Shown in pieces: positions 1 through 64,000 of a stretch of 64,000 nt of DNA. The DNA lies in NCBI GenBank assembly GCA_001829185.1, contig MIAR01000037.1, positions 1 through 64,000 on the forward strand. The letters run 5' to 3'. Made by a program: the position numbers and the translations under genes. How positions within the stretch are numbered: position 1 is the first letter of the stretch; every line of letters starts with the position of its first letter. The notes under the pieces are model-generated. The model searched no databases, was not told the origin of the DNA, and saw only the letters and a list, made by a program, of their open reading frames with translations. The DNA is from Spirochaetes bacterium GWB1_60_80. Its GTDB lineage: Bacteria > Spirochaetota > Spirochaetia > Treponematales > UBA12059.

Positions 1-81
1 AAATGCATCAACCTGCTTCTCCTCGAATCCACGCATACTGCCCCTCCGCAAACAGTATACCATAGGAATACAAATTTGAGA

Positions 82-99
82 ATTTCAACAGCCTGTTAG
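82..99. repeat. terminus-like copy of the 138-bp dispersed repeat
   Basis: The bases ATTTCAACAGCCTGTTAG closely match the outer end of the dispersed repeat at 31053-31190 and 49424-49561, whose end reads TTTCAACACCCTGTTAG. Only about 18 bases match; the sequence further left diverges. It coincides with the point where the neighbouring HU-like reading frame stops, so it looks like the junction of an inserted element that is mostly outside the window or degraded. Inference rests on a short match. Confidence 0.45.
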
Positions 100-588
100 G
101 CGCAGCGACCGGCCCAAGGTCAGTTGGCTATCTACCTGGCTACTGAACAGGTCGACGATGCGGTTGATGAAGCCACCCGGTTCGGACTTGCTCACCGTGG
201 CCGTCGTCAGATTGGCGGTAATGGCGCGGGCTTCGGCGGTGGGCGTGCAGCGCACTTCAAAGCGGTTCAGGTCGGTTGGTGACGGATTCTCGCCGGAAAC
301 GCCTCCTTTGACGCCCAGGTAGGCGGTGCAGATGTCCAGCACGTTGACGGCGCTGCCGGTGGCTAAGAGGCGCAAGATCTCGGTCTTCAAGAGGCCAGCG
401 CAGTACTGTATGGTCAGCGGCCGGACGCTGGTCTCATGCTCGCCGATGTGGGCGATGATGTTAGCCAGGTTGATGGTCTGGCTGTTGCGCTGGACGCGGC
501 CATAATATTCATTGCCGACTTCGCTCAGGCTATTGCTGTGCAGCACGACATTGAGCTTGCGCGCCTCGGTTGTAAACGTAGTGTTCAT
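85..588 (-). CDS. HU-like DNA-binding protein with truncated C-terminal domain
   Basis: The start at 588 is chosen because GGAG lies five bases before ATGAACACTACG. The product is about 167 residues. The first ~110 residues (TTFTTEARKLNVV, then YYGRVQRNSQTINLANI, then GLLKTEILRLLATG) resemble the HU/IHF-like domain of Bacteroidetes and spirochaete proteins that carry a C-terminal DUF4469-type Ig fold. The last residues (TLGRSLRLTG) look like the first strand of that Ig fold, after which the frame hits a stop inside a repeat terminus at 82-99. I infer an originally longer protein cut by an insertion. The DNA-binding role is by family resemblance only. No partner gene is visible. Confidence 0.55.
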   Translation of the reverse strand: MNTTFTTEARKLNVVLHSNSLSEVGNEYYGRVQRNSQTINLANIIAHIGEHETSVRPLTIQYCAGLLKTEILRLLATGSAVNVLDICTAYLGVKGGVSGENPSPTDLNRFEVRCTPTAEARAITANLTTATVSKSEPGGFINRIVDLFSSQVDSQLTLGRSLRLTGC

Positions 589-611
589 GATAACTCCATG
601 GTATGGCAATG

Positions 612-630
612 GGCTTTCCCAGGGAAGGCC
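612..630. repeat. 19-bp palindrome upstream of the HU-like gene
   Basis: GGCTTTCCCAGGGAAGGCC reads as an inverted repeat with one mismatch around a central A. It lies 24 bases upstream of the HU-like start codon, in its probable 5' untranslated region or promoter, so it could be an operator or an RNA hairpin. No function can be assigned. Confidence 0.4.
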
Positions 631-808
631 TAGAGGGTAATCTCAAATTCCTGTAAATCATCGCAGAACGGTCTAAGACCATTCCTGTATTGGAAGCTGC
701 GGCAATTTGCCAGTAGCAATTTACCGGTGGCAGGCTGCCAGTGGCAGGCTACGTTTGATCATGGACCGAAGCTTCATCCCAGTAACCCCATGCTTCATTG
801 TCTTATAA

Positions 809-852
809 GAGTCTTGTCAGAGTCTTGTCAGAGTCTTGTCAGAGTCTTCTCA
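809..852. repeat. tandem repeat, 11-bp unit x 4
   Basis: Three perfect copies of GAGTCTTGTCA (809-841) are followed by a fourth with one change (842-852). The unit is not a multiple of three and no gene covers it. Confidence 0.85.
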
Positions 853-963
853 TAGTGCACCTCTCTTTCCTTGTTCCTTGGTTATGGTCATCCGGCTATC
901 ATGTATTACTATGAATTTCGTTATATAAAACACATAATTAGGCTTAGAACTGCGGATATTAAA

Positions 964-1089
964 TAGTTTAAGGTGGGTATCCATTCGGCTCAGGTCAACA
1001 CAAGATGTAGTGGTATGTTATAAAAATGGCCATCAAAAACCACAATTTCTAGTGGGTGCCTGAGCCAAGTGGATACCCACCTAGTTTAA
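964..1089. mobile_element. MITE-like element, 110 bp, with 8-bp target duplication
   Basis: The element spans 972-1081. Its ends are 23-bp inverted repeats (972-994 and 1059-1081) that match at 21 of 23 positions and begin GGTGGGTATCCA. It is flanked by a perfect direct repeat TAGTTTAA (964-971 and 1082-1089), as expected for an 8-bp target site duplication. The interior is AT-rich, encodes nothing and extends the hairpin imperfectly. This is the structure of a non-autonomous miniature inverted-repeat transposable element mobilised by a transposase elsewhere. The parent family cannot be named from the ends alone. Confidence 0.8.
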
Positions 1090-1171
1090 TAATCGCTTGT
1101 GTATACGATCTACTGAAATTCTTAGTAAGTCAGCCACCCGAATCAGCTACGACCCCGCATCCGCTTACTGA

Positions 1172-1187
1172 AATAACAATTGTTATT
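1172..1187. repeat. 16-bp perfect palindrome
   Basis: AATAACAATTGTTATT is perfectly self-complementary and lies in the most AT-rich part of the intergenic island. Related half-sites (TAACAA, GTAACA) follow within 50 bases. It could be a regulator site; no adjacent gene makes this clear. Confidence 0.45.
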
Positions 1188-1347
1188 AAATTTTGGTAAC
1201 AAATAGTAACTTGTAACAATTATTATTTATTGCTTTATTTAATGCGCACAGGTACTGGAGGAGGCTGGCGATAGTATAATGGAAGGCAAGCTGACTAGAC
1301 GAATCAGCCCGCATCGAACTATAAATAGTGCGCGGATAGCATTATTA

Positions 1348-1484
1348 ATGGTCCATCCATAACGCTATCAATGGTCCTTGGATAGCCTTATCAATGGTCC
1401 TTGGATAGCCTTATCAATGGTCCTTGGATAGCCTTATCAATGGTCCTTGGATAGCCTTATCAATGTACTTGGATAGCCCTGTCA
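1348..1484. repeat. tandem repeat, 23-bp unit
   Basis: Four identical 23-bp units (ATGGTCCTTGGATAGCCTTA plus TCA) lie at 1371-1393, 1394-1416, 1417-1439 and 1440-1462. A diverged unit precedes them (1348-1370) and a diverged 22-base unit follows (1463-1484). There are no spacers, so this is not a CRISPR array. A 23-base unit changes frame at each copy, so it does not encode a repeat protein. Identity of the central units suggests recent expansion. Confidence 0.9.
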
Positions 1485-1668
1485 AGAGTACATGGATAAG
1501 GCTCGCTCGGGCAGGCGCTCATCCTTCGCCAACCAGTCTGCAATCACTCCGGCCGGAGGCTACTTGGCAACGTTTTTCTGCCTCGCACCTTAAAAAAACC
1601 AAAATTCCGATTTTTTCAGACAGAATGCGCTATATTGTAGGGTGTACGAGTCAAGCAGGAGGTTTTGT

Positions 1669-2193
1669 ATGAAACGTCTGATTATGGTTCTGTTTATTGC
1701 ACTGGCTTTCAGCGTCGTGGCCTCGGCCCAGGTGCGGATAGATTTGGGTATCGATGTACCATTAAGTGTCGGCGCGGTAGCCGAAGGTATTGGTCTGGTC
1801 GGTGATCCACTGGATTTGCCAGTTACCTTGCCCTTCCCGTCTGCCGGCCTCTACTACCGACTCGGCGATGGCGGCCTGCGCTTCGGTGTAGGCGCTCGCA
1901 TGTATTCCCTCGTCTTTATTAGCCTGGTTTGGCCTAATGCTTTTGTGGAACTTGAATTGGGGCCAGTGGTACTTGCCGGCCAAGTTGGTGGCGGCGCCTT
2001 CTTTATGTTTGGTCTGCTGGGAAACCGGACCGAGTTCGGTCAGGTCTTCATGCCGGACGTCTCGGCCTGGTTCAAGCTGGGCGACACCTTCCGCGTCGGC
2101 GCTGGCGCCATCGGCCTGTTCCTGCCTGATGTCACATCCGAGGCCTTGCCCGTAGTCTTCTACCTCGGAGTCAAGGCTGCCATGAATTTATAG
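1669..2193 (+). CDS. exported, probable outer-membrane beta-barrel protein
   Basis: The start at 1669 follows AGGAGG (1657-1662) at six bases, and a TATATT box lies at 1631-1636. The 174-residue product starts with a typical signal peptide (MKRLIMVLFIALAFSVVASA) cleaved after A-S-A. The mature part is glycine-rich with alternating hydrophobic strands (LYYRLGDGGLRFGVGARMY; VFYLGVKAAMNL at the C-terminus), a pattern seen in small outer-membrane barrels of spirochaetes. No catalytic motif is visible. It stands alone, followed by its own hairpin terminator. Function unknown; barrel assignment is inference from the strand pattern. Confidence 0.7.
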   Translation: MKRLIMVLFIALAFSVVASAQVRIDLGIDVPLSVGAVAEGIGLVGDPLDLPVTLPFPSAGLYYRLGDGGLRFGVGARMYSLVFISLVWPNAFVELELGPVVLAGQVGGGAFFMFGLLGNRTEFGQVFMPDVSAWFKLGDTFRVGAGAIGLFLPDVTSEALPVVFYLGVKAAMNL

Positions 2194-2225
2194 TCCAAAC
2201 CTCCAGCTGGCCTGGATCCGCCCGA

Positions 2226-2262
2226 AGGGCCAACCTGCAAAGAGTGCCGGCTGGCCCTTTTT
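2226..2262 (+). terminator. rho-independent terminator of the exported-protein gene
   Basis: AGGGCCA (2226-2232) pairs with TGGCCCT (2252-2258), and the stem runs directly into TTTTT. It lies 33 bases after the stop codon at 2193. Confidence 0.65.
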
Positions 2263-2299
2263 CTGGCCCGGACGGACCGGCTGTCCGACGCCAAGGCGC

Positions 2300-2336
2300 A
2301 AAAAAAACCCGCGTGTCCAGGTTTGGACAGGCGGGC
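2300..2336 (-). terminator. rho-independent terminator of the ribosomal operon
   Basis: Read on the minus strand, CCCGCCTGTCCA pairs with TGGACACGCGGG around AACC (2308-2336), followed by eight T (2300-2307). This is a strong intrinsic terminator for the long minus-strand operon and lies about 30 bases after the zinc-ribbon gene's stop. Confidence 0.9.
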
Positions 2337-2367
2337 TTTCAATTGGACAGTCGGCGGGGCCGGCTGT

Positions 2368-2538
2368 TTATTTCTTGTTGGCCAGGGTGGCCTTGCAGAT
2401 CTTGCAGATCTTAGTCTTCTGACCCTCGATCTCCTGCTCGTAGAGCAGCTTCACGCCGGTCTTCTTGCAGACCGGGCACTGCCCGCGGCCGCCATTGGCC
2501 AGTTCCTGGATACCTTTACCACGATGTGCTTTCGACAT
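2368..2538 (-). CDS. 56-residue zinc-ribbon protein at the end of the ribosomal operon
   Basis: The start codon at 2538 follows GGAGG at seven bases on the minus strand. The basic 56-residue protein begins MSKAHRGKGIQEL and carries two cysteine pairs, CPVC (residues 21-24) and CKIC (45-48), which should form one zinc ribbon. It is 14 bases downstream of rplQ and upstream of the operon terminator, so it is co-transcribed with ribosomal proteins. Size, charge and position suggest a ribosome- or RNA-associated protein. It does not match a universal ribosomal protein that I recognise (it is not L33, L28, L31 or L36), and its role is unknown. Confidence 0.85.
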   Translation of the reverse strand: MSKAHRGKGIQELANGGRGQCPVCKKTGVKLLYEQEIEGQKTKICKICKATLANKK

Positions 2539-2552
2539 GCGTTTCCTCCGCC

Positions 2553-3062
2553 TTATTTCGTTTCCGCGTCCGCGGCGGCTTTTGCGGCCGGAGCCTTCTT
2601 GCCGGCAGCCTTGGCCGTTGAGGCTTTGGCCTTGACCTTCTCAGCCTTGACTTTGGCCTTCTGCTTGTCCTTGGCTTCGTCTTTCTTGGTCTTCTCGTCG
2701 TCGGCCTTGCGATCCACCAGTTCCAGGATCACCATGCTGGCGGCGTCGCCCTTGCGGAACCCCATCTTCAGGATGCGGGTATAGCCGCCGGCCCGGGCCT
2801 TCATGCGCGGACCGATGTCGGTAAAGAGCTTGACGAGCACGCCCTCGTCCATGATCTTGGCGGCCAGCAGCCGCCGGTTGTTGACGGAATCTTCTTTGGC
2901 GCGGGTAATCATCTTTTCGGCAGTGCGCCGCACTTCCAGGGCCTTGGCCTTGGTCGTGACGATGCGCTCATGCTTGAAAAGGACCGTTGCCATATTCCGC
3001 AGCGTCGCCTTGCGGTGCGCCGCCATCATGTTGAGTTTATTGAAACCCTTCTTATGATTCAT
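2553..3062 (-). CDS. rplQ: 50S ribosomal protein L17
   Basis: L17 lines the peptide exit side of the large subunit. The first ~117 residues match the family ([59 protein letters not shown]). At 169 residues it is much longer than the usual 115-130. Residues after about 117 form a Lys/Ala-rich tail that is probably disordered and RNA-binding. The start overlaps the end of rpoA by 11 bases, implying translational coupling. Confidence 0.97.
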
Positions 3063-4107
3063 GACTGTCTTCCTTCTGCTTTTCCACCTTGAGATGGTTG
3101 CGGAGCTGGGTATAGTCGGTCATTCCCAGGCTCAGGTTCCACTCGACCAGGCGGTCCTTTATTTCCTGCAAAGATTTCTTGCCGAAATTTCTGGTCTTGG
3201 CGATATCGTCCTCGGTCTTGCGCGTCAGATCGCCGATGGTCTTGATGTTGGCGTTCTTCAGGCAATTAGACGAGCGCACCGAAAGTTCCAGTTCTTCGAC
3301 CGGGGTGGCCAGGATCTGCTTAATCCGGTCGTCGAGCTCGTCGGCTTCCTCGTCGCCGCCATTGTCCGATTCGTCAAAGTTGACGAAAATCGAGAAATGG
3401 TCTTTGGCGATCTTGGCGGCCTCGGCCAGGGCGTCTTCCGGCTTGATGGTGCCGTCGGTCCAAATCTCCAGGACCAGTTTGTCGTAGTCCGAGCGCTGCC
3501 CCACCCGGGTGGGCTCAACCGCGAAACGCGACTTGATGACCGGCGAAAACACCGCGTCCATCGGAATGGTGCCTACCACCTCGATATACTTCTCGTTCAC
3601 CTCGCTGGCCACGTAGCCGCGTCCCAGGTCCACCTGGATCTCGACGTCGAGTTTCGTGCCAGCCATCAAAGTCATGATGGTGGCGTTCGGGTTAAGGATT
3701 TTCAGCGAGCTCTGGGCGATCAAGTCGGCGGCGGTAATAACCGCCGGCCCGGCGAATTCGAACCCAAAGGTAGCCTGATCCTCGTCCAGCGGCAACTGCA
3801 CGCGCAGCTGCTTCAGGTTGTTCAGGATCTCGATGGTATCCTCGGTAACGCCGGGGATGGTCTCGAACTCGGAGGCGACCACGTGCTGGCCGCCGTCCGG
3901 TTGCTGGCAGGTTATCCGCACAGCCGTGATCGCGTAGCCCTGGATGGAGGAAAGAAGGATGCGGCGCAAAGTATTACCGATAGTAGTACCGTAACCGGGC
4001 TCAAAGGGATAGGCAAGGAATTTGCCATAGTCAGAGGTGCTTTCACTCTGCTCGTACGTAATACCCTTGGGCCGCTTGAATCCCTTAAGCAAGTTTTTTC
4101 GCGCCAT
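3052..4107 (-). CDS. rpoA: DNA-directed RNA polymerase subunit alpha
   Basis: Alpha nucleates polymerase assembly through its N-terminal domain and contacts UP elements and activators through its C-terminal domain. The 351-residue product has the N-terminal motifs [19 protein letters not shown] and the C-terminal helix-hairpin-helix region [14 protein letters not shown] with [11 protein letters not shown], linked by an acidic stretch ([16 protein letters not shown]) that is longer than in E. coli. It sits between rpsD and rplQ, the usual alpha-operon order. Confidence 0.98.
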
Positions 4108-4116
4108 GTCTGCCCC

Positions 4117-4752
4117 TTATTTCGAATAGAGCTCGACCACGAGCTGTTCGCGGATGTCGGCCATATCGGTGATATCCTGTCGCTGCGGTATGATATTGAG
4201 TTTGCCTTCGCATTTGCCGACATCGAGCGACAGCCAGGGCATGACGCCGCTCTTCTCGTACTCACCCAGGGCGCCTAAAAGCACCTTGTTGGTCCGGTAG
4301 GCCGGATGAATACTGACCACGTCGCCAGCCTTGAGGATGTACGAGGGGATGTTGACGCGCTTGCCGTTAACTTGAACATGGCCGTGCAACACCACCTGGC
4401 GGGCCTGGGCGCGGCTGGAAGCGAAGCGCAGGCGATAGGCGACATTGTCGAGGCGGCGTTCCAGCAAGGTCAAAAGGGTCTCGCCAGTCTTGCCGGGCAT
4501 ACGGGCAGCCTTCTCGAAGGTCAGGCGGAACTGCTTTTCCTGCATTCCGTAAGATTTCTTGAGCTTCTGCTTCTCGCGCAGCTGGACGGCGTAATCGGTC
4601 TGCTTCTTGGCGCGGACCTTAGGGTCACGTCCGGGCAAGGGCCGCTTGCGGTTAATCGGGCATTTGTCGGACTTGCACTTGTCACCCTTCAGAAACAATC
4701 GTTTGCTCTCGGTGCGGCACAGGCGGCACCGGGGGCCGGTATATCTTCCCAT
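4117..4752 (-). CDS. rpsD: 30S ribosomal protein S4
   Basis: S4 is a primary 16S rRNA binder and often the translational repressor of the alpha operon. The 211-residue protein begins MGRYTGPRCRLCRTE and has four cysteines (CRLC, then CKSDKC) in the N-terminal region, so it is the zinc-binding S4 type. The S4 RNA-binding domain follows (LDNVAYRLRFASSRAQARQ). It lies 17 bases after rpsK and 9 before rpoA. Confidence 0.98.
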   Translation of the reverse strand: MGRYTGPRCRLCRTESKRLFLKGDKCKSDKCPINRKRPLPGRDPKVRAKKQTDYAVQLREKQKLKKSYGMQEKQFRLTFEKAARMPGKTGETLLTLLERRLDNVAYRLRFASSRAQARQVVLHGHVQVNGKRVNIPSYILKAGDVVSIHPAYRTNKVLLGALGEYEKSGVMPWLSLDVGKCEGKLNIIPQRQDITDMADIREQLVVELYSK

Positions 4753-4769
4753 TTATAGTCTCCCCTACC

Positions 4770-5165
4770 TTACATTCTTCGCGCTTTTCTGGGGCGGCAG
4801 CCGTTGTGAGGAATGGGTGTAACGTCACTGATGCTCTTGATCTTGAGACCAAGCGCGCCGATCTGGCGGATGGCCGACTCGCGACCGATACCGGGACCTT
4901 TGACATACACGTGCACTTCGCGAAGGCCTACGTTGAGGGCCTTCGATACTGCCTGTTCGGTGACGGACTGTGCCGCGAAGGGGGTGGATTTCTTCGCGCC
5001 ACGGAAGCCCAGGCCACCGGAGGAACCCCAGGAAATGGCATTACCGTTGAGATCGGTAACGGTGATAATGGTGTTGTTGAAGGTAGCCTGGATAAAGACT
5101 TTCCCTTCATAAACACTTTTTTTCTCTTTTCGCTTCTTGGTCTTGGTCTTTACTACTTGCGCCAC
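4770..5165 (-). CDS. rpsK: 30S ribosomal protein S11
   Basis: S11 forms part of the platform near the mRNA exit. The 131-residue product shows the family core ([41 protein letters not shown]) and the conserved C-terminus [15 protein letters not shown]. The N-terminus is rich in lysine. Gene order rpsM-rpsK-rpsD is standard. Confidence 0.98.
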
Positions 5166-5180
5166 GGTGCAATCCTCCCC

Positions 5181-5549
5181 TTAAACCTTCTTCTTGTTGG
5201 CCACGGTCTTCTTCTTACCTTTGCGGGTGCGCGCATTGGTGCGAGTGCGCTGGCCACGGACCGGCAGACCTCGACGATGACGCAGACCGCGGTAGCAACC
5301 GATGTCCATCAAGCGTTTGATATTGAGAGCGATTTCGGAGCGAAGCCGTCCTTCAACCTTGTAATCATTTTCGATGAGCTTGCGCAGCTCATTGACTTCA
5401 TCATTGGAAAGATCGTTGATATTCCTGTTCGGATCGATCTTGACCGCGTCGCAGATCTTGCGAGCGCTAGTGCGGCCGATACCGTAAATGTAGGTAAGGG
5501 CGATTTCAACGTGCTTGTTGGGTAAATCAATACCCGCTATACGAGCCAT
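5181..5549 (-). CDS. rpsM: 30S ribosomal protein S13
   Basis: S13 sits in the small-subunit head and contacts the P-site tRNA and the L5 bridge. The 122-residue product begins [20 protein letters not shown] and has the helix-two-turn-helix motif ([12 protein letters not shown]) and the basic tail with [19 protein letters not shown]. It is 14 bases after rpmJ. Confidence 0.98.
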
Positions 5550-5563
5550 CTACAGTGTCCCCC

Positions 5564-5677
5564 TTAACCTTGTTTCTGCTTGTGCTTGGGATTATCGCAG
5601 ATGATGCGCACGATTCCCTTGCGCTTGATCACCTTGCATTTATCACAAATGCGCTTGACGCTAGTCCTGACTTTCAT
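5564..5677 (-). CDS. rpmJ: 50S ribosomal protein L36
   Basis: The 37-residue protein is encoded between secY and rpsM. It begins [20 protein letters not shown] and contains the zinc ligands C11, C14, C27 and H32 of the zinc-binding L36 type. GAGGA lies seven bases before the ATG. Adenylate kinase, map and infA, which often lie between secY and rpmJ in other phyla, are absent here; a 168-base gap without a gene (5678-5845) takes their place. Confidence 0.96.
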
Positions 5678-5845
5678 AGTCAATTCCTCCATGCCATACG
5701 AATAGATTTTGTACCACATTTAGCCATGCTTGGTCTAGCGGTACGGGTCAGGATTTCGTGAGTTAAATCCTTGTCCGACCACTACAACCGACCGCCGGCC
5801 CGCTACCGCCCGGCAACCGCCCCGACGGGACGGCCGCCAGACGGC

Positions 5846-7162
5846 TTACAGGTTGCGCGCCTTGATATGGCCCTTCTTGGTCAGTCCATCGTGATGATGC
5901 ATTTTGAGCTGCGCCTCGATCTGGGACATGGTGTCGAGATCAACGCCGACCAGGATCAGCAGCGAGGTGCCGCCCAGCAGGTAGGACAGTTCCGCGGGGA
6001 ACTTGAACATCTGCTGTACCAGAGTCGGGATGAGCGCGATCAGGGCCAGATAAAGGGCGCCCGGTAATACGATTCTGTTCAGTATCCGGGTGAGGTATTC
6101 CTCCATCCGCTCGGAGCGGATACCGGGTATGGAACCACCATTCTCGCGAATGTTCTTGCTGATCTCTTGCGGGTTAAGCGTAACCTGGGTGTAGAAATAA
6201 GCGAAGAACACGATGAGCACTACATAAAGAATATTGTGCAAAAGACCTTCAGGCCGCAAGGCAAACGAAAGGTCGCGCACCCATTTGGCGCCGCTACCGA
6301 AACCCTGCAGCAACTGCAGCGGGAAGGTCAGCAACGACGAGGCAAAGATAACCGGGATGACGCCAGACGGGTTGATCTTGAACGGGATATAGGTGTTTTG
6401 ACCACCGTACATCCGGCGGCCGACCACGCGCTTGGCGTACTGCACCGGAATCTTGCGCTGGCCCTGTTGCTCGTAGACCACCATGGCGACGACCAAGACG
6501 AACATCAGGATCACGATCACGGCAAAAACCGGGTTGATCTCGTCATTGGTAATGGCGCGCCACAGTTCAAGCAGGCCATGCGGCAGACGGGCCACGATAC
6601 CGGCGAAGATGATAATCGAGATGCCGTTGCCGATACCGCGCTTGGTAATCTGTTCGCCGATCCAGACCAGGAACAAGGATCCAGTCGTGACGGTGAAGAT
6701 GGCCAGGAACGTGTACAGGGTCGGGCTGATCTCCGGCAGGATGACATCCATGCTCTTGGCGTAGCTGACCATGGCCAGCGACTGCACGATACAGACCACC
6801 ACGGTGCCTATCCTAGTATAGAAGGCGATCTTGCGCCGTCCACCGTCTTCCTCGGCCAGTTTCTTCAGGCTGGGGAAGACCACCAGCAGCAGCTGCATGA
6901 TGATCTGGGTGGAGATGTAGGGCATAACGCCAAGCATGAACAACGAGAAATTCTTGAAGGCACCGCCCGAGAAGAAGTCCAGATAATCGGTGATGCCGCC
7001 GGAAGTACCGGAACTGAGAGCGGTTTTGAGCGCGCTGGCATTGATACCCGGAATCGGGATATAGGTCCCGATCCGGAATATAATAAGCCAGGCGATCGTA
7101 TAGAGGATGCGTTGCCGCAGTTCTCTGATGCGGAAAACATCAACCAACGGGTTACCAGCCAT
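5846..7162 (-). CDS. secY: protein translocase channel subunit SecY
   Basis: SecY forms the channel of the general secretion pathway in the inner membrane. The 438-residue product has the ten-helix pattern, starting with the cytoplasmic DVFRIRELRQRILYT, IGTYIPIPGINA and the plug region, and the loop RGIGNGISIIIFAGI. It is placed after rplO as usual. It is the partner of SecA; a SecA-type ATPase of different type is encoded at 61558-63963. Confidence 0.98.
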   Translation of the reverse strand: MAGNPLVDVFRIRELRQRILYTIAWLIIFRIGTYIPIPGINASALKTALSSGTSGGITDYLDFFSGGAFKNFSLFMLGVMPYISTQIIMQLLLVVFPSLKKLAEEDGGRRKIAFYTRIGTVVVCIVQSLAMVSYAKSMDVILPEISPTLYTFLAIFTVTTGSLFLVWIGEQITKRGIGNGISIIIFAGIVARLPHGLLELWRAITNDEINPVFAVIVILMFVLVVAMVVYEQQGQRKIPVQYAKRVVGRRMYGGQNTYIPFKINPSGVIPVIFASSLLTFPLQLLQGFGSGAKWVRDLSFALRPEGLLHNILYVVLIVFFAYFYTQVTLNPQEISKNIRENGGSIPGIRSERMEEYLTRILNRIVLPGALYLALIALIPTLVQQMFKFPAELSYLLGGTSLLILVGVDLDTMSQIEAQLKMHHHDGLTKKGHIKARNL

Positions 7163-7194
7163 AAAAGCCTACCTTCCTTCCTGGATTTGCCTGA

Positions 7195-7644
7195 TCAGGG
7201 TGTCTCAACCTTGCCGCCGGCCTTTTCGATCTTGGTTTTGGCGGAGGCGGATACCTTGTCGACGACAAAGGTCAATGCCTTGGTCAACTCGCCGTTGCCG
7301 AGAATCTTGACCGGCAGATCCAGCTTGCGGGCCAGACCCTTGATGACCAGGTTTTCGGTATCGACGGTTTCGCCGACCACGAAGCGGGTCTCGACGTCCA
7401 GAAGGTTAACGATCTGGTAAACGGTGGCGAAGTTCTTGTTATTAAAGCCGCGATGGGCAATACGGCGGAATAAGGGCATCTGACCGCCCTCAAAGCCCGC
7501 ATAGGGGTTGCCGCCGCCGGAGCGCGACTGCTGGCCCTTGGAACCCTTACCGGCGTTGTCACCCATGCCGGAGCCGCGGCCGCGACCCACGATGCGCTTG
7601 CGCTTGGTGGCGCCAGCCGGCGGATGAAGATTGAAATCGGACAT
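7195..7644 (-). CDS. rplO: 50S ribosomal protein L15
   Basis: The 149-residue product has the family N-terminus (LHPPAGATKRKRIVGRGRGS, GMGDNAGKGSKGQQSRSGGG) and the motif FEGGQMPLFRRIAHRGFNN. It overlaps the rpmD stop by one base (TAATG), indicating coupled translation, and is followed by secY. Confidence 0.98.
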   Translation of the reverse strand: MSDFNLHPPAGATKRKRIVGRGRGSGMGDNAGKGSKGQQSRSGGGNPYAGFEGGQMPLFRRIAHRGFNNKNFATVYQIVNLLDVETRFVVGETVDTENLVIKGLARKLDLPVKILGNGELTKALTFVVDKVSASAKTKIEKAGGKVETP

Positions 7645-7844
7645 TACTTCTTCTCCTTGCCCTTGTAAGGGCGGACCTCAACCAGGTGGGAGACGGTGCG
7701 CACCATGCCGAGTATGGCCGGGCTGGCGTCCTGGATCACCACCGAGTTGACCTTGCGCAGGCCGAGGCAACGCACGGTGGCTACCTGGTTCGGCTTGCAG
7801 GAAATGACGCTCTTCATGAGTTCAATTTCGATTTTTTCAGCCAT
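7644..7844 (-). CDS. rpmD: 50S ribosomal protein L30
   Basis: The start at 7844 (MAEKIEIEL) is preferred over an upstream in-frame codon because it follows the rpsE stop by two bases and has a GGGG ribosome-binding sequence. The 66-residue product has the ferredoxin-like L30 pattern (SVISCKPNQVATVRCLGLRK, NSVVIQDASPAILGMVRTV). L30 is missing from some bacteria but present here. Confidence 0.95.
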   Translation of the reverse strand: MAEKIEIELMKSVISCKPNQVATVRCLGLRKVNSVVIQDASPAILGMVRTVSHLVEVRPYKGKEKK

Positions 7845-7846
7845 GA

Positions 7847-8356
7847 TCAACCCCACATATCCTTGAGAGTCTTGCCGCGATTATGCGACGTGACGCGGGC
7901 GTCGCCGATCCGCTTGATGCCGTTAAACACGGCGCGGATGACGTTGACCGCGGTACGGCTGCCCAGGCTCTTGGCCAGGATGTCGGTCACGCCGCCGGCT
8001 TCCATGATGGCGCGGACCGCGCCGCCGGCGATAATACCGGAACCGGGGCAGGCCGGCTTCATCAGCACGTGCGAAGCCTTGAACTTGCCGACGATGTCGT
8101 GCGGAATGGTGCCGTTCTTGATCGGCATCTTGATCATGCCGCGCTTGGCCTTGTCGATACTCTTGCGGATCGCCTCGGTCACGTCGTTGGCCTTGCCGAA
8201 GCCGTAGCCAACGTTGCCGGACCGATCCCCCACCACCGTCAGGGCGGAGAAGGAAAAGCGGCGTCCGCCCTTGACGACCTTGGCGGTACGGTTGAGCTTG
8301 ACGAGCTTCTCGATGTAGGCATCGCGGGACCTATCGTCCCTGTCTCTTCTCTCCAC
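7847..8356 (-). CDS. rpsE: 30S ribosomal protein S5
   Basis: S5 acts in mRNA helicase activity at the entry channel and in decoding fidelity. The 169-residue product has the double-stranded RNA-binding domain (LNRTAKVVKGGRRFSFSALT, VVGDRSGNVGYGFGKA) and the C-terminal S5 fold (GSGIIAGGAVRAIMEAGGV). The N-terminus (MERRDRDDRSRD) is unusually charged. Confidence 0.98.
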   Translation of the reverse strand: MERRDRDDRSRDAYIEKLVKLNRTAKVVKGGRRFSFSALTVVGDRSGNVGYGFGKANDVTEAIRKSIDKAKRGMIKMPIKNGTIPHDIVGKFKASHVLMKPACPGSGIIAGGAVRAIMEAGGVTDILAKSLGSRTAVNVIRAVFNGIKRIGDARVTSHNRGKTLKDMWG

Positions 8357-8365
8357 GAGTTCCCC

Positions 8366-8731
8366 CTAGAATTGGATCCCGGCTTTGCGGGTTCCGTCGG
8401 CAATGGCTTTGATGACGCCGTGATAATTGTAACCGTTGCGGTCGAAGACCACGGTACCAATGTTCTTTTCCTTGAGGCGGGCGCCAACCAGCTCGCCCAA
8501 CTTTGTGCCGCCTTCGACGGTCGGCCGGGTGCCCTTGAGGGCTTCCTCGAGGGTGCTGCCGGCGACCAGCGTATGGCCAGCGGCGTCGTCGATGACCTGC
8601 ACGTACAGGTTCTTGTTCGAGCGGAACACCGTCAGGCGCGGCCGTTCGGCGCTGCCCAGTATATTCTTGCGCACATGCGCCTTGCGGGCATCGCGCTTGC
8701 GGATCTTGTCCGAAAGTTCTCTATTGCTCAT
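8366..8731 (-). CDS. rplR: 50S ribosomal protein L18
   Basis: L18 binds 5S rRNA together with L5. The 121-residue product has RPRLTVFRSNKNLYVQVIDD, a central AL..TRPTVEGG segment, and the C-terminal VVFDRNGYNYHGVIKAIADG motif typical of the family. It lies 9 bases before rpsE. Confidence 0.98.
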   Translation of the reverse strand: MSNRELSDKIRKRDARKAHVRKNILGSAERPRLTVFRSNKNLYVQVIDDAAGHTLVAGSTLEEALKGTRPTVEGGTKLGELVGARLKEKNIGTVVFDRNGYNYHGVIKAIADGTRKAGIQF

Positions 8732-8740
8732 GCTTAATCC

Positions 8741-9286
8741 TTACTTTACGCCTGTCTTGCCGACCTTCTTGCGAATGGTCTCTGTTTCATAGCGTATACC
8801 CTTGCCTTTGTAAGGCTCAGGCTTGCGCAAGCTGCGTATCTCGCTGGCGAAAAGGCCCACGAGTTGTTTGTCGTAGCCGGCGACGACCACTTTCTGGTTG
8901 TTGCCCTCGACAGTGACTTTTAAGCTGTCCGGGATAGCCACGAAGAAGTCCGTGGAAAACCCCAGATTCAGCACCAGCAGCTTCCCCTGGACTTCAGCCT
9001 TGTAACCGACGCCATTGATGACGAGGGCCTTGGTGAAGCCGGTGGAGACGCCGGTGACCATATTGTTGATCAGGTTCCTGTACAGGCCATGGAAGGCCTT
9101 GGTCTGCTTCGCGTCATTGGCGCGGGAGACCGTTACCAGATCGTCCTTGACCACGACAGTGATGAAAGACGACGCAAGCTCTTGGGACAGCTTGCCTTTA
9201 GGGCCTTCCACGTTGACCAGATTCCCCTGCACGGCGACTTTGACGCCTTTCGGTACGGTGATGGGCATATTGCCTATTCGAGACAT
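8741..9286 (-). CDS. rplF: 50S ribosomal protein L6
   Basis: The start at 9286 ([17 protein letters not shown]) is chosen by homology and a preceding AGGGG; a longer open frame to 9538 would run far into rpsH and is rejected. The 181-residue product has two L6 folds and the conserved C-terminal segment [21 protein letters not shown]6 contacts 23S rRNA near the sarcin-ricin loop. Confidence 0.98.
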
Positions 9287-9302
9287 GGCGGTTCCCCTTC
9301 GA

Positions 9303-9701
9303 TTACCAGATGGTGCAGATAAGCTCGCCGCCAACCTTGCGTTCGGCAGCCTTACGACCGGTGGTGATGCCGTCTGAGGTAGACACCACGACCGTTCCGA
9401 AACCGTTATGTACACGCGGCATACTCTTGTAGCCAGTGTAGACGCGGCGTCCAGGCTTGGAAACGCGTTCCACGCCATGGATGATCGGATCGTCAGCTTC
9501 ATCGTATTTGAGAAAGACCCGGATAAAATTCTGTCCATCCTGAACGATCTTCTTGAAGTTCTTAATATAGCCTTCAGTCTTTAAGATCTTTACGATCTCA
9601 AGCTTCATGCGTGAGGTGGCGATATCCACTTTTTCGTGGCGCGCCATGCTCGCGTTGCGAACCTTGGTCAACATGTCGGCGACGGGATCGGAAACACTCA
9701 T
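9303..9701 (-). CDS. rpsH: 30S ribosomal protein S8
   Basis: S8 binds the central domain of 16S rRNA and in E. coli represses the spc operon. The 132-residue product begins [20 protein letters not shown] and ends with the family motif [20 protein letters not shown]. It lies between rpsN and rplF as usual. Confidence 0.98.
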
Positions 9702-9712
9702 TCCAGGTCCTC

Positions 9713-9898
9713 CTACCAGCTAGATTTCGTTACGCCCGGTAATAGACCATTGCTGGCCAATTTCCGGAAGCAGATTCGACACATGTCGAACTTGCGCAAA
9801 TACCCACGGGGCCTGCCGCAGATCTTGCAGCGGTTCACGTGCCTTGTCATATACTTGGGCTTGGCGAGCGCCTTAAGTATCATCGCTTTTCTGGCCAT
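9713..9898 (-). CDS. rpsN: 30S ribosomal protein S14, zinc-binding (type Z)
   Basis: The 61-residue protein has the short zinc-binding S14 form, with CKIC (residues 24-27) and CRIC (40-43). The central part reads [20 protein letters not shown]. Together with the cysteine-rich S4 and L36 this shows a ribosome that uses zinc-binding paralogue types. It lies 12 bases after rplE. Confidence 0.98.
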
Positions 9899-9910
9899 TC
9901 CTGTCCTCTC

Positions 9911-10474
9911 TTACTTTCTGAAAGGCATGCCCATTTTGGCGAGGAGGCTGCGGGCTTCCTTGTCAGTGCGGGCGGTTGTTACGATGGCCACATTCAAACC
10001 CATCACCTTTTCGATCTTGTCGAAGTCGATCTCCGGGAAGATGATCTGCTCGGTGATACCCAGTGAATAATTGCCATGTCCATCAAAGGCGTTCGGATTG
10101 ACGCCGCGGAAATCCTTGACGCGCGGCAGGGCCACGTTCATCAGGCGATCCAGGAACTCCCACATCTGGGTGCCGCGCAGGGTCACGCGGCAGCCGATTT
10201 CCTGGCCTTCGCGGATCTTAAACGTGGCGATAGACTTGCGAGCCTTGGTCTTCACGGCCTTCTGGCCCGTGATGATGTTGACGTCGCCGACGGCCGCGTC
10301 GAGGATCTTGCGATTCTCTTTGGCTTCGCCAACGCCCATGGACACCACGACCTTTACAAAGCGCGGCACTTCCATGACCGACTTGTAGGCGAACTCGCCC
10401 TTCAGGTCGGGAACGATCTTCTCGGCGTAGATCTTCTTCAGCCGCGGCACATATACAGTCTGCTGCTTGGCCAT
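9911..10474 (-). CDS. rplE: 50S ribosomal protein L5
   Basis: The start at 10474 ([14 protein letters not shown]) overlaps the rplX stop by one base (TGATG), implying coupled translation. The 187-residue product shows the L5 core ([60 protein letters not shown]). L5 binds 5S rRNA and forms the B1b bridge. Confidence 0.97.
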
Positions 10475-10797
10475 CAGAGGGCCTCCCCGCACTTACGGCA
10501 CACGCGCTTCTTGTCGGTACCGATAAATTTGTAACCCAGGCGCGTCGGGCCGCACTTCTTGCAGACGATCATGACGTTGCAGAGGCGGAGCGGCGCTTCG
10601 ATCTCGGCGATGCCGCCGCGGTCGTTCTGGCTCTTCTTGCGCATGGCCTTCTTCATCATGTTCAGGCCCTGCACGATCGCCCGGCCCTTGACCATGTCGA
10701 TATGCAGGATCTTGCCCTGCTTGCCGCGGTCCTTGCCTGAGATGACCTTCACGAGATCATCTTTCTTAAGCTTGGTGCTATGCTTCACTTCGTTCAT
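10474..10797 (-). CDS. rplX: 50S ribosomal protein L24
   Basis: L24 is an assembly initiator near the exit tunnel. The 107-residue product has a KOW motif ([20 protein letters not shown]) and a C-terminal segment with two cysteine pairs (CKKCG and CRKCG), the zinc-ribbon form of L24 ([20 protein letters not shown]). Confidence 0.98.
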
Positions 10798-10808
10798 CCA
10801 CCGGCTCC

Positions 10809-11177
10809 TTAAAGGACCTCAGGGGCCAAAGACACGATCTTCATATAGTCCTTCTCGCGCAACTCGCGCGCCACGGGACCAAAGATGCGCTTACCCTTGG
10901 GGTTCTTGTTTGCGTCGATGATGACGCAAGCATTGTCATCGAACCGGATATAGGTGCCATCGGGGCGGCGATACTCTTTGTGCACCCGCACGATGACCGC
11001 CTTCTCGACGGTTCCCTTCTTGATGGCCGAATTGGCGATGGTCTGCTTCACGGCGACGACGATGGTATCGCCGATCGACGCGTAGCGGCGCTTCGAGCCA
11101 CCAAGTACTTTGATACACTGAACGATTTTTGCGCCGGAGTTGTCGGCCACGTTCAGTTTTGATTCTACCTGTATCAT
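10809..11177 (-). CDS. rplN: 50S ribosomal protein L14
   Basis: The 122-residue product matches L14 over its full length ([60 protein letters not shown]). L14 contacts 16S rRNA in bridge B8. It is followed 11 bases later by rplX. Confidence 0.98.
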
Positions 11178-11195
11178 GTCGCTGTTCTCCGTGGC

Positions 11196-11459
11196 TTAGC
11201 GGGCCCGTTCCACAATCTCGGCCAGGCGATAACGCTTGTCGCGGGAGAGCGGGCGGCACTCGACGACGCGTACGGTGTCACCCACCTTGGCGTCATTTGT
11301 TTCATCGTGAGCCTTCACCTTCTTCGAGCGGGTGAGGTACTTCTTGTAAAGCGGGTGCAGCTTGCGCAACATCACTTCAACGACGATGGTTTTGGCCATC
11401 TTGTCGCTGACGACGACGCCCTGCAGCATCGGCCTTTCTTTCTTGGTCTTGGCTTCCAT
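11196..11459 (-). CDS. rpsQ: 30S ribosomal protein S17
   Basis: The 87-residue OB-fold protein contains the family motifs [18 protein letters not shown] and [20 protein letters not shown] followed by [16 protein letters not shown]. It sits between rpmC and rplN as expected. Confidence 0.98.
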
Positions 11460-11474
11460 GAACCACTTCCTCCG

Positions 11475-11672
11475 TTAAGCCTTGGCCTGGCGGTCGCGCA
11501 TGCCAATCAGGCAATTAAGCCTGGCAATACTGCGTCGCAGGGTCCGCTTCTCGAGAGGGTTCTCGACATGGCCCATGACCATCTTGAAGCGGAGATCGAA
11601 AAATTTCTTGCGCAGTTCTTCGCGCTTGGCGACCAGCTCCTCGAGCTTCAGGTCCTTGAATGAGTTCTTCAT
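11475..11672 (-). CDS. rpmC: 50S ribosomal protein L29
   Basis: The 65-residue helical hairpin protein begins MKNSFKDLKLEELVAKREEL and has the family signature NPLEKRTLRRSIARLNCL. L29 lies near the exit tunnel. It follows rplP by four bases and precedes rpsQ. Confidence 0.97.
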   Translation of the reverse strand: MKNSFKDLKLEELVAKREELRKKFFDLRFKMVMGHVENPLEKRTLRRSIARLNCLIGMRDRQAKA

Positions 11673-11676
11673 GCGA

Positions 11677-12099
11677 TCACTCCATCTCCATGTCGGCCCG
11701 GGCCACGAACTTGGTCTTGATGGGCAGCTTGGAGCCGGCCAGCTTCATGGCGGATGCCGCCAGCTCGCGGGTCACACCGGCCAACTCGAACAACACGGTA
11801 CCCGGCCGCACGACGGCCACCCAGTATTCCGGACCACCCTTACCCTTACCCATGCGCACTTCCAAGGGTTTCTTGGAATACGGCTTGTCGGGGAAAATGC
11901 GCACCCACAGCTTGCCGCCGCGCTTGATATGGCGGTTAAGGGCCACGCGGGCGGCTTCCAGCTGGCGGGCGGTGATCCAGAAAGGCTCTTCGCACATCAG
12001 GGCAAACTCGCCGAAAGCCGGCGAATTGCCTGCCTGCGCCTCACCCTTGGTCTTTCCACGTTGCACCTTGCGATGCTTTACTCTCTTAGGTGACAGCAT
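11677..12099 (-). CDS. rplP: 50S ribosomal protein L16
   Basis: L16 supports the A-site tRNA elbow. The 140-residue product starts [20 protein letters not shown] and shows [20 protein letters not shown] and [20 protein letters not shown]. It begins three bases after rpsC ends. Confidence 0.98.
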
Positions 12100-12102
12100 T
12101 AT

Positions 12103-12915
12103 TTAGCTCCTCGCCTGGGTAGGGCGCGGGCCGCCACGGTTACCGCCAGTACGCGGGCCGCGCGGGGCTCCCCGGTCGTTGCTTCCGCCACGATCGGAAC
12201 GCTCGCTGCGCTCCGGTCGGTCGCCGCCATCACGGCGCGGCCGGCCCGGCATCAGTCCGGCGTCTTCCTTCTTGTCTCCGACAAGGGCGTTGTCGCTCTT
12301 GCAGATCCAGACTTTAACGCCGATCTTGCCGTAGGTGGTCAGGGCTTCCCAAAATCCGTAATCGATGTCGGCGCGCAGCGTGTGTAGCGGCACCCGGCCT
12401 TCTTTGTATTCTTCGGTGCGGCTCATGTCGGCACCGCCGAGGCGGCCGGACATGCGCACCTTACAACCCTGGACGCCGCCCTTCATGGCGGAACTGACGG
12501 CCATCTTCATGGTGCGGCGGAACGAGCCGCGACCTTCCAGCTGCCGGCAGACGTTCATGGCCACGATCATGGAGTTGGTCTCGACGCGCTTGATTTCCTT
12601 GATCTTGATGTTGATCTTCTTGGAAGCGAACTTCTGAAGCTCAAGGCCGATGCGTTCAATGTTCGCGCCCTTCTGGCCGATCAGGACACCGGGCTTGGCG
12701 GTGTGGATCACGATGGTGACCTTCTGCGGATGCCTGATGATCTCGATCTCGGAAATATCGGCGCTCTTGGCCTCGGGCAGCTGGTACATGCGCGCCCGGA
12801 TCTTCAGATCCTCGTGCAGGGTCTTGGCGTAGTCACGCGGATCGACAAACCAGCGGGAACTCCAGTCCTTGTTGATACCGATGCGCAGACCAATCGGATT
12901 TACTTTTTGACCCAC
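12103..12915 (-). CDS. rpsC: 30S ribosomal protein S3 with RG-rich tail
   Basis: S3 forms the mRNA entry channel. The start is a GTG at 12915 ([20 protein letters not shown]) two bases after rplV, with GGAGG eight bases upstream; no ATG fits. The KH domain ([20 protein letters not shown]) and C-terminal domain ([20 protein letters not shown]) are intact. At 270 residues it is longer than usual: from about residue 222 it carries an Arg/Gly/Pro-rich tail ([27 protein letters not shown]), probably disordered and RNA-binding. Confidence 0.97.
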
Positions 12916-12917
12916 TT

Positions 12918-13280
12918 TTATGCCTCCGCCTTTGCAACTTCGTCTACCACGACACTGATGTGACACATCTGCTTGACCAGCATGTCGGCCCGGCCGCGGG
13001 CCCGGAACCAGACGCGGCGCATGCGGGGGCCGTCATCAATTCTCAATTCTTTAACATACAGCATATCCTCACCCAATTTGCGGTTCTGGTTGAGGGCATT
13101 GGCTGCCGCCGACATCACCACCTTGCGAATCAGGCGGGCGCCCTTGTGGGGCATGTTATCCAGAATGGCCATCACCTCAGGATAAGCCTTGTTGCGGACC
13201 AGGTCGGCAACCGGACGAATCTTGGACGGGGAGCCCATCAGAAATTTGGCGTATGCAGGGTAACCTGTAACTTTAGCCAT
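12918..13280 (-). CDS. rplV: 50S ribosomal protein L22
   Basis: L22 lines the exit tunnel, and its extended loop takes part in sensing of arrest peptides. The 120-residue product has the conserved start ([20 protein letters not shown]) and the loop region [20 protein letters not shown]. It lies seven bases after rpsS. Confidence 0.97.
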
Positions 13281-13287
13281 CGTTCAC

Positions 13288-13569
13288 CTACCTCTTAGCG
13301 GCTTTTTTATCGGAGCCGGCATGCCCGCGGAAAATGCGGGTGGGGGAAAACTCGCCAAGCTTGTGCCCGACAAGATTCTCGGTCACGTACACGGGAACCC
13401 AGCTTTTGCCGTTATGGACCGAAAGAGTCATACCGACCATTTCGGGAATGATTGTGGAACAGCGGGAATACGTCTTAATCATGCGCTTCTCGCCTGCCTT
13501 GGACATCTCGACGACCTTCTTGTAGAGGCTCTTCTCGATGAACGGGCCTTTCTTTATGGACCTGGACAC
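13288..13569 (-). CDS. rpsS: 30S ribosomal protein S19
   Basis: The 93-residue product begins [19 protein letters not shown] and contains [20 protein letters not shown] and the C-terminal [19 protein letters not shown]19 pairs with S13 in the head. Standard position between rplB and rplV. Confidence 0.98.
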
Positions 13570-13585
13570 GGTTGGCTCCTATCTC

Positions 13586-14413
13586 TTACTTGCGTCGCTT
13601 GACGATGAAGCGGCTCGACGGCTTGTGCGCATCGCGCGTCTTGTAACCTTTACAGGGCTGGCCCCACGGGGTAACCGGCGACCTGTAACCTTTACCACGA
13701 CCCTCACCACCGCCGTGCGGATGGTCGACCGGGTTCATGGCAACGCCGCGCACCCGCGGCCGCTTGCCCAACCAGCGGATACGGCCGGCTTTACCGAAGC
13801 GCTCGTTCATGTGCTCTTCGTTGCCGACGATGCCGATGGTGGCCATGCATTTTTTAAAAACCAGGCGCAACTCATTAGACGGCAGCTTGAGGGTGATATA
13901 ATCACCGTCAACGCCGACCAGGAGAGCCGCGGCACCGGCCGAACGGGCCATCTGGGCGCCCTTGCCGAGGGTGAGCTCGACATTGTGCACCGTAAAGCCG
14001 AGCGGGATGTTTTCCAGCGGCAGGGCGTTGCCGATTTCCGGCGGCGCTCCGGCGCCAGACAGAACTTCCTGCCCTATTACCAGGCCCTTGGGGGCGATGA
14101 TATAGCGCTTCTCGCCGTCAACATAGTTGATCAGGGCGATGTTCGCCGAGCGGTTCGGATCGTATTCGATGGTGGCAACCTTGCCGGGAATACCCAGCTT
14201 GTCGCGGCGCCAGTCGATCAGACGGATCTTGCGCTTGTGTCCACCGCCCTTGCGGCGGACTGAGATACGACCGTTGCTGGCGCGGCCGGCATTTTGTTTC
14301 TTGCCCTTGGTCAGCGCCTTGCAAGGCTCGTTGCCGATGGTGAGCGCGTCGTTCACCACCTGCACCCGGTGCCTGAGTCCGGGGGTTATCGGCCGGAAAG
14401 TCTTTATAGCCAT
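13586..14413 (-). CDS. rplB: 50S ribosomal protein L2
   Basis: L2 is needed for peptidyl transferase activity and subunit joining. The 275-residue product has the OB and SH3 folds and the universally conserved C-terminal segment [20 protein letters not shown]. The N-terminus ([16 protein letters not shown]) is typical. Confidence 0.98.
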
Positions 14414-14429
14414 AGTAGTCCCCTATTCC

Positions 14430-14717
14430 TTATGCGCCTTCGAAGACCTTGATGGTCTCGCCCTTGGGTAGGCGAACGATCGCCTTCTTCCAACTGGAAG
14501 TATAGCCGGAGCGGTTGCGCAGCCGCTTGGGCTTGCCCTTGACATTGACGATGGAGCACGATATCGGGTGCACATCGAACAGGCGGCGAACCGCCTCTTT
14601 TACCATGAGCTTAGTAGCACGCGGATCAATCCGAAAAACGTACTGGCCGATCTCGCGAAGGCCGTTGCTTTTTTCGCTCAGAACCGGCTCAATCAGAATG
14701 CTGTCGTACTGCATCAT
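14430..14717 (-). CDS. rplW: 50S ribosomal protein L23
   Basis: L23 forms the docking site for SRP and trigger factor at the tunnel exit. The 95-residue product begins MMQYDSILIEPVLSEKSN; either of the two adjacent ATG codons could be used. It retains the RLFDVHPISCSIVNVKGKPK segment. It lies between rplD and rplB. Confidence 0.95.
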   Translation of the reverse strand: MMQYDSILIEPVLSEKSNGLREIGQYVFRIDPRATKLMVKEAVRRLFDVHPISCSIVNVKGKPKRLRNRSGYTSSWKKAIVRLPKGETIKVFEGA

Positions 14718-14726
14718 TGGCCTTCC

Positions 14727-15362
14727 TTATTTATCCGCATAGTAGTCATTGAGACTGGCGACAGCCGACTCCATGACCAGGACGGTGCGTCCGTAGAACA
14801 AGTCATGGGCGCGCAGCCGGTTGTACGACAGGAAGTGCAGCCAGGGAATGTTCTTCCCGGCGCGCTTCACCATGGCGTCATCGTCATTGAGCACGATGAC
14901 CGTACGCTCGGCCTTGTCTTGCGGAAGCAAATTCTTGAGCACCGCGACCAAATCCTTGGTCTTGCCGGACTCAACCTTGAAATCCTCGACCACTTTCATG
15001 GTGGAGTTCTGCGCCTTCAGGCTCAGGATACTCTTCATGGCCAAACGCTTGGCCTTCTTGGGCATCGCGAACGAGTAATCGCGGGGATGCGGACCGAATA
15101 CGATACCGCCACCGACGTACAGCGGACTCTTGACGTCGCCCTGGCGGGCGCGGCCAGTACCCTTCTGGGAATATGGGCGGCGATTGGTGCCGTGCACATC
15201 CTTGCGGGTCTTGGTATCGGCGGTGCCGACGCGCAGATTGGCAAGCTCATTGTTAATGGCGTACCAAATGACGTCTTCGTTTACGGGAAGACCGAAAACA
15301 GCGTCGGACAGCTCGATGGTCTTAAGTTCCTTGCCCTGTACGGAAAAGACTTTACTCTGCAT
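14727..15362 (-). CDS. rplD: 50S ribosomal protein L4
   Basis: L4 lines the exit tunnel and in E. coli represses the S10 operon. The start at 15362 (MQSKVFSVQGKEL) fits the family better than one five codons upstream. The 211-residue product has the loop motif RPYSQKGTGRARQGDVKSPL and the VFGPHPRDYSFAMPKKAKRL segment. Confidence 0.96.
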   Translation of the reverse strand: MQSKVFSVQGKELKTIELSDAVFGLPVNEDVIWYAINNELANLRVGTADTKTRKDVHGTNRRPYSQKGTGRARQGDVKSPLYVGGGIVFGPHPRDYSFAMPKKAKRLAMKSILSLKAQNSTMKVVEDFKVESGKTKDLVAVLKNLLPQDKAERTVIVLNDDDAMVKRAGKNIPWLHFLSYNRLRAHDLFYGRTVLVMESAVASLNDYYADK

Positions 15363-15373
15363 ATAGTCTATCC

Positions 15374-16000
15374 TCACTTAGCTTTCTTGACGGCCGCGCT
15401 GACGATCACCATGCAGTTACGGGGGCCAGGGATGGCTCCGCGCACCAGCATATAGCCGTTTTCCACGTCGATCTTGATGACCTTGAGATTCTGGACGGTC
15501 ACGCGGGCGTTGCCCATGTGTCCCGGCAGCTTGCGGTTCTTGAAGGTGTGGTGCGGGTAGGTGCTCATGCCGGTACCGCCCGGTTCGCGATGGAACTTGG
15601 AACCGTGGGTATTGCGACCACCTCCGAAACCCCAGCGCTTAATGACGCCCTGAAAACCCTTGCCCTTGCTGTTGGCAACGACATCGACATAACGGGTCTT
15701 CTCGAACAGGGTAACGTCGAGCGCTTGACCGACTTCGACCGGAGCCGAAAAGTCGCGCATCTCGCGGATAACCTTCTTGGGGGTGATGCCCTCGGGAAAC
15801 TGTCCCGCATAGGGCTTGCTGACATGCTTAGCCTTCATTTCCTTCACGCCCAACACGACGGCCTGGTAGCCATCCTTGTCGGTAGTCCGGAGACCGACGA
15901 CGGTGTTAGGCGCAACGGCGATCACGCTGACCGGCGTTAGCCGGCCCGTCTCGTCGAAGACCTGGGTCATGCCCATTTTCTTTCCGATTAATCCTAACAT
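15374..16000 (-). CDS. rplC: 50S ribosomal protein L3
   Basis: The 208-residue product begins MLGLIGKKMGMTQVFDETGR and includes the conserved extension near the peptidyl transferase centre (KRWGFGGGRNTHGSKFHREP, GHMGNARVTVQNLKVI). L3 is a primary assembly protein. It lies 44 bases after rpsJ. Confidence 0.98.
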   Translation of the reverse strand: MLGLIGKKMGMTQVFDETGRLTPVSVIAVAPNTVVGLRTTDKDGYQAVVLGVKEMKAKHVSKPYAGQFPEGITPKKVIREMRDFSAPVEVGQALDVTLFEKTRYVDVVANSKGKGFQGVIKRWGFGGGRNTHGSKFHREPGGTGMSTYPHHTFKNRKLPGHMGNARVTVQNLKVIKIDVENGYMLVRGAIPGPRNCMVIVSAAVKKAK

Positions 16001-16044
16001 GCTCTCTCCTGAAGCGTTGAACGATACGGTACGAAACCGTGCGT

Positions 16045-16350
16045 TTACTGCTTGATCTCGACATCGACACCGGCGGGAAGCTCTAATTTCATCAGGGCGT
16101 CCATTACCTCCGGCGTGGGGCTAAGGATGTCGATCAGGCGTTTGTGAGTCCTCATCTCGAACTGCTCGCGCGCTTTCTTGTGCACGTGCGGTGAGCGAAG
16201 AACAGTGTACTTGTTGATTCTGGTAGGCAGAGGGATAGGCCCCGCCACCTTCGCGCCGGCTCGCTGAACGGTAGTAACAATTGACTTGGCACTGTCGTCA
16301 ATCAGCCGAACGTCAAAACCCCTGAGTCTGACACGGATTCTGTCTTTCAT
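16045..16350 (-). CDS. rpsJ: 30S ribosomal protein S10
   Basis: S10 acts in the small-subunit head and, as NusE, in antitermination. The start at 16350 ([14 protein letters not shown]) is preceded by GGAGG at five bases. The 101-residue product includes [20 protein letters not shown] and [20 protein letters not shown]. It is the first gene of the operon. tuf, fusA and rpsL are not adjacent, so the str operon lies elsewhere. Confidence 0.98.
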
Positions 16351-16514
16351 GTGTCCTCCAAAGATCGCTTGCGACGGCAACCCCGAACCGTACCCTGGCG
16401 GGCGTGTTCAAAGCTCCGAAGCTCGAGGTCGTGGAACCCCGCCTAGCAAACCTGCGGAACCCGCTGCTTGCACTGACCATCTTTAATGGACGCCACGGCG
16501 CCCGGATGACCAGC
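16351..16514 (-). promoter_or_regulatory. long 5' leader of the S10 operon
   Basis: About 165 bases separate the predicted transcription start near 16514 from rpsJ. No reading frame with a ribosome-binding site was seen. The stretch is G+C-rich and can form short hairpins (for example around CTCGAGCTTCGGAG). In E. coli the equivalent leader carries L4-mediated autogenous control; whether this one does is not shown by sequence. Confidence 0.4.
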
Positions 16515-16520
16515 TAGGCG

Positions 16521-16549
16521 ATAATGCCGCAAAGGCCAACTATTGTCAA
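16521..16549 (-). promoter_or_regulatory. promoter of the S10-spc-alpha operon
   Basis: On the minus strand a perfect -35 box TTGACA (16544-16549) is followed after exactly 17 bases by CATTAT (16521-16526), four of six matches to the -10 consensus. It lies directly upstream of rpsJ and overlaps the last codons of the mtfA-like gene by four bases. Confidence 0.85.
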
Positions 16550-17385
16550 GAGGCTGGTTGACTAGACAACGGCTCCTGGCTCAGCCAACGGGACAGGAGG
16601 GCGTAGACCGCCGGATAGGCGGCTTGCAGGGTAGCCGGGTCGTCAAAGAAGTATTCGGCGCAGACGGCCAGGAACTCTTCGGGCGACTCGGCGGCGTAGT
16701 CGTCAATTAAGGCGGCCGTTCGGGCGCGATGACGCTGGCCCCTATGCCGGTCGCGCTCGAAGCGGGTCTGGGCGTCGGCATAGGCCGGGGCGAAGGCGGC
16801 GGCCCACTCGGCGCTACTGATGGCGGCCGGCAACTCAGGCACGCCGTCAACGGCGCCGGCGGCGGCGTCCAGCCGGTGGGTCACCTCATGGATGACCACG
16901 TTATAGCCATCGCCCCGCCCGGACAGGGCCACGTCCTCGGCCGAGAAGGTCAGCGGACCGTAGTCCGACATGTCGCCGACCACCGCCTCGTCATACTCGG
17001 CTACCACGCCGGAGCCATCGTCGTCCAGGCGGCGCAGGCTGTATTCACCCGGCGTGACGATAACCGTGCGCCAGGAGCGCAGGCTGTCCAGCCCCAGGCG
17101 CAACACCGGCAGGCAGGCGAAGGCGGCGATAGCCAGGCAGATGTCCGCGGCCGGCGGCTGGTCGCCATAGGCAAACGTGCCATCGGGCTGGGGAACGGCC
17201 TTCAGGAAGGTTTTTTGGCACAGGAAGGCGGCCGCCAGGACGGCTAGCTCGGCGCGGTCAGCCAGGGCCAGCCGGTTCAAGCAGGGACTAGCCTGAATCA
17301 GAAGCTGCCAGGCTTCAGCCGGGACAGGGTGGGCAGCCGCCAGGGCGCGCCGCCGGCGGTCACGCCAGCGGGCAAACCAGTTCAC
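16546..17385 (-). CDS. MtfA-like zinc metallopeptidase
   Basis: The start is taken as the GTG at 17385, which overlaps the upstream stop in a GTGA arrangement. The 279-residue product matches the MtfA/DUF980 family: the zinc motif HEVTH in YNVVIHEVTHRLD, and the downstream EEFLAVCAEYFFDDP with the third ligand glutamate. In E. coli MtfA binds the Mlc repressor and has aminopeptidase activity linked to sugar uptake; no Mlc gene is seen here. No signal peptide, so probably cytoplasmic. It is the last gene of the minus-strand cluster. Confidence 0.85.
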   Translation of the reverse strand: MNWFARWRDRRRRALAAAHPVPAEAWQLLIQASPCLNRLALADRAELAVLAAAFLCQKTFLKAVPQPDGTFAYGDQPPAADICLAIAAFACLPVLRLGLDSLRSWRTVIVTPGEYSLRRLDDDGSGVVAEYDEAVVGDMSDYGPLTFSAEDVALSGRGDGYNVVIHEVTHRLDAAAGAVDGVPELPAAISSAEWAAAFAPAYADAQTRFERDRHRGQRHRARTAALIDDYAAESPEEFLAVCAEYFFDDPATLQAAYPAVYALLSRWLSQEPLSSQPAS

Positions 17386-18116
17386 GGCCGACCGTTGCCG
17401 GGCGCAGCCGGCGGTGACTGCCACACGACGCCACCCAGCATTTTGGCGCTGGCCACGGTGGCCGCGTCCGGCGGCTGGCTGAGGTCCGGCGGCGGTTGCC
17501 AGCCAGCCTGCTGCAGAACGCCCGTCGCGGCCGCCGCGCGCCGTTGCTGGTCCCTGGCCGTGGCCAGGGCGATGCTACGATTGGATTTGAAGATGTCCAA
17601 ATAGTACGACAGCAGGGAATCGGGCCGCGGCTCGCCCCAGACATAGTGCCGAATCAGGTCGTCGGTATAGAAGATGGCCGGCGTGAGGAACAGCCACATC
17701 AAGGCCGGCACCAGGCCGATCTGCCCCCACAGATTGAGCTTAAACATCGAATAGTTCCAGACATGGAGGCCGAACCCCAGGTTGAGCACGCAGCCCGAAA
17801 CCAGCTCCAAGGCGACGATGAACACCCCGCCGAACAGCACCTGCAGGCCATAGGGAATGCGCAGGAAACCGTTGGCCGGATGCTTGGTATTGAAGGCGCC
17901 CAGCACCACGCCGAAAATGGCCGCGATCAGGAACATCCAGATCGACGAATAGCCCATCAGGGTCCAGAAACACATCAGCGGATTGTAGACGTAGATCGGT
18001 TGATCGCCTGCGCTTTGCGTCACCGGCAGGAAGATACGCAGCAAGGTCTCGCCGAACACGAACAGGATGCCGACCAGAGTGGCCAATACCAACGAACGCA
18101 ATAAAAACTTCTTCAT
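17382..18116 (-). CDS. membrane protein of the CmpB-like (putative type IV ABC permease) family
   Basis: The 244-residue product has about five membrane helices in residues 1-170. The segment LELVSGCVLNLGFGLHVWNY and the following FKLNLWGQIGLVPALMWLF match the ABC_trans_CmpB (PF06541-type) family, whose transport role is only predicted. The C-terminal ~70 residues are soluble. GGGGAGG precedes the ATG. Its stop overlaps the start of the mtfA-like gene, so the two are translated together. Confidence 0.75.
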   Translation of the reverse strand: MKKFLLRSLVLATLVGILFVFGETLLRIFLPVTQSAGDQPIYVYNPLMCFWTLMGYSSIWMFLIAAIFGVVLGAFNTKHPANGFLRIPYGLQVLFGGVFIVALELVSGCVLNLGFGLHVWNYSMFKLNLWGQIGLVPALMWLFLTPAIFYTDDLIRHYVWGEPRPDSLLSYYLDIFKSNRSIALATARDQQRRAAAATGVLQQAGWQPPPDLSQPPDAATVASAKMLGGVVWQSPPAAPGNGRP

Positions 18117-18236
18117 GCCGCTACCTCCCCGCCCGCCGTTCAGCCATCGGGCCAGCCTTGACTATAGCCCGGGTCCGGTAATCGCGCAAGCGTTTTCCGA
18201 CAGTCCCCTCCCCGGCCAGCCAGCCAGGTAGGCGGC

Positions 18237-18974
18237 TCAGGCCAGGCTGGTCGAGCGGCGCCTGATGACGCCCTGCGCCACCAGGAACAAGAGGCCAAAA
18301 AGCAGCAGGATGAGCAGGCTAAGGCCGCATTCGGCCGGAGGCAGGCCGGCCTGGACCTGGTGAATGGCTTTCATGACCCAGTATTGCGGGAAGGCGATGG
18401 CCAGGCGACGCAGGTTATACCCCATGAACTCGACCGGGAAGAAGGCGCCGCCCATCAGGCTGCTGAACAGGACCACCACGTTGGCCGCCATGATGGCGCC
18501 GGAGCTGGAATCGGCCACGGCGCAGATCAGGAAGCCGAAGCCGACGGCCGTAATATTGAAGATCAGCAGGATAGCCAGCAGCGGCCAGAAGCCCAGGCCG
18601 CTGTCTACCGGGAAGATGAAGCTGACGAAGCCGACGAAGGCCAGCACCTGGCCGGACAGCACCAGCAGGGCGGCGGCGCCGTTGCCGGCCACGTAGACCG
18701 CCGGGCTGGCCGGCGAGACGTTGATGCGCCGCTGGATGCCCTGCTCGCGGTCGCGCAGGATCTGGCTGACCACGATGACGGCCTGAACCATAGTGAAGTA
18801 GATCACCAGGCCGATGGCCTGGGTGCCGGCGAAGGCCGCCGACTCGCCGACGCGCAAGAGCAGGAACATGGCCAGGAAACTGACGATGGGCAGCGCGAAG
18901 TGCAGCACATAGGCCAGCTTGCGGTGAAAGGTGCAGGCCAGGAAATTGCGGAAGAACAGGCTGAAGCGATTCAT
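18237..18974 (-). CDS. ABC-2 type exporter permease (second subunit)
   Basis: The 245-residue protein has six predicted membrane helices and the ABC-2 permease core (VIVVSQILRDREQGIQRRIN; LMGGAFFPVEFMGYNLRRLA). It starts inside the stop of the preceding permease gene (ATGA overlap) and has GGAGGG upstream. With 18971-19738 and the ATPase at 19755-20699 it forms an exporter of the drug/bacteriocin/natural-product resistance type. Substrate unknown. Confidence 0.85.
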   Translation of the reverse strand: MNRFSLFFRNFLACTFHRKLAYVLHFALPIVSFLAMFLLLRVGESAAFAGTQAIGLVIYFTMVQAVIVVSQILRDREQGIQRRINVSPASPAVYVAGNGAAALLVLSGQVLAFVGFVSFIFPVDSGLGFWPLLAILLIFNITAVGFGFLICAVADSSSGAIMAANVVVLFSSLMGGAFFPVEFMGYNLRRLAIAFPQYWVMKAIHQVQAGLPPAECGLSLLILLLFGLLFLVAQGVIRRRSTSLA

Positions 18975-19738
18975 GGAGCCCTCCGGGTTTTGAGGCCGGC
19001 CAAGGCTGGCCTTGGCTGGCCAAGGCTGGCCAAGGCCAGCAACAGGGCGGCGGCAGGCAGGCAGATCAGGATGGCCGGCAGCAGGTAGCGGTTGGGCTCC
19101 GGCCGGGTGGCGGCCAGCAGGGCCAGGTTGATCCAGCGCAGCGGCGAGGCTACCGAAATGTCGTGCAGGAAGCCTGAGTCCGGGATGATAGTATAACCAC
19201 CGCCCAGGAACACCAGCAGCGGCACGACCGTATTCAGGATGGCCCCAGCCGGCCGCTCGTCGCCAATCAAGCAGGCCACCGCCACGCCCAGGGCCGACGC
19301 CAGGCCGGACTCGACGGCCAACAGCAACAGCGCCACGGCCGGCGACGGACCGTAGTTCACCGACAGGATGAAGCGGGCGGCCAGCAGCACCAGGCTGCCC
19401 AGCGCCAGCAAGGCGGCCCAGCTGCCCAGGAAGGTGCCGTACAGCCGGGCGCCCCGCCCAAGCGGCGCTAGGTACAAGCGGCTGTCAGCATTAGCCTTCC
19501 GCTCTTTGAAGATGCCCCAGGCGGCGATGAAAGAACCCTGGAAGACCGCCATGGTGAACAAGGTGACGCCGAAATAATCGGCCGCCGCGATGCCGGCCCC
19601 GGTGGCGTTGAAGATTCCGGTGAAGGCCTGGCCAAAGACGAAGATCATGAGCAGTGGCGCGGCCACGAATAAGGCCAGCAGGCCACGGCTTTTGGACAGC
19701 AGGCGCAGCTGGTGCCCGGCTATCAATAATGTCATCAT
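18971..19738 (-). CDS. ABC-2 type exporter permease (first subunit)
   Basis: The start at 19738 (MMTLLIAGHQLRLL) is preceded by GGAG at eight bases; an upstream GTG would overlap the ATPase gene and is less likely. The 255-residue protein has an N-terminal helix, a periplasmic loop and five further helices (LLVFLGGGYTIIPDSGFLHD is near the fifth). The 3' end of the gene contains a local repeat of GGCTGGCCAA-like decamers (about 18998-19030), coding for part of the C-terminal tail. Confidence 0.8.
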   Translation of the reverse strand: MMTLLIAGHQLRLLSKSRGLLALFVAAPLLMIFVFGQAFTGIFNATGAGIAAADYFGVTLFTMAVFQGSFIAAWGIFKERKANADSRLYLAPLGRGARLYGTFLGSWAALLALGSLVLLAARFILSVNYGPSPAVALLLLAVESGLASALGVAVACLIGDERPAGAILNTVVPLLVFLGGGYTIIPDSGFLHDISVASPLRWINLALLAATRPEPNRYLLPAILICLPAAALLLALASLGQPRPALAGLKTRRAP

Positions 19739-19754
19739 AGTATCACTCCTATCG

Positions 19755-20699
19755 CTAATCACGCAGCGAACGGCCGGTCAGATTGAGGAAGACCGTTTCC
19801 AGCGACGGCGAGTCCGACTTGATGTCGGCCAGCACCAACTGTTGGCGGTTGACTTCGGCGGTCAGACCATTCAGATTGGCGATGCCTACCTCGCTGGTGA
19901 TGGTCAGGGTTAGTTCGTCCAATTCGGCATGGCGGACACCGGCCACCTGGCGGAAGGGTTCAAGGTCGACCGGAGCCGGCCGCTTCAGGCAGAAAATAAC
20001 CCGGCTACAGTCCTTGATAAGCAGCTTAAGCTGTTCCGGCGAGCCGTGGGCGATAATCTTGCCCTTGTCCATGATGGCGATATCGCCGCAAATAGCCTCG
20101 GCTTCTTCCATATAATGCGTGGTGTAGACGATGGTGCGGCCCCGACGCTTCAGATCCTCGACGGCGCGTAAAATGTGATTGCGCGATTGGGGGTCGATGC
20201 CGACGGTCGGCTCGTCCAGGAAGATGATCTGTGGATCATGGGCAATGCCGCAGGCGATGTTCAGGCGCCGCTGCATGCCGCCGGAAAAGGTCTTGGCTGG
20301 CTGCTTGCCGCAGTCGGTCAGCCCGGCGAATTCGAGGGCGGTGGCGACGGCGCCGTTCAGAGCCTTGCCTTTGAGGCCGTACAGGCTGGCGAAGAAGCGG
20401 ACGTTCTCGGCCGCCGAATAGTTCTGGTAGAAGGCCAAGCCCTGCGGCACCAGACCCAACACCTGGCGGATATCGCGCTGGCGGCCGCTACCCTTACCGC
20501 CAGTTATTGAAACATCACCATAAGCCACCACGCCGGCGTCCGGCCCGAGCAGGCCGACCAGGATATTGATGAGCGTCGACTTGCCGGCGCCGTTGGGGCC
20601 CAGCAGCCCGAACAGCTCGCCGCGGCCGATATCCAGACTGACATTGTTGACGGCCTGGGCGGTACCGAAGCTTTTGCTGACATTGCTAATATGTATCAT
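19755..20699 (-). CDS. ABC exporter ATP-binding subunit
   Basis: The start at 20699 (MIHISNVSKSFG) has GGAGGACCCG before it. The 314-residue protein has Walker A (GLLGPNGAGKSTL), the signature FSGGMQRRLNIACGIAHDPQ, Walker B with catalytic glutamate (IIFLDEPTVGID) and the H-loop (YTTHYMEEAEAI). A ~90-residue C-terminal domain follows, as in NatA/CcmA-like ABC-2 exporters. It works with the two downstream permeases and is preceded by a two-component system likely to control it. Confidence 0.93.
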   Translation of the reverse strand: MIHISNVSKSFGTAQAVNNVSLDIGRGELFGLLGPNGAGKSTLINILVGLLGPDAGVVAYGDVSITGGKGSGRQRDIRQVLGLVPQGLAFYQNYSAAENVRFFASLYGLKGKALNGAVATALEFAGLTDCGKQPAKTFSGGMQRRLNIACGIAHDPQIIFLDEPTVGIDPQSRNHILRAVEDLKRRGRTIVYTTHYMEEAEAICGDIAIMDKGKIIAHGSPEQLKLLIKDCSRVIFCLKRPAPVDLEPFRQVAGVRHAELDELTLTITSEVGIANLNGLTAEVNRQQLVLADIKSDSPSLETVFLNLTGRSLRD

Positions 20700-20808
20700 C
20701 GGGTCCTCCTCGATTTGTCCTGCCGACAATATACGCCGGAACGTCGCGCCGCGCTCAGGGCCGGAAGTCATGAAACGGAGTGACTAAAGTAATGTTAGCA
20801 AGTTGTAG

Positions 20809-21438
20809 TCAACTAAAATCCTTGCGGCCGGCGACGAAGTAGACGGCGATCTGGGTGCGCTGCTTGAGGCCCAGCTTGTCCAGGATGGCCGAAATGTAGT
20901 TCTTGACGGTGCCTTCGGACAGGTACAGGCTGTCGGCCGCCTGTTTGTTGGAGTAGCCTTCGGCGACCAGCCGAACCAGGGACTGCTCGCGCTCGCTCAG
21001 GAAGGAAATGTCGCCGGGGGAACTGCGGGCAGAGGCGCGGATGGTGGCGAAGACGTCGTCCTGGAAGACGGTGTGGCCGGAGTGCACCAGCCGGACGGCC
21101 TGCTTGATCTCGTCGCCGCCGCAGCCTTTAAGGAGGTAGCCGGAGGCGCCAGAGGCCAGGGCGCCGCGCACGAAGGCCTCGTCCTTGAAGGTGCTGAGCA
21201 GCAGCACCTTGCAACGGCCGGCCGCGGTGATGGCGGCGGCGGCCTGGAGGCCGTTCATGGCCGGCATGCGGATATCCAACAAGGCCACGTCGACCATGGC
21301 CGCCTGGCACTGCCGGACCGCGTCCAGACCATTGTTGACTGTCGCCACTAAGGCGAAGTCCGAATCCTTGCCGAGGATTATCTCCAGCGCCTCGCGGATC
21401 AGCGGGTCATCATCCCCGATCAGAATGCGTATGGCCAT
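20809..21438 (-). CDS. NarL/LuxR-family response regulator
   Basis: The 209-residue protein has a receiver domain (IGDDDPLIREALEI; phospho-acceptor in VDVALLDIRMPAMNG; KGCGG lysine region) and a LuxR-type helix-turn-helix (LSEREQSLVRLVAEGYSNKQ and YLSEGTVKNYISAILDKLGL). Its start lies 29 bases inside the end of the kinase gene. It probably controls the exporter genes that follow 110 bases downstream, as in NatKR/LiaRS-type modules. Confidence 0.93.
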   Translation of the reverse strand: MAIRILIGDDDPLIREALEIILGKDSDFALVATVNNGLDAVRQCQAAMVDVALLDIRMPAMNGLQAAAAITAAGRCKVLLLSTFKDEAFVRGALASGASGYLLKGCGGDEIKQAVRLVHSGHTVFQDDVFATIRASARSSPGDISFLSEREQSLVRLVAEGYSNKQAADSLYLSEGTVKNYISAILDKLGLKQRTQIAVYFVAGRKDFS

Positions 21439-22636
21439 CTTCCGGCCCTCCCTTCGCGAACAGCATGATCAAGGAGAAGCCGCGGCTAGTGTCGACGATC
21501 AGGTTGCCGCCGGCGTGCCGGGTGCGAGCCTCGATGCCTTCCAACCCCATGCCCGGTACGGGCAGCGGTCCGCTGAGCTGGCCGTCGTCGCGGAACTCGA
21601 TCTTGCAGACCCGGTTAAGGACGCTGATCCGGCAGCTGAAGCGGCTGGCCGAGCTGTGGCGCAAGAGATTGGTCAGAGCCTCGCGCAGGTTTTCCTCGGC
21701 CGCCTGCCAAACCGCCGCCGTCACGGCCGCCGCATCGCCCTCCAGCACCAGCTCGGTGGCCAAGCCGTGGCGGGCGCTGAAGTCGTCGAGCTGGGCCTGG
21801 AGACGTTGCCGGCCGAGGGTTGAGCACTCCGGCTTGATGGCCTTCAGGCTGAGGCGGATGGCGGCCAGGCCTTCGCGCAGGGTGTCCGAGGCCCGGTCGA
21901 TAATGAGCGTCGCCCGGGTCGGGTCGTCGGTTAGCAGCAGGCCGGCGGCCTCCAGCTGCATGATGCTGCCGGTAATGGTATGGCCAAGTTGGTCGTGCAG
22001 GTTCTGGGCCAGGCGCTCGCGCTCCTCGAGCCTGGTCAATGTTTCCTGACCGCTACTGGCCCTGGCCTGGCTGGCCTGCCGGCTCTCGGCCACGGCCACG
22101 GCCCGCTCCAGCGCCCGCCGGCGCTCGGCCGCGTCACTTCGCGCCAAGCGCTGGCGGTTAGCCATCACGGCGACGTAAACCGTCACAGCCCAGGCGCCCA
22201 GAAAAGCTGGCAGCAAGCTGCCTGGCACCCAGCCGCGCGGCAGCCAGGCGGCCGGGGCGGCCAGTACAAGCGCCCAGGCCACGGCCCAGCCCTGACGCCG
22301 CGGCGGCGGGCCTGCCGGGCCTGCCGGGCTAGCCCGGCTTCCGGTGGCCTGTCGACCCGCGCTGGCCAGCAGCGAGGCCGCCTCCAGCCCCAGCGACGGC
22401 AACAGGAATAGGGCTGTCGGCAGCGCCGGTTCCCAGGCCAGGCCGAGCGTCAGGCAGGCCGCGGTCTTGGCGGCCAAGAGCGGCCAGCGCAGCAGCGGCC
22501 GGGTAAAAGCCAGGCTGCCGGCCACCAGGATCAACCAAGCCAGGTAGAGCGCCAGGAGCGGCGCGACCAGGCGGCTGCCGGCGGCCAAGCGCTGGAGGAA
22601 GATGACGCTGCCACCGATCAGTTGCAGGACTGGCAT
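21410..22636 (-). CDS. sensor histidine kinase (HisKA_3 type)
   Basis: The 408-residue protein has several N-terminal membrane helices with a Gly/Pro/Ala-rich loop, a coiled coil, the HisKA_3 H-box (LAQNLHDQLGHTITGSIMQL) and a compact ATPase domain with N-box REALTNLLRHS and a G-box around PGMGLEGIEARTRHAGGN. It is the cognate kinase of the overlapping regulator. A promoter (-10 at 22646-22651) places the transcript start three or four bases before the ATG, and no ribosome-binding site is visible. Confidence 0.92.
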   Translation of the reverse strand: MPVLQLIGGSVIFLQRLAAGSRLVAPLLALYLAWLILVAGSLAFTRPLLRWPLLAAKTAACLTLGLAWEPALPTALFLLPSLGLEAASLLASAGRQATGSRASPAGPAGPPPRRQGWAVAWALVLAAPAAWLPRGWVPGSLLPAFLGAWAVTVYVAVMANRQRLARSDAAERRRALERAVAVAESRQASQARASSGQETLTRLEERERLAQNLHDQLGHTITGSIMQLEAAGLLLTDDPTRATLIIDRASDTLREGLAAIRLSLKAIKPECSTLGRQRLQAQLDDFSARHGLATELVLEGDAAAVTAAVWQAAEENLREALTNLLRHSSASRFSCRISVLNRVCKIEFRDDGQLSGPLPVPGMGLEGIEARTRHAGGNLIVDTSRGFSLIMLFAKGGPEDGHTHSDRG

Positions 22637-22645
22637 AATGCTGGC

Positions 22646-22674
22646 ACTATAGACTGCCGGCCGGGGATGCGCAA
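22646..22674 (-). promoter_or_regulatory. promoter of the kinase-regulator-exporter cluster
   Basis: On the minus strand TTGCGC (22669-22674) is followed after 17 bases by TATAGT (22646-22651). The -10 box ends nine bases before the kinase ATG, so the leader would be only a few bases long. Confidence 0.6.
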
Positions 22675-22688
22675 GCGCGAATTGCCCC

Positions 22689-24005
22689 TTAGCCGTGCCC
22701 GCCTAAGGTATGGAAGAACACTGTGGCGATGAAGCCGAGCACCGTAAACAGGCCGACCATGCGGATGTTGCGCTCGTAGGCCTCGGGCAGCATGGTCTGG
22801 GCGATCATGGCCAGCATCGAGCCGGCGGCCAGGCCCTCGAACAGCGAGTGGGCTACCGGCGGCAAACTGCCGGAAATCAGGTTGCCCAACAGGGCGCCGA
22901 CGCCGACGGCCAGCACCAGCGAGCTCCACATGCCCAGGATGCGGCCGGTCTTGGTGCCGGCCTCCTTCATCATGGTGGAGCTGGACAGCGACTCGGGCAG
23001 GTTGGCCATGAACAGGCCGGCGATCAGGGCCGGGCTGGCCGAGAAGCCGGTCATGCTGGCGCCGATGACCAGGGACTCCGGTATGCCGTCCAGCAAGAGG
23101 CCCAGCCAGATGGCCATGGCGGCCGAGGCGTGCGACTGGCCGACGGCCGCCTTGAGCTCGTTCTCGCTGGGCCGGTAGGCGTTCTCGTCGAGGTGCAAGG
23201 CGGCCTCCGCGGCCCAGGCTTCACCGGATACGAGCGCGGCCGGTATCTGCCCGGTGCGGCCGCGCTCGGCGGCCAGGCTGGCCACCGCCGCCTTCAACTC
23301 CGGGCTGGATTCGGTCAGTGCAACAAAATCATCACGTTGTATCTCGAAGACTTTGGTGTCCTCCGCCGGGATGGCGTCGGCCGTCCGCGGCGCGTTCCAG
23401 ATCAGGGCCATCTCGCCGAAGGTCTGGCCCGCTCCCAGCTCGGCCACCAGGCGGCGCCCGCCGGTCTCGTCGCTGTATTCGATGCGCACCAGGCCGCTGT
23501 CGATGATGTACATGGCGTCGCCCTCGCCGCCCTGGCTGAAGACCGGCCGGCCGGCGGCGAAGCTGCGCCGCTTGATGCGGGGCACGATGGCCTGGACTTG
23601 GCCGGCCGGCAGGGCGCGCAGGATATCGACCGTGGCCAGGCGTTCCAGGACGCGGCGGACCTGCAGTTTCTTGCTGGACTTGAGGCTGGATAGCAGGGTG
23701 GAGCGGGTGCGCGCCGCGCCGCCCTTGGCGTCGGCCGCCCGCGACAGGGCGATGAACAACAGGCAGCCGAGCAGCAGTCCAAGGGCCAGCGGCAGAAAGC
23801 CGGCCCCCTCGCGTTCCACCGCCGGGTTGACCAGCTCGAAAGCGATGGCCGCCATCAGCGACCCGGCGCCGAAGGACATGACGGCCGAGATGACGGTCCG
23901 GGACGGCTTGGTCCAGATGCCGATAAGGGCGCCGATCGGCAGCGATACCGAGCTGATGGCCCCGAACAGGAAAGCCGCGAAGGCCGACGAACGGAAAAAG
24001 TCCAT
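22689..24005 (-). CDS. ZIP-family metal permease with inserted cyclic-nucleotide-binding domain
   Basis: The 438-residue protein has three membrane helices (residues ~8-85), a soluble segment, and five more helices (~290-435), the 3+5 layout of ZIP transporters. TM4 contains LLDGIPESLVIG and TM5 ANLPESLSSS, variants of the ZIP metal-site motif HNxPEG seen in a widespread bacterial subgroup. Between the two halves (about 115-240) lies a cNMP-binding domain (FSQGGEGDAMYIIDSGLVRI; GQTFGEMALIWNAPRTADAI). In ordinary ZIPs this loop is short or histidine-rich. I infer transport of divalent metal gated by a small ligand; cNMP binding itself is not proven. GGAGG precedes the ATG. Confidence 0.8.
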   Translation of the reverse strand: MDFFRSSAFAAFLFGAISSVSLPIGALIGIWTKPSRTVISAVMSFGAGSLMAAIAFELVNPAVEREGAGFLPLALGLLLGCLLFIALSRAADAKGGAARTRSTLLSSLKSSKKLQVRRVLERLATVDILRALPAGQVQAIVPRIKRRSFAAGRPVFSQGGEGDAMYIIDSGLVRIEYSDETGGRRLVAELGAGQTFGEMALIWNAPRTADAIPAEDTKVFEIQRDDFVALTESSPELKAAVASLAAERGRTGQIPAALVSGEAWAAEAALHLDENAYRPSENELKAAVGQSHASAAMAIWLGLLLDGIPESLVIGASMTGFSASPALIAGLFMANLPESLSSSTMMKEAGTKTGRILGMWSSLVLAVGVGALLGNLISGSLPPVAHSLFEGLAAGSMLAMIAQTMLPEAYERNIRMVGLFTVLGFIATVFFHTLGGHG

Positions 24006-24166
24006 GGAAACCTCCCTGCCGGCCAGCCGTCCCGGAGGCGGAGGCCGCTCCTTTCAAGTATAAGCGACTGTGGCGCGAATAGCCACTAGCCGGCCGGCGC
24101 GCTTTTAGCTATCTTCTGCCCAAGCCGAAATCCGGCCGCCAGCTGCGGCCAGCATAGGAGCGTACC

Positions 24167-25009
24167 ATGTCGTCGAATCTCCAGAATATCAAGCAGCGCA
24201 TTTCCGTCCGGGCCTATGCCGACCAGCCGCTACCGGCCGGGGCGCGGGCCGAACTAGAAGCCTTCATGGCCGGCATCAGCCACGGTCCCTTCGGGACGCC
24301 GCTGCGCTTCCGCTTCCTGGACGAGAGCGGCGTCAGCCGGGCCGAACAACGCCGCCTGGGCACCTATGGCATGATTACAGGCGACCGCTATTATCTGGCT
24401 GGCGCCGTCAGGATCGGCGGCGCCGACGCCGAGCTCGATTACGGCTATTGCCTGGAACGCATCATCCTGCAGGCCACCGGCCTGGGGCTGGGAACCTGCT
24501 GGCTGGCCGGCAGCCTGAATCGCGACACGTTTGCCCAAAAAATGGCACTGCAAGGCAATGAAATCATCCCGGCCGTCAGCCCGGTGGGCATTCCGGCCGA
24601 ATTGAAGCGCTTAGGCATCATCCTGGCCCAGAACCTGATGCAGGTTCGGAAGCGCCGCGAATTCGGCAACCTGTTTTTCGACGGCCAGGCTGGCCAGCCG
24701 CTGAGCCTTACGGCGGCCGGACCGTGGGCCGCGGCGCTGGAGGCGGTGCGGGCCGCGCCGTCGGCCTCCAACAAGCAGCCCTGGCGGGTCATCAAGAGCG
24801 GTCCGGATTTCCATGTCTGCCTGGAGGCCGACCCCTTGTACAACCGGGCTTTCAAGTCTTTCTCGGTCCAGCGGCTGGATATTGGCATTGCCCTCTGTCA
24901 TTTCGAACTAGCAGCCAGTGAACTGGGCCTACCCGGCGGCTGGCACGACGTCCAGCCCCAACCGGCCACCGGGAAACTGACTTATATCAAAACCTGGCGT
25001 CCAGCCTGA
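24167..25009 (+). CDS. nitroreductase-family flavoprotein (TM1586 type)
   Basis: The 280-residue protein begins MSSNLQNIKQRISVRAYADQ, the usual RxSxRxY FMN-binding start, and has two half-domains: LERIILQATGLGLGTCWLAG in the first and APSASNKQPWRVIKSG in the second, as in the TM1586-type putative nitroreductases. Those proteins bind FMN and are likely NAD(P)H-dependent reductases of unknown substrate. AGGAG lies before the ATG. It is divergent from the ZIP-like gene. Confidence 0.8.
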   Translation: MSSNLQNIKQRISVRAYADQPLPAGARAELEAFMAGISHGPFGTPLRFRFLDESGVSRAEQRRLGTYGMITGDRYYLAGAVRIGGADAELDYGYCLERIILQATGLGLGTCWLAGSLNRDTFAQKMALQGNEIIPAVSPVGIPAELKRLGIILAQNLMQVRKRREFGNLFFDGQAGQPLSLTAAGPWAAALEAVRAAPSASNKQPWRVIKSGPDFHVCLEADPLYNRAFKSFSVQRLDIGIALCHFELAASELGLPGGWHDVQPQPATGKLTYIKTWRPA

Positions 25010-25011
25010 GA

Positions 25012-25031
25012 GCGCTTTGACGATAAAGCGC
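25012..25031. terminator. hairpin between convergent genes
   Basis: GCGCTTT (25012-25018) and AAAGCGC (25025-25031) form a perfect seven-pair stem with a six-base loop between the ends of the nitroreductase gene and the minus-strand gene at 25033. There is no long T run, so termination activity is only possible. Confidence 0.4.
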
Positions 25032-25032
25032 G

Positions 25033-25353
25033 TCAGCGCTCCAGTTTCTCGGTATATTCCCGATAAGGGCCGAGGAACTTCTCGTAGGTCTGGCGTAATT
25101 CCACCGCCAGCTTGTCGTCTAGGCCGCTGCTACCCTTGTCGACCATTTCCATCATGGTTATAGCGATGCGCAGGGCGGCGTCCAGCGGCTCAGCCAGGTC
25201 CTTGCCCTTCTTCTCTAGCGAGCTGACGGCGAAATTGCAGCGGAAAAAGCGCTCCAGCTGCGTCAGGATGACGTCCACGCCGACGATGTTCCTGGCCACG
25301 GCCTCGTTGTTGGCCTGCAGGGTGCTGTCTATCAGTACCAGTTTTTCATGCAT
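25033..25353 (-). CDS. small helical protein of unknown function
   Basis: The start at 25353 (MHEKLVLIDSTLQ) has AAGGGG six bases upstream; a second ATG two codons earlier is possible. The 106-residue product is predicted to be all alpha-helical and soluble, with charged amphipathic stretches (EPLDAALRIAITMMEMVDKG; ELRQTYEKFLGPYREYTEKL). No motif or family is recognised. It is divergent from the sensor kinase at 25480 and could be a partner, but nothing shows it. Confidence 0.6.
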   Translation of the reverse strand: MHEKLVLIDSTLQANNEAVARNIVGVDVILTQLERFFRCNFAVSSLEKKGKDLAEPLDAALRIAITMMEMVDKGSSGLDDKLAVELRQTYEKFLGPYREYTEKLER

Positions 25354-25467
25354 CGCCATCCCCTTCCCGGTCTGATTCCGGTATTCCCAGTATAGGAGTC
25401 GGCAGCGCTATTTGCAAACGCCGAAGCCGGCCAGCCGATTTTCCTGGCAAAAACCGGTCTTCTCAAT

Positions 25468-25473
25468 TATAGT
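25468..25473 (+). promoter_or_regulatory. -10 box placing the transcript start at the ATG
   Basis: TATAGT lies six bases before the ATG at 25480, so the mRNA would begin at or next to the start codon. No Shine-Dalgarno sequence is visible. The same TATAGT-N6-ATG spacing occurs at 47193 and 48497. No good -35 box was found here. Confidence 0.45.
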
Positions 25474-25479
25474 TGCAGC

Positions 25480-27267
25480 ATGAAGCAGCGAACCATATTC
25501 TGTCTGGTCATCTTCTGCCTCCTGGCTAGTCAGGCCTCCGCCCAGTACCAATTAAGCGAAGCTGAGAAACGCTGGTTGGCGGAACGCGAAGAAGTGGTTT
25601 TTGCCGGTCAGATTTCCTATCCGCCTTTCGAATTTATCCACCCGCGCTATGGCGATTACACGGGCATGTCGATTGACTTGATCCGCTGGATTGCCACCGA
25701 GTACGGTTTCACGACGGTCTTTCGGCCCATGCCCTTCGCTGCCGCCCAACAGGCGGTGGTCATCGGCACGGCCGACGCCATGACCGGTATCTTTGAAAGC
25801 GAAGAACGCCGCCAACGCTATGATTTCAGCGACGAGGTCTTCGCGGTACCGGCTTCCATCTTCGTCCACGCCGAACGCAACGACATCATCGAACTTCTGG
25901 ATCTGGATGGCAAACGGGTGGCCGTCCAGCGCGGCGACTACGCCATCGAGTACCTGGGCGCGCAGAACATCGAGGTCGACTGGGTCTATACCACCGACTT
26001 TCAGACGGCCCTGGCCATGGTGGCCGCGCGCGAGGCCGACGCCTTGATTGGCGACGAGCAGATCGTCTACTGGCACCTGTACAGCGCCAGCCTGACCAAT
26101 ACCATCAAGAAGGTGGCGACCGCGCTGTACATCGGGTCGGACTGCATGGCCGTGGCTAAGGGCAACAGCATCTTACTGTCCATCCTGCAAAAAGGCCTGC
26201 GCAAAGCCAAGGCCACCGGCGTGCTGCGAACCATCGGTCAGAAGTGGCTGGGCGTCTCCTTTGCCGTCGAGGAGCCAGGGCTGGACCGCTGGCGCTGGCC
26301 GCTGATTATCGGCCTGGCCTTGATGGCTCCGCTCAGCTTGGGCGTGCTGTTGTGGACCATGCAGCTACGCCGACTGGTGCGTAGCAAGACCACCGAACTG
26401 CAGAACCTGAACGCGCACCTGCGCCAGAGCAATGAGTCGCTCAGCTACGCTAACAGTCAACTGATGAAGGATATGGAGGAACGCGCCCGCTTGGCCGAGG
26501 AAGGCCGGCGCCTGGAAGCGCGCATGATCAAGGCCCAAAGCCACGAAAGCCTGGCCCTGATGGCCGGCAACATTGCCCACGACTTCAACAACAGCCTGAT
26601 GGGCATTATCGCGGCCATCGATTCGGCCCTAGCCCTTCAGCCGGGCGAGCCTCTGGACGAAACAACCAGGCAGAACCTGGCCAGCGCCGGCGGCAAAGCC
26701 AAAAGCGCTGGCGAATTGGCGCGGCGGATGTTGGAATTCGCCGGACAAAGCTCCTTTAACCGGGTAAATATCACGCTGAACGAACTATTGCGCGACGTGC
26801 AACCCTTGCTAGCGGCCAGTACGGCCGCGGCCATCGAGATCATTAACGCCATACCCGACGAAGCAATCGCCATCAAGGGCGATCCCGGACAGATCAAGCA
26901 GGCCATCCTCAACCTGCTCATCAACGCCGTGGAGGCTTCGGCCGAGTCGCGTCTACCGGTCCAGCTGACCCTATGGCGGGGCCAGCTGGCCGAACCAGGC
27001 CGGCACCAGGCGAGAGCCGGCAACGAATTGCCGCCCGACGAGTACGCCCACATTCGCATCCAGGACACCGGCAGCGGCATCGACCGAACCATCATGGAGC
27101 GGCTGTTTGACCCGTATTATACCACCAAACGAGCTGGCCGGGGCCTCGGCCTGGCGGCGGCGGCCGGTATCATCAAGGCTCACGGCGGCGCCATTACCGT
27201 AGAAAGCGACCGGCATCACGGCAGCTGTTTTACCATCATTCTGCCCCTGGTTGAACCAGCCGGCTGA
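25480..27267 (+). CDS. sensor histidine kinase with periplasmic solute-binding sensor domain
   Basis: The 595-residue protein has a signal sequence (CLVIFCLLASQASA), one SBP_bac_3-type sensor domain (about 25-260; VVFAGQISYPPFEFIHPRYG and YTGMSIDLIRWIATEYGF), a membrane helix (~270-292), a coiled coil (~300-350), a HisKA domain with H367 (GNIAHDFNNSLMG) and an ATPase domain (NLLINAVEAS; DTGSGID; GRGLGLAAAAGIIKAHGG). It resembles BvgS/EvgS-type sensors without receiver domains. It probably senses an amino acid or similar small solute. No regulator gene is adjacent. Confidence 0.92.
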   Translation: MKQRTIFCLVIFCLLASQASAQYQLSEAEKRWLAEREEVVFAGQISYPPFEFIHPRYGDYTGMSIDLIRWIATEYGFTTVFRPMPFAAAQQAVVIGTADAMTGIFESEERRQRYDFSDEVFAVPASIFVHAERNDIIELLDLDGKRVAVQRGDYAIEYLGAQNIEVDWVYTTDFQTALAMVAAREADALIGDEQIVYWHLYSASLTNTIKKVATALYIGSDCMAVAKGNSILLSILQKGLRKAKATGVLRTIGQKWLGVSFAVEEPGLDRWRWPLIIGLALMAPLSLGVLLWTMQLRRLVRSKTTELQNLNAHLRQSNESLSYANSQLMKDMEERARLAEEGRRLEARMIKAQSHESLALMAGNIAHDFNNSLMGIIAAIDSALALQPGEPLDETTRQNLASAGGKAKSAGELARRMLEFAGQSSFNRVNITLNELLRDVQPLLAASTAAAIEIINAIPDEAIAIKGDPGQIKQAILNLLINAVEASAESRLPVQLTLWRGQLAEPGRHQARAGNELPPDEYAHIRIQDTGSGIDRTIMERLFDPYYTTKRAGRGLGLAAAAGIIKAHGGAITVESDRHHGSCFTIILPLVEPAG

Positions 27268-27297
27268 GGCCCACCCGGCCAAACGGCCGCCAACGGC

Positions 27298-27325
27298 TTG
27301 ACGATATTTGATTTTTCAGTACAAT
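27298..27325 (+). promoter_or_regulatory. promoter of the lytic transglycosylase gene
   Basis: TTGACG (27298-27303) and TACAAT (27320-27325) are separated by 16 bases. The predicted start near 27332 gives a ~40-base leader carrying the GGAGGGG ribosome-binding site at 27361-27367. Confidence 0.7.
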
Positions 27326-27371
27326 CCTGCGTACATTGCGCTAAAGCGCACTACTTGCATGGAGGGGACCT

Positions 27372-28127
27372 ATTTTTAAACGATTATCGCACCCGCCACG
27401 CTGGCCAACCGGGCTGACAACCGGTTTGCTGCTGGCCACTTTTTGCATCCTGGGCACGGCCTGCGCCCCGGACTCCAACCTGGACGGCGCCTACGCCCAG
27501 GTCTACTTGCCGCACGATTTCCGGCAATTGAGCACCCTGCGGGCCGACGAATTCGCCCAAGCGGCGGCGTCCACCCAACGCCTGGACCACATCCAGGACC
27601 TATATCGAGCCGACGAGACCCGCGAGGCCACCATCAGCTTCTTTGAAGCCCTGACCGGTTCCCGCCTCGTCAGCCAGCTCATCCTGGGCGAGGCGGCCCG
27701 GCTGGACATCGCCCCCGCCCTGGCCTTTGCGCTGGCCTGGCAGGAAAGCCGCTTCCAACCCCGCGCCGTCGGCCCGACCAACGTCAACCAGACGGTCGAC
27801 CGCGGCTTGTTCCAGCTCAATTCGCGCACCTTTGCCCACATCAAGGCCGAGGACTTCTTCGACCCGGCCATCAATGCCCGCCTGGGCCTGACCCATCTGG
27901 CCTTCTGCCTGCGCCAAGGCGGCAACGAAGTGGTGGCCCTGGCCATCTACAACGCCGGCCTGAACCGGATCCGCGGCACCGGCACGCCGCTAACCACCCT
28001 CAACTACATCAACCGCATCATCGGCTACCGCGACAAGCTGGAAGCGCTCTTCGAGGCCCAGGTGGTGGCCAACTACAGCCAAGAAACCCTGCTGGTACAC
28101 GCCAGCTCGTTTGAGACGGAAATGTGA
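27372..28127 (+). CDS. lytic transglycosylase-like lipoprotein
   Basis: The product has an SLT-type fold: FALAWQESRFQPRAVGPTN with the catalytic glutamate in the QESRF motif, then RGLFQLNSRTF and VALAIYNAGLNRI. A lipobox LGTAC puts it on a membrane facing the cell wall, where it would cleave peptidoglycan. No ATG or GTG is available at the right place. The best start is an ATT at 27372, six bases after GGAGG, giving an N-terminus with KR and R before the hydrophobic segment (251 residues). A TTG at 27426 would leave no charged region and has no ribosome-binding site. A one-base sequence error in the T run is an alternative. Confidence 0.75.
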   Translation: MFKRLSHPPRWPTGLTTGLLLATFCILGTACAPDSNLDGAYAQVYLPHDFRQLSTLRADEFAQAAASTQRLDHIQDLYRADETREATISFFEALTGSRLVSQLILGEAARLDIAPALAFALAWQESRFQPRAVGPTNVNQTVDRGLFQLNSRTFAHIKAEDFFDPAINARLGLTHLAFCLRQGGNEVVALAIYNAGLNRIRGTGTPLTTLNYINRIIGYRDKLEALFEAQVVANYSQETLLVHASSFETEM

Positions 28128-28171
28128 GGTACGGGTTGACCAGGTGACCAGGCGGCGCAGGCCGGCGGTGC

Positions 28172-28210
28172 CTGGCGCTCAGCCTGGCTGGCGCTCAGCC
28201 TGACTGGCGC
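28172..28210. repeat. 16-bp tandem repeat at the 3' end of lipA
   Basis: CTGGCGCTCAGCCTGG (28172-28187) is repeated with one change (28188-28203) and followed by a partial third unit. It covers the last codons and the stop of lipA, so the C-terminal residues of LipA come from the repeat. Confidence 0.7.
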
Positions 28211-29051
28211 GCCAGCCGGCGCTGGCGTGGTAACTGGTGCGGGCCAGCGGAGAAGCCACCACGGCGCTGAAGCCTTCCGCCCTGGCCATGGCGGCCAGCT
28301 CGTCGAAACGTTGCGGGCTGAGATATTCCAGCACTGGCACTTGCTTCAGACTAGGTTGCAGATACTGACCCAGCACCAGGATATCGCAGCCGACAGTCCG
28401 CAACTCACGCATCGTGGCCAGCAACTCGTCGGCGGTCTCGCCCAGCCCCAGCAACAAGCTGGACTTGGTAACAAAGCCGGCGGCATGGGCCTCGGCCAGG
28501 GTCTGCAGCGACAGGTCGAAACTGGCCCGGGCGTCGCGCACGCCCTGCAGGCGCCGCACCGTCTCCACGTTATGGGCCAACACGGTCGGTCCGGCCGCCA
28601 GCACGGTGGCCAACTCGGCGCCACGATAGTCGGCCGTCAGCACTTCCACTTCCACCGTCGGGTTGGCCTGGCGGATGGCCCGGATGCAGGCCGCAAAGTG
28701 CGCCGCGCCGCGGTCTGATAGGTCATCGCGGTCGACGCTGGTCAACACGGCATACTTGAGCTTGAGTTCCTGAATGGCCGCCGCCAGCTGTTGCGGCTCG
28801 TCCGGGTTGGGGATTGCGCCTTCTTTAGCCGTGGCCACGGCGCAGAAGCGGCAGCCTCGGGTGCAGACGTCGCCCAATACCATGAAGGTGGCGGTGCCGC
28901 AGCCCCAGCATTCGGCCTTGTTGGGGCAAGCCGCCTCGTCGCAGACGGTATGCAGCCCCCGGTCGCGCAACAGTCGGCTCATGGCCAGAGCCTGCGGTCC
29001 CTGCGGTATCTTGACCTTTAGCCAGGCCGGCTTGCGGATGGCCAGGGCCAC
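28179..29051 (-). CDS. lipA: lipoyl synthase
   Basis: LipA inserts two sulfurs into octanoyl groups on carrier proteins by radical SAM chemistry. The 290-residue product from the GTG at 29051 starts just before RKPAWLKVKIP. It has the auxiliary cluster cysteines (TVCDEAACPNKAECWGCG), the radical-SAM motif CTRGCRFC, and the C-terminal RTSYHA that supplies the serine ligand (usually RSSYHA). An open frame extends upstream to 29270 through a TTG, but that part has no family similarity. lipB or lplA is not adjacent. A 9-bp palindrome at 29152-29174 lies in its 5' region. Confidence 0.93.
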   Translation of the reverse strand: MALAIRKPAWLKVKIPQGPQALAMSRLLRDRGLHTVCDEAACPNKAECWGCGTATFMVLGDVCTRGCRFCAVATAKEGAIPNPDEPQQLAAAIQELKLKYAVLTSVDRDDLSDRGAAHFAACIRAIRQANPTVEVEVLTADYRGAELATVLAAGPTVLAHNVETVRRLQGVRDARASFDLSLQTLAEAHAAGFVTKSSLLLGLGETADELLATMRELRTVGCDILVLGQYLQPSLKQVPVLEYLSPQRFDELAAMARAEGFSAVVASPLARTSYHASAGWRASQAERQPG

Positions 29052-29151
29052 GCTCAGCCGCCCTGGCCGGGGCTGGCCGCCAGGAGTCTGTCGGGCTTTG
29101 GATTTTGGCCCAGCGAAAGCGAGCCACGAGTGGAAAATTGGTGAGGATTGA

Positions 29152-29174
29152 GGGTCATACTTCCTGTATGACCC
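29152..29174. promoter_or_regulatory. perfect palindrome upstream of lipA
   Basis: GGGTCATAC (29152-29160), loop TTCCT, GTATGACCC (29166-29174): nine perfect pairs with a five-base centre, located about 100 bases before the lipA start and 110 after the TetR-type gene's stop. It has the form of an operator or a hairpin but lacks a T run. Function inferred from position only. Confidence 0.5.
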
Positions 29175-29283
29175 GATTGACGAACCGATTTTACGCCGTA
29201 GGGCGCTGAGATCGGCCAAAAAGCGTGAAAAATCCCCCGAGATACTGGATTCATCAGATTTATCACCCAATTTTTCCTGACAA

Positions 29284-29901
29284 TCATTCTTCGCGTTCCA
29301 AAGCCCGACAGACTCCTAGGCGCCCGATAAACAGTTTGGCGGCCGCCAGCAGGTCGGAGGACTCGGTGCGGCTGAGAATGGTGGCCCGGAAGACGGTGGC
29401 CTCCAGCATCGAGTAGAGCATGTCGATGACCACCTTGACCGGCAGTTTGGCCAGCTCGCCTTGCTTCTGGCCGTGGATAAGCACGCCAGATAGGATATGG
29501 CGGACGCGGATGGTGCGCCGGCGTAGGCGCTGGTAAGGATCGCCGCCGGTCCGAGCCAGGTACATCAAATAGTCGCAGATGACCGTCAGGAGTTTCTTCT
29601 GGCCGCTGGACTCGCCGATGATCAGCTCCATCAGCCGTTCCAGCTTCTTGACGGCCGAAAGCTGGGCGTCGTCAGCCACTTCGCGCAGCCGCGACTCGAG
29701 CACTTCGGTAAACAGCTTGATGCTGAAAATGAAAACTTCGCGCTTGTTCTTGAAATACAGGTAGAGGATGGTGCGGGTTATGCCGCAGCGGTCGGCGATC
29801 TTCTGGAAGGTGGTATCGCTGTAGCCTTCCTCGACGAAGACATCGAGCGCCTTCTCCAGGATTTCGCGTCGCCGCTTATCGTGTTCGACCACCGCTGACA
29901 T
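29284..29901 (-). CDS. TetR-family transcriptional regulator
   Basis: The 205-residue protein has the N-terminal TetR helix-turn-helix (REILEKALDVFVEEGYSDTT, FQKIADRCGITRTILYLYF, KNKREVF) and a helical ligand-binding domain of unknown specificity. GGGGG lies before the ATG. It is divergent from the acyltransferase at 30087, and an imperfect inverted repeat at 29999-30024 in the shared region is its candidate operator. lipA follows on the same strand after 230 bases. Confidence 0.92.
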   Translation of the reverse strand: MSAVVEHDKRRREILEKALDVFVEEGYSDTTFQKIADRCGITRTILYLYFKNKREVFIFSIKLFTEVLESRLREVADDAQLSAVKKLERLMELIIGESSGQKKLLTVICDYLMYLARTGGDPYQRLRRRTIRVRHILSGVLIHGQKQGELAKLPVKVVIDMLYSMLEATVFRATILSRTESSDLLAAAKLFIGRLGVCRALEREE

Positions 29902-29998
29902 GGGGCCCCCTTTTTGGAATGCTCAACAGGCTTGAGCTGCCAGCCGGAATAGTGTAGGCTGACGGCGGACGGCGGCCATAAGACTGGATTGATTCAAA

Positions 29999-30024
29999 TT
30001 GACGAAATAGCAACAATTTGTCAA
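29999..30024. promoter_or_regulatory. candidate TetR operator
   Basis: Half-sites TTGACGAAAT (29999-30008) and AATTTGTCAA (30015-30024) are inverted repeats matching at 8 of 10 positions around six bases. The site lies between the divergent TetR and acyltransferase genes, and each outer arm contains a TTGAC(A/G) that could also be a -35 box, so binding would block transcription. Confidence 0.5.
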
Positions 30025-30086
30025 GTACCCGCCAGTCCCCTGCCCGCCGGCCGGAATCAGATTCCCGCACCACTCTGGAGCCGCCC

Positions 30087-30959
30087 GTGAACCCGAAGCC
30101 ATTGAGCCGCAAAGCCCATCGCCGCCCCTTTATCGACGCCTGTCGCGGCTTCTGCGTCCTGGGCATGATCCTGTTCCATGCCCTCTACATCCTGCGCATG
30201 CACAACCTGGTGGCCGTCGACCTCTGGAACGTCTTCTGGTGGTGGTTTGCCCGCCTTTTTGCCGCGGCCTTCGTCGGCCTGTCCGGCTGGTCGCTGGCCG
30301 CCAAACGGGCCAGCCTGACGGCGGCGGCTGACGCTGCCGCGACGGTACCCGGGGCGGCCACACCGTCCACTAGCCTGGTGCTCTGGCGGACGCCGTTGCG
30401 GCGCGCGCTCAAGCTAGGCCTCCTGGCCGCCGCCATCAGCCTGGTCACCCGTCTTTTGTTCGGGCCGACCAGTTTCGTGTTCTTTGGCGTATTACATCTA
30501 CTATGCCTGTCCGGCCTACTCGGCTGGCCACTGGCCGCCCGCCCCCGTCTGGCCGCCGTCGTCGGCGCCTTAACCCTGGCCGCCGGTTTGCTCCTCGGCA
30601 AGCAGCACTTTAACGGCCTGGCCCTGGCCTGGCTGGGCTTCCGGCCGGCCGGCCACCAGCCGATGGATTACCTGCCGCTGCTGCCCTGGTTCGCCTGGAC
30701 GGCCTTCGGCAGCGTCGCCTTCCACCTCGGTCGCCGTTTCGCCCCCCGGCCGGCCGCGGTCGCAGCAGCCGTACCCGCAGCAGCAGCAGCCGCAGCAACA
30801 ACAGCCGCGACCGCCCGGCCAGCCCCGGCCATACCCAGCCGTCGTATACCTGCCCCGGCCGCCGGCTTAGTCTGGCTGGGGCGGCACTCGCTGGCCGTCT
30901 ACCTGACGCACGTGCCATTGCTCTACGGCCTGGCCCAGCTGTTGGTCAGGCTGCGTTAG
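30087..30959 (+). CDS. membrane acyltransferase-like protein (HGSNAT/DUF1624 type)
   Basis: The start is the GTG at 30087, with GGAG six bases upstream; the frame is open to a TTG at 30018 without a ribosome-binding site. The 290-residue protein has about seven membrane helices and the family signature FIDACRGFCVLGMILFHALY near the N-terminus, with the histidine in LFH, and a C-terminal LGRHSLAVYLTHVP. Related proteins acetylate sugars or glycans across the membrane. A low-complexity loop (residues ~225-260) is poly-Ala with Pro and Thr, coded by GCA/GCC repeats. Substrate unknown. Confidence 0.75.
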   Translation: MNPKPLSRKAHRRPFIDACRGFCVLGMILFHALYILRMHNLVAVDLWNVFWWWFARLFAAAFVGLSGWSLAAKRASLTAAADAAATVPGAATPSTSLVLWRTPLRRALKLGLLAAAISLVTRLLFGPTSFVFFGVLHLLCLSGLLGWPLAARPRLAAVVGALTLAAGLLLGKQHFNGLALAWLGFRPAGHQPMDYLPLLPWFAWTAFGSVAFHLGRRFAPRPAAVAAAVPAAAAAAATTAATARPAPAIPSRRIPAPAAGLVWLGRHSLAVYLTHVPLLYGLAQLLVRLR

Positions 30960-31052
30960 CCGGCAATCGGCCGGATCAAACCCAGTGGCGACCAGACTGA
31001 AGCCAGCCAAAGGCGCGGAAAGGCATGACAAAGCCGGCGCAATGGTCTATCA

Positions 31053-31190
31053 TTACCGGGATGCTGAAAAAGCCGGTAGCTTTTCCAACATCCTTGACAA
31101 TTTCTCGTATAGCTTACGCTATACTGCGTAATTGTATTGGCTTTTGAAGTGTTGAAAAGCCACATTCGCGTTTTTCAACACCTTATTTGC
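31053..31190. repeat. 138-bp dispersed repeat, copy A
   Basis: This intergenic segment aligns without gaps to the reverse complement of 49424-49561, with roughly 85 percent identity (about 20 differences, mostly transitions). The ends are imperfect inverted repeats containing TGTTGAAAAA/TTTTTCAACA, and the interior contains two further palindromes, ATAGCTTACGCTAT and GGCTTTTGAAGTGTTGAAAAGCC-like (31139-31161). It encodes nothing. It lies between the acyltransferase gene and the GH13 gene. The form is that of a MITE or a large structured intergenic repeat. Confidence 0.85.
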
Positions 31191-31227
31191 AACGACGCCA
31201 TTCGAGCACAGTTAACGGGAGTCCACG

Positions 31228-34200
31228 ATGACCAAAACCAGCGCCTTATGCCTGACCCTGACAGCCTTCGACCCGGCCGGCGCGCCAGAGCGCGGCGCCC
31301 GCTTGTATATACCCGTCTCGCGCCAGGCCAGGGCTCAACTGGGTCTGGACGAGGCGCCCTTCAGTTCCCGCGGCTCGCTGGTTTTCGCCGACTTCTTCGC
31401 CGCCCGCCTGACGGCCGCCCGTATCAACGAGAAGCAGCCGGGCCAGCCAGTGCGCGCCGGCCAGCTCAACGCCGCCGCCCTGCTGCACGAAATCGCCCAC
31501 CTGGTCTGCGCCCACTACCGGCTGCAGGTGCGCCCGACGGTCTACGGCGAAGCGCTGACCAGGCTGGAAGACAGCCTCGGCGAAGCGGCCTGTACCCAGC
31601 TATTGCTGGAATTAGTCAACCGCTTCCCGCCGCCGGAGGTTTACCGTGGTAAGGTTAGCGCCATCGGCTGGTTGATCGGCTCCACCGACGGACAACCGCA
31701 CCGCCACGACGCCCTTGAGGAGCTGATGCTCTTGCGCCTAGCCAACGAGAACCCGGCCTTCGCGCCGCTGCGCTTCCTGTTCGACGACAGCGACTTGTGC
31801 CGCGAGCTGCCGGTAGCCAGGGCTATGGCCGAGCTGGAGAGCAGCCTGGCCGCCATACCCGGCGGCGGCCCCAACAACGAGACGCTGCTGGAATTGCTGC
31901 GGGCGCCGATGCGGGCCGCCCCCGATTCCCTGGCCGGCCAGCTGGCCTGGGTGCGCGGCAACTGGGGGCTCCTGATCGGCAGCCACTTGCGTAAACTGCT
32001 CGGCGGCGTCGACCTCTTGGCCGAGGAGGACAAGCCGGTCTTCTACGGCCCCGGCCCGTCCCAAGTCCTGACCTTCGACAAGGCCGACTCCGAATACGAA
32101 GCCTTCAGCCAGGACAAGGACTGGATGCCGCGCGTTGTCATGATAGCTAAAAGCACCTTAGTCTGGCTCGACCAGCTCAGCAAGCAGTACGGCCGGGCTA
32201 TTAACAGCCTGGACGCCATCCCCGACCAGGAGCTCGACCTCATGGCCAGCCGCGGCTTCAACGCCCTGTGGCTGATTGGCCTGTGGGAACGCAGCGACGC
32301 CAGCCGCCGCATCAAGGAGCTGTGCGGCAACCCGGAAGCCGCGGCCAGCGCCTACGCCCTGCACGACTACGAGATCGCCGGCGAACTGGGCGGTTGGGGC
32401 GCGCTGGAGAACCTGCGCCACCGCGCCCTGAGCCGCGGCATCCGCCTGGCGGCCGACATGGTGCCCAACCACACCGGCATCGACTCGGACTGGGTGCGCC
32501 AGCGCCCGCAGCTCTTCATCCAGCGCGACCGGCCGCCCTTCCCCGGCTACAGCTACTCCGGCGAGAACCTGTCGCGCGACCCGGCCATCGGCCTCTGGCT
32601 GGAGGACCACTACTACAGCCGCAGCGATGCCGCCGTGGTCTTCAAGCGCGTCCACTTCGCCTCCGGCCACACCACCTACATCTACCACGGCAACGACGGC
32701 ACCAGCATGCCCTGGAACGACACCGCCCAGATCGATTTCCTGAACCCCGAGGCTCGGGCCGCCGTCATCGAGCGCATCCTGCACGTCGCCCGCAATTTCC
32801 CGATCATCCGCTTCGACGCCGCCATGATCATGGCCAAGCGCCACTTCCGCCGTCTGTGGTACCCCGAGCCGGGCCACGGCGGCGACATCGCCAGCCGGTC
32901 CGAGAGCGCCCTGAGCCGCCACGATTTCGACGCCGCCATGCCCCAGGAATTCTGGCGCGAGGTGGTGGACGCCTGCGCCCGCGAGACGCCGGACTGCCTG
33001 CTCCTGGCTGAGGCCTTCTGGATGATGGAAGGCTACTTCGTGCGCACCCTGGGCATGCACCGCGTCTACAACTCGGCCTTCATGAACATGCTGCGCCAGA
33101 AGGAAAACAAGAAATACCGCGACACCATCAAGAATACCCAGGAATTCGACAAGGACATCCTGAAACGCTTCGTCAACTTCATGAACAACCCCGACGAGGA
33201 GACGGCCGTCAACCAGTTCGGCAAGGACGACCACTACATCGGCGTCTGCAGCCTGATGGCCACCCTGCCCGGCCTGCCGATGTTCGGCCACGGCCAGGTG
33301 GAGGGCTTTACCGAGAAATACGGTATGGAATACCGCCGCGCCTACCGCGACGAACAGCCCGACCACGGCCTGGTCACCAGGCACGAACGCGAGATTTTCC
33401 CGCTGCTCAAGCGGCGTTACCTGTTTTCCGGGGTGGACAACTTCGCCCTGTTCGACGTCTACCGGACCGACGGCTCGGTGGACGAGAACATCTTCGCCTT
33501 CGTCAACGGCGCCGGCAGCGAACGGGCGCTGGTGTTGTTCAACAACGCCTGGGAACGTTCCAGCGGTACCATCCACCAGTCCAGCCCCTGGGCGGTCAAG
33601 CACGAAGATGGCAGCCGCAGCCAGACCAACACCACCATCGCCGCCGCCCTACGCCTGGCCGGCGGACCGGGTCGCTATTTGGCGATGCAGGAGCAGCGCA
33701 CCGGGCTGTGGTACCTGCGCTCCAGCGACTTCGTGCATTCCGGCGGCCTATACGTCGAGCTGGACGGCTTCCGCACCCAAGTCTTCCTGCACATCCACGA
33801 GGCGGTCGACAGTGACGGTTCCTGGACCCAGCTGCACGACAACCTGCAAGGCCAAGGGGTGCCGGATATCCAAGCCGCCTTGCAGGACATCCGCCACGCC
33901 GCCCTGTACCGCCAGTTCAACGCCGTCTTCGGCGCCGCCTACATGGCCCTGGCCCACGACGACCAGCGCCAGGCCGACCCGCAGTTTGCCAGTCGCCTGG
34001 AAACGCTGCTAGCCAGCTTGATGGACTTGGCCACGGCCAGCGCCAGCGCTAACCTGCTGGCCAGCGCCGGCACCACCCTCCCGACGGCGCCCGATACCGC
34101 TGCCGCTGCCGCCGGCCGGTCCTGGCGTGAAGGCTGCGCCCAGCTGGCCGAGGGGCTGCCGGCGGTGCTGGCTACCATCGACGATCTGCAGGATCTGGCC

Positions 34201-34830
34201 GAACAAGCCGGCTTGGCCGCCACCGCCCAGAATCTAGGCGAAGCCGGCGCCAAGGCCCCCAATGACGACCTGGCGGAAATCTGCGCCGCCCAGCCGCAAC
34301 TCGGTTACTGCCTGCTGGCCAACCTAGCCATTAAGCACCTGCGCCTGATACCGGACGCCGCCCGGCAATTCCGCGACCTGGGGCTGGACCGCAAGCTGCG
34401 CGAGAACATCGCCGCCCTGGGCACCACGCCGGAGGAGGCCAATCGCCTGGTCGAGGCCGCCTGGCTGGCGGCCGAACTGGCCGACCGCCCGGGCGCCGCC
34501 CCCAGCGCCACGCCGACCGCCGGGGCCAGCCCAACCGCCGCTTGGCACGAGATTATCGACCTGGCGCGGGAAACGCCGGCCGGACGCTGGCTATTCGGCG
34601 TCAACCTGTGGGATGGTACCACCTGGTTCAACCGCGAGCGCTTCGACTTCGGGCTCGGCCTGGCCGCCGGACTCTACGCCGGCCGGCTCCCGGTCGATGG
34701 CCTGGCCAGTTCACCGAGCAGCGCCCGCCTGCTGGCCGAGGCCAACCGCAGCTTCGTCGCCCCCTTGCGCGCCAAGGCCCTGGCGGCCGGCTGGAACCTG
34801 GACAAATTGCTGGCGAATCTGCCGCGGTGA
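31228..34830 (+). CDS. large GH13 alpha-amylase-family protein
   Basis: The 1200-residue protein has no signal peptide, so it acts in the cytoplasm, probably on storage or imported alpha-glucans. An N-terminal ~300-residue helical region typical of long bacterial amylases precedes the catalytic barrel: ADMVPNHTGID (region I), RFDAAMIM with nucleophile D530, LLAEAFW with acid/base E595, and NNPDEE with D656. Region IV normally reads NHDE; here the histidine is replaced by proline. C-terminal beta and helical parts follow. GGGAG lies before the ATG. Its stop overlaps the start of the AddB-like gene by GTGA. Confidence 0.85.
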   Translation: MTKTSALCLTLTAFDPAGAPERGARLYIPVSRQARAQLGLDEAPFSSRGSLVFADFFAARLTAARINEKQPGQPVRAGQLNAAALLHEIAHLVCAHYRLQVRPTVYGEALTRLEDSLGEAACTQLLLELVNRFPPPEVYRGKVSAIGWLIGSTDGQPHRHDALEELMLLRLANENPAFAPLRFLFDDSDLCRELPVARAMAELESSLAAIPGGGPNNETLLELLRAPMRAAPDSLAGQLAWVRGNWGLLIGSHLRKLLGGVDLLAEEDKPVFYGPGPSQVLTFDKADSEYEAFSQDKDWMPRVVMIAKSTLVWLDQLSKQYGRAINSLDAIPDQELDLMASRGFNALWLIGLWERSDASRRIKELCGNPEAAASAYALHDYEIAGELGGWGALENLRHRALSRGIRLAADMVPNHTGIDSDWVRQRPQLFIQRDRPPFPGYSYSGENLSRDPAIGLWLEDHYYSRSDAAVVFKRVHFASGHTTYIYHGNDGTSMPWNDTAQIDFLNPEARAAVIERILHVARNFPIIRFDAAMIMAKRHFRRLWYPEPGHGGDIASRSESALSRHDFDAAMPQEFWREVVDACARETPDCLLLAEAFWMMEGYFVRTLGMHRVYNSAFMNMLRQKENKKYRDTIKNTQEFDKDILKRFVNFMNNPDEETAVNQFGKDDHYIGVCSLMATLPGLPMFGHGQVEGFTEKYGMEYRRAYRDEQPDHGLVTRHEREIFPLLKRRYLFSGVDNFALFDVYRTDGSVDENIFAFVNGAGSERALVLFNNAWERSSGTIHQSSPWAVKHEDGSRSQTNTTIAAALRLAGGPGRYLAMQEQRTGLWYLRSSDFVHSGGLYVELDGFRTQVFLHIHEAVDSDGSWTQLHDNLQGQGVPDIQAALQDIRHAALYRQFNAVFGAAYMALAHDDQRQADPQFASRLETLLASLMDLATASASANLLASAGTTLPTAPDTAAAAAGRSWREGCAQLAEGLPAVLATIDDLQDLAEQAGLAATAQNLGEAGAKAPNDDLAEICAAQPQLGYCLLANLAIKHLRLIPDAARQFRDLGLDRKLRENIAALGTTPEEANRLVEAAWLAAELADRPGAAPSATPTAGASPTAAWHEIIDLARETPAGRWLFGVNLWDGTTWFNRERFDFGLGLAAGLYAGRLPVDGLASSPSSARLLAEANRSFVAPLRAKALAAGWNLDKLLANLPR

Positions 34831-37607
34831 TCGACGCCATCCGCCAGGCTATCCTCGGCCAACTGGACGACGACCGGCTGGTTTTCGTCTTCCCAAGCGA
34901 CCTGGCCGCCAAGAGCTGGCTGGAGGAAGGCCTGCGCTTTGGTAGCCAGGCGGCGTTGCCGAACCACCGCTTCCTGGGTTGGGACAACTTCAAGAACCGG
35001 GTCTTCCCCGGCGACGAGGGTCTGCGCCCGGCGTCCCAGCTCTTGCGGCTGCTCTTCAGCCGCAGTTTATTGGCCGAGAATGCCCGCCAGCCCTTCCTGC
35101 GCCATATCATCCCGGCGGCTCGGGCCGCTACCTCGCTCAATTTCGTGCGCTATGTCGCCAAGGCCCTGCCGGCCCTGGGCGGCCTGCCTAGTAGCCCGGC
35201 CAGCCCGCTGATCGGCGAGTGGCGGCAGATCCGGCAGCGTTACGCCGCCTTCCTGGCCGACAAGCAACTGTACGAAAGCGGCTGGCAAACCCGCGCCGCC
35301 GCCGCCGTTCCGGTAAACTTCCTGTTGCTTTTTCCCGACTTAACCGACGACTGGACCGAATACCAGGCGGCCATCCAGGCCATGCCCAACGCCAGCTGCC
35401 TGCTTTACGGAGCCTGGGAAATAGCCGCCCTGGCCGCCGGCAGCCGCCCAGCCATCCCAGCCACCCGTTTTGCCAACGTCGTCTCGGAGGTGCGGGCCGT
35501 CCTGACCGCCATTCGGCGAGCCGTCGCCGCCGGCCTACATCCGGCTGGCATCCTGGTATCGGTGGCCGACCCGGACGCCCTGTGGCCGTTACTGCGGCGC
35601 GAGGCGGCCGTGGCCGGCGTGCCGCTGGACCTGCGCCAGGCCAGGCCGCTAGCCGACAGCGCCGGGGGCCGCCTGTTGGCTGACCTGCTGGAGGTGGCCG
35701 CCAGCCAGTGCTCCTTCGCTAGCATGCGCCACCTGCTGCTGGACCGCTCGCGACGCTTCAAGGACGCCGACAGCGCCATGGCCTTGATGGAACTGGCCAT
35801 CGACAAGCATATTTTGGCGGCCATTCCCGATCTGGGCGAAGACGTCTGGCTGGCGACCATCGAACGCTCCCGGCTCCCCCTGCGCCAGCTGTACAGTGGT
35901 ATCCGCGACGCGGCCCGCAAACTAGCCAAGGCTACCAACTTCAAGACCGTCCGCGAAATTTTTGACCGTTTCCGCCATGAATACATGGAAGAAACCGAAC
36001 TCAGCCCGCGTCAGAATGACGAGATAGCCCGCTGCATCCTGGTATTGGATGAATTGACCGATACCGCCGCGGAGCTAGGCATGACCCGACTCGAAGACGC
36101 CGCCGCCCTCTGGTGCCAGCAACTGGAGGACAGCCTCTACCTGCCGGTAGCCGACAACGGCGCCATCGCCGTGCAACCATTCCGGGTATCGGCCGGCTGC
36201 CAGCCAGACTTGCACTTTGCTCTCAACCTGTCCGACCAGGCCAGCCGCGTCCTGGCGCGTGGGCTCAAGTTCCTGCCCGAGGCCGAGCGCGCCGCCCTCG
36301 ATTACCAGGAGCGCGACCTGTCCGAGGGGCTGTTGCGCCTGCTGGCCGGTTCCGGCGTACAAGTCTGCCTATCGGTGTCCGACGAAGGCCCCGACGGGGT
36401 GCGGCCAGCCCACCCGGCGCTCAACCTGACGCGGCCACCCAGCAGCGCGGCTGAACTTCCAGCTGGCCAGCTAGCCTGGGACCCGGCCTGGTGGCTACCG
36501 GACGGCGACCCGGCCGAGGCCACCGAAGCCTTCCCCCTCCAGCGGGCCAGCGCCATGGCGGCCAGCCTAGCCAATGCCGCCACCGACAGCGACCTGGCGG
36601 CCGGTACGCCGGACAGCCCAACCAGCCTGCCGGCCGGCCTGCGTGAAGTCATCCTGGCCCGGCGCCAGGAAGACGGCCGGCTCAAGCTAAGCGACAGCCT
36701 AATCGAAAGCTACGAAAATTGCGCCTTCCAGTGCCTGTTTAACCGTTGCCTGCATATCGAGGCAGTCGACGCCAGCCTCGGCTTCCTGGACAACCTGAAG
36801 CTCGGCAGTTTTTACCACGCCGCCCTGCAAGCCGTTTTCCAGCCGCTGCAGGCCGCGGCCATGCGCATCGTCGCCGCCGAAGCGGCCGGCGAGGCCGAGC
36901 GCCCCAGCCCGGCCGACCTGCTAGTAGCCTTTGAACGCGCCATGGCCGGCTTCGCCGCCGAGCACGGCCCCTTCGCCGCCGTCATGGCGCAGGCCATCAA
37001 GCCGCTCCTCATCGCCCGTTTGGCCAATAGCCTGGCCTGCCTGCGCCTGGTGCTCGACGATTGCCAGCCGCTGTACAACGACGACCAGCGCTTCACCACC
37101 GTCCTGGCCGACCAGGGCGTGCTACTGGAAGGCCGGCCAGACCTGGTCTGCCTGCTGCCGGCTAGCCAGGCCGCCCCAGCCGACGGCGCGCGGCGCGTCA
37201 AACTGGTCGACTACAAAAAAAGCGCCATCCCCACGACGGCCGAACTGGCGTTAGACGAGGACGACCAGCCGCAGCGCCTGCAGATACCCATCTACCTGCT
37301 CTTGCTTGAGGTGGCCGGCCTGGCCGTCGAGGAGGCCTGGTATCTGAGCATCGAGCAGGCCCGACCGGCCAGCGGGCGAGCCAAGGCCAAGGGCCTGGGG
37401 CTGGCCTTCTATCGGGCCGGCGGCGGCACGGCACCGGGCGGCGAGGACTGGCCGGCCATCCGCCAAGGCGTATTGGACAGCTGCCGGCGGGTGGCCGCCA
37501 GTCTGCGCGCCGGGTCGGTGTCGGTGCCGGAGTACCCGGACCGGCAGGCTAGCTGCCGCAATTGCCCGCTGCCCGGCCTCTGCCGCCAGCACTACACGGT
37601 GAGGTAA
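34827..37607 (+). CDS. addB: AddB-like exonuclease subunit with 4Fe-4S nuclease domain
   Basis: The start is the GTG at 34827, overlapping the amylase stop by four bases; the frame is open further upstream but there it only shadows the amylase. The 926-residue protein ends in a PD-(D/E)XK nuclease domain: KLSDSLIESYENC with C632, LEGRPDLVCLL, VDYKK near 795, and CRNCPLPGLC (C910, C913, C919), the four cysteines that clamp an iron-sulfur cluster in AddB. Helicase motifs are degenerate; the N-terminus lacks a Walker A. With the next gene it forms a RecBCD-type complex for double-strand break repair. Confidence 0.85.
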   Translation: MIDAIRQAILGQLDDDRLVFVFPSDLAAKSWLEEGLRFGSQAALPNHRFLGWDNFKNRVFPGDEGLRPASQLLRLLFSRSLLAENARQPFLRHIIPAARAATSLNFVRYVAKALPALGGLPSSPASPLIGEWRQIRQRYAAFLADKQLYESGWQTRAAAAVPVNFLLLFPDLTDDWTEYQAAIQAMPNASCLLYGAWEIAALAAGSRPAIPATRFANVVSEVRAVLTAIRRAVAAGLHPAGILVSVADPDALWPLLRREAAVAGVPLDLRQARPLADSAGGRLLADLLEVAASQCSFASMRHLLLDRSRRFKDADSAMALMELAIDKHILAAIPDLGEDVWLATIERSRLPLRQLYSGIRDAARKLAKATNFKTVREIFDRFRHEYMEETELSPRQNDEIARCILVLDELTDTAAELGMTRLEDAAALWCQQLEDSLYLPVADNGAIAVQPFRVSAGCQPDLHFALNLSDQASRVLARGLKFLPEAERAALDYQERDLSEGLLRLLAGSGVQVCLSVSDEGPDGVRPAHPALNLTRPPSSAAELPAGQLAWDPAWWLPDGDPAEATEAFPLQRASAMAASLANAATDSDLAAGTPDSPTSLPAGLREVILARRQEDGRLKLSDSLIESYENCAFQCLFNRCLHIEAVDASLGFLDNLKLGSFYHAALQAVFQPLQAAAMRIVAAEAAGEAERPSPADLLVAFERAMAGFAAEHGPFAAVMAQAIKPLLIARLANSLACLRLVLDDCQPLYNDDQRFTTVLADQGVLLEGRPDLVCLLPASQAAPADGARRVKLVDYKKSAIPTTAELALDEDDQPQRLQIPIYLLLLEVAGLAVEEAWYLSIEQARPASGRAKAKGLGLAFYRAGGGTAPGGEDWPAIRQGVLDSCRRVAASLRAGSVSVPEYPDRQASCRNCPLPGLCRQHYTVR

Positions 37608-37611
37608 TAAA

Positions 37612-40600
37612 ATGAGCGAATGGAAAAAACTGTTCAGCGGCCTGGAGCCAGCCAACCAACGACCGGCGGTGCTGGATCAAGGCAACTGCATCGTGGCGGC
37701 CGGCGCCGGTTCCGGCAAGACGCGCGTCCTGGCGGTGCGCTACCTCCACCTACTGCGCGAGCGCCAGCTTGGGCCGGAACGTATCCTCTGCCTGACCTTC
37801 ACCAACAAGGCCGCCGCCGAGATGCGCGAACGTATTCACGGACTGCTGCAGCAATGCCTGCCCGGCGAGCCGGTCTTCGCCGCCGCCTTCGCCAACTTCA
37901 ACCGGGCCGAGATCGGCACCATCGACGCCTACTGCTCCAAGTTAGCCCGCAACAGTTGCAATCACTGGGGCCTAGCGCCTGATTTTCAGGTTGACGACGC
38001 CAGCGCCCGCCGCGTCACCCACGACCTGGCGCTCGATTTCCTGCTGGCCCGGCGCCACCAAGCGGTCGCGGCCGCCTACCTGGCCGCCAACGGCCTGGAA
38101 AAAGCCGTGGCTGGGCTGGAAAGCCTGGCGCACGGCCGCGACGGCCTGCTTGGCCTGGTGGCCGATCCCTTCACGGACAACCCTAGCCTACCAGACGCCT
38201 TCTCGCCGGCCGTCCAGCGCACTCGCCTGCTGGACCAGGCGGCCAAGTTGCACGCCGAGCTCCAGGCCGGGCTACAGGCCGGTCTGGAATTGGACCCCGG
38301 CAGCGGCAAAGGCATTGGCGCCAGCCGCTGGCTGGAACTAGCCGCCCAATTCCCGGCCTGGGACAAAGTCGGCGCCGCCACCGCAGGGTTTGGCGCTACG
38401 GGCGCACCGGACGGCGCCACCTTCCTGGCAACAGCCTGGCAGCCGCTACTCGACGGCAGCCTGCCGCGCTCGCCGGCCGGCGCTGATGAAGCCAGCTTCC
38501 ATTACAAGGAGCTGCGCCCGCGCCTGGTGCTCCTCCAGCCGGCGCTGCGCTCCATCCTAGCCGCCCTGAACGACCCGCTGGCCGCCGACAGTCTGGCCTT
38601 CATGTACGAATTCGCCCAGTTAGCGGCCGCCGAACGCGTCCGCAGCAACACGGTCAGCTTCGCCGACGTGGCCAGCCTGGCCCGGGCCGCCCTGATCGGC
38701 GACCGGCAGCTGCGGGAGTGGTGCAAACGGCAGTATGACTTCATCATGATCGACGAATTTCAGGACGACAACCAGTTGCAGAAAGACTTGCTGTATCTGC
38801 TGGCCGAGGCCCCGGACAGTCATGCGCCCGGCGTACCGCTACCGGAGCAGCTCGGAGCCGGCAAGCTGTTCTTCGTCGGCGACGAGAAGCAGAGCATCTA
38901 CGCTTTTCGCAACGCCGACGTCAGCGTCTTCAAGGGCCTGTCGCGTGAACTGGCCGACGCCCCCGGCGGCGTCGGCCGGCATCAGCTAGCCATCAACTGG
39001 CGCTCCGAGCCGGCCCTGATCGACTTCTTCAACCACAGTTTCGCCGCCATCATGCCGCCGGCCGACAGCCCTGGCCTGGCCGGCCACGAAGCCGGCTTCG
39101 CCCCGCTCGGCGCCGGCCAACCCACGGCAGGCGTCGTGCCGCGTATCGTCTACGCCGAAACCCGGCCGGCCCCGGACAGCCTGCCGGAGGCCGAGCTGGA
39201 AGCCTGGTACATCGCCGACCGGATGCGCCGGCTGGTGGCCGACCGCGAGCCGGTAGCCGGGGCCGGTCCGGACGGCGCCAAGGTGGCCCGGGCCTGCCTC
39301 TGGGAAGATATGGCCGTTCTGTTCCGCAAGAAGACCAACCAGCACCTCCTGGAACGCTACCTGCGCCTGTTCAACATCCCCTACCACACCGTCAACAGCA
39401 CCAGCCTCTTTACCGAGTCGATCTTCGCCGACCTGTACGCCTTCCTGCGCCTGCTGGTCTACCCGCACGACCGCCTGGCCTGGGCCAGCCTATTGCGCGG
39501 CCCCTTCCTCCGGCTGTCCGACCCGGGTTTCGGCCTGATCGTCGCCGACGCGGAGACACCGGCCTTCGCCTTTCCCGTCCAGCGCCTGGACCAGGCCGAC
39601 CAGGCCCGCTACCGCCAAGCCGAGGGCTGGTACCGCCAGCTGAGTACAATGGCCGACACCGCCAGCCTGGCCGAACTGGTCGCCTGGCTGTGGTATTCCG
39701 GCGGCCTGCGCTGGAACGTCCTCAAGGACGGGCGCAACCAGGCCTTCGCCGAGCACTTCGACTACGTCTGGGCCATGGCCGTCGACGCCGACCGGCGCGG
39801 CCTGCGCCTGGCCGATTTCATCGACGAGCTGGCTGGCCTGTTCAATACCGTCGACAAGCTGGAAAACGCCACCCCGCTACGCGCCGAGAGCCGCGGCGTC
39901 GCCCTGATGACCATTCACGCCAGCAAGGGCTTGGAGTTTCCCATCGTCTTCATCCCGTCGCTGCAGTTGGGCAAGAACAGCCCGCGTGGGACAGCCACCC
40001 GCCTGGATCCCGACTTTGGCGCCAGCCTGAAACGACTCGGGCCGGACGGCGAGGCCGTCGACCAGCTGGCCGAACTGGCTAAGGCCCTGCGCAAGCTGCA
40101 AGTACAGGGCGACGACCTAGTGGTCAGCCCCAGCCAAGCCGAGGCCTATCGCCTGTTCTACGTGGCCTGCACCCGCGCCGCCAGCCACCTGTTCTTGAGC
40201 GGCAGCCAGCCGAAACGGGCGGCCGGCGAAGATTTCCGGCAGATGCTGGTAACGGCCTGGGACCTGGCTTATGAGCCAGCCAACGACAGCGCGGCGGGGC
40301 TGGCCGCGCCGGCCTCCGAAACAGCCCCGGCCGCTGAAGCGCCCCTTAAAACCGCCACCAGCCTGACCTGTGGCGCGGCCCGCCTCGAGCTACACGACAT
40401 CGAGCCACGCCGCAAGTTGGACTATTTCCGGCTCCACCAGCGTCAGGCCAAACCCGATCCGGCTATCCTGGCACGCGCCGCCGCCCGACCGGCCTGGCAG
40501 GTACGGCCGCAGCGCCGCAATTGGGCGGTCACCGCCATGGGGGACCAGCTGGCCGCCGTCCCGTCAACCCGTGGCCGCCCGAACAGTCCCGAATTCCCCG

Positions 40601-41250
40601 GCCTATTCGACGCCCCGGACCAGTCACAGGTTGGCAAACTGCTAGATAACAGCCAGCCGGACGGCCGGGCCAGCGCGGCGGCCGGCGACCTGAACGAGGC
40701 TGATTTTGGCACGCTCTGCCACGAGTTCACTAGCCAGCTACTGGAAAACCCGGAGCGGCCGCCGGAAGCCGGCCAGCGCCTGGCTCGCCTGCTAAAGCGC
40801 TTGTCCGAGAAGCGGGCCGCCGCCATCCTGGACGAAGCCCACCAGCTGGCCGGCGGCTTCCTAGCTTCCGCCTGCGGCCAGGCCGCCCGGCGCTGTTTCT
40901 TAGCCAACCGGGCCGGCCAAGCCGGGGCCGTCTACCACAGCGAGTACGCCTTCACCTGGCGGACCGGCCAAGGCGCAGCTGAAAATTTCCTAACCGGTGC
41001 CATCGACCTGCTCTACGGCGACGCCAGTGGTCTGTGGCTGGTCGATTTCAAGACTGACCGTGTGGAAGAGCCGGAAAAGCACCGCTTCCAGCTATCGGTC
41101 TACCGCGCGGCGGCCAGCGCCATCTTCGGACGACCCTGTGAGGCCAGCCTCTTTTACCTGCGCAACCAGCGTCAGCTGCCGAGCGCGGCGCTGGACGACC
41201 TGGAGAGTCTGTTGCCCGGCGCAGCCTCTTACTGGGAACGGCTGCCGTGA
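37612..41250 (+). CDS. addA: AddA-like UvrD-family helicase/exonuclease
   Basis: The 1212-residue protein is a superfamily I helicase fused to a nuclease. It has Walker A GAGSGKT (31-37), LTFTNKAAAEMRERI, motif II DEFQD (381-385), motif III VGDEKQSIYAFRNADVSVF, motif IV-VI elements (LMTIHASKGLEFPIVFIPSL; RLFYVACTRA) and a C-terminal nuclease motif (GAIDLLYG ... LVDFKTD near 1144). It starts four bases after addB. Together they unwind and resect broken DNA ends. Confidence 0.95.
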   Translation: MSEWKKLFSGLEPANQRPAVLDQGNCIVAAGAGSGKTRVLAVRYLHLLRERQLGPERILCLTFTNKAAAEMRERIHGLLQQCLPGEPVFAAAFANFNRAEIGTIDAYCSKLARNSCNHWGLAPDFQVDDASARRVTHDLALDFLLARRHQAVAAAYLAANGLEKAVAGLESLAHGRDGLLGLVADPFTDNPSLPDAFSPAVQRTRLLDQAAKLHAELQAGLQAGLELDPGSGKGIGASRWLELAAQFPAWDKVGAATAGFGATGAPDGATFLATAWQPLLDGSLPRSPAGADEASFHYKELRPRLVLLQPALRSILAALNDPLAADSLAFMYEFAQLAAAERVRSNTVSFADVASLARAALIGDRQLREWCKRQYDFIMIDEFQDDNQLQKDLLYLLAEAPDSHAPGVPLPEQLGAGKLFFVGDEKQSIYAFRNADVSVFKGLSRELADAPGGVGRHQLAINWRSEPALIDFFNHSFAAIMPPADSPGLAGHEAGFAPLGAGQPTAGVVPRIVYAETRPAPDSLPEAELEAWYIADRMRRLVADREPVAGAGPDGAKVARACLWEDMAVLFRKKTNQHLLERYLRLFNIPYHTVNSTSLFTESIFADLYAFLRLLVYPHDRLAWASLLRGPFLRLSDPGFGLIVADAETPAFAFPVQRLDQADQARYRQAEGWYRQLSTMADTASLAELVAWLWYSGGLRWNVLKDGRNQAFAEHFDYVWAMAVDADRRGLRLADFIDELAGLFNTVDKLENATPLRAESRGVALMTIHASKGLEFPIVFIPSLQLGKNSPRGTATRLDPDFGASLKRLGPDGEAVDQLAELAKALRKLQVQGDDLVVSPSQAEAYRLFYVACTRAASHLFLSGSQPKRAAGEDFRQMLVTAWDLAYEPANDSAAGLAAPASETAPAAEAPLKTATSLTCGAARLELHDIEPRRKLDYFRLHQRQAKPDPAILARAAARPAWQVRPQRRNWAVTAMGDQLAAVPSTRGRPNSPEFPGLFDAPDQSQVGKLLDNSQPDGRASAAAGDLNEADFGTLCHEFTSQLLENPERPPEAGQRLARLLKRLSEKRAAAILDEAHQLAGGFLASACGQAARRCFLANRAGQAGAVYHSEYAFTWRTGQGAAENFLTGAIDLLYGDASGLWLVDFKTDRVEEPEKHRFQLSVYRAAASAIFGRPCEASLFYLRNQRQLPSAALDDLESLLPGAASYWERLP

Positions 41251-41319
41251 TACCAATGCCTGGCCGACTCATTTTAGCGGCCAGCTTGCATTTGGTCTGG
41301 AAAATACCTATACTTGCCC

Positions 41320-41325
41320 TATAAT
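41320..41325 (+). promoter_or_regulatory. consensus -10 box upstream of the REC-GGDEF-EAL gene
   Basis: TATAAT lies 74 bases upstream of the start codon at 41400. A clear -35 box is missing (CTGGAA at 17 bases is poor), so an activator or an alternative site may be needed. Confidence 0.5.
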
Positions 41326-41399
41326 TAATTCATGCATTGGCTGACCCTTCCCCAAGTGTCAGGCGATGGCTGTCCCATCAAGGTAACCAGGAGCCGAGG

Positions 41400-43448
41400 A
41401 TGAACAATGAGCGCCTGCTGATCGTAGAAGACGAGAAAATCATCGCTATAGACCTGCAGCGCCGCCTCGAACGTTTCGGCTACATCGTAGTCGGCATGGC
41501 TGGCGATGGCGAAGAAGCGGTTCGCTTGGCCCTGGAGCTTAACCCCGACCTGATTCTGATGGACATCATGCTGAACGGTCCGATTGACGGCATCCAGACC
41601 GCCACCCTAATCAAGGAACAGCGCAATATTCCCTTTATCTTCCTGACCGCCTACACCGACGAGAAAACCCTGGAACGGGCCAAAAGCGTCCAACCCTATG
41701 GCTACATTCTCAAACCCTTCAAGGAACGCGAGCTTTACACTACCATTGACATTGCCCTCTATAAACACCAGATCGAAGGCCAGCTTTCCAAACAAGAGCG
41801 GCTGTTCAGCGCTATCCTGCACTCCGTTAACGATGGCATCATCGCCACCGACATCGACCTCAACATCCAGTTCATGAACCCCATCGCCGAGGACATCGTC
41901 GGCATCAGCGAAGACAGCGTCCGTGGCAAGCATATTTCCCAGTTTCTAGTGCTCAACGACCCCAAAACCCAGCAAGACTTGCTGACGGCCACCCAACGCA
42001 TCGCCGAGAAGCCGCTGTACATCCAGGACGTCAACGTACGTTCCTCCAGCGGCCAGAGTCTGATCATCGACGGCTCCATCACCCGTATCAACGAGGAAGC
42101 CAACTCCACCGACGGTTTCGTCATCACCATGCGCGACATTACCGAACTCAAGCGGATGTCCGAAACCATCAACTACCAGTCCAGCCACGACAACTTGACC
42201 GGCCTGTCCAACCGCGAGGAATTCAGCTACAAACTGACCGAGATCATCCGCAACGTTAAGATGACCAACGCCGCCCACTCCTTAATGATGATGGACGTCG
42301 ACCGCTTCAAGGCCGTCAACGACACCTGCGGCGCCATGGCCGGCGACGAGCTGTTGCGCCAAGTGGCCAGCCATATCCAGACCATCATCCAGCGCAGCGA
42401 CATCTCGGCCCGCATCGGCGGCGACGAGTTCGCCATCATCCTGATGAACTGCGACTCCGCCGACTCGGTCAACGTCGCCAACCGCCTGCAGGAAGCCGTC
42501 CAGCGCCAGCGCTTCATCTGGCAAACGGTCAACTTCCCGCTGTCGCTGTCCATCGGCATCGTGCCGATCGACAAGGATACCGGCGACATCCACAGCGTCC
42601 TGGCCGCAGCCGACGACGCCTGCCATATTTCCAAGGAAGAAGGCGGCACCAAGTGCACCATCTTCCAGGCTCAGGAAACCAAATTTCGGCAACGCCGCGG
42701 CGACATGGAGTGGATCGGCAAGATCAACCGGGCCGTCGAGGAGAACCGCTTCGTCCTTTACTACCAGCCAATCGTGCCGCTCAACAATAGCCACCAGCCC
42801 AAGCTGGAAATTCTAGTGCGCTTGATTAACGAGGACGGCAGCATCGCCAAACCCAACGACTTCATCCCGGCCGCCGAGCGCTACAACCTGATGCCCCAGA
42901 TCGACCGCTGGGTGGTAGAAAACTCCATCCGGGCTTTCCGCATCCTGCAGGACCAACACTCCGAACTCGCGGAGTCGATCTTCTCGATCAACCTGTCCGG
43001 CCCCTCGCTGCTCGACGAGTCGCTCATCGAGTCCATCCTCTATTTCATGACCAAGTACAACCTGCCCGCCAAAAATTTCTGCTTCGAGATTACCGAGACG
43101 GCCGCCATCCAAAACTTGTCCTACGCCACCCGCTTCATCAACCGCCTGAAAAGCGAGGGCTTCACCTTTGCGCTCGATGATTTTGGCGCCGGCTTCTCCT
43201 CCTTTGGCTACTTGCGCAGCCTGCCGGTCGATTACGTTAAAATCGACGGCTCCTTCGTCCAAAACATCGACGAAAGCAAGATCAGCTACACCATGGTCGA
43301 GTCGATCAATTCCATCGGCCACGTTATGGGCCTGCAAACTATCGCCGAATTCGTCAAAAACGAGGCGATCCGCGACAAATGCACCGCGCTGGGCGTGGAC
43401 TACGGGCAGGGCTACTTCTTCGCCGAGCCCAAGCCCATCTTCGGCTGA
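41400..43448 (+). CDS. response regulator with PAS, GGDEF and EAL domains
   Basis: The start at 41400 (MNNERLLIVEDEK) has GGAG upstream. The 682-residue protein has a receiver domain (D55 in LILMDIML), a PAS domain (~145-260), a GGDEF domain with intact GGDEF (340-344) but QRSD in place of the RxxD inhibitory site, and an EAL domain in which the signature reads E470-I-L; the other metal ligands are present (INLSG, FEITETA, LDDFGAGFSS, VKIDGSF). It can be expected to make and/or degrade cyclic di-GMP in response to phosphorylation. No kinase is adjacent. Confidence 0.93.
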   Translation: MNNERLLIVEDEKIIAIDLQRRLERFGYIVVGMAGDGEEAVRLALELNPDLILMDIMLNGPIDGIQTATLIKEQRNIPFIFLTAYTDEKTLERAKSVQPYGYILKPFKERELYTTIDIALYKHQIEGQLSKQERLFSAILHSVNDGIIATDIDLNIQFMNPIAEDIVGISEDSVRGKHISQFLVLNDPKTQQDLLTATQRIAEKPLYIQDVNVRSSSGQSLIIDGSITRINEEANSTDGFVITMRDITELKRMSETINYQSSHDNLTGLSNREEFSYKLTEIIRNVKMTNAAHSLMMMDVDRFKAVNDTCGAMAGDELLRQVASHIQTIIQRSDISARIGGDEFAIILMNCDSADSVNVANRLQEAVQRQRFIWQTVNFPLSLSIGIVPIDKDTGDIHSVLAAADDACHISKEEGGTKCTIFQAQETKFRQRRGDMEWIGKINRAVEENRFVLYYQPIVPLNNSHQPKLEILVRLINEDGSIAKPNDFIPAAERYNLMPQIDRWVVENSIRAFRILQDQHSELAESIFSINLSGPSLLDESLIESILYFMTKYNLPAKNFCFEITETAAIQNLSYATRFINRLKSEGFTFALDDFGAGFSSFGYLRSLPVDYVKIDGSFVQNIDESKISYTMVESINSIGHVMGLQTIAEFVKNEAIRDKCTALGVDYGQGYFFAEPKPIFG

Positions 43449-43451
43449 CCC

Positions 43452-43499
43452 GCCCAACCAGAGCCAGTCAGCGCGCTAACTAGCGAGCTCTCGTTGGGC
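43452..43499. terminator. large hairpin after the GGDEF-EAL gene
   Basis: GCCCAAC (43452-43458) pairs with GTTGGGC (43493-43499), and after one C-C mismatch AGAGC (43460-43464) pairs with GCTCT. A smaller inner hairpin (CGCTA-AC-TAGCG) sits in the loop. It starts four bases after the stop codon. There is no T run, so it may be an RNA-stabilising structure rather than an intrinsic terminator. Confidence 0.5.
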
Positions 43500-43635
43500 A
43501 CGCAATTATCCATATTTTGTCAATTTGCCCAATTTAGCGCTAGGTTAATAGTGAAATAAGGCGTATACTTAATTTGTCCGCCGGCCTGGTATTACCATGG
43601 AAGGACTGCCCGGAGCGGCGGGCAAAGGATTGTCG

Positions 43636-45309
43636 ATGTACAAACTAGCTGCTTATACCCTGCGCGACCTACTGCTCCAAAGTGCCCAACGCTACAATCA
43701 CCTGCCGGCGGTGGCTTTTCTGGATCGCCAACCGGTCAGCTACCTGCATTTGGCGACCGGCGCCGCCAACTTGGCCCGACACCTGCGGGAGAGCGGCCTC
43801 CACCCTGGCGACAAGGTGGCTCTGTTATCCGAAAACCGCCCGGAATGGCCGGCGGCCTACTTCGGCATCGCCGCCTCCAGCCACGTCGTCGTGCCTATCC
43901 TGATCGACTTTACGCCCGAGCAAATCGCCGGCATCATCGAGCACGCCGAATGCAAGGCGGTGGTGCTTTCCGAAAAACTCAAACAGAAAATGGCCGGTAT
44001 AGCCCTACCTGGTGAATTCGCCCTGGAGCGGATCTTTCAGGGCCTCCCGCTGGCCGACTGCACAGACCCGGGCTGCCTGGAAAAGCTAAGTGAATTCTTC
44101 CCGCCCCTGAGCGAAGACCAGCTGGCCGTCATCATCTACACCTCGGGCACCACCGGCCATTCCAAGGGCGTCATGCTGACCCACAAGAACCTGGTCTGGA
44201 ATGCCTGGTGCACGCGCTCCATTATCCGGTTGCGGCGCAATGACCGCCTCTTGTCGCTCTTGCCGCTGGCCCACACCTACGAATGTACCATCGGTATGAT
44301 TAACCCGCTGATGCAAGGCTCGTTCATCTCCTACCTGGATAAGCCGCCGGCCGTGTCGGTACTGCTGCCAGCCCTCAAGTCGCTGCGCCCCAGCGTCATC
44401 CTGAGCGTGCCGATGATCATGGAAAAAATCTACCGCAACAGCGTCAAACCCAAGTTGGAAGCCATGAAAGCCTACGCCATTCCGACGCTCCGGCCGCTCT
44501 TGCACTGGCTGGCCGGCCTCAAACTCAAGAAAACCTTCGGCGGCAAGATTCGTTTCTTCGGTATCGGCGGCGCTGGCCTGGCCCCGGACGTCGAGCGCTT
44601 CCTGATCGACGCCCATTTTGCCTACGCCATCGGCTATGGCCTGACCGAGACCGCGCCGCTCCTGGCCGGCTGCGCGCCGCACCATACCGCCCTCGGCTCG
44701 ACCGGCCCAGCCCTGCGCAATGTCAGCTTGCGCATCGCCGACCCCGATCCGGTCACCGGCGACGGCGAGATCCAGGCCCAAGGCGCCAACATCATGCTCG
44801 GCTACTACAAGAATCCGGCCGCCACCGCCGAGGTCTTCACCACCGATGGCTGGTTCCGCACCGGCGACCTGGGCCACTTCGACAGCAAAAGCCAGCTCTA
44901 TATCCGCGGCCGCCTCAAGGCCCTCATCCTGAGCGCCTCCGGCGAGAACATCTACCCGGAGGAAATAGAGTCGCTACTCAATGCCGATAATAGCGTCGCC
45001 GAGTCGTTGGTCTACCATGACGGCGAGGGCTTGCACGCCCTGGTCAGCCTGAAGCCGGAAATCATCGAACACATGGGCGCGGCCATCACCGACCGCTGGG
45101 AAGACGCCAACGAGCTACTGGAAAATATCCGCAAGTCAGTCAACGCCAAGCTGGCGGCCTTCAGCCGCCTGGCCAAGGTCAAGCTGCACCTGGAGCCGTT
45201 CGAGAAGACGCCGTCGCAGAAGATTAAACGCTTCATGTACCAGACGCCGACCGGCCACAATCAATCCGGCGATCCCGGATCGAAGGCCACAGCTCAGCCT
45301 GCCAAATAA
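43636..45309 (+). CDS. long-chain acyl-CoA synthetase (AMP-binding)
   Basis: The enzyme activates fatty acids through acyl-adenylates for lipid synthesis. The start at 43636 (MYKLAAYTLRDLLLQ) follows AAAGGA; an ATG at 43597 has no ribosome-binding site. The 557-residue product has the P-loop-like signature IIYTSGTTGHSKGVMLTHKN, the A5-type motif YGLTETAPLLAG, WFRTGDLGHFD, and the C-terminal lysine region TPSQKIKRFMY. A TATACT box lies at 43564-43569. Spirochaetes usually depend on host or medium fatty acids, so this gene could serve uptake. An intrinsic terminator follows. Confidence 0.92.
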   Translation: MYKLAAYTLRDLLLQSAQRYNHLPAVAFLDRQPVSYLHLATGAANLARHLRESGLHPGDKVALLSENRPEWPAAYFGIAASSHVVVPILIDFTPEQIAGIIEHAECKAVVLSEKLKQKMAGIALPGEFALERIFQGLPLADCTDPGCLEKLSEFFPPLSEDQLAVIIYTSGTTGHSKGVMLTHKNLVWNAWCTRSIIRLRRNDRLLSLLPLAHTYECTIGMINPLMQGSFISYLDKPPAVSVLLPALKSLRPSVILSVPMIMEKIYRNSVKPKLEAMKAYAIPTLRPLLHWLAGLKLKKTFGGKIRFFGIGGAGLAPDVERFLIDAHFAYAIGYGLTETAPLLAGCAPHHTALGSTGPALRNVSLRIADPDPVTGDGEIQAQGANIMLGYYKNPAATAEVFTTDGWFRTGDLGHFDSKSQLYIRGRLKALILSASGENIYPEEIESLLNADNSVAESLVYHDGEGLHALVSLKPEIIEHMGAAITDRWEDANELLENIRKSVNAKLAAFSRLAKVKLHLEPFEKTPSQKIKRFMYQTPTGHNQSGDPGSKATAQPAK

Positions 45310-45318
45310 CCGCACCGG

Positions 45319-45347
45319 CCGCCTTGTTCCAACAGGGCGGTTTTTTT
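45319..45347 (+). terminator. rho-independent terminator
   Basis: A stem CCGCC-TTGT/ACAG-GGCGG with loop TCCA (about 45319-45340) runs into seven T (45341-45347), ten bases after the acyl-CoA synthetase stop. Its T run touches the end of the convergent kinase gene. Confidence 0.85.
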
Positions 45348-47193
45348 ATGGTGGCGACCCGGCCGGCAACTCAATCCGGAAACAGACCGGATCGATGCTG
45401 ACCAGGCGTAAACGGCCGCCATGCCGCTTCTCGATAATTTCCCGGGAGATGGACAAGCCAAGACCGGTGCCTTGCTGGCTGGACTTGGTGGAATAAAAGG
45501 CCTCAAAGATTTTCTCGGCCTGCTCCGGCGCGATCGGCCAGCCGTTGTTGCCGATCTCGCAGCTGATTACGCCCGACTCGTGCCGGGTGCGGATGACGAT
45601 TTGCCCAGGTTTGTCGCCGGTGGCCAGCAGCAGGCCGGAGGTGATGGCGTAGCGGGCGTTGACGGCGTCGGCGGCATTGCGCAAAATATTCAGCAACACC
45701 TGGTCCAGCTCGTTGCCCCGCGCCGCGATGAACGGCAGGGGCGCCAGGTCCAGCTCGATGCCGACAAAGGATTCATAATCCGGCCGCGACAGTTCCAGCG
45801 CGGTGCGCAAGCCGCGGTTGAGGTCGTATTGAATGAGCTGGTTGCCCTGGGTAGCGCCGCGGCGCGAATACTCGAGCAAGCCGCGGACCACCCGTTCGAT
45901 ACGCTCCAGGCCGCCATCGATGGAATGAAGCATGTCGGCCGCGCCGGCGCCGAGCGGCCCGGCCGGCGTGGCCGAACTTGTCAGCGCCGCCCGATCAAGG
46001 CTGGCGCGCAGCGAGCGGAAGTTGCTCCAGACGTAGCCCAGCGGGTTGTTGATCTCATGGGCGATGTCAGCGGCCAGCCGGCCGATGACCGCAAAACGTT
46101 CGCTCTTCAGGACGTTGGCGCGGGTGCGCTCCAGCTCGATCTCCATGTGGGCCTGCGCCGTAATATCGCCGATCAGGATGGCCGTGCCGCGCGGACCGCT
46201 ACTGCCCTGAATGGCGCGCAATTTGACTTGCAGTTGCCGGTCGCCGCTTTCCGCCCGCCAGGTGATGGTTTCACCCTGGTTCTGCGCGCCTTCCACCACG
46301 ACGCGGTCACCCTCGCGCATGAAATGCTCGTCGAGGATGCGCAAGCCGGCAATGCTGGCGTAGTGCTGGCCAACCGCCTTGCTGGGCAGGTTTACCAGGC
46401 GACTGGCGGCCAGGTTGAAATCGGCCAGCCGACCATATTGGTCCAAGAGAACGTAGCCCTCGTCCAGCTCTTCGAGGACTACGCCGCGGGCCAGCGGCAC
46501 CAAGTGGATGGAACGGGTCATGAAACCGCCGACGAAGAAGGCCAGCGCCGAGAGCCCGAACCCCAGCGGGGTAAAATCCTTTTCCAGGCCCGGGAAAATA
46601 CGCAGGATGTTGATAAAGTTGAAGCCGCCCGGCAGCAACACGCCAATCAATATCCAAATCGACCGCAGCCGGTGGTTGCCGCGGCGCGGGTCGTAAGCCC
46701 GCAGCACGAAGACCGTCGCCGCCGCCATCACCAGCCAGGCGAAGCCGGCCGCCAGGAAGAAGAAAACGCCGTATTTGGGACGCATCACCGACAGGCCGCG
46801 GTCCGCGATGAAGGCCACTTCGCGCCAGAACAAACCGTGCCATTCGTTGGTCAGTACCATGCCGAAACACAGACCGGCTAGCACCGCCAGCACCACCCGC
46901 AAGGCCACCGGGAAAAATTTGTCATGCCCGGTGTAACGCAGACAGAAGCCGGCGAAGGTCAGCGGCAGGAGCATGAAACTGATGTACTGAAGCTTGGCGA
47001 ACAAAAGGGTCAAGGCCGGCGTCCCGGCCAGCAGCTCGGCGGCGTTGACGACGATCAAGCCCAGGCTCAGCGCGGCGTAGCGCAACAAGGCCCGAGCCGG
47101 AGCCTCCACGCGGTAGCGGAGCAACAGTATCATCACCACCAGCAACAACATCGCCACCAATGGCGCGAAGGCCAGGTAAATTCGGTAAGCCAT
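45346..47193 (-). CDS. sensor histidine kinase with N-terminal 7TM sensor
   Basis: The start at 47193 (MAYRIYLAFAPLV) lies six bases after a TATAGT box on the minus strand, without a Shine-Dalgarno sequence. The 615-residue protein has seven membrane helices (1-225), the His_kinase_N-type 7TM sensor, a PAS-like domain (~240-355), a HisKA domain with H379 (LAADIAHEINNPLGYVWSNF) and an ATPase domain (LDQVLLNILRNAADAVNARY; GTGLGLSISREIIEKRHGG). It is divergent from the REC-phosphatase gene, probably its partner. Confidence 0.93.
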   Translation of the reverse strand: MAYRIYLAFAPLVAMLLLVVMILLLRYRVEAPARALLRYAALSLGLIVVNAAELLAGTPALTLLFAKLQYISFMLLPLTFAGFCLRYTGHDKFFPVALRVVLAVLAGLCFGMVLTNEWHGLFWREVAFIADRGLSVMRPKYGVFFFLAAGFAWLVMAAATVFVLRAYDPRRGNHRLRSIWILIGVLLPGGFNFINILRIFPGLEKDFTPLGFGLSALAFFVGGFMTRSIHLVPLARGVVLEELDEGYVLLDQYGRLADFNLAASRLVNLPSKAVGQHYASIAGLRILDEHFMREGDRVVVEGAQNQGETITWRAESGDRQLQVKLRAIQGSSGPRGTAILIGDITAQAHMEIELERTRANVLKSERFAVIGRLAADIAHEINNPLGYVWSNFRSLRASLDRAALTSSATPAGPLGAGAADMLHSIDGGLERIERVVRGLLEYSRRGATQGNQLIQYDLNRGLRTALELSRPDYESFVGIELDLAPLPFIAARGNELDQVLLNILRNAADAVNARYAITSGLLLATGDKPGQIVIRTRHESGVISCEIGNNGWPIAPEQAEKIFEAFYSTKSSQQGTGLGLSISREIIEKRHGGRLRLVSIDPVCFRIELPAGSPP

Positions 47194-47199
47194 AGCTGT

Positions 47200-47205
47200 A
47201 CTATA
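47200..47205 (-). promoter_or_regulatory. -10 box for a leaderless kinase transcript
   Basis: TATAGT on the minus strand ends six bases before the ATG at 47193. No ribosome-binding site lies between. The opposite strand carries TATATA at 47245-47250 for the divergent gene. Confidence 0.45.
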
Positions 47206-47271
47206 CACGCAAAGCCGGCACACTTCCATCCTGAAGGCCGATGGTATATAGTTTTAGGATGGAGGACTGCC

Positions 47272-48438
47272 ATGCCCAAGGCCGCCACGCCCCTCGACCT
47301 CGTCATCGTCGACGACGAACCCCAGGTGACCGCCGCCCTAACCCGCGAAATCGGCCTGCGTTATCCGGCGGGGAGCGTCACGCTCTGTCCCTTCAACGAC
47401 CCACGCTCCGCCCTAGCCTACGTGCAGGACAAGGGCGACCAGGTGTTCATGGTCATCTCCGACCTACGCATGCCGGGCTTGAGCGGCGCCGAATTGCTCG
47501 AGGCCATCCGCCGTCACAACCCCCTGGTTCAGACGACCCTGCTAACCGCCTACTCCGACATGGACGACATCAGCCGGGCGGTCTCGGCCAGCATCCGCAG
47601 CCTGTTGCTCAAGCCTTGGAACCAGGACCGGCTCTACGCCGAGATCGACGCCGCCCTGAACGAGTTCACCTTGCGCCGCGAAAACGTGCGCCTCAAAGCC
47701 GAGCTCGAATTCCAGCTCGACACGGCCGGCGATTTCCAGCGCCGCTTGCTTGATCTGCGCAGCCTGCCCCTGGTTTGGCCGGAAATCGAGGTCAAATACC
47801 TGCCGGTGCAGCGCTACGGTTGCTCGGGCGACTACTATGACGTCTTCAAGCTGCCGGACGGACGAGTGGTGCTTTTACTGGGCGACGTGGCCGGACACGG
47901 CATCCGCTCGGCCCTCATCACCATGATGATCAAGACCCTGGCGCTGGGTTACCGTTTGGGCGACCAGGCGGTCTTCGCTTCCCCGAGCGCCTTGCTGGAA
48001 CGCTTGAACCGCGACCTGCACCATATTCTGGCCGGCGCTACCAACTGCTGGACGGCCTTCGCCGCAGTGATCGTTAACCGGACCGACAAAGAGATATCGA
48101 TCAGCAACGCCGGCCTGCCGGCCGCCATCCTGCGGCGCCAGCATGGCGAACTGGTCACCCTGGCCAAGGACGGCTTGGTGCTAGCCTTCGCCGACGACAG
48201 CCGCTACCGCGAAACGACCCTGCCGATAGCCGCCGGCGACAGCTTGTTCCTGTCCAGCGACGGCCTGACCGAGAACAAGGCTACCGGCCAGACCCTCGAA
48301 GTGGAGGCCGCCAACCGCCTGGTCGGCGAATGTCTGGCCAGCGGCGGCGACGCCCAGCTCTTGTTGGACCGCTTCCGCGAACTGCAGCCCGGGCAGGCCT
48401 TCACCGACGACGTTAGCGTACTTATCGCCCGGTTCTAA
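47272..48438 (+). CDS. response regulator with SpoIIE-type PP2C phosphatase output
   Basis: The start at 47272 (MPKAATPLDLVIVDDEPQ) follows GGAGG at six bases; the frame is open far upstream but that part runs antisense to the kinase. The 388-residue protein has a receiver (D64 in VISDLRMPGLSG), a short coiled coil (~140-165) and a PP2C/SpoIIE domain (~175-388: GCSGDYYDVFKLPDG, LLLGDVAGHGIRSALITMMI, SSDGLTENKATGQ, FTDDVSVLIARF). Such proteins dephosphorylate anti-sigma-antagonist proteins in partner-switching networks. It pairs with the divergent 7TM kinase. Confidence 0.93.
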   Translation: MPKAATPLDLVIVDDEPQVTAALTREIGLRYPAGSVTLCPFNDPRSALAYVQDKGDQVFMVISDLRMPGLSGAELLEAIRRHNPLVQTTLLTAYSDMDDISRAVSASIRSLLLKPWNQDRLYAEIDAALNEFTLRRENVRLKAELEFQLDTAGDFQRRLLDLRSLPLVWPEIEVKYLPVQRYGCSGDYYDVFKLPDGRVVLLLGDVAGHGIRSALITMMIKTLALGYRLGDQAVFASPSALLERLNRDLHHILAGATNCWTAFAAVIVNRTDKEISISNAGLPAAILRRQHGELVTLAKDGLVLAFADDSRYRETTLPIAAGDSLFLSSDGLTENKATGQTLEVEAANRLVGECLASGGDAQLLLDRFRELQPGQAFTDDVSVLIARF

Positions 48439-48460
48439 GCGGCGCCAGATTACTGGCGGC

Positions 48461-48490
48461 TTGCGGCGTTAAGGCCAGCTGCGTTATAGT
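48461..48490 (+). promoter_or_regulatory. promoter for a leaderless EamA transcript
   Basis: TTGCGG (48461-48466), 18 bases, TATAGT (48485-48490), then six bases to the ATG at 48497. Transcription would begin at or within a base of the start codon. Confidence 0.5.
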
Positions 48491-48496
48491 CGGCGC

Positions 48497-49408
48497 ATGA
48501 ACAGCAAACACGCCGGCGCCGGATTGGGCGCCTTGGCCCTGGCCGCTACGGCCTTCTTCTGGAGCCTGGCCGGCATCTTCATCAAACTGGTGGACTGGAA
48601 CCCCTTCGCCATCGCCGCCGGGCGCAGCCTGATAGCCGCCGTCTTCATGTGGATCATCATCCGCAAGCCGAAATTCACTTTCTCCTGGCCGCAGATCGGC
48701 GCCGCCCTGGCCAGCACCGCCACTATGCTGCTCTTCGTCTACGCCAATAAGAATACCACCTCGGCCAATGCCATCCTGCTACAGTACGGATCGCCCATTT
48801 ACACCGGCATCCTGGGCGCCATCATCATCAAGGAACGGCCGCGCGCCGAGCACATCCTGGGTTTCCTGGCGGTAGCGGTGGGCATGGTGCTGTTTTTCAT
48901 GGGCGGCATCGGCGGCGGCTCCACCAAGGGCGACATCGCGGCCATCGCCTCGGGTATTACCTTCGCCTTCTATTATGTCTTCATGCGCATGCAGAAGGAT
49001 GGTTCGCCGGTGGAGTCCAGCCTGCTGGCGCATCTGCTGACGGCGGCCATCGCCCTGGTGGTGGCGCTCTTCCTGCCGGCGCCGGTCTTCAGCGCCCAAG
49101 CCGTCGGGGCGGTGCTGGGACTGGGCGTGCTGCAGATCGGCGTGGCCTCATTGCTTTTCGCCTGGGGCATCAAGCGCGTTCCGGCCATGGAAGGCATCCT
49201 GATAGCCGGCCTGGAGCCGGTCTTTAATCCGCTGTGGGTCTTCCTGCTGTTGGGCGAAAAGCCGGGCGTGAATGCCCTGATCGGCGGCGGCATCATCCTG
49301 GCGGCGGTCTTCGGCTCGTCGATTATCTCGGCCCGGCGCGACGCCCGCAGCGCGGCGGCGGAAGCCAGGGTAGCGGCGGCCGAGCCCGCCTCGTCACCAG
49401 TAGCCTGA
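48497..49408 (+). CDS. EamA/DMT-family transporter
   Basis: The 303-residue protein has ten predicted membrane helices in two EamA repeats (LAATAFFWSLAGIFIKLVDW in the first; GITFAFYYVFMRMQKDG and ILIAGLEPVFNPLWVFLLLG in the second), the drug/metabolite exporter fold. The C-terminal tail is Ala/Arg-rich. Substrate unknown. No Shine-Dalgarno sequence is seen; see the promoter entry. Confidence 0.92.
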   Translation: MNSKHAGAGLGALALAATAFFWSLAGIFIKLVDWNPFAIAAGRSLIAAVFMWIIIRKPKFTFSWPQIGAALASTATMLLFVYANKNTTSANAILLQYGSPIYTGILGAIIIKERPRAEHILGFLAVAVGMVLFFMGGIGGGSTKGDIAAIASGITFAFYYVFMRMQKDGSPVESSLLAHLLTAAIALVVALFLPAPVFSAQAVGAVLGLGVLQIGVASLLFAWGIKRVPAMEGILIAGLEPVFNPLWVFLLLGEKPGVNALIGGGIILAAVFGSSIISARRDARSAAAEARVAAAEPASSPVA

Positions 49409-49423
49409 CGACGAGGCGCGAGT

Positions 49424-49561
49424 CTAACAGGGTGTTGAAAAACGCGGATGCGGCTTTTCAACACTTCAAAAGCCGGTACAATTACGCAGCATAGCGCAAG
49501 CTATGCGAGGAATTGTTAAGGTTGTTGAGAAAGCAACCGGCTTTTTCAACAACCTGCTAAC
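49424..49561. repeat. 138-bp dispersed repeat, copy B
   Basis: Copy B is inverted relative to copy A (31053-31190) and aligns end to end with no gap. Its ends, CTAACAGGGTGTTGAAAAA (49424-49442) and the inverted form of TTAGCAGGTTGTTGAAAAA (49542-49560), match each other at 16 of 19 positions. The interior holds the palindrome GCATAGCGCAAGCTATGC. It fills almost the whole gap between two convergent genes (15 and 12 bases from their stops), so its transcript could fold from either side and act as a terminator. Confidence 0.85.
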
Positions 49562-49573
49562 GGCCCGACGACC

Positions 49574-50188
49574 TCAGCGCCGGACGCTGGCCACCAGGTC
49601 GGCGACCATGGCTAGGCAACTGGCTAGCAAGGTTTCCGAACGGGCGCCGTTGAAGGTCAGGCGCAGCTTGAATATCTTGCCGCGCAGCGGCCGGACCAAC
49701 AGGAAGGAATATTTGTCGACGCCATTAGCCTGGAAACTGAATTCCGCGAACAAGAAATCGGCGCCGGCAACCGTGATGGTTTCATTACGCCACAGGCGCA
49801 GGTTGGTGTAGGTACCGGCTGCGCCAACCGATTCGATCTCGGCCACAGCCATCCGGAAAGCCTCCGCTATAACCGGGTCAGCCAGGCCGTCGCCGATGTC
49901 GGCGCGCCCCAGGTCGTAGACGTAGACGTCCACCACGGCGTCGCGGCTGGCGTACTTGAGGCTGTAGCCCAGGCCGCGGCTGCGCGCTTCGTACTCGGTG
50001 ACGCCGATGCGCATCAGGCCGCTCAGGCCGGCCGGCAGCGGAAAATCGCGCTCAAACGCCTGTCGGGTAAACCCGGCAGGGCCTCTGGCCGCGGGTGGCG
50101 CTGACGGCGTGCTGGCCTCGCCCCGGATGGCCGTCTGACAGGCCAGCAACGTCCACGCGGCTGCCAAGATTAATAGTATTTTTTTCAT
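49574..50188 (-). CDS. lipoprotein of unknown function
   Basis: The start at 50188 (MKKILLILAAAWTLLAC) follows GGAGG. The lipobox LLAC with cysteine at residue 17 marks a lipoprotein of 204 residues. A Ser/Pro/Ala linker (22-40) leads to one alpha/beta domain (YSLKYASRDAVVDVYVYDLG; NETITVAGADFLFAEFSFQA; FKLRLTFNG). No family is recognised. It is last in a run of four minus-strand genes separated by 30-50 bases. Confidence 0.7.
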   Translation of the reverse strand: MKKILLILAAAWTLLACQTAIRGEASTPSAPPAARGPAGFTRQAFERDFPLPAGLSGLMRIGVTEYEARSRGLGYSLKYASRDAVVDVYVYDLGRADIGDGLADPVIAEAFRMAVAEIESVGAAGTYTNLRLWRNETITVAGADFLFAEFSFQANGVDKYSFLLVRPLRGKIFKLRLTFNGARSETLLASCLAMVADLVASVRR

Positions 50189-50218
50189 CACCTACCTCCT
50201 TCGGCCGGGCCAGTACTG

Positions 50219-50755
50219 TCAGGACTTCAACCGCCGCTCGAAGTCCGGCCAATCGCCTTCTAGCACCACCTTGTAACGGCGGTCAAAATCAGCTTCATTG
50301 AACGTGCCGGCCTCAGGCGAGCGCTTGCGATAGCAATCCCGCTTGAGGCGGTACTCCAGCCCGGCCCGCGAGTGACCGGGCAGGCCGACCAGGCCAGCCA
50401 CCAGCAATTGAACGCCCAACGACCAGGCGTAGGCAGCGCCGAAGCCACCCGGCACCGGCCAGCCAAAAGGCAAGGCTCGGGCCAGCGCCGCCAACAGCCG
50501 CGGATAAACCAGCGCCACCAACACGTTCTCGGCCAGGATGATTCCCAGCCTAAAAAGCCGACCGGGCAGCCGCTTGCCATCGATATGGAAGAGTCGCGAT
50601 AAAAAAGTCACTCGGCAGGAATGCGACTTGACGTCGCCGGGATCATAGACCGAGCGCAGGGTGGCCTCGATGGTCTCGCCTGAGCCCGCAGACCAGGCCT
50701 GTTTGACTTCCCTGGTATCCAGCACCCGGACGCTGCGATACCTGACGGCCTTCAT
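50219..50755 (-). CDS. membrane protein of unknown function
   Basis: The 178-residue protein has a charged N-terminal region (~1-70), two membrane helices (about 70-90 and 103-124) and a charged C-terminal region. AAGGAGG precedes the ATG. No motif is recognised. It lies between an exported protein and a lipoprotein gene with short gaps, so the three may act together at the envelope. Confidence 0.65.
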   Translation of the reverse strand: MKAVRYRSVRVLDTREVKQAWSAGSGETIEATLRSVYDPGDVKSHSCRVTFLSRLFHIDGKRLPGRLFRLGIILAENVLVALVYPRLLAALARALPFGWPVPGGFGAAYAWSLGVQLLVAGLVGLPGHSRAGLEYRLKRDCYRKRSPEAGTFNEADFDRRYKVVLEGDWPDFERRLKS

Positions 50756-50797
50756 TCGGCCTCCTTGACCACTTGGCAGTCCCCTATCAGCCGCTCG

Positions 50798-51436
50798 TTA
50801 TAGGTCATCGCTGGCGGCCGCGGCCGGTTGGCGGATACCCACCACCAGGCTGGAGAACTCCACCACCTTCCACAGGCCGGCCGAATTGCGCCGCAGACGG
50901 AGGGGCCGCGGGCTGTCGGCGCCTGAGCAGGCCACGAAGATGCGCACCTCGTCGGCCGAGACCTGGCTGTAGCGGTTGGTCGAAAAGGCCAACCGCAGGC
51001 CGCCTTCGGGAAGGCTGTAGCCGTTTTCCGGACTGGTGCCGACGATGTACGAACGGCTGATCCACGGCGCGGGCGGCAGGCGGTCGATCAGGTAACGGGT
51101 ATTGGCGGACAAGTCATAGCCGCGGTAACCGCGTCCGGCCTGGGCGGCCACCAGCAGGCTGTTGTCGTTGACCAGGATGGAGACCAGCATCGGCAGGCCG
51201 GCAGCCTGGTCTTCGGCGTAGCGGATCATGGCGGCCACGAACAGGGCGGCCGTGCCGGCCGGATTGTTGCCGTGCGCCTCACGCAGGACCAGGAAGTCGT
51301 CGATGGTGGCCGGCAGGCTGGCTAGGGTCACCTCGCTTGGCACCTCAGTGGTCATGGCCGCGTCGGATTGAGCCGCCGGGGCGAAGACTGCCAGGCAAAA
51401 CAGCAGGCAGACGGCGATGATGTTAGCGTTTTTCAT
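50798..51436 (-). CDS. exported protein of unknown function
   Basis: The start at 51436 follows GGAGG; a longer frame to 51490 lacks one. The 212-residue product has a signal peptide (MKNANIIAVCLLFCLAVFA). The mature part contains ATIDDFLVLREAHGNNPAGT, AALFVAAMIRYAEDQAAGL and an arginine-rich C-terminal segment (SPRPLRLRRNSAGLWKVVEF), a pattern seen in DUF6935-like or related exported proteins of spirochaetes; I cannot name the family with confidence. Confidence 0.65.
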   Translation of the reverse strand: MKNANIIAVCLLFCLAVFAPAAQSDAAMTTEVPSEVTLASLPATIDDFLVLREAHGNNPAGTAALFVAAMIRYAEDQAAGLPMLVSILVNDNSLLVAAQAGRGYRGYDLSANTRYLIDRLPPAPWISRSYIVGTSPENGYSLPEGGLRLAFSTNRYSQVSADEVRIFVACSGADSPRPLRLRRNSAGLWKVVEFSSLVVGIRQPAAAASDDL

Positions 51437-51486
51437 GCAAAGGCCTCCGTGAACTGAATCAAGTCTAGTACGGTCCGCGGCAGTGG

Positions 51487-52293
51487 TCAAGAACGCGGCC
51501 TAGAACCCGGCGAGTCGCAGGGGTTAGAGATGGCTAGCAACTGGAAGCCGTAGCGGGCGGCGATCGGCCGGCTCATCGGGCTGGCGTCGATGGTCAGGAA
51601 ACGGTAGCCGCGGTCGATGGCTTCGCGGGCCCGGGCGGCCAGGATGGCGGTATAGATTCCACGTTTGCGGTAGGGTTCCAGGGTAGCGCCGCCCCACAGG
51701 CTGGCGAAGGGCGAAACCTCAGGGAAATCGATGCGGGCGGCGCAGACCGGCCGGTCTTCAACGTAAGCCACCCAGGCGCTCATCCGCTGTGGCTGCTCGC
51801 GCAGGATGCGGGCCATGGTAGCCAGCCAGGCCGCATCGTCCGGCCAGGCCTGGTCGTTGACGGCGCGGTAGTCGTCCAAGCTGGCGCCACAGCCCACCTG
51901 CCGAATGTCATGGCCGGAAACCGCGCGCAATAGCGGCGGCAGGCTGTCCAGTTCCAGGGCCATGATCGCCTCGTCGCCGCCGATGGCAAAGCCGTGGGCG
52001 GCCAGGCGGGCCTTGAGATCAAGCGGCTGGTCGTGTGAATACAGTTTCCACTCGAAGCGATGGCCGAGGGCGGCGAACCAGGCCAGCTCGGCCACTATGG
52101 CGGCATCGGCGTTGGCCGCGTCGAGGCGGGAGTGAATCAGGAAGTCGTGGCCCGCCTCCGACCCACCGGCCGGGTCGCGATCCAAGCTGACCATGCGCGC
52201 GGTGCGTTCGCCGACCTCGCGTCGGTAGCCCGGATAGGCCGCGCCCAGGCGTTCATAGTGGTCGTACAAGTCGCGGATTTCTATACTGGTCAT
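51487..52293 (-). CDS. GNAT-family N-acetyltransferase
   Basis: The start at 52293 (MTSIEIRDLYDHYERLG) follows AGGAG. The 268-residue protein has a divergent N-terminal half (FEWKLYSHDQPLDLKARLAA) and a C-terminal GNAT core with the acetyl-CoA loop (WGGATLEPYRKRGIYTAILA) and FLTIDASPMSRPIAARYGFQ. It should acetylate an amine of unknown identity. It lies 49 bases after the HD-GYP gene on the same strand. Confidence 0.85.
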   Translation of the reverse strand: MTSIEIRDLYDHYERLGAAYPGYRREVGERTARMVSLDRDPAGGSEAGHDFLIHSRLDAANADAAIVAELAWFAALGHRFEWKLYSHDQPLDLKARLAAHGFAIGGDEAIMALELDSLPPLLRAVSGHDIRQVGCGASLDDYRAVNDQAWPDDAAWLATMARILREQPQRMSAWVAYVEDRPVCAARIDFPEVSPFASLWGGATLEPYRKRGIYTAILAARAREAIDRGYRFLTIDASPMSRPIAARYGFQLLAISNPCDSPGSRPRS

Positions 52294-52342
52294 CGCTTCT
52301 CCTGGAGGCGGCATTGGTTGAGACAAACCGGCAGCGGCCGGT

Positions 52343-53179
52343 CTACAGGCTGACGAAATGCGGCGCGGCGCGCATGATAGCCTGGACGGCCGAGCGGTCC
52401 GGCAGCGGCACCTTGAGACCGCTCATCGTCCCGGACCACTCCGGCTGGAAGCCTGTGCCGGCCTGGTGCAGGACATAGTCGCCAGTGCAGACCGGACAGG
52501 CCACGTGGTCGCCATCGACCGCGTCGGCCGGTGGCGCGATGACCAGGCCGCATTCCGAGCAGGCCAACATCTGGCGCAAGTCGTTGGCGTGCCCCACCAC
52601 GTGGGTCAGCCGGCCTGAGCCGATAAGGGCGACGAAGCGCTTGGCCAGGGCGGCGTCGAACTGGCTGCCGGCTTCCTGCTCGAGGATGGCGGCGGCGGCC
52701 GGCAGGGCCATGCCCTTGCGGTACGGCCGGTCGCTGGTCATGGCGTCGAAGGCGTCGGCGATGGAGATGATGCGGGCGTAGGGCGGCTCGGCGCTGTTGG
52801 CCTGCGGGTAGCCCCGGCCATCGGGCCGTTCGTGGTGACCACTGACTGCGGCCAGCACCAACGGGGCCAGCGGGTGGCGCTCGATGACGCCGGCGCCGAT
52901 GCCGGGATGGGCGCGCATGGCCGCCATCTCGCCGTCGTCGAGGCGCCCGGGTTTGTTGAGCACCGCGTCGGGCACCCCCACCTTGCCCAGGTCGTGCACC
53001 AGGCCGCCCAATTGGACGACAAAGACCTGGTCGGCATCCAGCCCGGCGTCGCGGGCCAGAAGCTCGGCGTACTTGGCCACCCGCCAGGCGTGGCCGCCGG
53101 TATAGGCGTCGCGCGCCTCGATGACGGTGGCCAGCACCAGCAAGGATTCCAGAACCTGGGTATCGACGTCGACGCGCAT
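52343..53179 (-). CDS. HD-GYP phosphodiesterase with C-terminal zinc ribbon
   Basis: The 278-residue protein has an HD-GYP domain (residues ~8-180) with TGGHAWRVAKYAELLARDAG, the HD pair in VHDLGKVGVPD, and HHERPDGRGYP, and so should hydrolyse cyclic di-GMP. After it comes a ~75-residue segment with two cysteine pairs, CSEC (about 207-210) and CPVC (about 228-231), expected to bind zinc. No receiver or membrane domain is present. GGGGAGG precedes the ATG. It may counter the GGDEF protein at 41400-43448. Confidence 0.92.
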   Translation of the reverse strand: MRVDVDTQVLESLLVLATVIEARDAYTGGHAWRVAKYAELLARDAGLDADQVFVVQLGGLVHDLGKVGVPDAVLNKPGRLDDGEMAAMRAHPGIGAGVIERHPLAPLVLAAVSGHHERPDGRGYPQANSAEPPYARIISIADAFDAMTSDRPYRKGMALPAAAAILEQEAGSQFDAALAKRFVALIGSGRLTHVVGHANDLRQMLACSECGLVIAPPADAVDGDHVACPVCTGDYVLHQAGTGFQPEWSGTMSGLKVPLPDRSAVQAIMRAAPHFVSL

Positions 53180-53358
53180 GGAGCCTCCCCGGGCCGAATC
53201 TGGTTCAATACCAGCCGACCACTATCAGACAGCATACGACAGGCGGCCGGCGCGGTCAATCTTTCAGGCCGGGAAATGTCGCGTTTACTGGAACGCTCCG
53301 TGGGTATTCATTCAGGGCGACCAGGGCTGCAGCCGCGGCCGGCAGCTTGCAGCGGCCG

Positions 53359-55377
53359 CTACCAAGCGATACTCACGCCATCGTACAACCAAAGCATCTG
53401 CCCGGCGGCTGGGTCATAGATGCCCGGCCATAATACCACCTCGCCCTGGATTTGCAGCAGCTCCAGGGGTAGGCTGAACTCCACCGCCTGGACGGCCGCG
53501 CCGCGCAAGCCCTCCACCGCGGAAAGCGCTTGTTGGCCGTAGCTCGACCAGTCGGGCCGGAAGCGGGCCATGTCGCCAGCCTGCCCGCGACGGGCGGCGA
53601 ACTGCAGTTCCGCCCGGCCATCGCCGTCCAGGTCGACATTGAGGAAATAGCGATGGCCGGCCACCGCTTCCGTCGGCAGCTCGCAGCCGACGTACAGGGC
53701 GCCGTCCCGCACCCGCCAGTACAGCCGCCAGCCGCCAGGGGGCGGTACCAAGCGACCGGCCGTCAGCCAGGCACCTTCACGCGGCGCCAGGCTGACCGCG
53801 GTGGCCTGCTGCCGCTCGGGCCGGTCGATATGGCCGTCTACCAGCAGCGCCGACGCCGGGGTGGAGGCGGCGCGCAGCGGATCGCTGCCGTAGCGGTATT
53901 CGGCATTGTCGCGATAGCCGTCGCCATCGCTGTCGGCCTTGGTCGAGTCGGTGCCCAGCAGGCTCTCCAGGCCGCCGGGCAGATCGTCGTCATCCGGGTC
54001 GGCCAGCAGGCCGGCCACGTCGATAGTCGCAACGCCGTAGACATAGTCGGACCAGAAGCCACTCAGGTCGGCACCGGTCAAGCGCTTGGCCAGGGCCAGG
54101 ATGTCGCGGTCGGTGATGCGCCCGGCGTAGCCGCTGTACTGGCGATAGAGCTCGGCGTGCAGGGCGGCCAGGTCGACCCGGCCAGCGGAGGCTTGACGCA
54201 AGGCGCGATCCAGCAGCAGGGCCACCAGCAAGCCTTTCTGGTAGTTGAGGAAGGACTCGCGTGGCCAGTCGTCCGGGAAACGCAGGTAGCCGGCCAGCGC
54301 TTGGTCGTAGCGGCCGCGCCCCGCCTGGTACTCCTGGCAGGCCTGGACAAGGCGCTGGCCGGCGTCGCCGCGTAGTACGGCCAGGGCCATGGCCGAGAAG
54401 TATTCATCACAGCCCTCCATGAACCAGGACGGCTCCAGGTCCAGGCCGTTGGGGTAGAAGCCGTTATAGGTATGGAAGACGCGGTGCGGAAACTGGAAGT
54501 GAATATCGGCCAGGCTGCGCACCGCCTCGCCCTGGGCATAGCACGATTCGTTGTACCACTGCCACTCGGCAAAGCCGTCGGCTCGGGCCACCACCGAGAA
54601 ATGGCGGTCGGGCGTGCCGGCCTGAAATAAGGTCTTGATGAAGCGGAACATCGCAAAGCAGTCGCTGAAGGCCCGTTCGCGGAAGGCCGGGTCGAAGCGC
54701 TGGTCAATCACCAGGCTGACCAGGCTGCCGCCGATATCCGCCTCCCGCCGCTCGAAGCGGCCGGCGGCGATGGTGGCCTCGAAGAAGCGTCGGCCATCGG
54801 TCTCGGTGAACAGACCATCACGCTCCAGCCACGGAACGTAGGCCGACCAACCGATCGGCAAGTCAAACCGAGCGCCGTACTGCCTGGCCTCCAGCCCGAC
54901 GGGGCGCAGGAAGACCCACGAGGCGTTGCTCAACAGGTACTCGGCCGACAGCCAGCCCTTGGGTTTGTCGTCGACCCGCTGGCGCAGCGAGATGCCGTAT
55001 TCCAGGCGCAGCGTCTGGCGGCCGCTAGCTGGCTGCACCCGGAAGCGGCTGACCGCGCCTGGCAAGCGGCTGACAGAACCCTGGCCGGCGGCCAACCGCA
55101 GCTCGGTCACCACCAACCGCTCCGAGCCGAAAAACGAATTCATGGCCAGCTCGAAATCCGGGATGACTGAACCGGCCAGCTCCATCGTCACCCGGCAGGC
55201 GCCGCTGGCGACGTCGAGCACGGTTAGGCGGTAGACCAGGCTGTCCAGAGCGCCGGCCGCCTGGGTAGCTTGGCCGACTGGGGTAGCGGCCGCCTGGTCA
55301 GACTGGGAGCCAGCTGGCCACCTCAAGGCGCCGAACAAGATCGCGGCCGCCAACAACTCCAAAACCACTCGCTTCAT
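53359..55377 (-). CDS. exported M61-like protein with altered active site and calcium-type repeats
   Basis: The 672-residue protein has a signal sequence (VVLELLAAAILFGALRW) and an M61 (glycyl aminopeptidase)-like region: HRVFHTYNGFYPNGLDLEPS then WFMEGCDEYFSAM. The zinc-binding motif should read HExxH; here it is H298-R-V-F-H302 with arginine in place of the catalytic glutamate, while both histidines and the third ligand E321 remain. Residues ~460-500 (DPDDDDLPGGLESLLGTDST then DSDGDGYRDNAEYRYGSDP) are thrombospondin-3-like calcium motifs, and VDLDGDGRAE is similar. A C-terminal carbohydrate-binding-like domain follows. Probably a non-catalytic surface protein. Confidence 0.75.
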   Translation of the reverse strand: MKRVVLELLAAAILFGALRWPAGSQSDQAAATPVGQATQAAGALDSLVYRLTVLDVASGACRVTMELAGSVIPDFELAMNSFFGSERLVVTELRLAAGQGSVSRLPGAVSRFRVQPASGRQTLRLEYGISLRQRVDDKPKGWLSAEYLLSNASWVFLRPVGLEARQYGARFDLPIGWSAYVPWLERDGLFTETDGRRFFEATIAAGRFERREADIGGSLVSLVIDQRFDPAFRERAFSDCFAMFRFIKTLFQAGTPDRHFSVVARADGFAEWQWYNESCYAQGEAVRSLADIHFQFPHRVFHTYNGFYPNGLDLEPSWFMEGCDEYFSAMALAVLRGDAGQRLVQACQEYQAGRGRYDQALAGYLRFPDDWPRESFLNYQKGLLVALLLDRALRQASAGRVDLAALHAELYRQYSGYAGRITDRDILALAKRLTGADLSGFWSDYVYGVATIDVAGLLADPDDDDLPGGLESLLGTDSTKADSDGDGYRDNAEYRYGSDPLRAASTPASALLVDGHIDRPERQQATAVSLAPREGAWLTAGRLVPPPGGWRLYWRVRDGALYVGCELPTEAVAGHRYFLNVDLDGDGRAELQFAARRGQAGDMARFRPDWSSYGQQALSAVEGLRGAAVQAVEFSLPLELLQIQGEVVLWPGIYDPAAGQMLWLYDGVSIAW

Positions 55378-55418
55378 ATAGCCTCCCCGGCGACAGCCTG
55401 TGCTTGGCGCGCCTTACC

Positions 55419-56123
55419 TCACTCCAGCTCGGCGAAACGGTAGCCGACCCCGATCTCGGTCTGGATCATCGGCGCGGCCGCGTTGGCGCTCTGGATCTTG
55501 CGCCGCAGGCCGCTGACAAAGACGCGCAGGTTACCGTACTGCTCCGGATTGGCCTGACCCCAGACCTGACCCTGCAGATAACTGTGGGTCAGGACCTTAC
55601 CTGGCTGGCGCAAGAAGACGAGCAGTATCCGGTACTCCAGGGGCGTCAGGTGGACGTCCTCTGCGTCAACCTGGACACGTCGCTTGTCGACATCGACGCT
55701 GAGCGGTCCGTAGCTGAAATGCTGGGCGTCGGCCGCGGCCAAGGCCTCGCCCGGAGCGGCAGCCCGACGCAGCAGGGCTCGCATTCGGGCCAGCAACTCG
55801 CCGGTCCGGAAGGGTTTGACCAGATAGTCGTCGGCGCCGGCATCCAGGGCCTCGATCTGGTCGCGCTCCTGGCCCCTGGCCGAGACGACGATAATCGGGG
55901 TGGGCGACCAACCGCGCAAGGCGCGGATAAACTCCACGCCGTCGAGGTCTGGTAGGCCCAAATCCAGCAAAATGAGCTCCGGGGCGTGCGAGGCGGCTAA
56001 TGACAAGCCCTCGTGCCCGGAGGCCGTCGTCACCAAGCGATAGTCCTGAGTGGACAGAATGGTCTTCAGGTAATTTACGATCGGCTTCTCGTCCTCAATA
56101 ATCAGGATCAGCGGATTAGGCAT
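55419..56123 (-). CDS. kdpE: OmpR-family response regulator KdpE-like
   Basis: The start at 56123 (MPNPLILIIEDEKPIVNYL) overlaps the kinase gene's end by eight bases and follows GGGAGG. The 234-residue product has a receiver (LILLDLGLPDLDGVEFI) and a winged helix (LTPLEYRILLVFLRQPGKVL, THSYLQGQVWG, GNLRVFVSGLRRKIQ), closest to KdpE. KdpE activates the potassium-transport operon kdpFABC in other bacteria; here no kdpFABC is present in the window and the Trk genes lie just upstream. Confidence 0.9.
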   Translation of the reverse strand: MPNPLILIIEDEKPIVNYLKTILSTQDYRLVTTASGHEGLSLAASHAPELILLDLGLPDLDGVEFIRALRGWSPTPIIVVSARGQERDQIEALDAGADDYLVKPFRTGELLARMRALLRRAAAPGEALAAADAQHFSYGPLSVDVDKRRVQVDAEDVHLTPLEYRILLVFLRQPGKVLTHSYLQGQVWGQANPEQYGNLRVFVSGLRRKIQSANAAAPMIQTEIGVGYRFAELE

Positions 56124-58095
56124 CGCCGTCGCCTCCCTTCTCCTCGCCAGTCGGCAGGGCCAGACCGAAGACGCTGCCGCCGCCCGGAGCCGCTTGCAGG
56201 AAAACGCGGCCGCCATGCGCCTTGGCGATGGTCTCGCAGATATACAAGCCCAAACCGCTACCGCGGATCGAGCCATCGCCTGGTTGCAGGCGGACGAATT
56301 TCTCGAAGACCTGCCGGACCCTGTCCGGCGGCACGCCCGATCCGCGATCGCGTACCAGGATGAGCACCTCGCCTGGCGCCCGCTCTATGGACAGCCCGAT
56401 CGGCTCTCCCGGCGGACTGTACTTGTCGGCGTTATCGATAAAGTTGAGCAGCAGCTGCTGGATGAGCAGGGGGTCGACCTCGGCCGTCTGCGGCGCCTCG
56501 CCCAACTCGACGTTGAGGGCGCGCTGGCGATAGCGCTTGCGGGCCGTCTCGGCGGCGGCGCAGACCAGGTCATCGACGCTCTCCTTCGAGGTGCGCAACC
56601 TGGCTGGGTCTTCCTGCAGCCGGGTGAGGTTGAGGATATTCTCCACCAGCAGGGACAGCTGCTGCGCCTCGCCCTCGATGTCCGCGGCGATGGCGGCGAT
56701 GATGTCGGGCTTGAGCTCCGCATAGCCCAAGGACTCGGCGGCCCCGACGATGCCGGAGAGCGGCGTCCGAAAGTCGTGGGAGACCGAGCGCAACAGCGAG
56801 CTCCGAATCCGTTCCGATTCCGCCCGCAGCGTGGCCTGCCGCCGTTCCTCGACTAGGCGCTCGCGCTCCAAGGCGCGCCCGATTAACGACAAGGCGGTAT
56901 CGATGCGCATCACGTCGGCCGAGGCTAGAGCCGCGTCGCGCTCGAACAGTCCGACGACCGCGATGGCCTGGCCGCCGGACTTGACCGGCTCGTAGCGGAT
57001 CGCCGCGCCGGAAAACGCGTCGGTTCCCCGGCCGGCGGCCTGCCCGCTTGCCAGGCAGCGGGCCAGGGCCGCCGGCTCGGCTTCGGCCGCCGGATAGCCA
57101 GGGCTGGCCGCCCGCCGGGCGGGGGCGCCGACAGCGTCGGGGATAAAGATGGCCGATTCAAGTGAGTATATTTTAGTTAACTGAGCGCAGCTTTCCGCCA
57201 GCATGGCGGCACTGTCCGGCGCCTCGGCCAGCGACTGCCCAAAAAGGTACAGTTGGTAGGTCTGGGCCTCTTGCCGCCGGATGATCGCCGACTGCCGGCG
57301 CAGCCGCGTCGCCAAGGACGCGGTGACGGTGGCCACGATAAACATGACCGCGAAGATCGGCAGATAGCCCGGATCATGGACGGCGAAGGTCAGCCTCGGC
57401 TCGGTGAAGAAAAAATTAAACTGCAGCACGGCCCACAACGAAGCCGCCAACCCGGCGGCGCGGCCGAAGGCGATGGCCGCGAAGAAGGCGCCCAGCAGAT
57501 GGATCATGATGATGTTCGGCTCGCCGATGCCTATGCGGTCAAAAAGCAGCGCCAGGCCAAGCGTTAACAGCATGATGAGGGCACTACCGGCTGCGGCGCG
57601 CAGCCCGGCCCCGGCGCTCCGATTTCGCCGGCCGCTCTCTTCGGAGCGCCGCTCGGCCGGCGGGTCGCCATGCACGAAGAAGATGTCGATATCGCCTTGT
57701 TCCTGCAGGAGGGTATCGGCCAGCGACGGCCGAAAAGGGCTGGTTAATCCGTAGCGGCGCAGATCGCGGCCGGCCACGATCTTGGTCACGTTCCTGGCGC
57801 GGGCAAAAGCCAGAATGTCCTTCGCGGAGCGTTCGCCACGGATAAGGGCCGTTTCGGCGCCGAGCGATTCGGCCAGCTTCAGGACCGAGCGCACCCGCTC
57901 ACGGTTGTCGACGCTGGAAAAATTCTCGTGCGTGACGATGTGCAGGGCGATCCACGGCGCCTTGATGGAGCAAGCCAGCCGATGCGCCGCCCGGACCAGG
58001 CGGGCCGACCAGGGACTGCCGCCGACCGCGACGAGTACCCGTTCCGCGTTCAGGGGCAGCACCGGTTCCGGTTTGGATTCGTCGTCGTCTTGCAT
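56116..58095 (-). CDS. kdpD: KdpD-like sensor kinase lacking the N-terminal KdpD domain
   Basis: The 659-residue protein begins directly with a universal-stress-type domain (~17-145: RVLVAVGGSPWSARLVRAAH; TKIVAGRDLRRYGL), followed by four membrane helices of the DUF4118 type (~165-260), a GAF-like region (~285-420), HisKA with H440 (SVSHDFRTPLSGIVGAAES) and an ATPase domain (NFIDNADKYSPPGEP; GSGLGLYICETIAKAHGGRV). The ~210-residue P-loop sensor domain that starts full-length KdpD (about 890 residues) is missing. AGAGGAG precedes the ATG and the frame has no room upstream. Confidence 0.88.
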   Translation of the reverse strand: MQDDDESKPEPVLPLNAERVLVAVGGSPWSARLVRAAHRLACSIKAPWIALHIVTHENFSSVDNRERVRSVLKLAESLGAETALIRGERSAKDILAFARARNVTKIVAGRDLRRYGLTSPFRPSLADTLLQEQGDIDIFFVHGDPPAERRSEESGRRNRSAGAGLRAAAGSALIMLLTLGLALLFDRIGIGEPNIIMIHLLGAFFAAIAFGRAAGLAASLWAVLQFNFFFTEPRLTFAVHDPGYLPIFAVMFIVATVTASLATRLRRQSAIIRRQEAQTYQLYLFGQSLAEAPDSAAMLAESCAQLTKIYSLESAIFIPDAVGAPARRAASPGYPAAEAEPAALARCLASGQAAGRGTDAFSGAAIRYEPVKSGGQAIAVVGLFERDAALASADVMRIDTALSLIGRALERERLVEERRQATLRAESERIRSSLLRSVSHDFRTPLSGIVGAAESLGYAELKPDIIAAIAADIEGEAQQLSLLVENILNLTRLQEDPARLRTSKESVDDLVCAAAETARKRYRQRALNVELGEAPQTAEVDPLLIQQLLLNFIDNADKYSPPGEPIGLSIERAPGEVLILVRDRGSGVPPDRVRQVFEKFVRLQPGDGSIRGSGLGLYICETIAKAHGGRVFLQAAPGGGSVFGLALPTGEEKGGDGDA

Positions 58096-58197
58096 GGCTG
58101 GGCACTCCTCTAGAATCAGAGTAACGCAGCCGCGCCTCCCTGTCCAGCTCGCGCTTGACTAGCCGCCAGCCGCCGCCGCATTGGCCCCAGGGCCGGC

Positions 58198-59640
58198 TCA
58201 TCTTCCTTTAGCCTTACCCAAGAGCCGGGCCAGCGATATGAAGATAACGAAAAACTCCAGGCGGCCCAACAACATCCCGGCGCTCATGGTCCACAGGGCC
58301 AGGGGCGGCGTCGACGTCGCGGTTACGCCGATGGTCAGGCCGACCGTGCCCAGGGCCGAGGCGAACTCGAAGGCCGCGTCGCGCAGGCTATAGCCGGCCG
58401 CGGTTAACAGGCCGGTGCCGACGGCCAAGGCGGCCATGTACAGGAAGGCGAAGACGCCGATCTCCATTACCTGGCGCTCGGCGACGATCCGGTCTTCGTC
58501 GCCGACCGTTACCCGATGGACCAGCACCGCCCGCCGCGGCAGAACCATGCGGCGGAATTCCCACCAGACCGCCTTGAGCAGGATGAACACCCGATATTGC
58601 TTGAGGCCGCCGGCGGTGGAGCACATGCCGCCGCCGATGACCATCAGGACCATCATCACCAGGATGCCGGTGCCGTTCCAGTCGCCATAGCCCACCGTGG
58701 AGAAACCGGTCGTCGTCAAGGCCGTTACCGCCTCGAACACCGCCACCCGGATAGCCTTGGCCGTTGAACCGTAGGTTCCGTGAGCGACGAAGACAAACAA
58801 TAAAACGATTCCGAGCAACGTGAAGATCGTCAGGAGCTTGGTTTCAGCGTTACGGAAAAAGGCCTTCACCTTCCCGGATACCAGGATGTAGACACTCAAA
58901 AAATTAAGGTTGCCCAGAATCATCAAGACCATGGTTACTGCCTCGATGACTGGCGAATCCCAATAGCCGATGCTGGCCACCCGGGTGGAGAAGCCGCCGG
59001 TCGAGACGGCGCAGAAGGCGTGGTTCAAGGCGTCGAAAACCGACATTCCAGCCAGCGCTAGGCCGACCACGCCAATTATCGTATAACCCAGGTACAGGCT
59101 GACTACGACCTTAGCCGACCGGGTGACGTTGGGCACCAACTGGTAACTGCGGCCTTCCGCGCGGTACAGTCCGGCTCCGATCGATAAGGAGAAGGCCGCC
59201 AGCATGATGATGGCCAGACCGGCGCCGCCGGCCAGCTGAATGACGCTCCGGAAAAACAACAGCGTCTTGGGGGCCTGCTCCACGTTAATCATGGACAGGC
59301 CGGTGGTGGTCCAGCCGCTCATGGCCTCGAAAAAAGCCTGGCTAAAACCGAGGCCGCTGATGCGCATGAACGGCCAGGCGCTGGCCGCCGTCACGATCAG
59401 CCAGCCGAAAGTCACCACGATGGCGCCTTCCCGCTCGTCGATGCGCAGCTTGCCGTTGCCCTTGCCGTGTCCGGCTCGCCGCGTTAGCAGCAGCACTAGC
59501 CCGGCGGCGGCCAGGACAAGACTGGGCAGGAGAAAGTGGAACCCCAGGGGCAACTCCTCCGGATAGAACGGCAGCATGGCCAAAGGCGTCAGCAGGACGG
59601 CCGCCGCGATCAGCAAGATACTGCCCAAGGCTACCAGCAT
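58198..59640 (-). CDS. trkH: Trk-type potassium uptake channel subunit TrkH
   Basis: TrkH/KtrB forms the membrane pore for K+. The 480-residue protein has four pore-loop repeats with filter segments TTTGLSM, STGGFSTR, TTTGFSTVGYGDW and LGTVGLTIG, ending in MSAGMLLGRLEFFVIFISLA. It starts three bases after the TrkA-like gene ends and is followed after 102 bases by the KdpD-like kinase. Confidence 0.96.
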   Translation of the reverse strand: MLVALGSILLIAAAVLLTPLAMLPFYPEELPLGFHFLLPSLVLAAAGLVLLLTRRAGHGKGNGKLRIDEREGAIVVTFGWLIVTAASAWPFMRISGLGFSQAFFEAMSGWTTTGLSMINVEQAPKTLLFFRSVIQLAGGAGLAIIMLAAFSLSIGAGLYRAEGRSYQLVPNVTRSAKVVVSLYLGYTIIGVVGLALAGMSVFDALNHAFCAVSTGGFSTRVASIGYWDSPVIEAVTMVLMILGNLNFLSVYILVSGKVKAFFRNAETKLLTIFTLLGIVLLFVFVAHGTYGSTAKAIRVAVFEAVTALTTTGFSTVGYGDWNGTGILVMMVLMVIGGGMCSTAGGLKQYRVFILLKAVWWEFRRMVLPRRAVLVHRVTVGDEDRIVAERQVMEIGVFAFLYMAALAVGTGLLTAAGYSLRDAAFEFASALGTVGLTIGVTATSTPPLALWTMSAGMLLGRLEFFVIFISLARLLGKAKGR

Positions 59641-59643
59641 GGC

Positions 59644-60306
59644 CTACTCCCTGCCTACAAGGGCATCGAGCGACTGGGCGTAGCGCTCGGGCAAGGACAC
59701 GAAGCTCAGCGCGTCGCCGGCGGCCAGGACAGTCTCGCCGTTGGGAACGATCACTTCGCCGTCGCGCAGGATGGCCGCCACCAGGGTGCTGGCCGGGAAG
59801 CGGATGTCCTTCAGGGCCCGGCCGACGGAAGGCGCGGTTCCGGGGATGACGACTTCGGTGACGCCGACCTTGCCGTCGGCCAGGGGCTGCAGGCTGCGTA
59901 TCGTCCGCGAGGCGGAGCGCTGCTCAATCAGCGAAGAAATGGTCACAGTAATTGAGAAAGTGCCTTCGAGGCCCAACTCCTGGAAGACTTCCTCGTTGTC
60001 CGGATCGTGCACCAGGGCAAAAACCGCCGCCACGCCATAGCGCAGTTTGGCGATGCTACAGATGACGTAGTTGTCCTCGTCGCGTGGCGTCAGGGCCAGC
60101 AAACGGTCGGCCGAGCGGACGCCGGACTCTTCCAGGACGCGGGGAATGGTCCCGTCGCCGTGGACGATCAGGGCCTTGGACAGCTTGGAGAGGCGCTGGC
60201 ACTCCTCGGCGTTGCGGTTGACGACCACCACATCGTAGCCCCGGGCGCAGAGCGACCGGATGATATAGCGGACTTCCTGCCCGCCGCCGACTATCATGAT
60301 GGTCAT
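59644..60306 (-). CDS. trkA: TrkA-type RCK protein, two-domain
   Basis: The start at 60306 (MTIMIVGGGQEVRYIIRSLC) overlaps the previous stop as ATGA. The 220-residue protein has a Rossmann RCK-N domain (GGGQEVRYIIRSL; acidic-side loop RNAEECQRL) and a C-terminal TrkA-C domain (LKDIRFPASTLVAAILRDGE; NGETVLAAGDALSFVSLPE). The nucleotide loop reads GGGQEV instead of GxGxxG. It would regulate TrkH by ligand binding on the cytoplasmic side. Confidence 0.9.
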   Translation of the reverse strand: MTIMIVGGGQEVRYIIRSLCARGYDVVVVNRNAEECQRLSKLSKALIVHGDGTIPRVLEESGVRSADRLLALTPRDEDNYVICSIAKLRYGVAAVFALVHDPDNEEVFQELGLEGTFSITVTISSLIEQRSASRTIRSLQPLADGKVGVTEVVIPGTAPSVGRALKDIRFPASTLVAAILRDGEVIVPNGETVLAAGDALSFVSLPERYAQSLDALVGRE

Positions 60307-60746
60307 GCCCCGCCTCCCGCCCGCATTTGGCCGGCCAGCCTGATCTCCTCGAGGAAGCGATCGGCGGTAGCCGTAATGGGAGAAACGGCCAGGATGCCGA
60401 GCGAGCGGCAAAATTCCTCCAGCGATGGTTCGTATACCCGGGCGAAAACCCGGCTGACCTTGAAATGCTTGAGCGCAATCTCGGCGCACATGATATTGAG
60501 GGTATCGCTCTGGGTGACCGCCACAAACAGATCGGCCTTCTCCAAGCCGGCCTGGCGCAGGACACCGTACTCGGCCACCGATCCGGCGATAGTGAAGCCG
60601 GAATAATCTGACGAGAGCTGGTCGAAGGCCGCCTCATCGTTATCCAGAACTACTACATTCAAGCCCTGTCCGCTGTAGTAATCGGCAATGTGCGAGCCGA
60701 GCCGTCCGCAGCCGGCTACGACCACCGACTGCATAGTCTTTTTCAT
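60303..60746 (-). CDS. TrkA-type RCK protein, single domain
   Basis: The start at 60746 (MKKTMQSVVVAGCGRLGS) follows AGGAGG at seven bases; an ATG two codons earlier is too close. The 147-residue protein has one RCK-N domain with the canonical nucleotide motif GCGRLG and loop LDNDEAAFDQL, then ITATADRFLEEIRLAG, but no TrkA-C domain. It pairs with the following two-domain protein, so together they recreate a tandem TrkA. Confidence 0.9.
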   Translation of the reverse strand: MKKTMQSVVVAGCGRLGSHIADYYSGQGLNVVVLDNDEAAFDQLSSDYSGFTIAGSVAEYGVLRQAGLEKADLFVAVTQSDTLNIMCAEIALKHFKVSRVFARVYEPSLEEFCRSLGILAVSPITATADRFLEEIRLAGQMRAGGGA

Positions 60747-60748
60747 TC

Positions 60749-61060
60749 TCATGCCTCCTTGGAAACATGTTGGCCAGGTTTCCATAATCCTACGGTCCGA
60801 TCCAGATTGTTCCGGGACGGCGCGTAGCCGGGGTCGAGCGACAAGGCCGCCCGGTAATAATTCTGGGCTTGCCAGCGATTACCCTGGAGCTCCATCATGA
60901 TGCCGAGGGCGTTGTAGACTTCCGGCCGCGAATAATCCAGGGCGATAGCCTGCCGCAGCAAGGCATCGGCCTCAGCGAAGCGGCCGCTCCTGAGGTCGGC
61001 CACCGCCGCTTGGACGCAGCGCCAGTAGTCGTCATGGTCAACTTTTTCCCGCTTCTTCAT
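60749..61060 (-). CDS. TPR-repeat protein
   Basis: The 103-residue cytoplasmic protein carries about two tetratricopeptide repeats (SGRFAEADALLRQAIALDYS; NALGIMMELQGNRWQAQNYY). GGGAG lies before the ATG. It ends two bases before the first TrkA gene, so translation is coupled and it is likely to act with the Trk system or to be a passenger in the operon; TPR folds mediate protein contacts. Divergent from the SecA-leader gene. Confidence 0.85.
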   Translation of the reverse strand: MKKREKVDHDDYWRCVQAAVADLRSGRFAEADALLRQAIALDYSRPEVYNALGIMMELQGNRWQAQNYYRAALSLDPGYAPSRNNLDRTVGLWKPGQHVSKEA

Positions 61061-61240
61061 GCGCGACTCCCTTCCTCCGGCTGGCTTCCGGCCGGCCGAT
61101 CCCGGCTCCCGCCGCGGTGTGCGGGCGGAGAGCGGTCCACGCTTTCATGATAGCGAAAAGCGCGTAAAGAGGGTGTTAAGATTCGGCCTCTGGTATTAAG
61201 AGTCGGTTGGCACCACGTGCACCCCGTTCGGAACCATAAT

Positions 61241-61269
61241 TTGACGGGCTTGGCAAAAGGCGGTATATT
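61241..61269 (+). promoter_or_regulatory. promoter of the leader ORF - SecA-like operon
   Basis: TTGACG (61241-61246), exactly 17 bases, TATATT (61264-61269). Five of six bases match at each box. Transcription should begin near 61276, next to the ATG at 61277, which makes the leader ORF leaderless and leaves about 280 bases before the SecA-like gene. Confidence 0.75.
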
Positions 61270-61276
61270 GGTAAAC

Positions 61277-61501
61277 ATGACCGTAGTTTGGACAATCTTC
61301 GGCATAGCGGAAGCCCTGCACCGTCTCTTGGCCTCGAAAGGCATCCGCCGTCTGATCGGCGGCTGGTTGCGCGACTATGCCCTGGCCGCCTGCTGGCCGC
61401 TTGTTCCGGACGGTTGGCAGCCGCTGTCCGCCAGCCTGGCCCGGCCGGCCGCCTTCCTGGCCGCCCGCCGCGGTTCAAACCCGCGCGCTCCGCCCGCCTG
61501 A
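61277..61501 (+). CDS. 74-codon leader ORF ending in RAPP, upstream of the SecA-like gene
   Basis: The ATG lies seven bases after the -10 box. The predicted 74-residue peptide starts with a hydrophobic segment (TVVWTIFGIAEAL), has an amphipathic middle with WLRDYALAACWPLVP, and ends ARRGSNPRAPPA before the stop. The tetrapeptide R-A-P-P near the C-terminus is the stalling motif of known arrest peptides (ApdP and ApcA types; RAGP in SecM), which regulate sec genes downstream. The codons of the motif contain GCTCC (61487-61491), complementary to the GGAGC of the SecA ribosome-binding site (61549-61553). In GC-rich DNA an open frame of this length can occur by chance, so coding is unproven. Confidence 0.45.
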   Translation: MTVVWTIFGIAEALHRLLASKGIRRLIGGWLRDYALAACWPLVPDGWQPLSASLARPAAFLAARRGSNPRAPPA

Positions 61502-61557
61502 GCCCCTTTCCTGATACCGGCCCTTCCGGGTTCGGCAACCAGCGACGAGGAGCTACC

Positions 61558-63963
61558 ATGAACAAAAAATTATCACCTTTTGCCACCCGCCTGGCCCATG
61601 CCCTGAGCACCGCCAAAGGCGTGCCGATCATTGATGACCTGGCGGCGGCCAGGGAAACCGCCGGACGGGTACGCGCCGCCCTGGCCAGCCTCGGCCAATC
61701 AAGCAGCCTAGCCGACCAGATGGCCGCCTTGCGCGCCACTGCGCCACGGCGAACTAGCCAAACCGACCAGGCTGGCCGGCGTGGCCAAGGCCCGACAGCC
61801 GCCGCGGCCGCCGACCGCCTGGTGGCGGCCTTCAGCCTGGCAACGGCCGCCTTCCGAAGCGCCTTGGGCGTCGAACTGTTCGACGAGCAACTGGTAGCGG
61901 CGGTCGTCATGGCCGGCGGCGGCCTGGCCGAGCTGGCCACCGGCGAGGGCAAGACCTTTGCCGCCGCCCTGGCCGCCGGCTACTGGGCGCTGGACGGCCG
62001 GGGTTGCCATATCCTGACGGCCAACGATTACTTGGCCGAGCGCGACGCCCGTTGGCTTGAGCCGGTCTATCAAGCCCTTGGCCTGTCCTGCGCCTTCGTA
62101 ATCCAGGGCATGGCGCCGAACGAGCGACGGGCGGCCTACCAGGCTGACATCACCTACCTGACCGCCCGTGAGGCCGGCTACGACTACCTGCGCGACCGGC
62201 TGGCTGGCGCTCCGGCCGAACTGGTGCAGCGCGGCCTCGATTCGGCGCTGGTCGACGAGGCCGATTGCCTGCTGATCGACGAGGCGCGCTCGCCGCTGGT
62301 GATAGCCGACCGGGCCGACGGCGCGCCGGAGGACTTGACCGTATTCGGTGCCATCGCCGGCAGCCTGGTTCCCGGGCAGGATTTTCAGGCCGAAGCGAAC
62401 AGCCACGGTCTCGGCTTGACCCTGGCCGGCCAGGAACGGGTGGCCTCCGCCCTGGGCAGCGGCGGCATGCACCAACCGGAAGACCGCGAGCGCTTTGCCC
62501 GGGTGCATGCCGCCCTGTACGCCCGCTGCTTCCTGGAGCGCGACCGCGATTACCTCGTCAAGGCAGCTTCCCTCCAGTTGGTGGACGAGCTGACCGGGCG
62601 GGTGGCCCAGGGCCGGCGCTGGCCATACGGCGTCCAAGCCGCCGTCGAGGCGCGCGAAGGCCTGCCGCCCGTGGCCGAGAGCGCTATCCTCGGCTCAATA
62701 ACCCTGCAGCGCTTCATCCCGCTCTACCGCCGCATCGCCGCCATGACGGCCACTGCCGCCCCGGCGGCGGAAGAATTCTTCACCATTTACGGCCTGGCCG
62801 TGCATGTCATACCGCCGCGCCTGCCCTCGCGCCGCGTTGATGCTCCCGACCGGCTGTTCCGAACCATTGCTGGCAAGGAGGCTGCCATCGTGGCCGAGGT
62901 GGCGGCCGAGCAAGAGCGCGGCCGGCCGGTGCTGCTGGCCACCTCGTCAGTGGCCGACTCGGAGCGCTTGGCGGACCAGCTGCGCGCCGCCGGCGTGCCG
63001 TGCCAAGTGCTCAACGCCCGCAACGACCAAGACGAGGCGCTGGCCATCGCCGCCGCCGGCTGCCAAGGCGCGGTGACGGTATCCACCGACATGGCCGGTC
63101 GCGGTACCGACATCCAGCTAGGCGGCCCACAAGCCTCGGCCGCCGAACGCACCCGGCTGGCGAAACTGGGCGGCCTGTACGTGCTGGGTTGCGCTCGCCG
63201 CGAAAGCCGCCGCCTGGACGACCAGCTACGCGGCCGGGCTGGCCGCCAAGGCGATCCTGGACTGACGCGCTTCTACTGCAGCCTGGAAGACCCGTTGTTC
63301 GCGCGCTACGGCGTGGCTGCCTTCCTGCCACCAGAATACTTGCAGTCAATCGGCCCGGCCGACTCCGAGCTCCACGACCGCCGGGCCAGCCGCGAAATCG
63401 ACCGCGCCCAACGCCTGATCGAAGGCCACCACCACCGAGTGCGCGATGCCCGACGCCGCTCCAGCCAATTATTCGAGCTCCACCGTCGACGCATCGCCAG
63501 CCTGCGTGAAGCTTGCCTCTTTGGTCTGGATGGCGACGTGCGTCGCGGCCGGCTGGCGGCCATCGACGGCTTCTGGACAGAGCACCTGGCGGCCTATGAG
63601 GAATTGCGCGAGGGCATCCACCTGGTGCGCTACGCCGGGCGCGACCCGGACCGCGAGTTCGACCGCCGGCTGGATGAGGCCTTCGAGGCCGGGTTATCCG
63701 CCTGCGGCTTGCGCGATGGCGACGACGCGAGCGCCGCCGAGGCAAGCGCCAGCGCGGCGGAGGCTGACGTGAGCGCTTGGCCGGCGCGTCGGCCGGGCGG
63801 CGCCGGCGCGACCTGGACCTACCAGATCGACGAGGAGCCGGTCGAGCCCTTCCGGCTGCCGTCGGTCATGAACGGCGCCTCGCTGGTCGAGTCGGTGGTG
63901 CAGGTGCCACTGTCGCTGCTGCGCGCCTTGCGGGCCATCTGGCGGCGGTGGCGGCGGACATGA
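61558..63963 (+). CDS. SecA-type preprotein translocase ATPase (accessory, SecA2-like)
   Basis: The start at 61558 (MNKKLSPFATRLAHAL) follows GAGGAGC at four to five bases; the open frame upstream to 61288 shadows the leader ORF. The 801-residue protein has SecA motor motifs: ELATGEGKT (GEGKT 129-133), LTANDYLAERDARW, VDEADCLLIDEARSPL, STDMAGRGTDIQLGG and LRGRAGRQGDPG. It lacks the C-terminal zinc/SecB-binding tail and its helical scaffold is shorter and more arginine-rich than housekeeping SecA (about 840-930 residues). It might be the only SecA or an accessory one; the divergent sequence favours accessory. A new ORF begins inside its stop codon. Confidence 0.88.
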   Translation: MNKKLSPFATRLAHALSTAKGVPIIDDLAAARETAGRVRAALASLGQSSSLADQMAALRATAPRRTSQTDQAGRRGQGPTAAAAADRLVAAFSLATAAFRSALGVELFDEQLVAAVVMAGGGLAELATGEGKTFAAALAAGYWALDGRGCHILTANDYLAERDARWLEPVYQALGLSCAFVIQGMAPNERRAAYQADITYLTAREAGYDYLRDRLAGAPAELVQRGLDSALVDEADCLLIDEARSPLVIADRADGAPEDLTVFGAIAGSLVPGQDFQAEANSHGLGLTLAGQERVASALGSGGMHQPEDRERFARVHAALYARCFLERDRDYLVKAASLQLVDELTGRVAQGRRWPYGVQAAVEAREGLPPVAESAILGSITLQRFIPLYRRIAAMTATAAPAAEEFFTIYGLAVHVIPPRLPSRRVDAPDRLFRTIAGKEAAIVAEVAAEQERGRPVLLATSSVADSERLADQLRAAGVPCQVLNARNDQDEALAIAAAGCQGAVTVSTDMAGRGTDIQLGGPQASAAERTRLAKLGGLYVLGCARRESRRLDDQLRGRAGRQGDPGLTRFYCSLEDPLFARYGVAAFLPPEYLQSIGPADSELHDRRASREIDRAQRLIEGHHHRVRDARRRSSQLFELHRRRIASLREACLFGLDGDVRRGRLAAIDGFWTEHLAAYEELREGIHLVRYAGRDPDREFDRRLDEAFEAGLSACGLRDGDDASAAEASASAAEADVSAWPARRPGGAGATWTYQIDEEPVEPFRLPSVMNGASLVESVVQVPLSLLRALRAIWRRWRRT

Positions 63964-64000
63964 AACAGCCCCCCCCGGGCGGCGGCGGGCCGTACCGTCA
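63960..64000 (+). CDS. 5' end of a gene coupled to the SecA-like gene (partial)
   Basis: An ATG at 63960 overlaps the SecA-like stop (ATGA). The visible codons give MKQPPPGGGGPYR and are open to the window edge. The C-run and Gly/Pro content could also be non-coding; only the overlap argues for a gene. Its product cannot be identified from 13 residues. Confidence 0.35.
   Translation, partial: MKQPPPGGGGPYR

Follow-up and report, generated by a model that had tools for sequence, protein, structure and literature searches.

Near the left end of the window (the whole 64-kb stretch of DNA that was analysed), we read the sequence directly and observed a 110-bp segment at positions 972-1081, bracketed on both sides by perfect 8-bp repeats, TAGTTTAA. 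Its two ends (972-994 and 1059-1081) match each other in inverted orientation at 21 of 23 positions, and the segment occupies an intergenic position. The repeats, the inverted ends and the low coding capacity had been proposed by a sequence-only reading of the same DNA and were confirmed; each of the three ORFs (20 aa or longer) that overlap the segment crosses its borders, so that the segment by itself encodes none. The features of the locus are the following, where IS stands for insertion sequence and the labels L and G denote loci and genomes described below.

964-971, no strand: target-site duplication, left copy TAGTTTAA, in the same register as the 8-bp duplications that flank IS1595-type ISs of G639 and of the host
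972-1081, no strand: 110-bp element, very probably non-autonomous and of IS1595 type (MITE-like), without an ORF of its own; based on sequence, fold, ORF check and related ends
972-994, plus strand: left terminal inverted repeat GGTGGGTATCCATTCGGCTCAGG; it matches the L088 end at 20/23 and the L084 end at 18/23
995-1016, plus strand: left subterminal segment, resembling IS1595-type IS ends at up to 16/22 (shuffle p uncorrected; 34 comparisons, 17 per end)
1037-1058, minus strand: right subterminal segment, up to 16/22 alike to IS ends (shuffle p likewise uncorrected)
1059-1081, minus strand: right terminal inverted repeat GGTGGGTATCCACTTGGCTCAGG; it matches at 20/23 the L084 end, which equals the end of the intact G639 IS
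1082-1089, no strand: target-site duplication, right copy TAGTTTAA, from reading of the sequence

The window was scanned for exact 8-bp direct repeats around 60-200 bp with 23-bp ends alike at 15/23 or more, and the element was the sole structure of its kind. The same scan of 20 block-shuffled windows returned no structure, and the probability that a given pair of 8-bp flanks matches by chance is about 2e-5 at the local base composition. A coincidental palindrome between coincidental 8-bp repeats, a reading that the single copy in the host genome would suit, is therefore refuted and retains practically no probability: chance scans give none, and independent ISs, presented below, match the ends at 19-20/23 and carry their duplications in the same place. 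The window also contains an inverted pair at 31053-31182 and 49431-49560 (87% alike) that belongs to a family of palindromes whose ends, of GTTGTTGAAAAA type, do not resemble IS1595 ends. This pair is probably the 138-bp repeat to which the sequence-only reading had declared the element unrelated, a statement that was upheld by their different ends.

Over its entire 110 bp the element is weakly palindromic (arms of 51 nt, 75%), and its predicted fold is a single long hairpin of -59.9 kcal/mol (z -9.6 relative to 200 shuffles). Such a strong fold, the intergenic position and the single copy would also suit a conserved hairpin with a regulatory or RNA role (terminator, REP-like or attenuator) and a coincidental flanking repeat. 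However, there is no terminator-like site at the element, its sole Rfam match, to a microRNA model, reaches 28 bits where the gathering score is 120, and it was not found at the same locus in 22 other genomes of the family. Moreover, its ends are common to transposase-bearing ISs whose 8-bp register agrees with that of the element. A role as an RNA or terminator hairpin is thus strongly disfavoured, and we regard it as very improbable.

The core of the approximately 23-bp ends is GTATCCAYTYnnCTCAGG. A scan of GTDB contigs for this core yielded 21 loci, six of which (L081, L083, L085, L092, L099 and L100) were judged by eye to be chance matches and the other 15 true ends. Both ends were found, in facing orientation and no more than about 1 kb apart, at five of the 21 loci. 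Three of these hold short elements (L089, which is the short element of genome G003, as well as L091 and L096), and the remaining two hold ISs of approximately 1.03 kb, L082 in an Acidobacteria MAG with a 310-aa transposase and L086 in a Nitrospiraceae MAG with a 315-aa transposase. The L082 transposase matches PF12762 (DDE_Tnp_IS1595) at 112 bits (cut-off 27), PF12760 (Zn_ribbon_IS1595) at 54.7 bits (cut-off 25.4) and NCBIfam NF033547 at 207 bits (cut-off 75); those of L086 and G639 score similarly. The target duplication of the L082 IS is off by one base.

A search of the host's class (E<=0.02) gave 13 rows in 11 of 394 genomes: two correspond to the query itself, two to a pair in G639, one to G406, whose contig is equal to L084 over its first 180 bases, and eight to short matches. 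In G639 the pair delimits an intact IS of 1021 bp that encodes a 310-aa IS1595 transposase. Both of its 23-bp ends are identical (ACTGGGTATCCACTTGACTCAGG) and agree letter for letter with the L084 end; they are alike to the right end of the window element at 20/23 positions and to its left end at 18/23. This IS is flanked by an exact 8-bp target-site duplication, AAATGTAA, located five bases outside the GTATCC core, the same register as that of TAGTTTAA.

Taken over the IS ends of L082, L086, L084 and G639, the right end of the element is alike at 19-20/23, so that similar ends and an 8-bp duplication in the same register are what it has in common with these IS1595 family ISs, whereas they carry a transposase gene within about 1.02 kb and the element, at 110 bp, carries none. 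The family is described in passages of PMC8101967 as comprising seven groups, among them ISPna2, ISSod11, IS1595 and ISNwi, and as usually generating 8-bp duplications. According to the same passages, the IS1016 group has no zinc ribbon; since the matching transposases carry one by their profile matches, this argues against the IS1016 group. The earlier proposal of a non-autonomous element with a target duplication is thereby supported, and the kind of parent is identified as an IS of the IS1595 family, a maker of 8-bp duplications.

The sequence-only reading had also considered the element a member of a repeat family, and a genome-wide search with its end was suggested to find other copies and a parent. 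The host assembly (3.6 Mb in 59 contigs, 96% complete) is broken at IS copies. A second copy was not found in it, either by a DNA search (E<=10) or with the end pattern allowing up to 3 mismatches, nor was an IS with GTATCC ends. Hence, with one copy in the assembled genome, the element does not qualify in the host as a repetitive family, as a strict MITE definition would have it, and in place of an autonomous partner with identical ends the assembly contains only the related resident IS, with ends 16-18/23 alike. Plasmid records gave no copy with distant blastn, and IMG/VR no match to the exact end pattern. The absence of any other copy, together with the presence of the whole segment in distant relatives, had been named as evidence that would speak against a mobile element; there is indeed no other host copy, but none of the relatives searched has the segment either.

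At the level of the order, GTATCCAYTYNNCTCAGG with at most one mismatch was matched in 42 of 390 genomes, and exact matches were limited to the facing pairs in the host and in G003. The one-mismatch single matches are read as chance because a control with the reversed pattern also produced scattered matches. Within the family (23 genomes including the host), a diverged relative was detected in one of the 22 other genomes, G003, on contig MIBM01000177.1 of Spirochaetes bacterium RIFOXYC1_FULL_54_7. It is 154 bp long and shows the common end core on both sides; no target duplication was found around it.

The resident IS1595-type IS of the host has ends CCTGGGTATGCA[GC]TTGACT[CA]AGG and is represented by nine half-copies at contig edges and by a 495-bp internally deleted copy. 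Three of its five left ends pair with one of six right ends by an identical 8-bp flank (C3/C22, TTATTTTT; start of C24/C26, TTATATAA; C32/C28, TTTTATTA), when about 0.2 such pairs would be expected by chance in AT-rich flanks. These duplications are perfect, AT-rich and in the register seen in the window element. The deleted copy lies on C24 at 55440-55934, with a joined frame of 129 aa, and its flanks are unmatched (AAAAGAAA and TTACATAA). The C22 edge reads contiguously over the same deletion junction, so that the derivative is present at two places or more in the host. With PF12762, the C24 fragment is the single match above the cut-off in the host assembly; a second match, at the end of C31, falls below it. 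A preference of the transposase for hairpin targets was considered and rejected, given that shuffled sequences fold as well as the five rejoined sites.

These data raise the question of whether the resident CCTGGGTATGCA-ended IS cross-mobilised the element, which would then parasitise an active IS1595-type IS of its own host. The resident IS is present in multiple copies, has AT-rich 8-bp duplications in the right register and a deleted derivative at two or more places, and its transposase is the only one of IS1595 type above the family cut-off in the host assembly. On the other hand, its ends are alike to those of the element at only 16-18/23 positions (5-7 of 23 differ), including the outer two bases (CC versus GG) and the GTATSC core, and at the left end its subterminal bases are unlike those of the element (3/22). 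We consider this origin possible, although unlikely. Somewhat less likely still is the broader idea that the resident GTATGC-ended IS moves diverged GTATCC-ended elements and that the miniature element outlived its parent by switching transposase; if true, one transposase would support two end types.

The explanation that we favor, and that is very probably correct judging from the ends and the duplications, is that an IS1595 family transposase, acting in trans, moved the window element, itself a non-autonomous element of IS1595 type. The element possesses what would characterize such a derivative: ends in common with ISs that carry an IS1595 transposase, an 8-bp target-site duplication and no transposase of its own. 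According to this model, a DDE transposase of the family, with a zinc ribbon and an ISXO2-like catalytic domain, would have been supplied in trans, would have recognised the approximately 23-bp ends and then either cut the element out or copied it; joining to AT-rich target DNA cut with an 8-bp stagger would have left TAGTTTAA on both sides. Both the movement in trans and the identity of the acting transposase are inferred from sequence. The source of this protein may have been an IS that was lost, one that is unassembled or the related resident IS. Because the ends and subterminal bases of the element are nearer to those of GTATCC-ended ISs than to those of the resident IS, a lost or unassembled GTATCC-ended IS, with GGTGGGTATCC-type ends, seems a likelier source than the resident GTATGC-ended IS.

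As to the age of the insertion, which had been called fairly recent, the perfect duplication fits an event that may be not very old and is the sole basis for this estimate; an exact empty site was not found in the same-genus genome G001, in other genomes of the family or in a host paralog on C23. G001 gave no DNA match to the region, and in the other family genomes the matches are confined to short stretches or to portions of the neighbouring ORF. The paralog of the intergenic region, at the edge of C23, is 80% alike over 477-717, 82% over 837-896 and 61% over 1133-1449, and it has no counterpart at all of 897-1132. With about 100 bp of flank missing along with the element, it does not represent an exact empty site. 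Since 897-1132 is wholly missing from the paralogous region, this interval is possibly an older nested insertion.

Several other observations concern the surrounding sequence. A weaker outer palindrome encloses the element at 905-1129, with arms at 906-937 and 1097-1128 (72%) and inner arms at 952-963 and 1085-1096; 3 of 300 shuffles fold as well as 906-1128, and no other copy was found in the host genome. The paralog at the C23 end (L079) covers window positions 477-1449 and part of the ORF at 85-609, is 61-82% alike in blocks and includes the 23-bp tandem repeats, which are of the TATCAATGGTCCTTGGATAGCCT type and occupy 1320-1480 of the window in five registers. In addition, a 40-bp stretch at 60-99, near the start of its own contig, is repeated at 95-100% at the starts of C6, C53 and C55 and also inside or near the end of C51; it is possibly the end of another mobile element.

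Elements of this kind are already in print. Table 4 of PMC3852290 includes an IS1595-derived MITE of Haloquadratum walsbyi, linked to ISHwa6, of 165 bp and 7 copies (IR 25, DR 8). By description rather than by sequence, it is like the window element in its short length, lack of transposase, long inverted ends and 8-bp direct repeats, but it is archaeal, longer and multi-copy, whereas the window element is bacterial, 110 bp long and single. Our partial survey of the open-access literature found no bacterial IS1595 MITE. Other close counterparts are the short elements of G003 and of Acidobacteriaceae bog_218, which, as the window element, have the GTATCCA..(n)..CTCAGG core on both sides and no room for a transposase; their interiors and lengths differ from those of the window element, G003 has no duplication, and the bog_218 elements show a 9-bp direct repeat instead of an 8-bp one. 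In bog_218, an element of about 100 bp with IS1595-type ends occurs twice (L091, 880-970; L096, 642-732), and both copies are flanked by ACCGTCAGT or part of it. From its ends, this element appears to be a second non-autonomous form of IS1595 type.

Given that IS1595-derived MITEs have been described, the window element is real but ordinary, and its impact past annotation is small. Nevertheless, an orphan palindrome of a little-studied spirochaete is now tied to a named transposase family, and IS1595-type ends with short non-autonomous forms extend to spirochaetes and acidobacteria, beyond the archaeon in print.

Follow-up and report, generated by a model that had tools for sequence, protein, structure and literature searches.

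In a stretch of 64,000 nucleotides from Spirochaetes bacterium GWB1_60_80 (contig MIAR01000037.1, hereafter the window), positions 61277 to 61501 of the forward strand very probably (we put the probability at about 0.82) encode a translation-arrest leader of the RAPP type that controls the accessory secA gene lying downstream. An earlier note on this DNA had proposed an arrest leader that senses secretion in front of a SecA gene. This proposal is largely right, with the refinement that the gene under control would be an accessory secA and not the housekeeping one.

A short ORF ending in RAPP precedes secA

The leader ORF specifies 74 aa (ATG at 61277, TGA at 61499-61501) and its sequence is as the note had described it, a 74-codon frame ending NPRAPPA-stop ahead of a SecA homologue. 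The full C-terminus reads S-N-P-R-A-P-P-A-stop, with one residue after the RAPP motif, which is encoded at 61484-61495 (+) by CGC GCT CCG CCC and for which a stall register can be predicted after ApdA and ApdP (PMC10951233). The spacing of 56 bases once given as reaching the ribosome-binding site has the right length, but it separates the stop codon of the leader from the ATG of SecA. The N-terminus is moderately hydrophobic and, as had been suspected, holds no clear signal peptide, the best 19-residue KD mean being 1.32, a value reached by 45% of shuffles. The leader has no match in Pfam, NCBIfam or Rfam, and neither an intrinsic terminator nor an attenuator was found in the interval that separates it from secA. 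The secA frame itself is open from a TTG at 61288 to 63963 and thus overlaps nearly the whole leader in another frame, which looks like an effect of GC bias.

The downstream gene encodes an accessory SecA

The gene at 61558-63963 (+) encodes a SecA2-like protein of 801 aa with the SecA DEAD, preprotein cross-linking and P-loop domains and part of the wing/scaffold, and without a C-terminal zinc tail. None of the named equivalogs of SecA and SecA2 matches the protein with a score above its curated cut-off (among those of SecA2, 585 vs 725 for TIGR04221, 417 vs 930 for TIGR03714, 498 vs 1085 for TIGR04397, and 392 vs 1100 for NF012136). A second, canonical SecA of ~930 aa, carrying a C-terminal CPCGSGKKYKHCHG zinc tail, is encoded on another contig of the same genome. 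In a tree of 26 SecAs, the window protein forms one clade (support 100/99) with those of a congener (G001), of another genus of the same family (G004) and of another family of the order (G041); the sister of this clade (100/99) is the SecA of G430, a genome belonging to a different class of the phylum, and all five stand apart from the canonical SecAs. Since the protein belongs to a separate clade and a canonical SecA with a zinc tail is also present, we take it on sequence grounds to be an accessory SecA and not the housekeeping enzyme. Furthermore, the accessory SecA tree joins G004 with G041 (100/98), whereas among the canonical SecAs G004 groups with G000 and G001 (99/99), a conflict that suggests horizontal transfer of the leader-secA pair.

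Several features of these and other SecA loci deserve mention in their own right. The zinc tail is absent from the four accessory SecAs with intact ends (window 63820-63963; L023, L024 and L092), which have in common a C-terminal x-T-W-T-Y-x3-(E/D)(E/D) motif seen in no other SecA scanned; three of the four continue beyond this motif with a hydrophobic or basic tail, which might bind the membrane. The accessory secA of G430 is preceded by a uORF of 130 aa (L092 956-1348; L135:4322-4714) with a signal-like N-terminus, no RAPP and the same leaderless-type promoter as the leaders described here, and this uORF may carry another arrest sequence. A divergent second SecA in G315 (718 aa) has, 52 nt upstream, an ORF of 116 aa (L136 3600-3950) with two hydrophobic segments and no RAPP. 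Finally, in a genome of the same order, a SecA-like match (G054:C1:688026-689306) lies inside an open frame of 2098 aa.

RAPP is retained while the rest of the leader drifts

Orthologues were sought in 23 genomes of the window's family, 30 of the family of G041 and wider samples covering the order (394) and the phylum (393), in which the only strong ones were the four of the RAPP-bearing clade and G430. The relatives of the leader were located by way of the downstream SecA and not with the leader protein, searches of the relatives with the latter giving only noise (E >= 0.004), as expected if only its last residues are kept. The leader comparison thus comprises four orthologues in total. Relatives lacking the ORF or its RAPP at this position would have spoken against the earlier proposal, and this was not the outcome. 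The uORF and exact RAPP are present in 4/4 orthologues found in the order, near the uORF C-terminus and at the same place before secA, and the remainder of the leader has drifted. The uORF has 79 aa in G001 (ending SLSPRAPPSTCVF, in short form LSPRAPPSTCVF), 75 aa in G004 (HSARAPPVLA) and 91 aa in G041 (PSARAPPSFA), with 5, 3 and 3 residues after RAPP, respectively, and its stop lies 34-69 nt before the secA ATG in these three genomes. The only invariant positions of the alignment are Met1, R-A-P-P and a few scattered residues; the bodies of the four leaders are barely alignable (20-34% with gaps), and exact RAPP is the sole contiguous block that they keep. The motif is encoded by CGC GCT CCG CCC, by CGC GCT CCC CCC (twice) and, in G041, by CGC GCC CCT CCC, and this synonymous variation at Ala (GCT/GCC) and at the first Pro (CCG/CCC/CCT) indicates that the amino acids are what is kept. 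The leader, its frame, the exact RAPP, its position and the pairing with an accessory SecA are therefore conserved. Indeed, the genes flanking the pair differ among the four loci, which makes leader plus secA the conserved unit.

The association is a narrow one, as RAPP leaders sit before members of that single SecA clade (100/99). Among 91 SecA loci scanned (a number that includes duplicates and the four themselves), no other gene had a uORF with an exact RAPP end in front of it. The canonical secA copies of these four genomes likewise had none, and no convincing case preceded their yidC and secD/secF genes; a SecA scan of genome contigs returned distant SecAs only, without RAPP uORFs. In sequence taken from the four genomes, 5 of the 1361 six-frame ORFs of at least 40 aa have RAPP within their last 12 residues, and four of these five are the leaders. 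By our own arithmetic, chance agreement in three independent orthologues would have a probability of ~1e-8 (three frames, ~1e-3 each).

The four leaders are less uniform at the N-terminus, where a hydrophobic segment is clear in G004 and G041 (KD 2.6-2.8) and weak in the window and G001 (1.3-1.4); clear transmembrane segments are thus present in two of the four. The end of the first hydrophobic segment is separated from the end of RAPP by 54, 55, 44 and 50 aa.

The leaders probably start on leaderless mRNAs

A -35 hexamer TTGACG (61241-61246, +) and a -10 hexamer TATATT (61264-61269, +) are separated by a spacer of 17 nt, and the latter ends 7 nt before the leader ATG. This near-consensus promoter, already pointed out in the earlier note, is the only sigma70-like match in 61000-61700 (0.2 expected). 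The same geometry is found in the three relatives and in G430, with a spacer of 17 and a gap of 6-7 nt between -10 and ATG throughout, the hexamers at the four loci and G430 being TTGACG/TATATT, TTGACT/TACTTT, TTGCCT/TATCTT, TTGCCT/TATTTT and TTCTCA/TATATT. Judged by the best promoter lying 5-8 nt upstream, the ATG takes rank 1-3 among all start-like codons at each of these five loci. A gap of 6-7 nt, together with the usual distance to the transcription start, would place the mRNA start at or beside the ATG, and all four leaders thus probably begin on leaderless mRNA. We considered whether such a promoter is a special feature of the leader and rejected the idea, as other plausible genes have a comparable arrangement in front of them. 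In the window, those at 25480 (+), 48497 (+) and 47193 (-) have a sigma70-like -10 ending 6 nt before the ATG, so that the layout appears to be a habit of the lineage, and leaderless mRNAs may be common in this genome.

Predicted RNA folds favour, weakly, the freeing of the SD by ribosome stalling

The Shine-Dalgarno sequence of the accessory secA is GAGGAGC (61547-61553, +), and in the local fold a predicted anti-SD arm at 61500-61512 (+) pairs with this ribosome-binding site and would lie partly under a RAPP-stalled ribosome. In folds that begin at RAPP and reach the start of secA, the SD is predominantly paired at all four loci (mean unpaired probability 0.42, 0.17, 0.15 and 0.13), and the predicted pairing arm lies in RAPP or within about 20 nt 3' of it. 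The arm consists of the RAPP codons in G001, of the stop and next bases in the window, and of the codons after RAPP in G004 and G041, the last of which has a predicted ten-pair helix of CCUCCUUCGC with GCGAAGGAGG. The complementarity first noticed between GCTCC in the motif codons and the SD does exist, but it is one of several pairings, and elsewhere the anti-SD arm is found just 3' of RAPP.

The predicted cost of opening the SD is 6.6, 7.4, 11.9 and 8.4 kcal/mol at the four loci, and it falls to 2.7, 2.2, 6.4 and 3.1 kcal/mol once the bases that would lie under a stalled ribosome, its P site on the first Pro codon, are masked. The sequestration by folding that had been proposed is thus in the right direction in 4/4, but its excess over shuffles is weak. 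With the 5' arm shuffled, 25, 6, 15 and 14% of the sequences attain the cost seen at the respective locus, fractions that are not significant for single genomes and that combine by Fisher to p ~ 0.04 (own arithmetic). Furthermore, in three of four folds of the whole naked leader, the SD pairs with other partners. We regard the predicted folding as suggestive of SD release by a stalled ribosome, at all four loci and weakly above shuffles.

Proposed mechanism and alternative explanations

By analogy with the known family of arrest peptides, for the stalling, its force-dependent release and the feedback, and by prediction, for the sequestration of the SD and its relief, the following sequence of events may be proposed. 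The sigma70-type promoter would yield a leaderless or nearly leaderless mRNA, from which a short, membrane-directed leader peptide would be translated. A ribosome stalled at RAPP would cover the RNA just 3' of the motif that otherwise pairs with the secA SD, so that the SD would be freed and SecA2 made. When the nascent leader is pulled efficiently into or across the membrane, the stall would be released and the SD would close again. In this way, cells would keep SecA2 as a spare motor, inducible upon failure of export or insertion. Taken as a whole, this picture of a RAPP sensor set on an inducible backup SecA without a zinc tail, translated from a leaderless mRNA, passed between families as a two-gene cassette and called upon when export or insertion fails, is a tentative one, and we judge its chances to be a little short of even.

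RAPP stalling might instead control secA2 in response to a small molecule, a metal or translation stress in general. Genes with other functions, among them that of the copper-responsive CruR, also follow RAPP leaders (PMC12992588), and the N-terminal signal is weak in two of the four leaders; nevertheless, the gene that follows the leader here encodes a Sec motor, and transmembrane segments are clear in two of the leaders, which makes a cue unrelated to export unlikely in our opinion. We find it improbable that uORF translation is merely coupled to secA2, opening the SD with no regulated stall and with RAPP causing slight slowing or being incidental. Any ribosome translating or terminating near the stop is also predicted to lower the SD opening cost, but coupling needs no particular amino acids, and a motif that is strongly avoided in bacterial proteomes (PMC12992588) is precisely what the leaders keep.

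The nature of what is conserved bears on two further explanations. That the uORF encodes a small membrane protein acting after synthesis as a partner of SecA2 would agree with its hydrophobic segments and its constant linkage to secA2, yet a body that hardly aligns combined with fixed last residues is the reverse of what a structured partner would display, and we hold this to be very improbable. It is scarcely credible that a nucleotide element (the anti-SD CGCGCTCC) is the conserved entity and the peptide a by-product. In the window and G001, the SD sequence GGAGC has its complement, GCTCC, in the RAPP codons, but in G041 RAPP is spelled differently (GCC CCT) and the SD pairs with codons 3' of the motif, and in G004 its partner also lies outside the motif, so that the arm moves and the peptide stays. 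Against the proposed RAPP-type arrest it may be said that only four orthologues were found in the genomes searched, and that the uORF before the related accessory SecA of G430, from another class, bears a signal but no RAPP.

With RAPP-type arrest retained as the preferred reading, these leaders would extend the RAPP arrest peptides, as putative members, to the accessory SecA of a spirochaete lineage, and would give accessory SecA function a testable context, that of a motor induced under export stress. They also illustrate how a leader may evolve, four residues and their position being kept through the turnover of body, signal and RNA pairing. Should the mRNA prove leaderless, the stall would come after leaderless initiation, a combination of which we found no case in the literature searched.

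Comparison with known arrest systems

RAPP stalling has been established structurally for ApdA and ApdP (PMC10951233), and the motif is concentrated near the C-termini of small secretory or membrane proteins, including some encoded before sec genes (PMC12992588). ApdA of actinobacteria and ApdP of alphaproteobacteria, both located before secDF, have the identical RAPP core and the same predicted stall register as the window leader (RAP in the P site and Pro-tRNA in the A site), and differ from it in downstream gene and lineage.

The closest description is that of the RQH peptides (uA_RQH and uDF_RQH), defined by a small uORF upstream of secA, secDF or yidC, a C-terminal RAPP-like motif conserved among homologues (at least three in an order), an N-terminal signal or transmembrane segment placed >30 aa from the arrest site, and ribosome stalling at the motif (PMC10987492). 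Here, a same-strand uORF of 74 aa, to which families assign no function, lies 56 nt before a secA homologue, the exact RAPP end recurs in 4/4 orthologues of the order, and the spacing in the four leaders is 44-55 aa. The leader thus shares with the RQH peptides a small uORF directly before a sec gene, a C-terminal RAPP, an N-terminal hydrophobic region, though a weak one in the window and G001, the spacing beyond 30 aa and the lack of overall similarity between members (PMC10987492), but it differs from them in its accessory rather than housekeeping SecA target and its probable leaderless mRNA. The main texts of the literature searched do not mention Spirochaetota as bearers of such peptides, and we found in them no report of an arrest leader that belongs to an accessory SecA or occurs in a spirochaete.

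The earlier note had called the leader SecM-like, which holds for a RAPP-type arrest peptide and not for a SecM homologue. The arrest sequence of SecM is F-x4-WI-x4-GIRAGP (PMC10987492). The window leader, ending SNPRAPPA, lacks it, and identity with SecM was therefore rejected. It shares with E. coli SecM-SecA the position before a secA gene, a motif of the RA-x-P type and, by prediction, the logic of SD release, but it is short, has no clear cleavable signal peptide and adjoins a SecA paralogue.

In MifM-YidC2 and VemP-SecDF2, an arrest leader controls a second (backup) copy of a localisation factor. The likeness to the window pair would lie in this placing of an arrest leader on a spare copy, the arrest sequences and target genes being unrelated; in their narrow and short spacing, the four leaders (n=4) are also nearer to MifM (median 54) than to SecM or VemP. 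If SecA2 is indeed a backup motor made when export or insertion fails, the leader and its gene would be the SecA counterpart of MifM-YidC2 and VemP-SecDF2.
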